Below, one piece after another: positions 1-19,796 of a DNA stretch of 19,796 nucleotides. Numbering within the stretch: position 1 is the first letter of the stretch; the number at the start of each line of letters is the position of its first letter. Under the pieces are notes generated by a model, which saw only the letters and a list, made by a program, of their open reading frames with translations, was not told where the DNA came from and did not search any database. The position numbers and the translations under genes were made by a program. The DNA is from Flavobacteriaceae bacterium. Lineage in GTDB: Bacteria; Bacteroidota; Bacteroidia; Flavobacteriales; Flavobacteriaceae. Location: contig JAQWYU010000060.1 of the NCBI GenBank assembly GCA_029253805.1, forward strand, positions 1 through 19,796, written 5' to 3'.

Positions 1-397
1 TAATATTGTTGTTTTCTAAAAAAGCACTGACTGTATTGGGGTAGGAAGTTGCAATTTGTCTTCCATTTAAATCTTCAAGAGAGTTGTATTCCATGTTTTT
101 TGGAACTGCAATTGAAACCCTACACTTTGAAAACCCAAGTTTCGAAATATATTCTATGGAATTTCCTTTTTCAACCAGCACATTTTTTCCAATTATAGCG
201 GCATCTACTACCCCATCTTTTAAGTATTGAGTAATGTCTCCATTTCGAAGATAAAACACTTCGATAGGAAAATTAGTAGCTGTTGCTTTGAGTTGGTCTT
301 TGCCATTATCAATAGAAATCCCAATAGCTTTCAGTAGTTTCATGGAATCGTCTTTTAGACGTCCTGATTTTTGTACTGCAATTTTTAAAGTATTCAT
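1..397 (-). CDS. hisG: ATP phosphoribosyltransferase HisG, N-terminal part (runs off window)
   Basis: First enzyme of histidine biosynthesis: joins ATP and PRPP to give phosphoribosyl-ATP in the cytoplasm. The minus-strand frame is open from ATG at 397 to the window edge, giving about 132 residues. It begins MNTLKIAVQKSGRLKDDS and continues with DGVVDAAIIGKNVLVEKG and EDLNGRQIATSYPNT, which match the catalytic periplasmic-binding-like domain of HisG. The C-terminal part lies outside the window, so I cannot tell from sequence whether the long-form regulatory domain is present; the family in this phylum is usually about 285 residues. The gene follows a His-rich leader peptide and an intrinsic terminator (413-446), so transcription is very probably controlled by attenuation according to charged tRNA-His supply. 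It is presumably the first gene of a his operon that continues beyond position 1. Confidence 0.93.
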   Translation of the reverse strand, partial: MNTLKIAVQKSGRLKDDSMKLLKAIGISIDNGKDQLKATATNFPIEVFYLRNGDITQYLKDGVVDAAIIGKNVLVEKGNSIEYISKLGFSKCRVSIAVPKNMEYNSLEDLNGRQIATSYPNTVSAFLENNNI

Positions 398-412
398 TGT
401 TCGTTATTTAGT

Positions 413-446
413 AAAAAAAAGACCCGCTTGATTTCTCAAACGGGTC
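413..446 (-). terminator. his attenuator: intrinsic terminator before hisG
   Basis: On the minus strand an 11-bp stem (arms 436-446 and 421-431, one G-U pair) closes a GAAA tetraloop (432-435) and is followed by eight U residues (413-420). It ends 16 bases before the hisG start, between the leader peptide and the gene it would silence, so it is an attenuator and not an end-of-operon terminator. Confidence 0.9.
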
Positions 447-492
447 CGTATATAGTTCATAATAGTATCCTACACATCTTTACCTCGCTTGA
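436..492 (-). promoter_or_regulatory. his antiterminator pairing (alternative hairpin)
   Basis: The end of the leader frame (482-492, read UCAAGCGAGGU in RNA) can pair with the terminator 5' arm (436-445, ACCCGUUUGA) through ten base pairs with one bulged A and one G-U. The same leader segment is nearly a copy of the terminator 3' arm (421-431), as expected of competing partners. A ribosome stalled at the His codons would leave 482-492 free, so the antiterminator forms. One reaching the stop codon would cover it, so the terminator forms. Pairing was worked out by eye; no folding energies were computed. Confidence 0.7.
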
Positions 493-539
493 AAGCCAGT
501 TAAAATATGATGACTATGGATTACTAAAAATAGATTCAT
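480..539 (-). CDS. hisL: his operon leader peptide
   Basis: A 19-codon frame from ATG at 539 to TAA at 480-482 encodes MNLFLVIHSHHILTGFQAR. Three of four consecutive residues (8-11, H-S-H-H) are histidine, the hallmark of a leader peptide whose translation senses charged tRNA-His. It lies about 80 bases upstream of hisG, on the same strand, and directly before a strong intrinsic terminator. Its last codons (bases 482-492) can pair with the 5' arm of that terminator, so the position of the ribosome on this frame decides which hairpin forms. It is too short for normal gene calling. The gene name is by analogy with enterobacterial hisL; I see no sequence similarity beyond the His run. Confidence 0.85.
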   Translation of the reverse strand: MNLFLVIHSHHILTGFQAR

Positions 540-556
540 TGTTATAATTATTGATA

Positions 557-564
557 CAAATATT
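557..564 (-). promoter_or_regulatory. possible -7 box for his leader transcript
   Basis: AATATTTG on the minus strand, one mismatch from the Bacteroidota -7 consensus TAnnTTTG, lies 17 bases before the leader ATG. I see no clear TTG at the -33 position, so this is tentative. Confidence 0.25.
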
Positions 565-653
565 CAGAAAATAATTAATGTAAACCTAAAATATTTACAA
601 GAATTATCAATTTCATAAATATGGCGTGTTTAAAACCAAGTAATCTCTAAAAT

Positions 654-1466
654 TTATTGATTCCCTAAAATAATTGGCAAACCATTTTTCCCAGAACCAA
701 TTACAATCACTTTACTATTTGAAGATTCAGAAAGTTTTACAGTTGCTTCAATACCTTTATCTTGCAAAATACGATCGTTGAGGGATGCGCTTAATATTCG
801 GTTGGCATCAGCTTTACCTTGTGCTTCAATACGCACCTTTTGAGCTTCTTTATCAGCTGTTACTAACCTAAACTCATACTCTAAGGACTCTTGTTCTTGT
901 TTTAATTTACTTTCAATAGCATTCTTGATTGTATTAGGTAATTTGACGTCTTCAACTAATACACGTTTTACATTTAAAAATTGTCCATCTAATAGATTAA
1001 CTACTTCATCAAGAATTTCTTGTTCAATTACATCTCGTTTGCTGGAGTAAAGCTGTTCTGGAGTATAACGACCAACTACACTACGTGCAGCGGCATTAAC
1101 CGCAGGGTTAAGTAGTTCTGTGACATAGTCCTCCCCTTTCGTTTTTATTAAACTACCAAGATTTTCAAATTCTGGCTCATACCATATAGTTCCATTTACT
1201 TTTACTTCTAATCCATTCACTGAAAGAACGTTCATCTCATCCGAAATAGATTGCTGTCTTACTTTGTGTATGAGCATACTGTTCCATGGGGCTACAATTT
1301 GAAAACCTTCACCATAGGTTTTTTCTGTTACAATTCCGTCTCCAAATCTTTCAAACAAGACACCACCTTCACCAGGTCCAATTGTAACTGCTGATTTAGA
1401 AATTAATATAAAAAACACTCCGATTATTACTATAATGGGAAGTCCGATTTTGGGTAAATTTTGCAT
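654..1466 (-). CDS. Prohibitin / SPFH-domain membrane protein
   Basis: A 270-residue protein of the prohibitin (SPFH/Band 7) family. One N-terminal membrane segment (about residues 8-27, rich in I, V and F) is followed by the Band 7 domain (about 28-190, including GPGEGGVLFERFGDGIV and the AARSVVGRYTPEQLYSSKRD segment) and a charged, probably coiled-coil region (about 185-235, EQESLEYEFRLVTADKEAQ). The family forms large ring assemblies at membranes and, in other bacteria, accompanies membrane proteases such as FtsH; no protease gene is adjacent here, so a partner is unknown. It ends a three-gene run with fabG and a VWA-domain membrane protein, 14 bases after the latter. The start ATG at 1466 is supported by the membrane segment that follows directly. 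The family is certain; the exact role is not. Confidence 0.9.
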   Translation of the reverse strand: MQNLPKIGLPIIVIIGVFFILISKSAVTIGPGEGGVLFERFGDGIVTEKTYGEGFQIVAPWNSMLIHKVRQQSISDEMNVLSVNGLEVKVNGTIWYEPEFENLGSLIKTKGEDYVTELLNPAVNAAARSVVGRYTPEQLYSSKRDVIEQEILDEVVNLLDGQFLNVKRVLVEDVKLPNTIKNAIESKLKQEQESLEYEFRLVTADKEAQKVRIEAQGKADANRILSASLNDRILQDKGIEATVKLSESSNSKVIVIGSGKNGLPIILGNQ

Positions 1467-1480
1467 TTTTTTATTTTTTA

Positions 1481-3511
1481 TTAAATTAAACCATTGTACT
1501 TTCTAATTAACCACTCTAAGAAAAGACTTACAAAAAGTATAAATAAAATGAAAGTAATATCAAACAAATATACAGATTTTTTGGTTATTTTCTGTCTACT
1601 ATAAAAGCGATTGTCAGCTATTAATTCTTCAATTAGTTGATTTACTTGTGAATCAAGAAAAAGCTTAGCATTAGTGTTTTTAGAAAGTTGTTTTAGGTCA
1701 TTAATATTTGCATTTATAAGTTGTTTTTCAATATTATGTTCTAATATTTCAAACATCCCTGTTTTGTTATGTACTTCATTATTCACATTAACCTCAAACG
1801 AATAAGACCCAGAATCAAGTACATTAAGATCAATTTCATGAGAATAATTATTTATACTCATGGGTAGTTCAATTAAATCTCCGGAAATATTATTTTTGAA
1901 TTTTATGTTGATTTCAGCATTTAAATCTAATTCATAATTTTTATTGTAATATTGAGCTGTGATTGACAAATCTTGATTTCCATCATAAATAGATTCGTAA
2001 TTGACAACAAGGCGATTATTTTGTTTTTTAATATCTAAATACTGAATAATTTTTGATATGAATGAGTCAAATTTTTTAAAGTCAGACTCTTGTATAAACG
2101 AGTGCATTCGCCATTTCCATAAACCTTCAGCTAATACTAGAGAGTTTCTTGATTTAGTATTTTCATAAGTAAACCATAAAGGGCCAGAAATATTATTATT
2201 TCTAGATTTATCTAATAGAGTTTCAAATTTTGTATTGATTGAAATTTCACCAAGATCAGTATTTAGTGGTGGATAGGAATTAAAATTATAATCACTAATA
2301 TCAAAACTGGTAAATTCAGTATTTATTTGTGCCTGAACTAATGTGTTCTGATTAGTTGATTTTTTATTAAAATCTGATTGAATTTTATTTAAAAATGTCC
2401 AGTCTGTTGATATTCCTGCAACAATCAAGGTATTATTATTCATTTGTTTTATTAATTCAAACACTCTTTCGAATTTAATATTTGGCTGGTATAAAATTAT
2501 TACTCTGTATGTATTTTTAGATAAGATATATTCATCTGGACGAAGGATATCAACACTACGTTGTTTATTGGTTTCAATTGAGGTTTTTAATGCTCCTAAA
2601 TCTGGATGGGACATCGTAGATACTAGAGCTATTTTACTATATTCATCAATAGTTTCTATAGAAAAGTTTTTTAGATTATTTAGTATATTTTTCTCATTTT
2701 GAATAGGCTTTAAATAAACTTTGTAAGATTGTCTGCCTACTTTAGAAGATTTAATTAGTGGTGTAATTATTTTTGAATTATATCTAGTTGAAAAATTTAA
2801 TTGCTCTTTAAATACAATATTGTCTTGAGATGAGATTATTAAATCCGAAAAAATAGGTTCATTTCCAACGTATGAACAAATAATTTCAACAGGAAATTTA
2901 TTTTCTAAATAAGTGTATTTGTTATTATTTATGTTCTGAATTTTTAAGTCAGTTTCACTTATAGTATCCCCTAAAACTAACGGAAAGATAGCCTGATTAA
3001 AAGTTTTTGATGAATTCACATAGTTTCTACCTGTTGTTTGGTTACCATCAGAAATTAAAACTATGGGTGAAATCTGTGGCTCATAAATAACTTGAATATC
3101 TTGAAGAGCCTGGTTGATATTTGTTTTCTCATCTTTAAAATTTACGACAGAACTTTGATTTAGCTGTTCTCCAAAAGTATAAGTTATTGTATCAAACTTT
3201 TCAGTTATTTTTGAGCTACCAAGGATAGTTTGCATTAAAAATTTAGTCAGACTATCTTTATTTAAGTACTTGATTGATTGTGAGTTATCAACTGCTAGTA
3301 CAAGTTTAGGTTTTATTATTTTAATTACTTCTTTATCAAACTTAGGATTTACTATAAGTAGAAGTAATAGAAATATTGTGATAAATCTCAGAATTGCTAA
3401 ATACCATTTAATATTATTCCGATCAGATTTATATACATACTGAAAAAGCGCTAATAAAAGCGCTAAAATTCCAGATCCTATAATATATAAAATTGTATGA
3501 TTGCTTATCAT
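1481..3511 (-). CDS. VWA-domain membrane protein
   Basis: A 676-residue membrane protein. Two hydrophobic segments lie near the N-terminus (about 7-25 and 37-54), followed by a von Willebrand A-like domain starting near residue 68. This domain carries the metal-binding (MIDAS) pattern D75-N-S77-Q-S79 and a later ISDGN motif near residue 155. The middle part is long, rich in Asn and Ser, and probably beta-rich and extracytoplasmic. A final membrane segment (about 648-668) precedes the short tail. The two-TM plus VWA start resembles BatA/BatB-type and glutamine-amidotransferase-like membrane proteins of Bacteroidota, whose function is largely unproven. It sits between fabG (33 bases upstream) and the prohibitin gene (14 bases downstream) on the same strand, so co-transcription is likely. 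Family assignment rests on the MIDAS and topology; I do not recognise a specific function. Confidence 0.8.
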   Translation of the reverse strand: MISNHTILYIIGSGILALLLALFQYVYKSDRNNIKWYLAILRFITIFLLLLLIVNPKFDKEVIKIIKPKLVLAVDNSQSIKYLNKDSLTKFLMQTILGSSKITEKFDTITYTFGEQLNQSSVVNFKDEKTNINQALQDIQVIYEPQISPIVLISDGNQTTGRNYVNSSKTFNQAIFPLVLGDTISETDLKIQNINNNKYTYLENKFPVEIICSYVGNEPIFSDLIISSQDNIVFKEQLNFSTRYNSKIITPLIKSSKVGRQSYKVYLKPIQNEKNILNNLKNFSIETIDEYSKIALVSTMSHPDLGALKTSIETNKQRSVDILRPDEYILSKNTYRVIILYQPNIKFERVFELIKQMNNNTLIVAGISTDWTFLNKIQSDFNKKSTNQNTLVQAQINTEFTSFDISDYNFNSYPPLNTDLGEISINTKFETLLDKSRNNNISGPLWFTYENTKSRNSLVLAEGLWKWRMHSFIQESDFKKFDSFISKIIQYLDIKKQNNRLVVNYESIYDGNQDLSITAQYYNKNYELDLNAEINIKFKNNISGDLIELPMSINNYSHEIDLNVLDSGSYSFEVNVNNEVHNKTGMFEILEHNIEKQLINANINDLKQLSKNTNAKLFLDSQVNQLIEELIADNRFYSRQKITKKSVYLFDITFILFILFVSLFLEWLIRKYNGLI

Positions 3512-3544
3512 TAATTTAAGGAATAATCACGTTAATTTAACGCA

Positions 3545-4291
3545 TTAAGTAAGCATACCACCATCAACATTCAAAGTTTGTCCAGTAATGTAACTAGAAA
3601 GATCACTTGCAAGAAATACACAAGCATTAGCTATATCCTTTGGAGAACCGCCCCGTTTTAACGGAATACCTGAACGCCATCCAGAAACTGTTTCCTTATC
3701 CAATTTTGCAGTCATTTCGGTTTCAATAAACCCAGGAGCAATTACATTACTTCTAATATTTCTAGAACCAAGCTCTAGGGCAACAGACTTAGAAAAACCA
3801 ATAATACCAGCTTTAGAAGCTGCGTAATTAGTTTGACCCGCATTTCCTTTAACTCCTACTACCGAACTCATATTAATAATGGATCCTTTGCGCTGTTTAA
3901 GCATAGTACGCTGAACCGCTTTAGTCATATTAAAAACAGATTTTAAGTTCACTTCAATTACTTTATCAAAATCATCTTCACCCATTCGCATAAGTAAGTT
4001 GTCTTTTGTAATGCCTGCGTTGTTAATTAAAATATCAATAGTTCCAAAATCATTAAGAATCCTTTCAACTAGTTTTTGAGAATCATCAAAACTAGCAGCA
4101 TTACTTTGATATCCTTTCACAACAGTTCCATGCGCATGTAGATCTTTCTCTAAGGCTTTAGCAGCTTCAACAGAAGAACTGAAGGTAAATGCGACATTAG
4201 CTCCATGCTCAGCAAAGATAGTTGCAATTCCTTTTCCAATACCTCGACTAGCACCAGTGATTATTGCTGTTTTTCCTTCAAGTAATTTCAT
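3545..4291 (-). CDS. fabG: 3-oxoacyl-[acyl-carrier-protein] reductase FabG
   Basis: A short-chain dehydrogenase of 248 residues, the normal FabG length. It catalyses NADPH-dependent reduction of 3-oxoacyl-ACP in fatty acid elongation. Visible motifs are the nucleotide-binding TGASRGIG (12-19), NNAG (90-93), the catalytic serine in INMSSVVG (about S143), and Y156-x3-K160 in NYAASK. The C-terminal ASDLSSYITGQTLNVDGG is typical of FabG. The start ATG at 4291 is preceded by a good -7 box (4317-4324). Downstream lie the VWA-protein and prohibitin genes in the same direction. No acpP or fabF is adjacent, so it is not in the classical fab cluster. A role in another SDR reaction cannot be excluded, but the similarity to housekeeping FabG is strong. 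Confidence 0.93.
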   Translation of the reverse strand: MKLLEGKTAIITGASRGIGKGIATIFAEHGANVAFTFSSSVEAAKALEKDLHAHGTVVKGYQSNAASFDDSQKLVERILNDFGTIDILINNAGITKDNLLMRMGEDDFDKVIEVNLKSVFNMTKAVQRTMLKQRKGSIINMSSVVGVKGNAGQTNYAASKAGIIGFSKSVALELGSRNIRSNVIAPGFIETEMTAKLDKETVSGWRSGIPLKRGGSPKDIANACVFLASDLSSYITGQTLNVDGGMLT

Positions 4292-4316
4292 AAAAAATGT
4301 GTGATGATTGATTATT

Positions 4317-4324
4317 CAAATATA
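4317..4324 (-). promoter_or_regulatory. Bacteroidota -7 box for fabG
   Basis: TATATTTG on the minus strand is a perfect match to TAnnTTTG. It ends 25 bases before the fabG ATG. The rest of the 157-base gap (4292-4448) is AT-rich with nothing else recognisable. Confidence 0.45.
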
Positions 4325-4448
4325 CTAAAGAGAAGCCATTGTGATAAAAAAAAGTATATTTTTTTTTATTTAGGAATTTAAAAAAATAAAATAACTCTTT
4401 ATTTATCTAATGATTTAAAAAATTAAATATTTATTAATATGAAGATAT

Positions 4449-5324
4449 TCATATTGACAACACTGAAGCGACTTTTTTTCCTATTTCAGCAGGAGATTCA
4501 ACTACATGAATTCCGCATTCTTTCATAATTTTCTTTTTAGCTTGAGCAGTATCATCACTTCCTCCAACTATAGCTCCGGCGTGCCCCATTGTTCTACCAG
4601 CAGGAGCAGTTTCCCCTGCAATAAATCCAATTACAGGTTTTTTGCTACCACTATCTTTATACCATTTAGCAGCGTCTCCTTCAAGTTGACCACCAATTTC
4701 CCCAATCATTACTACACATTCTGTCTCTGGGTCATTGATTAATAATTCTACAGCTTCTTTAGTAGTTGTACCTATAATAGGATCTCCTCCAATTCCTATT
4801 GCTGTTGTAATACCCAAACCTTGTTTTACAACTTGATCAGCTGCTTCATAAGTCAAAGTACCAGACTTTGAAACAATTCCAACACAACCTTTTTTAAATA
4901 CAAACCCCGGCATTATACCAACTTTAGCCTCCTCAGGTGTTATTACACCTGGGCAGTTAGGTCCAACTAGTCGACAAGGTTTATTTTTAATATAATTTGA
5001 AGCAACAATCATATCAGCTACAGGGATTCCTTCAGTGATAGTTATAATTACTTTAATTCCAGCATCGGCAGCTTCCATTATTGCATCTGCAGCAAATGCA
5101 GGGGGCACAAAAATAATAGAAGTATTGGCATTAACTTGATCAACAGCTTCTTTGACTGTATTAAATACAGGCTTTTCTAAATGAGTTTGTCCGCCTTTTC
5201 CCGGTGTTACGCCGCCAACAATATTAGTACCATACTCTATCATTTGAGAAGCATGAAAAGTACCTTCACTCCCAGTAAATCCTTGAACAATTATCTTTGA
5301 ATTTTTATTTACTAATACACTCAT
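4449..5324 (-). CDS. sucD: Succinate-CoA ligase, alpha subunit SucD
   Basis: Alpha subunit of succinyl-CoA synthetase, which couples succinyl-CoA cleavage to nucleoside triphosphate formation in the TCA cycle. At 291 residues it is full length. Visible features are the CoA-binding N-terminal segment GFTGSEGTFH (15-24), the VGPNCPG motif (120-126), SKSGTLTYE (152-160), and the phosphorylated histidine in TMGHAGAIVGG (H248, equal to E. coli H246). The beta-subunit gene sucC is not beside it, which contrasts with the sucCD operon of enterobacteria; the partner must lie elsewhere. A perfect -7 box (5354-5361) 29 bases upstream suggests it has its own promoter even though it follows the lpx operon on the same strand. 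Confidence 0.96.
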   Translation of the reverse strand: MSVLVNKNSKIIVQGFTGSEGTFHASQMIEYGTNIVGGVTPGKGGQTHLEKPVFNTVKEAVDQVNANTSIIFVPPAFAADAIMEAADAGIKVIITITEGIPVADMIVASNYIKNKPCRLVGPNCPGVITPEEAKVGIMPGFVFKKGCVGIVSKSGTLTYEAADQVVKQGLGITTAIGIGGDPIIGTTTKEAVELLINDPETECVVMIGEIGGQLEGDAAKWYKDSGSKKPVIGFIAGETAPAGRTMGHAGAIVGGSDDTAQAKKKIMKECGIHVVESPAEIGKKVASVLSI

Positions 5325-5353
5325 TTATTACTTATTAAATATTTAAAACTTTG

Positions 5354-5361
5354 CAAATGTA
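5354..5361 (-). promoter_or_regulatory. Bacteroidota -7 box for sucD
   Basis: TACATTTG on the minus strand matches TAnnTTTG exactly and begins the string TACATTTGCA that also occurs before the M14 peptidase gene (19153-19160). It sits in the 87-base gap between the LpxD-like gene and sucD. Confidence 0.45.
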
Positions 5362-5411
5362 ATTTTTTGAATTTAAACTTTAAAGATTTTAAAGTATAAA
5401 TTTATTCTAGT

Positions 5412-6347
5412 TTACTTATCTCTTAATTCTTTAATAATTCTAGGTAATTTCCGAAGTAATGCTAATTCTTTTAATTTTGATCTGGATTCTTCAATTGGTG
5501 TACCAAAATATGTTTTACCTCCTTGAACAGATTTAGTCACTCCAGTCTGACCTAATATGATTGATTTAGATCCTATGGTTATTCCGCTATTTGTTCCTAC
5601 TTGTCCCCAAATAGTAACATCATTTTCAATAATACAACACCCCGCTATACCACTTTGTGATGCAATCAAGCAATTAGTTCCTATTACAGTATCGTGACCG
5701 ACTTGAATAAGATTATCTAGTTTAGTACCTTCTCCTATTGTAGTGTCTCCAGTTACCCCTCGATCTATTGTGCAGTTTGAACCTAAGTGAACATTGTTTT
5801 CAATAATTACTCTTCCACTTGACTTTAATTGATCATGTCCTTGTGGTCGTTTTTTGTAGTAGAATGCATTACTTCCCAAAACTGTTCCCGATTGAATAAT
5901 TACATTATCCCCAATTATAGTTTCATCAAAGATGCTAACGTTGGAATGAATAATGGAATTTTTGCCTATTACAACATCATTACCAATAAAACAATTGGGT
6001 TGTATTATAGTTCCTTCTCCAATAACCGCAGATTTAGAAATTGATATATTAGATGGTTTAAAAGGTTTAAAATATGTGGTGAGTAAATTGAAGTCTCTAA
6101 ATGGATCATCAGAAATTAATAATGCCTTTCCCTCTGGACAATCTACATTTTTGTTAATTAGTATTACAGAGGCTCTCGAATTAAGTGCTTTTTTGTAATA
6201 CTTAGGATGATCAACAAATACTATGTCACCATGAGAAACAACATGAATTTCGTTCATTCCAAATACTTTAAACAAAGGATCTCCTACAAAATTACATTTA
6301 ATAATAGATGCTATTTCTCTTAATTCATAAGACTTTTTAAATTTCAT
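5412..6347 (-). CDS. LpxD-like UDP-3-O-acylglucosamine N-acyltransferase paralogue
   Basis: A left-handed beta-helix acyltransferase of the LpxD family, 311 residues. After a short alpha/beta N-terminal domain (about 1-95), hexapeptide repeats run from about 100 to 275 (for example VIGEGTIIQPNCFIGNDVVIG), with the likely catalytic histidine in IQVGHDTVIG and an ending (GQTGVTKSVQGGKTYFGTPIEES) like that of the true LpxD. It is clearly diverged from the lpxD at 9111-10139: the LpxD motif GADGFGF is replaced by GSNAFYY. Start chosen at ATG 6347, one base after the efp stop codon; a longer frame to 6392 would start at TTG and overlap efp by 44 bases. It is the last gene of the lpx operon. A second lipid A or other sugar N-acylation is plausible but unproven. 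Confidence 0.82.
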   Translation of the reverse strand: MKFKKSYELREIASIIKCNFVGDPLFKVFGMNEIHVVSHGDIVFVDHPKYYKKALNSRASVILINKNVDCPEGKALLISDDPFRDFNLLTTYFKPFKPSNISISKSAVIGEGTIIQPNCFIGNDVVIGKNSIIHSNVSIFDETIIGDNVIIQSGTVLGSNAFYYKKRPQGHDQLKSSGRVIIENNVHLGSNCTIDRGVTGDTTIGEGTKLDNLIQVGHDTVIGTNCLIASQSGIAGCCIIENDVTIWGQVGTNSGITIGSKSIILGQTGVTKSVQGGKTYFGTPIEESRSKLKELALLRKLPRIIKELRDK

Positions 6348-6348
6348 A

Positions 6349-6915
6349 TTAGGCTTTGATACGTTCTTTGTAAGTGCCTTTTGTAGTTTCAACTTTAATC
6401 AAGTCACCTTCATTGATAAAAAGAGGAACCATTACTGTAGCTCCAGTTTCCACAACTGCTGGCTTAGTAGCATTTGTTGCAGTATTTCCTTTTATGCCTG
6501 GTTCTGTTGATGTTACTGTAAGTGTTACACTTGAAGGTAAATCAACTGAAAGAGGTGAATTATCTTCAGTATTTATTAGTACAGTTACTACTTCTCCTTC
6601 TTTCATTAAATCAGGATTATCTAAAACTGATTTTTGTAGCTCAATTTGAGTGTAATCTGCTGTATTCATAAAATGAAATGTATCTCCATCATTGTATAAA
6701 TATTGAAATTTATGAGTTTCAACCCTGACCTCTTCAATTTTATGTCCTGCTGAGAAAGTATTATCAATAACTTTACCGTTAGTAACACTTTTCATTTTAG
6801 TTCTTACAAACGCTGGGCCTTTCCCCGGCTTAACGTGTAAGAATTCAATAATTTTAAAAATATCATGGTTATATTTTATACATAATCCATTTCTTATATC
6901 TGATGTGCTAGCCAT
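6349..6915 (-). CDS. efp: Elongation factor P
   Basis: A 188-residue translation factor that relieves ribosome stalling at proline runs. The KOW-like N-terminal domain (1-65) carries the tip loop VKPGKGPAFVRT with Lys32 at the position modified in many bacteria (E. coli Lys34). The central and C-terminal OB domains follow, ending with the signature FINEGDLIKVETTKGTYKER. No modification enzyme (EpmA/EpmB, EarP or YmfI type) is encoded in the window. It lies between lpxA (7 bases upstream) and the LpxD-like gene (1 base downstream), so it is translated from the lipid A operon message. This ties expression of a housekeeping translation factor to envelope synthesis genes. Confidence 0.96.
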   Translation of the reverse strand: MASTSDIRNGLCIKYNHDIFKIIEFLHVKPGKGPAFVRTKMKSVTNGKVIDNTFSAGHKIEEVRVETHKFQYLYNDGDTFHFMNTADYTQIELQKSVLDNPDLMKEGEVVTVLINTEDNSPLSVDLPSSVTLTVTSTEPGIKGNTATNATKPAVVETGATVMVPLFINEGDLIKVETTKGTYKERIKA

Positions 6916-6922
6916 GACTTAA

Positions 6923-7708
6923 TTAGTTTGATTTAAAATATCCTTTCATAATACCACGATGTGAATTTTTAATAAATTGTAAAATTTCGTCACGTTCAGG
7001 TGTTGCTTCCATTTCTGCTTCAATAATCTCTGAGGCTTGTGAATTGTTATAATGTTTTTGATAAAGTATTCGGTATATGTTTTGAATTTCTTTAATTTTT
7101 TCAGAGGTAAACCCTCTTCTTCTTAAACCAACAGAGTTAATTCCTACATATGATAAAGGTTCGCGAGCGGCCTTAACGTAAGGAGGAACATCTTTTCTGA
7201 CAAGAGATCCTCCGGTTACAAAAGAGTGATTTCCTATGGAACAAAATTGATGAATTGCAGTCATTCCAGCTAATATTACATAATCTCCAACAGTTGTATG
7301 CCCAGCCAGCGTACTATTATTAGAAAAAATACAATTTTTTCCAACTACACAATCGTGTGCTATGTGACAGTAAGCCATTATCAAACAATTATCTCCAATT
7401 ACTGTTTTCATTTTATCTGTAGTACCGCGATTGATTGTTACACACTCTCTAATTGTTACATTATTTCCTATGACAACTGTTGTGTCTTCATCGTCGTATT
7501 TTAAATCTTGAGGCATAGCAGAGATAACAGATCCCGGGAAAATACTACAGTTTTTTCCAATACGTGCTCCCTCCATGATTGTAACATTTGATCCAATCCA
7601 TGATCCCTCACCAATAATAACGTTATTGTTAATTGTAGTAAAGGGCTCGATAACCACGTTTTTTGCGATTTTTGCACCAGGATGAACGTAAGCTAATGGT
7701 TGATTCAT
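6923..7708 (-). CDS. lpxA: UDP-N-acetylglucosamine acyltransferase LpxA
   Basis: First step of lipid A synthesis: transfers a 3-hydroxyacyl chain from ACP to the 3-OH of UDP-GlcNAc. The 261-residue protein has the left-handed beta-helix of hexapeptide repeats (about 5-185) and the LpxA catalytic segment MAYCHIAHDCVVG with His118 (equal to E. coli His125) and His115. The segment LAGMTAIHQFCSIGNHSFVTGG and the C-terminal helical part starting SVGLRRRGFTSEKI are typical. It starts 9 bases after the lpxC/fabZ stop and ends 7 bases before efp, in the operon order lpxD, lpxC/fabZ, lpxA. Confidence 0.96.
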   Translation of the reverse strand: MNQPLAYVHPGAKIAKNVVIEPFTTINNNVIIGEGSWIGSNVTIMEGARIGKNCSIFPGSVISAMPQDLKYDDEDTTVVIGNNVTIRECVTINRGTTDKMKTVIGDNCLIMAYCHIAHDCVVGKNCIFSNNSTLAGHTTVGDYVILAGMTAIHQFCSIGNHSFVTGGSLVRKDVPPYVKAAREPLSYVGINSVGLRRRGFTSEKIKEIQNIYRILYQKHYNNSQASEIIEAEMEATPERDEILQFIKNSHRGIMKGYFKSN

Positions 7709-7717
7709 TTTTAATTA

Positions 7718-9121
7718 TTATTTAACTTTTGATATTTGTGCCATTAGCTCTGCTTCGGCACATAATTTTCCGTTTGCATATGCGTAACCTTGCATGTGGC
7801 AAATACCTCTTCTGATTGGAGTGATTAAAGAACAATTAAAAATTAATGTATCTCCAGGAACAACTTTTTGTTTAAATTTAACTTTATCCATTTTCATAAA
7901 AAATGTGAGATAATTTTCCGGGTCAGGTACTGTGTTTAAAACCAAAATTCCACCTGTTTGAGCCATAGCTTCAACAATTAGTACTCCAGGCATTACAGGA
8001 GATCCTGGAAAATGACCCTGAAAAAATGTTTCGTTCATAGTTACATTTTTACATCCAATAACGTGGTTTGGAGATAATTCATAAACCTTGTCAACAAACA
8101 AAAATGGAGGTCGGTGTGGAAGCATATCCATAATTGCATTTACATCCATTACAGGAGTTTTAGTTAAATCAACTGAAGGGACCTTGTTACGGCGTTCAAG
8201 TTTAATTATTTTTGATATTTTTTTAGCAAATTGAGTATTAACATAATGTCCTGGTTTGTTTGCTATAACTTTACCTCGTATGCGCATACCAGCAAGAGAT
8301 AGATCTCCAATTACATCCAACAATTTATGTCTAGCCGCTTCGTTTGGATGGTGTAATGTAAGATTATCTAATATTCCATTTGATGTAACTGAAATAGCTT
8401 CTTTGTTAAATGCTTTTTTAAGTCTTTCCATCGTTTGATTAGAAATGGGTTTGTCAACATATACAATAGCATTATTAAGGTCACCTCCTTTTATCAAGCC
8501 ATTCTCTAAAAGAGATTCAAGTTCGTGCAAAAAACTAAATGTTCTGGAATCAGAAATTTCTTTTTTAAAATTTGACAAGTTTTGTAATGTGGCATTCTGC
8601 GTCCCAAGTATTTTTGTGCCAAAATCAACCATTGTGGTAATTTGATAGCTATCAGAAGGTATAATAGTTATTTCACTTCCTGATTTATCATCAATGTATG
8701 ATATTACTTCTTTAACCACAAAAACCTCTCTAAAAGCTTCTAATTGTTTGATTCCTGCTGATTCTAAAGCTTTTATAAAATATTTTGACGACCCATCCAT
8801 TATAGGTGGCTCTGAAGTACTTAATTCTATGATTAAATTATCAATTTCTAAGCCAACTAGTGCTGCCAGAACATGTTCGCAAGTTTGGATTGTAACTCCA
8901 TTCTTTTCAAGACAAGTTCCTCTTTGGGTGTTTGTTACTAAGTTTGCGTCTGCATTAATCATTGGCAATCCTTCTAAATCTAATCTTCGAAATTTATAAC
9001 CATCATTAACTTCTGCAGGAAGAAAATTTATAGTAACCTCCTGTCCGGTGTGAAGACCCACTCCTGTCAAAGAAACTTTTTTTGTAATTGTTGTCTGCTT
9101 GGATTCAGTTTTAATGATCAT
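7718..9121 (-). CDS. lpxC/fabZ: Bifunctional LpxC deacetylase / FabZ dehydratase fusion
   Basis: A 467-residue fusion characteristic of Bacteroidota. The LpxC half (1 to about 315) removes acetate from UDP-3-O-acyl-GlcNAc, the committed step of lipid A synthesis: zinc ligands are H83 in CEHVLAAL, H265 and D269 in [13 protein letters not shown]82 is the base and H292 in [11 protein letters not shown] the other catalytic residue. The FabZ half (about 325-467) dehydrates 3-hydroxyacyl-[16 protein letters not shown], catalytic H370 in [14 protein letters not shown] and E384 in [10 protein letters not shown]. The two activities compete for 3-hydroxyacyl-ACP use, so one chain fixes their ratio. The ATG at 9121 overlaps the end of lpxD by 11 bases, implying coupled translation. 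All catalytic residues expected in both halves are present. Confidence 0.97.
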
Positions 9122-10139
9122 GTTTAATTATTTTTTCTAATGAGTGAAAATTTTTAATAATCTTTGGTAAGTTTTTAAAATGAACATAGGATTTATTAAA
9201 ATCTGAATTGTTAAAAGCAGGAGTGCCATTAATTGTTTGATTTGCCTTGATACTTTTAGTAACTCCCGATTGACCTACAATCTTAACATTATCTCCGACG
9301 GAAATATGTCCGGCAATACCAACTTGACCACCAATTTGACAATTAGATCCTATTTTTGTTGATCCAGCAATTCCAGAAAGTGCAGCAATTACAGTATTCT
9401 CTCCGATAACTACATTGTGAGCTACTTGAACTTGATTATCAAGCTTCACTCCTTTTTTAATAACTGTAGACCCTAATGTGGCTCTGTCAATAGTAGTAGA
9501 AGCGCCAACATCTACATTGTCTTCTAATATAACATTGCCAATTTGAGGTATTTTTTTATAAACTCCATTCTCATCAGGTGAAAATCCAAAACCATCTGCT
9601 CCGATAACCGCACCAGAGTTGATATAACAATTTTCTCCGATTATACAATCAAAATATATTTTAACTCCTGAAAAAAGAGTTGTGTTAGATCCTATAGTGA
9701 CATTATCTCCAATAAATGTATTTGGATAAATTTTGACATTATCTCCAATTACAACATGGTCACCAATATGAGAAAATGCTCCAATATAAACATCTTCTCC
9801 GTAAGAAGCCGAATCAGAAATAAATAATGGAGATTCAATACCTACTTTATTGTTTTTTGATAAATTATAATATTCTAAAAGTTTGGTAAATGCAGAATAG
9901 GCATTTTCAACTTTTACAAGTGTTAATTCTAATTTTTTTTTAGGAATAAAATCATTATTGACAATAACAATTGAGGCATTAGTCGTGTATATGTGAGGTG
10001 TGTATTTAGGGTTTGCCAAAAAGGTAAGTGATCCTATTGAGCCTTCTTCAATTTTAGAAAGTGTGTGGACTTCAGTTGTTGGGTCTCCAACAACTACTCC
10101 ATTTAAAACTTCTGATATTTGAATGGCTGTAAATTTCAT
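9111..10139 (-). CDS. lpxD: UDP-3-O-(3-hydroxyacyl)glucosamine N-acyltransferase LpxD
   Basis: Third step of lipid A synthesis, N-acylation of the deacetylated UDP-sugar. The protein of 342 residues has the N-terminal uridine-binding domain (about 1-100), hexapeptide repeats (about 105-300), the signature [13 protein letters not shown] (180-192), and catalytic H241 in [14 protein letters not shown]. The C-terminal helix ends the chain. Start chosen at ATG 10139 ([12 protein letters not shown]), the usual family start; a frame beginning at 10187 adds 16 hydrophobic residues and overlaps the HD-domain gene. It follows that gene by 23 bases and overlaps lpxC/fabZ by 11 bases. Confidence 0.95.
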
Positions 10140-10162
10140 TGATGCAAAAGTAAAAAAAAATA

Positions 10163-11392
10163 TCAAAGAATGTCTTCTGGAAAGCATATATAATGCTTTG
10201 TGACTGTTTTAGATAACACTTTTAGAGAAAGGTGATCAGAGGCACTAATTACTTCATTAACCTTTCCGTTTTTATATAATATTTTAAGCCCACCCTGCTT
10301 TTGGTCGTAAGCTAAGTTAGATACGGATCCATTAAACACAAAATAATCAGCTTCTTTAGAGCTTAACTTGTGAGTTTCCATCACCATTTGTGTCATTTCT
10401 TCTAATTTGGAGCTTGAGACGGGATTGTTTTTAAATTTTATTTTGAGCAATGTCCTGTTTAAAATCATTTTAGAAAGTTTACTAAGAACAAAATCACTAT
10501 GAAATTGCCAAGATTTGAGCGCTGACATCACATCGTAGTCGTCTAATAATGAAAACTGATTTAAAGAATCAGTATTAAAATTAGTGACATCGCAAGAATT
10601 ATTAAGAAAAAAACTAAGAGCACAACTTGTTTTCAGTTTTACATTCATCAGCGCTAAGTCCTTTGCACGTTTTAAAACTCGCATGATCATCTGCTCAGCC
10701 ACCAAACTTGTTTTGTGTAAATAAACTTGCCAATACATCAGACGTCGTGCCATTAAAAACTTTTCTACTGAATAAATACCCTTTTCTTCAATAACCAAAT
10801 TATCATCAATAACAGTCATCATTGAAATAAGTCGTTCACTGTTAATGTTGCCTTCAGAAACCCCTGTATAAAAACTATCCCTTTTAAGGTAGTCTGAACG
10901 ATCGATGTCTAATTGACCTGAAATAAGTTGTCCAAAAAACCTTCGATGATATTCGCCTCTAAACATTGAAATAGCAGTGTCTAGCTTACCACAAAACTCA
11001 ATATTAAGTACATCCATAAACTTAAGGGAAATATATTCATGGCTTATATTTTCCACAATACTATGCTCCATAGCATGACTAAAAGGACCATGACCAATAT
11101 CATGAAGCAAAATAGCAATATACAACCCATTTTCTTCAGACGATGATATGCTAACTCCTTTGAATCTTAATATCCTTACTGCCTTTTGCATTAAATGCAA
11201 ACAACCTAAAGCGTGATGAAACCTAGTGTGATGTGCACCTGGATATACTAAATAAGATAGTCCCATTTGCGATATCCGTCTTAAACGCTGAAAATATCTA
11301 TGAGCTATTAAATCAAAAATTAATGTGTTTGGGATTGTAATAAATCCGTAAATTGGATCGTTAAATATTTTTAGTTTGTTGTTCGTATTCAA
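10163..11392 (-). CDS. HD-domain phosphohydrolase (dNTPase-like)
   Basis: A 409-residue cytoplasmic HD-superfamily metal-dependent phosphohydrolase of the YwfO/YdhJ type. Metal ligands are visible: H60 in [11 protein letters not shown]97-D98 in [12 protein letters not shown], and a later D in [20 protein letters not shown], the pattern of dNTP triphosphohydrolase-like enzymes. Relatives hydrolyse nucleoside triphosphates or related nucleotides, but the substrate here cannot be read from sequence. It is the first gene of the lpx operon, 23 bases before lpxD, and is divergent from porX across a 97-base promoter region. That placement suggests co-regulation with lipid A synthesis. Confidence 0.9.
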
Positions 11393-11437
11393 AGTTTATA
11401 GTATTAAATTTATACTTGAAACTTACTTTAAAAGTTT

Positions 11438-11466
11438 TACTTTGTAAAAATACTAAAACCAAAGTA
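11438..11466. promoter_or_regulatory. divergent promoter region of HD gene and porX
   Basis: The 97-base gap (11393-11489) holds TACTTTG on the plus strand (11438-11444) and its exact inverse CAAAGTA (11460-11466), which reads TACTTTG on the minus strand. Each resembles a -7 box with one spacer base missing, and each points to one of the divergent genes (45 bases to porX, about 68 to the HD gene). An operator for a dimeric regulator is an equal possibility. Confidence 0.3.
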
Positions 11467-11489
11467 CTTCTTTTTTATAAATTGATAAC

Positions 11490-13040
11490 ATGGGAAATAT
11501 AAATATTTTATGGGTAGATGACGAAATTGAACTTTTAAAGCCTCACATCCTATTTTTAGAAAAGAAAAACTACGTAGTCACCTCTTGTAAAAGTGGGACT
11601 GAAGCGATAGAACTTTCAACTGAAAATAAATTTGATATAGTTTTCTTAGACGAAAATATGCCAGGACTTTCAGGTTTGGATACACTTTCTGCTATAAAAG
11701 AAATAAACTCTACACTTCCTGTTGTTATGATAACTAAAAGCGAGGAAGAATATATCATGGAAGATGCCATTGGAAATAAAATAGCAGATTATTTAATTAA
11801 ACCTGTAAACCCTCATCAAATTCTTCTGTCTTTAAAGAAAAATCTGGATCACAATCGCTTAGTTTCTGAAAAAACGTCTTCTAATTATTTACAAGAGTTT
11901 CGTAAAATATCAATGGAACTTAATGAAATCAGCTCATTTGAAGAATGGGAACAATTATATAAAAAACTTGTTTTTTGGGAATTAGAGTTAGAAAACTCAA
12001 GCGACCCAACTATGAGTGAAATTCTTGAGGCTCAAAAATCAGAAGCAAATCAGCAATTCGGAAAGTTCATAGAAAAATCCTATACTGGATGGTTTGAAGA
12101 TTATCAAGCGCCCATTATGTCTCACACATTATTCAAAGATAAAATAGCAAATACGCTTAATAACAATCAAAAGACCTTAATGGTGGTTATTGACAACTTA
12201 AGATATGATCAATGGAAAGTTATTGAACCAAGTATAAATAAATATTACAAAACTCAAGATGATAGTTTATACTTTAGTATTCTTCCAACTGCTACACAGT
12301 ATGCCAGAAATTCCATATTTTCTGGTTTAATGCCAAGTGAAATAGAAAAATTATTTCCTCAATATTGGAAAAACGATAATGATGAAGGTGGGAAAAACTT
12401 GTATGAGGCTGAATTACTCGAATTTCAATTAAAACGCCTTAACTTATCTCACTTGAATTATGAATACTTCAAAATTACCAACTTAAAAGCTGGACAAAAA
12501 CTAGCGGAATCATTTAAAAGTAAAGCTTCAAACCACTTAACGGTAGTGGTATATAATTTTGTAGATATGTTATCTCATGCTAAAACTGAAATGGAAGTAC
12601 TTAAAGAGCTTGCTGCTAATGACAAGGGATACAGATCACTTACCAAAAGTTGGTTCGATAACTCCCCATTGTTAGAAATAATCAAACAAGCGAAAGAACT
12701 TAACTTTAAATTAATTATTACTACCGACCATGGAACTATTAATGTTAAAAACCCTTCTAAAGTTATTGGAAACAAAGACACAAGCCTTAACCTAAGGTAC
12801 AAAACAGGAAGGAGTTTGTCTTATGAACAAAAAGATGTTTTGGCCGTTAAAGATCCAAAATCAATATACCTACCATCATCAGCCATGAATAGCTCATTTA
12901 TTTTCGCAAAAGATAACCTGTTTTTCGCATATCCAAATAATTACAATCACTATGTTAGTTATTTCAGGAACACCTACCAACACGGAGGTATTTCACTTGA
13001 AGAAGTTATCATTCCTTTCGCTATATTAAATCCAAAATAA
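11490..13040 (+). CDS. porX: PorX: response regulator with PglZ phosphatase-like domain
   Basis: A 516-residue response regulator of the PorX family, which in Bacteroidota works with the sensor kinase PorY and a sigma factor to control type IX secretion. The receiver domain (about 4-120) has acidic D10/D11, phospho-acceptor D54 in VFLDENMPG, T82 and K104. A helical linker (about 125-215) follows. The PglZ/alkaline-phosphatase-like domain (about 228-516) has metal-site motifs VVIDNLRYDQW (D235), LPTATQYARN, NFVDMLSHAKTEM (D359, H363), ITTDHGT (D413, H414) and HGG (H498). The output is therefore not a DNA-binding domain. No histidine kinase or secretion gene is adjacent. tsaE starts right at its stop codon, so the two are probably co-transcribed. 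Confidence 0.93.
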   Translation: MGNINILWVDDEIELLKPHILFLEKKNYVVTSCKSGTEAIELSTENKFDIVFLDENMPGLSGLDTLSAIKEINSTLPVVMITKSEEEYIMEDAIGNKIADYLIKPVNPHQILLSLKKNLDHNRLVSEKTSSNYLQEFRKISMELNEISSFEEWEQLYKKLVFWELELENSSDPTMSEILEAQKSEANQQFGKFIEKSYTGWFEDYQAPIMSHTLFKDKIANTLNNNQKTLMVVIDNLRYDQWKVIEPSINKYYKTQDDSLYFSILPTATQYARNSIFSGLMPSEIEKLFPQYWKNDNDEGGKNLYEAELLEFQLKRLNLSHLNYEYFKITNLKAGQKLAESFKSKASNHLTVVVYNFVDMLSHAKTEMEVLKELAANDKGYRSLTKSWFDNSPLLEIIKQAKELNFKLIITTDHGTINVKNPSKVIGNKDTSLNLRYKTGRSLSYEQKDVLAVKDPKSIYLPSSAMNSSFIFAKDNLFFAYPNNYNHYVSYFRNTYQHGGISLEEVIIPFAILNPK

Positions 13041-13460
13041 ATGAGTAAAAATATTCACTACAAAATAAAGGACTTATCTCGAACTGCTAGGGTAATTCTA
13101 AATCAAGTAAAATCAAAGAATATTTTGTTTTACGGAGAAATTGGAAGCGGTAAAACAACCTTAATAAGTGCACTGGTTAAAGAGCTAGGAGGTATAAGTA
13201 ATATTTCTAGTCCAACATTTTCAATTGTTAATGAATATGGCTTAGATGATGATGTTGTTTATCATTTTGATTTTTACAGAATTAATGATCAATATGAAGC
13301 CTTAGACATAGGAATTGAGGAATATTTTGCAGCTAATCATTGGAATTTTATTGAATGGCCAGAGAAAATTAATAATTTACTTCCTGAAAATGTATCAATA
13401 GTTCAAATAAATTTTGCTAAGGATGGCGGGAGAATATTAGATATTTCAGAAAAAAAATGA
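13041..13460 (+). CDS. tsaE: tRNA threonylcarbamoyladenosine biosynthesis ATPase TsaE
   Basis: P-loop ATPase of 139 residues that assists TsaD/TsaB in making the t6A modification at position 37 of ANN-reading tRNAs. Walker A is GEIGSGKTT (32-40); other family motifs are SSPTFSIVNEY (56-66), YHFDFYR (74-80) and FIEWPE (103-108). The ATG at 13041 directly follows the porX stop codon without a gap, a coupling arrangement. The 50-base gap to ald (13461-13510) is AT-rich without a convincing terminator. Confidence 0.95.
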   Translation: MSKNIHYKIKDLSRTARVILNQVKSKNILFYGEIGSGKTTLISALVKELGGISNISSPTFSIVNEYGLDDDVVYHFDFYRINDQYEALDIGIEEYFAANHWNFIEWPEKINNLLPENVSIVQINFAKDGGRILDISEKK

Positions 13461-13510
13461 CTAAAAACTAACAAAAATAATTGTAAATTAGTTGTTGTTA
13501 ATAAGAGGCT

Positions 13511-14710
13511 ATGGATAAACCAATTTCTCCTTTTACCAAAGAACAATTACTTCCAAAAGAAGAGACTATTGATCTTTTGAAAGAAAATAAATCTTTGTTT
13601 ATAGGAATTCCAAAAGAAAATTCATTCATTGAAAAGAGAGTTTGTCTGACCCCAGACGCAGTTTCTGCGCTCACCAGTAACGGCCACCGCGTTATTATCG
13701 AATCAGGGGCTGGAAATAATGCAAACTTTAATGATCACGAGTATAGTGAATCTGGTGCAGAAATTACAAATGATAGATCAAAAGTATTTAGTTGTCCAAT
13801 TGTACTTAAAGTTGAACCGCCATCACTAGATGAGATTGATCTTCTAAATACAAATGCTCTTTTAATTTCTGCAGTTCAAATCAAAATGCAGCACAAAAAT
13901 TACTTTCTTAAGCTTTCAAAAAAACGAATTACAGCATTAGGATTTGAATTTATTAAAGATCAAGACGGATCGTTTCCTGCGGTTCGTCAACTGAGCGAAA
14001 TTGCAGGTTCTGCGTCAATTTTAATTGCGTCAGAAATAATGTCTATCACAAATGAAGGAAATGGGCTTTTGTTAGGAAATATTACAGGTTTACCACCATG
14101 TGAAGTTGTAATTTTAGGAGCTGGAACAGTTGGTGAATTTGCAGCAAGATCGGCTTTAGGTTTAGGAGCTAATATTCGTGTCTTTGATAATTCAATAACC
14201 AAACTAAGAAACTTACAATCTAGTTTAGGACAAATGATATACACTTCAACCATGCAACCCAAAAATTTACAAAAGGCATTAATGCGCTGTGATGTTGCTA
14301 TTGGTGCAGCCAAAGGAGTAACCAGAGCCCCTATTTTAGTTGATGAAACAACGGTACAGCAAATGAAATCTGGCGCAGTCATTATAGACGTAAGCATTGA
14401 TATGGGTGGATGTTTTGAGACTAGCGAGTTAACTTCACATGACAAACCTACATTTGTTAAACATGACGTCATACATTATTGTGTTCCTAACATAACTTCA
14501 AGGTATGCTCGTACCTCATCTGTATCTATCAGTAATATATTCACCCCTTATTTACTAAAAATCGCGGAAGACGGTGGGATTGAAAATGCATTGAGATTTG
14601 ACAAAGGATTGAAAAATGGATTGTATTTTTACCACGGTGTTCTAACAAATAAAACGATAGCTAATTGGTTTGATCTAGACTGCACCGATTCAAATCTTTT
14701 AATCTTTTAA
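13511..14710 (+). CDS. ald: Alanine dehydrogenase
   Basis: NAD-dependent alanine dehydrogenase family, 399 residues; interconverts L-alanine with pyruvate and ammonia. The N-terminal domain (about 30-170) has the family start IGIPKENSFIEKRVCLTPDAV and VLKVEPP with the likely substrate lysine K100. The Rossmann domain holds VVILGAGTVGEFAARSALGLGA (glycines 203-208) and the later segment KSGAVIIDVSIDMGGCFETS, with NITSRYARTSSVSISN near the C-terminus. It has an extra N-terminal stretch of about 28 residues compared with Bacillus-type enzymes, and the active-site histidine region is less typical, as in the Bacteroidota branch. The N-domain of transhydrogenase is the nearest alternative, but the length and the absence of membrane parts favour Ald. 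A small DUF4258-type gene follows 9 bases later. Confidence 0.9.
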   Translation: MDKPISPFTKEQLLPKEETIDLLKENKSLFIGIPKENSFIEKRVCLTPDAVSALTSNGHRVIIESGAGNNANFNDHEYSESGAEITNDRSKVFSCPIVLKVEPPSLDEIDLLNTNALLISAVQIKMQHKNYFLKLSKKRITALGFEFIKDQDGSFPAVRQLSEIAGSASILIASEIMSITNEGNGLLLGNITGLPPCEVVILGAGTVGEFAARSALGLGANIRVFDNSITKLRNLQSSLGQMIYTSTMQPKNLQKALMRCDVAIGAAKGVTRAPILVDETTVQQMKSGAVIIDVSIDMGGCFETSELTSHDKPTFVKHDVIHYCVPNITSRYARTSSVSISNIFTPYLLKIAEDGGIENALRFDKGLKNGLYFYHGVLTNKTIANWFDLDCTDSNLLIF

Positions 14711-14719
14711 AATTTACTT

Positions 14720-15079
14720 ATGAAAATTATACATCGATTTGGTTTCTACATGGGGGGCTTTTCAATTGGTCTAGTGTTTTTAATATTTTTCTTGAGTGGA
14801 AAAAAAACAAGTTGCGCTTATGGTCCAGATGCTCGTGTGTTAAAAAATATTCAAACCAAAAAACCAAAATATTCAAAGTCGGTTCAACAAAAATTAAATA
14901 AAAATATTATAGACACTCTAACACTGCATAACATATTTAAAAATGCAGATATCAATTTTAGTAAAAGTGATACTAAATCATTTCCATGCAAAACTTACTT
15001 TGTAGAAGGTGAAAAATATGAGATGGTCGTAGAAAATTGCCCTAAATTTGTAGAAATAAAAAAATTAATAATCCTTTAG
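14720..15079 (+). CDS. Small membrane-anchored protein, DUF4258-like
   Basis: A 119-residue protein with one N-terminal membrane segment (about 8-26, GFYMGGFSIGLVFLIFFLSG), followed by a Lys-rich soluble part containing CAYGPDARVLKNIQTKK and, near the end, FPCKTYFVEGEKYEMVVENC. The part after the anchor resembles the DUF4258 family that occurs next to alanine dehydrogenase in flavobacteria; its role is unknown. Four cysteines are present, at residues 32, 88 and 107 plus none in the anchor, so disulphide pairing is uncertain. It lies 9 bases after ald, on the same strand, and its stop codon overlaps the proline dehydrogenase stop codon on the other strand (15076-15079). A functional link to Ald is only inferred from the position. 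Confidence 0.75.
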   Translation: MKIIHRFGFYMGGFSIGLVFLIFFLSGKKTSCAYGPDARVLKNIQTKKPKYSKSVQQKLNKNIIDTLTLHNIFKNADINFSKSDTKSFPCKTYFVEGEKYEMVVENCPKFVEIKKLIIL

Positions 15080-16242
15080 ATTTTGCGACGATTTTTCTCC
15101 AATTTAATTAATTTTAATTCCCTTGAAGTTTGACCTGTAACTGAAGTATTTTCTTCAGCGCGTCTAATCAAGTAAGGCATTACATCCTTAACAGGTCCAA
15201 AAGGAACATATTTGGCAACATTATAGCCGTTTGCAGCTAAATTATAACTAATATGATCACTCATGCCATAAAGCTGGCCAAACCAAACCCTATTATCATT
15301 CTTTGAAATTTTATATTCATTCATTAAGCTAACGGCTAAAGCAGCGCTTTCCTCATTGTGAGTCCCAATAAAAGGTTGAATTTGATTTAAATTACCTAGG
15401 ATAAATTTTAAAGTATCATTAAAAAGTATATCCGTTAATTCTTTAGTCTTACAAATAGGAGACTTATATCCTAACTCAGAAGCCCTCAAACGCTCTTTTT
15501 CCATATAAGCTCCACGCACTAATTTGATACCTAACTTAAAATTCAATTTTTTTGATGCTAAATGGATTTGCTTTAAATAATTTAGGCGATCCCAGCGATA
15601 AGTTTGAAGGGTGCTGTATACAACAACAAACTCTTTATTGTATAGATTCATCATTTCTAAAATTAAATCATCCACAGCTTTTTGTATCCAACTTTCTTCA
15701 GCATCTATGAGAATTTTAATATTATTTGATTTTCCAAAACCACAAACCAAATTAAAACGCTCTTTGATACGTAACCATTCTTCAGTCTCAGCAGTGGTTA
15801 ATTCTTTATTTTCACTTATCTTATTGTAAATTTTAAAACGTCCAAACCCTGAAGGTTTAAATACAGCAATTGGCATGGCGTCACTATTTTTGGAGAAAGT
15901 AATTAATTCTAAAGTTTTTTGAACAGCCAAGTCAAATTGAATCTCATCTTCTTTACCCTCAACAGAATAATCTAATACGCTATGAACACCGCTGTTATAC
16001 ATCTCATTGATTTTAGATATACAATCAATTTGATTAATTCCTCCACAAAAGTGATCAAATACAGTAGATCTAATTAAACCTTCAACAGGTAGATTAACTT
16101 TTAAAGCAAAATTAGTGGCGGTTGTTCCAATTCTTACTAGAGGATGAATAGAAATCATTTTAAACAAAAAATAGGCACGCTCTAATTCGGAATCCGATTT
16201 TAAGTGAAATGCTACTTTAGTGTTATTAAAATCAATACTCAT
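15076..16242 (-). CDS. Proline dehydrogenase (monofunctional)
   Basis: FAD-dependent oxidation of proline to pyrroline-5-carboxylate, first step of proline catabolism. The 388-residue chain forms the beta/alpha barrel: ILIDAEES (D180), IKLVRGAYMEKERLRA (K240-R243), FIGTHNEESA (H295), the segment NVAKYVPFGPVKDVMPYLIRR, and RRAEENTSV (360-368), whose arginines bind the substrate carboxylate. It is the stand-alone ProDH form, without the P5C dehydrogenase domain of PutA. The start ATG at 16242 lies 23 bases after a perfect -7 box. It is divergent from aroB and convergent, with a four-base overlap of stop codons, with the DUF4258-type gene. Confidence 0.93.
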   Translation of the reverse strand: MSIDFNNTKVAFHLKSDSELERAYFLFKMISIHPLVRIGTTATNFALKVNLPVEGLIRSTVFDHFCGGINQIDCISKINEMYNSGVHSVLDYSVEGKEDEIQFDLAVQKTLELITFSKNSDAMPIAVFKPSGFGRFKIYNKISENKELTTAETEEWLRIKERFNLVCGFGKSNNIKILIDAEESWIQKAVDDLILEMMNLYNKEFVVVYSTLQTYRWDRLNYLKQIHLASKKLNFKLGIKLVRGAYMEKERLRASELGYKSPICKTKELTDILFNDTLKFILGNLNQIQPFIGTHNEESAALAVSLMNEYKISKNDNRVWFGQLYGMSDHISYNLAANGYNVAKYVPFGPVKDVMPYLIRRAEENTSVTGQTSRELKLIKLEKNRRKI

Positions 16243-16265
16243 AAATCACCAATTGTTTAACCAGA

Positions 16266-16273
16266 CAAATATA
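16266..16273 (-). promoter_or_regulatory. Bacteroidota -7 box for proline dehydrogenase
   Basis: TATATTTG on the minus strand, an exact TAnnTTTG match, 23 bases before the ATG, in the 100-base divergent gap with aroB. No clear -33 TTG was seen. Confidence 0.4.
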
Positions 16274-16296
16274 TTTAATACTAACTACTTTATTTG

Positions 16297-16304
16297 TAAG
16301 TTTG
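16297..16304 (+). promoter_or_regulatory. Bacteroidota -7 box for aroB
   Basis: TAAGTTTG on the plus strand, an exact TAnnTTTG match, 38 bases before the aroB ATG at 16343. It also shows that the frame reaching back to 16220 starts upstream of the likely transcript. Confidence 0.38.
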
Positions 16305-16342
16305 TGAATAATTTCATTTTCATAATTCAGATACAAATAAAC

Positions 16343-17410
16343 ATGAAATCTATCGACGCTGGTGCTTACTCTATTTACTTTAACGAGCTATGCTATGTGG
16401 AGCTGAATTCTTTTTTAGAGCGTTCAAATTTCAGTAAAATTTTCATACTAGTAGATACAAACACTCATAATCATTGTTTACCAAACTTTTTAGCTAATGT
16501 TAGCTATTCTTCTGAACTTGAAATTATTGAAATGGAAGCTGGTGAATTTAACAAAAATATTGACACTTGTACTCAAGTATGGCACACCCTTTCAGAACTT
16601 GGTGCCGATCGCAAATCATTATTAATTAACTTAGGAGGTGGAGTTGTTACTGACCTAGGAGGGTTTGTAGCCTCAACTTTTAGAAGAGGGATCAGCTTTA
16701 TTAATGTCCCTACTAGTTTATTAGCAATGGTTGACGCGTCTGTTGGTGGAAAAACAGGAGTTGATTTGGGAAGTCTTAAAAATCAAGTTGGTACAATTAT
16801 TTTCCCTGTAATGGTATTAATTGATACTTTATTTTTGAAATCAATATCAAAATCTGAGATCAGATCTGGATTAGCAGAAATGTTAAAACATGGGTTAATT
16901 AAAGACGCTGAATATTGGAGACGCCTTTGCGGCTTAAAAAGTTTAAATTTGTGTGATTTAGATCACTTAATTCATGAATCTGTAGTTATTAAAAATGATG
17001 TAGTTAAACAAGATCCAAACGAACATGGGGAACGCAAGCAATTAAATTTTGGTCATACTTTAGGACATGCGATTGAATCATATTTTTTATCCAGTGAAAA
17101 CAAAACTACTTTGCTTCATGGGGAAGCCATTGCAGTTGGAATGGTGTTAGAAGCTTATTTGTCTAACAAAACTTGTGGGTTAACTAATGAAGAATTGTCA
17201 CAAATAAAAAAAGCGTTTATTAATTTATATGGCTTGATTAAATTTAATAATAAAGACAAAAACTCAATAATTGAGCTTTTGATATACGATAAAAAAAATT
17301 CACACGGTGTAATTAAATTTGCATTAATTGAATGTATCGGTAAATCTAAAATTGATGTAATTGTTAATGAAGATATGATTTACGAAGCATTTAGTTATTA
17401 TGATTCATAA
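16343..17410 (+). CDS. aroB: 3-dehydroquinate synthase AroB
   Basis: Second step of the shikimate pathway, cyclising DAHP to 3-dehydroquinate with NAD and zinc. The 355-residue protein shows the NAD-binding LGGGVVTDLGGFVAS (97-111), VPTSLLAMVDASVGGKTGVD (122-141, with K137), and zinc ligands E179 in GLAEMLKHG, H238 in FGHTLGHAIE and H259 in LLHGEAIAVG. Start chosen at ATG 16343 (MKSIDAGAYSIYF), the normal family start. A longer frame begins at GTG 16220 and would overlap the divergent proline dehydrogenase gene and include an unrelated Asn/Phe-rich extension. It is convergent with the Lrp gene, with only 10 bases between stop codons. Confidence 0.96.
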   Translation: MKSIDAGAYSIYFNELCYVELNSFLERSNFSKIFILVDTNTHNHCLPNFLANVSYSSELEIIEMEAGEFNKNIDTCTQVWHTLSELGADRKSLLINLGGGVVTDLGGFVASTFRRGISFINVPTSLLAMVDASVGGKTGVDLGSLKNQVGTIIFPVMVLIDTLFLKSISKSEIRSGLAEMLKHGLIKDAEYWRRLCGLKSLNLCDLDHLIHESVVIKNDVVKQDPNEHGERKQLNFGHTLGHAIESYFLSSENKTTLLHGEAIAVGMVLEAYLSNKTCGLTNEELSQIKKAFINLYGLIKFNNKDKNSIIELLIYDKKNSHGVIKFALIECIGKSKIDVIVNEDMIYEAFSYYDS

Positions 17411-17420
17411 AATATAAATG

Positions 17421-17900
17421 TTATAAATCATTAAAAATAGAATGCATTAAACGTTTTTTGTCATTTATACTTTCCTCTAACGAAATCATGGTTTCAGTAC
17501 GATATACTCCTTCAATTTCATCTAATTGAAATATGATCTCTTTTGCATGAGTTGTACTCTTAGCACGGATTTTGCAAAAAATATTAAATTTACCTGTTGT
17601 TATGTGGGCAACAGTTACATGAGGGATTTCGTATACACGTTCCAAAACAAACTTTGTTTGAGAAGTATTTTGTAAAAACACACCAACATATGCAATAAAA
17701 GAATATCCTAACTTTTGGTAATCTAAAGTTAGTGAAGAACCCTTAATGATTTTTGCATCTTCCATTTTTTTGACCCTAACATGAACAGTACCCGCTGATA
17801 TTAATAGTTTTTTTGCAATATCTGTGAATGGAACTCTTGTATTATCAATCAGCATATCTAGAATCTGATGATCAATCTCGTCTAATTTTACTTTTGCCAC
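17421..17900 (-). CDS. Lrp/AsnC-family transcriptional regulator
   Basis: A 159-residue regulator with an N-terminal winged helix-turn-helix (about 5-60: LDEIDHQILDMLIDNTRVPF, then the recognition helix in SAGTVHVRVKKME) and a C-terminal RAM ligand-sensing domain (about 65-150). Such proteins form octamers that respond to amino acids. The start is GTG at 17900; it gives the family-typical opening AKVKLDEIDHQ and no nearby ATG would keep the HTH intact. A perfect -7 box lies at 17934-17941. Ald and proline dehydrogenase are within 4.4 kb, so they are candidate targets, but nothing in the sequence proves it. Confidence 0.92.
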   Translation of the reverse strand: MAKVKLDEIDHQILDMLIDNTRVPFTDIAKKLLISAGTVHVRVKKMEDAKIIKGSSLTLDYQKLGYSFIAYVGVFLQNTSQTKFVLERVYEIPHVTVAHITTGKFNIFCKIRAKSTTHAKEIIFQLDEIEGVYRTETMISLEESINDKKRLMHSIFNDL

Positions 17901-17933
17901 TTTTGTTTTTTTGTTAATTATTCAAAATAATCT

Positions 17934-17941
17934 CAAATTTA
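17934..17941 (-). promoter_or_regulatory. Bacteroidota -7 box for the Lrp gene
   Basis: TAAATTTG on the minus strand matches TAnnTTTG exactly, 33 bases before the GTG start, in the 67-base gap before the M14 peptidase stop. Confidence 0.4.
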
Positions 17942-17967
17942 ACATTTTTAATGTAATAAAAGATTCG

Positions 17968-19134
17968 TTAGGGTAAATTATTTTTAACTAATAATGTTAT
18001 TTTTTTTGTTTTTACAAATATGAAATCGATTTCGTAATTTTCTGATAAAACTTCAAATTTAGGATTATAAACTGTGTTAAAATTTGCATTTATTTCGCGA
18101 TGACCGTATTTGGTGGACAAATCTCCAATAAAATCAATAATTGGTTTAAATTCAACTCCATTTGTACCTAAAACTTCCTTGTACTGAATTCCAATATCAC
18201 AAAACACGCTTGGTTCACCTGAGTTTATATTGGCGTTTCTTATAATTATATCGTTGAATAATTTATTATTTTCTGGAATATTAAAGTAAAGCAACGAAAC
18301 ATCTTTATCATATTTATTTGTGGTTATACAATTAATTGCTGTAAACAGAGATAGTGTAATGTATTTTCGTGTTTGTTCACGAAGGTAATCATTTGGATAA
18401 TGACCTGCTTCAAAAAGAACTGTAGGCACTCCAGATGCCTGAAACTGATCTCCAACACAATTAGGATTAAAAGTATCATCATAGCGGCTAATTTGATTTG
18501 GCAGGAATTTTTGAAGTACGCTATTAATTGACTGAATAATAAACATTGATTTTTTTCGGGTGGTTGTTACTGACCGCTCATGGTTCTCCGAGGGAGATAA
18601 AAAGCTAATAACTGAAGAGTTATTAAGTTTACCTGCACTGTAAATTGTGCGTTGATCATGAAGATTAAAACAAAAATGAGGTTTAAATTTATCAAAAACT
18701 GATCTTAATATGTTGCTTTCCTTTTGTGATCTGATTGCAGCATCTCTATTTAAGTCTACCTTATTGGCGTTAAATCGTGTGTAAGCAACTGCTCCATCTG
18801 GGTTAAGTATTGGAATTATAAAAAGTGTACATGAGTCTAACAAGTCTTTATAATGTCCATTTTTAAAGAAGTTAAATAAATCAAAAATAGCTTTAGTAGT
18901 TGTAGTTTCATTTCCATGCATTTGAGACCAACACAAAATTCGCTTCTCTCCAGAACCAATTTTAATTCCGTGTATTGGTAAGCCAGCTTCAGATTTTCCC
19001 AAAATACTTACTTTGAATATTTCTGATAAAGAGTTTAAAAGGGGCTCTGTATCTAAAATAGATAGCGATCTACTTTTCAAAGATTTAGCTTTCAACGAAT
19101 CGTATTGGTGAAGGAAATTAGTAGAACTAAACAT
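17968..19134 (-). CDS. M14-family zinc carboxypeptidase-like protein
   Basis: A 388-residue metallopeptidase of the M14 (carboxypeptidase A) type. The zinc motif is H73-G-N-E76 with the third ligand H159 in FNLHDQRT. Substrate-binding NPDG (111-114) and DLNRDA (N129-R130) are present, and the general base is probably E242 in VLFEAGHYPNDY. No signal peptide or lipobox is visible, so it probably acts in the cytoplasm, unlike secreted carboxypeptidases; murein-peptide or dipeptide turnover is a guess. The last about 110 residues are not recognised. Start chosen at ATG 19134: the longer frame begins with TTG at 19155, inside the predicted promoter (19153-19160). It is separated from the Lrp gene by 67 bases on the same strand. 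Confidence 0.87.
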   Translation of the reverse strand: MFSSTNFLHQYDSLKAKSLKSRSLSILDTEPLLNSLSEIFKVSILGKSEAGLPIHGIKIGSGEKRILCWSQMHGNETTTTKAIFDLFNFFKNGHYKDLLDSCTLFIIPILNPDGAVAYTRFNANKVDLNRDAAIRSQKESNILRSVFDKFKPHFCFNLHDQRTIYSAGKLNNSSVISFLSPSENHERSVTTTRKKSMFIIQSINSVLQKFLPNQISRYDDTFNPNCVGDQFQASGVPTVLFEAGHYPNDYLREQTRKYITLSLFTAINCITTNKYDKDVSLLYFNIPENNKLFNDIIIRNANINSGEPSVFCDIGIQYKEVLGTNGVEFKPIIDFIGDLSTKYGHREINANFNTVYNPKFEVLSENYEIDFIFVKTKKITLLVKNNLP

Positions 19135-19152
19135 ATAAATAATGATATTATG

Positions 19153-19160
19153 CAAATGTA
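19153..19160 (-). promoter_or_regulatory. Bacteroidota -7 box for the M14 peptidase gene
   Basis: TACATTTG on the minus strand is an exact TAnnTTTG match, with a TTG further upstream at a somewhat long spacing (about 25 bases). Transcription would start near 19146, leaving a leader of about 12 bases before ATG 19134. This excludes the upstream TTG codon as start. Confidence 0.5.
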
Positions 19161-19240
19161 ATCAATATAGGTTTTAATTTATAGACAATTATTAATTTAC
19201 AAATGCATGTGCAACGCAAAGTTTAGTTTGTTTAGATATT

Positions 19241-19263
19241 GTTTGTAAATAAATAATACAAAC
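19241..19263. repeat. inverted repeat GTTTGTA / TACAAAC
   Basis: Perfect 7-base arms (19241-19247 and 19257-19263) with a 9-base spacer, the geometry of a regulator binding site. In AT-rich DNA this can occur by chance. Confidence 0.3.
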
Positions 19264-19386
19264 TGTGTGTAGCATAAAAAAACTTTTTAAAATACAATTA
19301 ATCATATATTTAAGAAATATAATTAAAGTTAATTGTTATGTTTAAATCACTAATAAACTACAATTATTTGGTGAATTGTATTGATA

Positions 19387-19418
19387 GTTTACATTTTTAA
19401 TTATATATAATTGTAAAC
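19387..19418. repeat. inverted repeat before the XRE pseudogene, possible operator
   Basis: GTTTACA (19387-19393) and TGTAAAC (19412-19418) flank an 18-base AT-rich spacer, which includes a perfect 14-base palindrome AATTATATATAATT (19399-19412). The repeat ends two bases before the ATG of the broken XRE gene and covers a candidate -7 box TATAATTG (19406-19413) with a TTG at 19381-19383. An autorepressor site is a reasonable inference. Confidence 0.35.
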
Positions 19419-19419
19419 A

Positions 19420-19792
19420 ATGATAGATGTTACTGAATTAAATTCTCAACTTAAAAAAATTCAGTACAACACTCAATTATATCTCATGTTATTAGTGGAC
19501 GTAATAAACTAAGCTTAGACGATACATATGAAATATTAAAGTCTTTCCCGATATTGATTTAATTTGGTTTTTAATTGTTGTGGTTAAGTTTCCATCATAT
19601 CAAGAACTAAAGCAAGAAATATCAAATACAATAACCATAGATTCTAACTTTACAAATGATAAAATTAAAAAATCAGTCACAATTGGTAGAATTGTGTTTT
19701 TCTTTCAAGGCGTAAGTTTAAAAAAAATACAAATAATTAGGCAAAATATTTTAGTTATAACACTCTGTTTTTTTCCTATTTTTGTAATATGA
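19420..19792 (+). pseudogene. Decayed XRE-type helix-turn-helix regulator
   Basis: Three frames must be joined to recover one small regulator. From ATG 19420, frame one reads MIDVTELNSQLKKI, the usual start of short Bacteroidota XRE proteins, but closes at TAA 19510-19512. Frame two, from about 19467, reads QHSIISHVISGRNKLSLD, then YEILKSFP, the recognition-helix part (family pattern SSISHILSGRNKPSLD); it stops at 19560-19562. Frame three, from 19550, continues exactly with DIDLIWFL and runs to TGA 19790-19792, including IGRIVFFFQGVSLKKI, which resembles the usual C-terminal KIVFFYxDGxF segment. Between frames one and two about 15 expected residues are missing; frames two and three are joined by loss of one base near 19549. 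The gene is therefore broken. Sequencing error cannot explain the internal deletion but could explain the single-base shift. Confidence 0.65.
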
Positions 19793-19796
19793 AATA

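Follow-up and report, generated by a model that had tools for sequence, protein, structure and literature searches.

A predicted ribosome-mediated his attenuator before hisG in Flavobacteriaceae and its spread over Bacteroidota

The his attenuator of Escherichia coli carries seven His codons and six pairing segments, and the enterobacterial trp and his attenuators have a segment-1 protector hairpin. The locus described here, found in a genome of the family Flavobacteriaceae, resembles the his attenuator of E. coli and Salmonella (Rfam RF00514) in its short leader with clustered His codons, its terminator before hisG, and its alternative antiterminator. In contrast, the flavobacterial switch has fewer His codons and three pairing segments, its antiterminator arm lies at the end of the leader frame, it shows no evident protector hairpin, and it gives no match to RF00514 at the cut-off.

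His attenuators are described in general terms in the accessible text of PMC9413887 and PMC8305728; in that of the latter, which deals with his genes in the Bacteroidota superphylum, the word leader is absent from the main text. According to the accessible part of PMC9413887, his attenuators with three to five His codons occur in Firmicutes (Bacillus cereus group, Peptostreptococcaceae, and Erysipelotrichales), sharing with our locus a leader peptide, a terminator, and an antiterminator before his operons, although they belong to another phylum and are likened here by their description. In bacilli, hisS/hisZ paralogues are preceded by a leader peptide containing a run of His codons and by a premature terminator, a case that concerns other genes and another phylum than the flavobacterial hisG switch; the same paper, from 2010, notes in its accessible part that previously no such systems were known outside Proteobacteria and Actinobacteria (PMC2965389). 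Within the family itself, a 2021 study of Flavobacterium psychrophilum (PMC9723704) reports, in the part available, a structured 5' element before hisG that also occurs in further genera of the Flavobacteriaceae and matches no Rfam family, as well as strong indications that amino-acid operons are preceded by leader-peptide attenuators. This element precedes the same gene in the same family as our switch, but the available text neither states that it is of the leader-peptide type nor gives its sequence; the two are probably identical, a match made by place and family and not by sequence. The earlier note on this DNA, which called translation-coupled attenuation best known from Proteobacteria, was right about the attenuator, but the case is less novel than supposed there, both the hisG 5' element and leader-peptide attenuation of amino-acid operons having been reported for F. 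psychrophilum in PMC9723704. Ours is a his attenuator of a long-known kind, little described in this group.

The window, as we call the whole stretch of DNA analysed, comprises 19,796 nt and is an entire contig of a 1.65 Mb genome (310 contigs, 77% complete). The locus lies on its minus strand, in the order stop of an SPFH-like gene at 654, promoter-like box, leader ORF, spacer, terminator, and hisG start at 397. The 5' part of hisG (2..397, minus strand; NCBIfam TIGR00070, E 6.7e-33) is truncated at the window end, which is the contig end, whereas the SPFH-like gene upstream of the leader (654-1466, minus strand) gave a weak NCBIfam match to HflK. The gene under control of the predicted switch would be hisG; in the close relative L103, it is followed by an ORF taken as hisD by eye alone.

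A promoter -7-like box, AATATTTG, was found at 557..564 (minus strand), with 7 of 8 positions matching the Bacteroidota -7 consensus TAnnTTTG as quoted in the available part of PMC9723704; being one base off, it is an inexact match. The sequence GAATATTTG is retained in the nine nearest named relatives (L102-L110), and 51 of 114 sequences, compared with 10% of the shuffles, had an exact TAnnTTTG in the 110 nt ahead of the leader. The transcript would start near 552. Regarding translation, a Shine-Dalgarno-like 4-mer in the 20 nt that precede the leader start was present in 3 of the 114 sequences (2.6%) and in 3.8% of the shuffles, that is, with no excess, which for this leader bears out the weak Shine-Dalgarno use mentioned in the earlier note. 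Both counts cover 114 of the 115 possible sequences, one being too short upstream, and mononucleotide shuffles.

The leader ORF of 19 codons, MNLFLVIHSHHILTGFQAR, occupies 480..539 on the minus strand, with its ATG at 539 and its TAA at 482-480, and its stop lies 82 nt from hisG. The H-S-H-H motif could be read directly, with the three His codons at 518-516, 512-510, and 509-507. A Ser codon (515-513) splits them, and the nine nearest named relatives show an unbroken run of three or four His; the interrupted run of the window may be a weaker sensor or an assembly oddity.

Downstream of the leader, folding and covariation placed the terminator 5' arm at 436..447 and its 3' arm (segment 4) at 420..431, followed by a U run at 413..419 read from the sequence, all on the minus strand. 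Including its outer G-U pair, the stem has 12 bp (447-436 with 431-420); without this pair, it has the 11 bp that had been claimed, together with the GAAA loop (435-432) and the U run. The fold of 412-447 reached -19.4 kcal/mol (z -6.93), and none of 200 shuffles was equally stable. The end of the leader at 482-492, TCAAGCGAGGT, is almost identical to the terminator 3' arm at 421-431, TCAAGCGGGTC, a near-copy that had been noticed before and that the sequence confirms. When 434-500 was folded with the 3' arm omitted, 494-482 paired with 445-434 in 9 bp, a bulged A (485), and 3 bp (-17.9, z -2.89; 1 of 200 shuffles equally stable), and thus the antiterminator proposed between 482-492 and 436-445 does fold, with a slightly longer extent. 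Its 5' arm (segment 2, 482..494, minus strand) is made of the last leader codons and the first base of the stop, and its 3' arm (segment 3, 434..445, minus strand), located by folding, overlaps the terminator 5' arm and loop; since both structures use the same bases, they are mutually exclusive. As a duplex, the antiterminator of the window scored -14.8 against a shuffled mean of -6.9, a strength that none of 100 shuffles reached. Base 494 follows the end of the last His codon (509-507) at a distance of 12 nt, and base 492 at 14 nt, in line with the spacing of about 14 bases given earlier. The window fold also contains a spacer hairpin between leader and terminator, whose columns do not align across relatives. 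The equilibrium fold of the whole leader region favours the terminator, so that antitermination would depend on the order of folding.

The computation thus showed the ORF, the terminator, the antiterminator, their spacing, and, as described below, their conservation. Cognate codons are clustered in a short ORF, an intrinsic terminator separates the leader from hisG, and the predicted antiterminator, mutually exclusive with the terminator, shares its 5' arm. A ribosome with its A site on the last His codon would reach to about 496, and with this footprint a ribosome at the His codons would free the antiterminator arm and one at the stop would mask it. On these grounds, the locus very probably controls the his operon by ribosome-mediated transcription attenuation. 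RNA polymerase would start near 552 and a ribosome would begin the leader at 539. With scarce charged histidyl-tRNA, the ribosome would stall at the His codons (518-507) and leave 494-482 free to pair with 445-434 as the latter emerges, so that no terminator would form and transcription would proceed into hisG. With plentiful histidyl-tRNA, the ribosome would arrive at the stop (482-480) and cover 494-482, the terminator (447-420) would form, and transcription would end near 413-419. The response to histidine and the ribosome footprints in this scheme are inferred.

The same leader could in principle act on the translation of hisG, by stalling or reinitiation, and not on termination, and leader genes near structural genes may indeed aid reinitiation (PMC4833913, available part). 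Nevertheless, the 82 nt between leader stop and hisG contrast with the peak at 11-14 bp given for Bacteroidetes in that part of the paper, and a strong conserved intrinsic terminator stands between the two, so we regard translational control as very unlikely.

A His T-box or other riboswitch was considered as well, as T-boxes precede his genes in Firmicutes (PMC9413887, available part). However, the search of the window against Rfam (release 15) returned no family reaching its cut-off, and no T-box was among the nine weak matches found in 300-700 at E values up to 10; the switch is almost certainly not of this kind. These nine sub-cut-off matches (PyrR, the trpB motif, Trp_leader, and others) were rejected as resemblances in form. 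Two of them, at 410-511, were the trpB motif RF04312 (29.2 bits, cut-off 59) and the PyrR site RF00515 (30.9 bits, cut-off 54), whose likeness probably comes from the shared terminator-antiterminator form. Regarding RF00514 (His_leader, cut-off 49 bits), no match was found in the window, and the best ones in the genome, of 17.2 and then 14.5 bits, were on other contigs; such weak matches are meaningless, because at a lax E-value this model matches 13 of 14 control genomes, exceeding the cut-off in only one. As Rfam release 15 holds no model that finds the switch in the window, annotation pipelines relying on it would miss it.

The conservation of the leader was analysed on 120 genomes drawn from the Flavobacteriaceae, of which 99 had hisG, including that of the window; in G048, the contig ends 118 nt upstream of hisG, leaving 98 testable genomes. 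Leaders were picked by His clustering: in the 99 family genomes as the ORF with the densest His clustering (one His being enough), and as ORFs with at least three His in five codons in the other 77, which came from wider draws; the shuffle controls used the same His criterion. A His-containing short ORF was picked upstream of hisG in 98 of 98 testable family genomes. Under the strict criterion (ORF of 8-45 codons, within 260 nt of hisG, with at least three His in five codons), 95 of the 98 retained it, compared with 1.1% of dinucleotide shuffles and none of the 98 reverse strands, and therefore the leader is not a chance ORF and the His codons are conserved in related genomes, as had been claimed. 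In the wider draws, the corresponding figures were 62 of 77 genomes, 1.4% of shuffles, and 2 of 77 reverse strands. When the amino acids were compared (ATG starts, 175 genomes), only His was far above shuffles (0.84 vs 0.002). A leader with several His was also present in 79 of the 80 named records with the closest HisG, the remaining one (L123) ending at the contig end; these records are not independent of the family draw, because some contigs are shared. Most of the 80 are titled Flavobacteriaceae or its genera, with a few titled otherwise (e.g., Chlorobiota, Rhodobacteraceae), and of the named relatives sharing 89-94% identity in HisG, the majority bear titles of Flavobacteriaceae MAGs.

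A terminator, taken as the most stable hairpin ahead of a T-rich stretch, was found by script after the leader stop in 96 of the 98 family genomes, and the remaining two (G104 and G075) have a hairpin by eye. In total, the picking yielded a His-containing leader with a terminator behind it in 150 of 176 genomes. This figure bears on the possibility that the hairpin is the terminator of the SPFH-like gene, or an ordinary spacer terminator, preceded by a chance ORF. The SPFH-like gene does share the strand, with its end at 654, but the terminator is about 200 nt beyond it, directly before hisG, and 1.1-1.4% of shuffles passed the strict His criterion alone; we consider this explanation extremely unlikely.

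Both stems were then compared across 83 of 104 eligible family sequences, the columns of the other 21 being unalignable because their leader stop is displaced or their terminator atypical. In the terminator, 98.1% of the cells were paired and 6 of 12 pairs had changed on both sides; on each of five measures, all 500 shuffles scored lower. In the antiterminator, 89.9% of the cells were paired, compared with 88.8% in shuffles; 4 of 11 pairs had changed on both sides (3 of 500 shuffles as high), and the further pair types were unremarkable, 51 of 500 shuffles reaching as many. The two outer pairs, after the bulge, failed in 21 and 42 of the 83 sequences, so that conservation is confined to the 8-pair core. 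RNAalifold on the alignment returned the terminator only, the antiterminator being counted with a structure named by the analyst. The compensatory changes that had been expected in relatives are thus clear in the terminator and weaker in the antiterminator, whose covariation is modest.

A further line of evidence came from the duplex formed by each genome's own sequences, sought in the region that begins at the last clustered His codon and stops just short of the terminator. The own duplex averaged -13.2 (shuffled, -6.8) in 96 family genomes and -13.6 (shuffled, -8.2) in 54 wider-draw genomes, the latter comprising also 8 Flavobacteriaceae and several others whose terminators resemble those of the family. 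In 82 of 96 family and 39 of 54 wider-draw genomes (121 of 150 in all), no more than 5 of 100 shuffles matched the strength of the own duplex. The own pairing beat at least 95% of foreign terminator arms in 92 of 150 genomes, including 32 of 54 in the wider draws, and it failed to beat 90% of them in 17 of those 54. Mean antiterminator and terminator energies were about equal, with -17.2 vs -16.7 in the family and -16.4 vs -16.8 in the others. The median distance from the last clustered His codon to the antiterminator arm is 9 nt. In 146 of 150 genomes the arm starts before the leader stop is complete, and in 150 of 150 it reaches no more than 12 nt past this stop. In 121 of the 150, the arm is wholly inside the leader frame plus stop, so the embedding of the antiterminator in the reading frame, pointed out in the earlier note, extends well beyond the window.

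In L007 and L008 (G014 and G013), the leader stop lies 9 nt further upstream, as a TAA in place of the relatives' Gln codon, and the antiterminator arm is retained, offering a natural test of the required position of the stopped ribosome.

The sequence of the leader end also bears on whether the peptide is a functional micropeptide, with the RNA pairing secondary. Within the Flavobacteriaceae, its C-terminus is well conserved, commonly QAR, QAS, QAN, or QAK, as a functional peptide would have it. Against this, the C-terminus changes together with the terminator, to SPGKPR (G210), PPGK (G179), and PKG (G218) alongside terminators of the GGCTTACC..GGTAAGCC type. In these genomes and in G215, G254, and G280, the leader end or its surroundings matches the own terminator, which is unlike that of the family. 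Such a match of the pairing bases to the own terminator points to selection at the RNA level, and a functional micropeptide is accordingly a very improbable alternative to the attenuator.

Beyond the family, hisG was found in 35 of 59 genomes drawn from the order, 38 of 80 from the class, and 51 of 61 from the phylum, each count including the genome of the window. The 77 best-match genomes of these wider draws were examined, leaving out 33 weaker ones (5, 7, and 21), mostly with distant HisG from the phylum draw. With a 420-nt region and at least three His in five codons (62 of 77 in total), a leader was picked in 8 of 8 genomes of the same family, 15 of 21 of other families of the order (7 of 8 families), 28 of 30 of other orders of the class (20 of 22 families), and 11 of 18 of other classes of the phylum (3 of 9 families). 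It was followed by a terminator in 8, 15, 25, and 6 genomes, respectively. This distribution would fit a regulator that was retained across great distances, or regained, while the terminator sequence was replaced. A partial literature search found no published account of how his attenuators are distributed over Bacteroidota; a wide attenuation survey, Lopatovskaya et al. 2010, may already list cases from this phylum.

Two groups of genomes deserve separate mention. The six leaderless genomes of the order belong to one family of 0.6-Mb genomes (L203-L205 and L207-L209; G170, G175, G144, G152, G165, and G159), which retains hisG and has no His leader. A GCTTAC..GTAAGC hairpin followed by a T-rich stretch still precedes hisG there and may be what is left of the switch once regulation had been lost. 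In addition, one family of another class (L249-L253; G274, G297, G285, G291, and G288) has a His-rich ORF started by GTG or TTG before hisG, and no intrinsic terminator was found before hisG in these five. In L249, the His codons are inside a 9-bp hairpin (129-nt fold, z -4.3), and the upstream region in this family looks like a different mechanism.

Finally, we searched the leaders for a protector hairpin. No stable fold was found in the leader of the window (z 0.18), and leader folds were no better than shuffles on average, with a mean z of -0.28 in 104 family genomes and -0.15 in 46 others; z was below -2 in 5 and 3 of them, respectively. From this lack of an evident protector hairpin, we infer that an untranslated leader should leave the operon on, as segments 2 and 3 would pair before segment 4 is made. 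The operon would then be off only if a ribosome completes the leader close behind RNA polymerase. Counting against such a default-on layout, as does the equilibrium fold in favour of the terminator, segment 2 of the isolated leader is not particularly accessible, its mean pairing probability being 0.53 against 0.40 leader-wide in the family and 0.62 against 0.42 in the others, and the window has a small hairpin inside this segment. We give even chances to the broader proposal that a three-segment, default-on his attenuator, without protector hairpin, with an in-frame antiterminator arm and a start lacking a Shine-Dalgarno sequence, is ancestral to much of Bacteroidota; tight transcription-translation coupling would then operate throughout a phylum whose translation initiation is non-canonical. 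The predicted switch, if it works in this way, implies that the loss of leader translation would turn the operon on and not off, in contrast to the enterobacterial attenuators.

In conclusion, the interest of this switch lies in its spread over Bacteroidota, its three-segment layout, and the transcription-translation coupling that it implies. If the attenuator operates as proposed, ribosome and RNA polymerase would be coupled closely enough for attenuation in Bacteroidota, even without a Shine-Dalgarno sequence for the leader, and the predicted switch would be a natural reporter for this coupling in the phylum.
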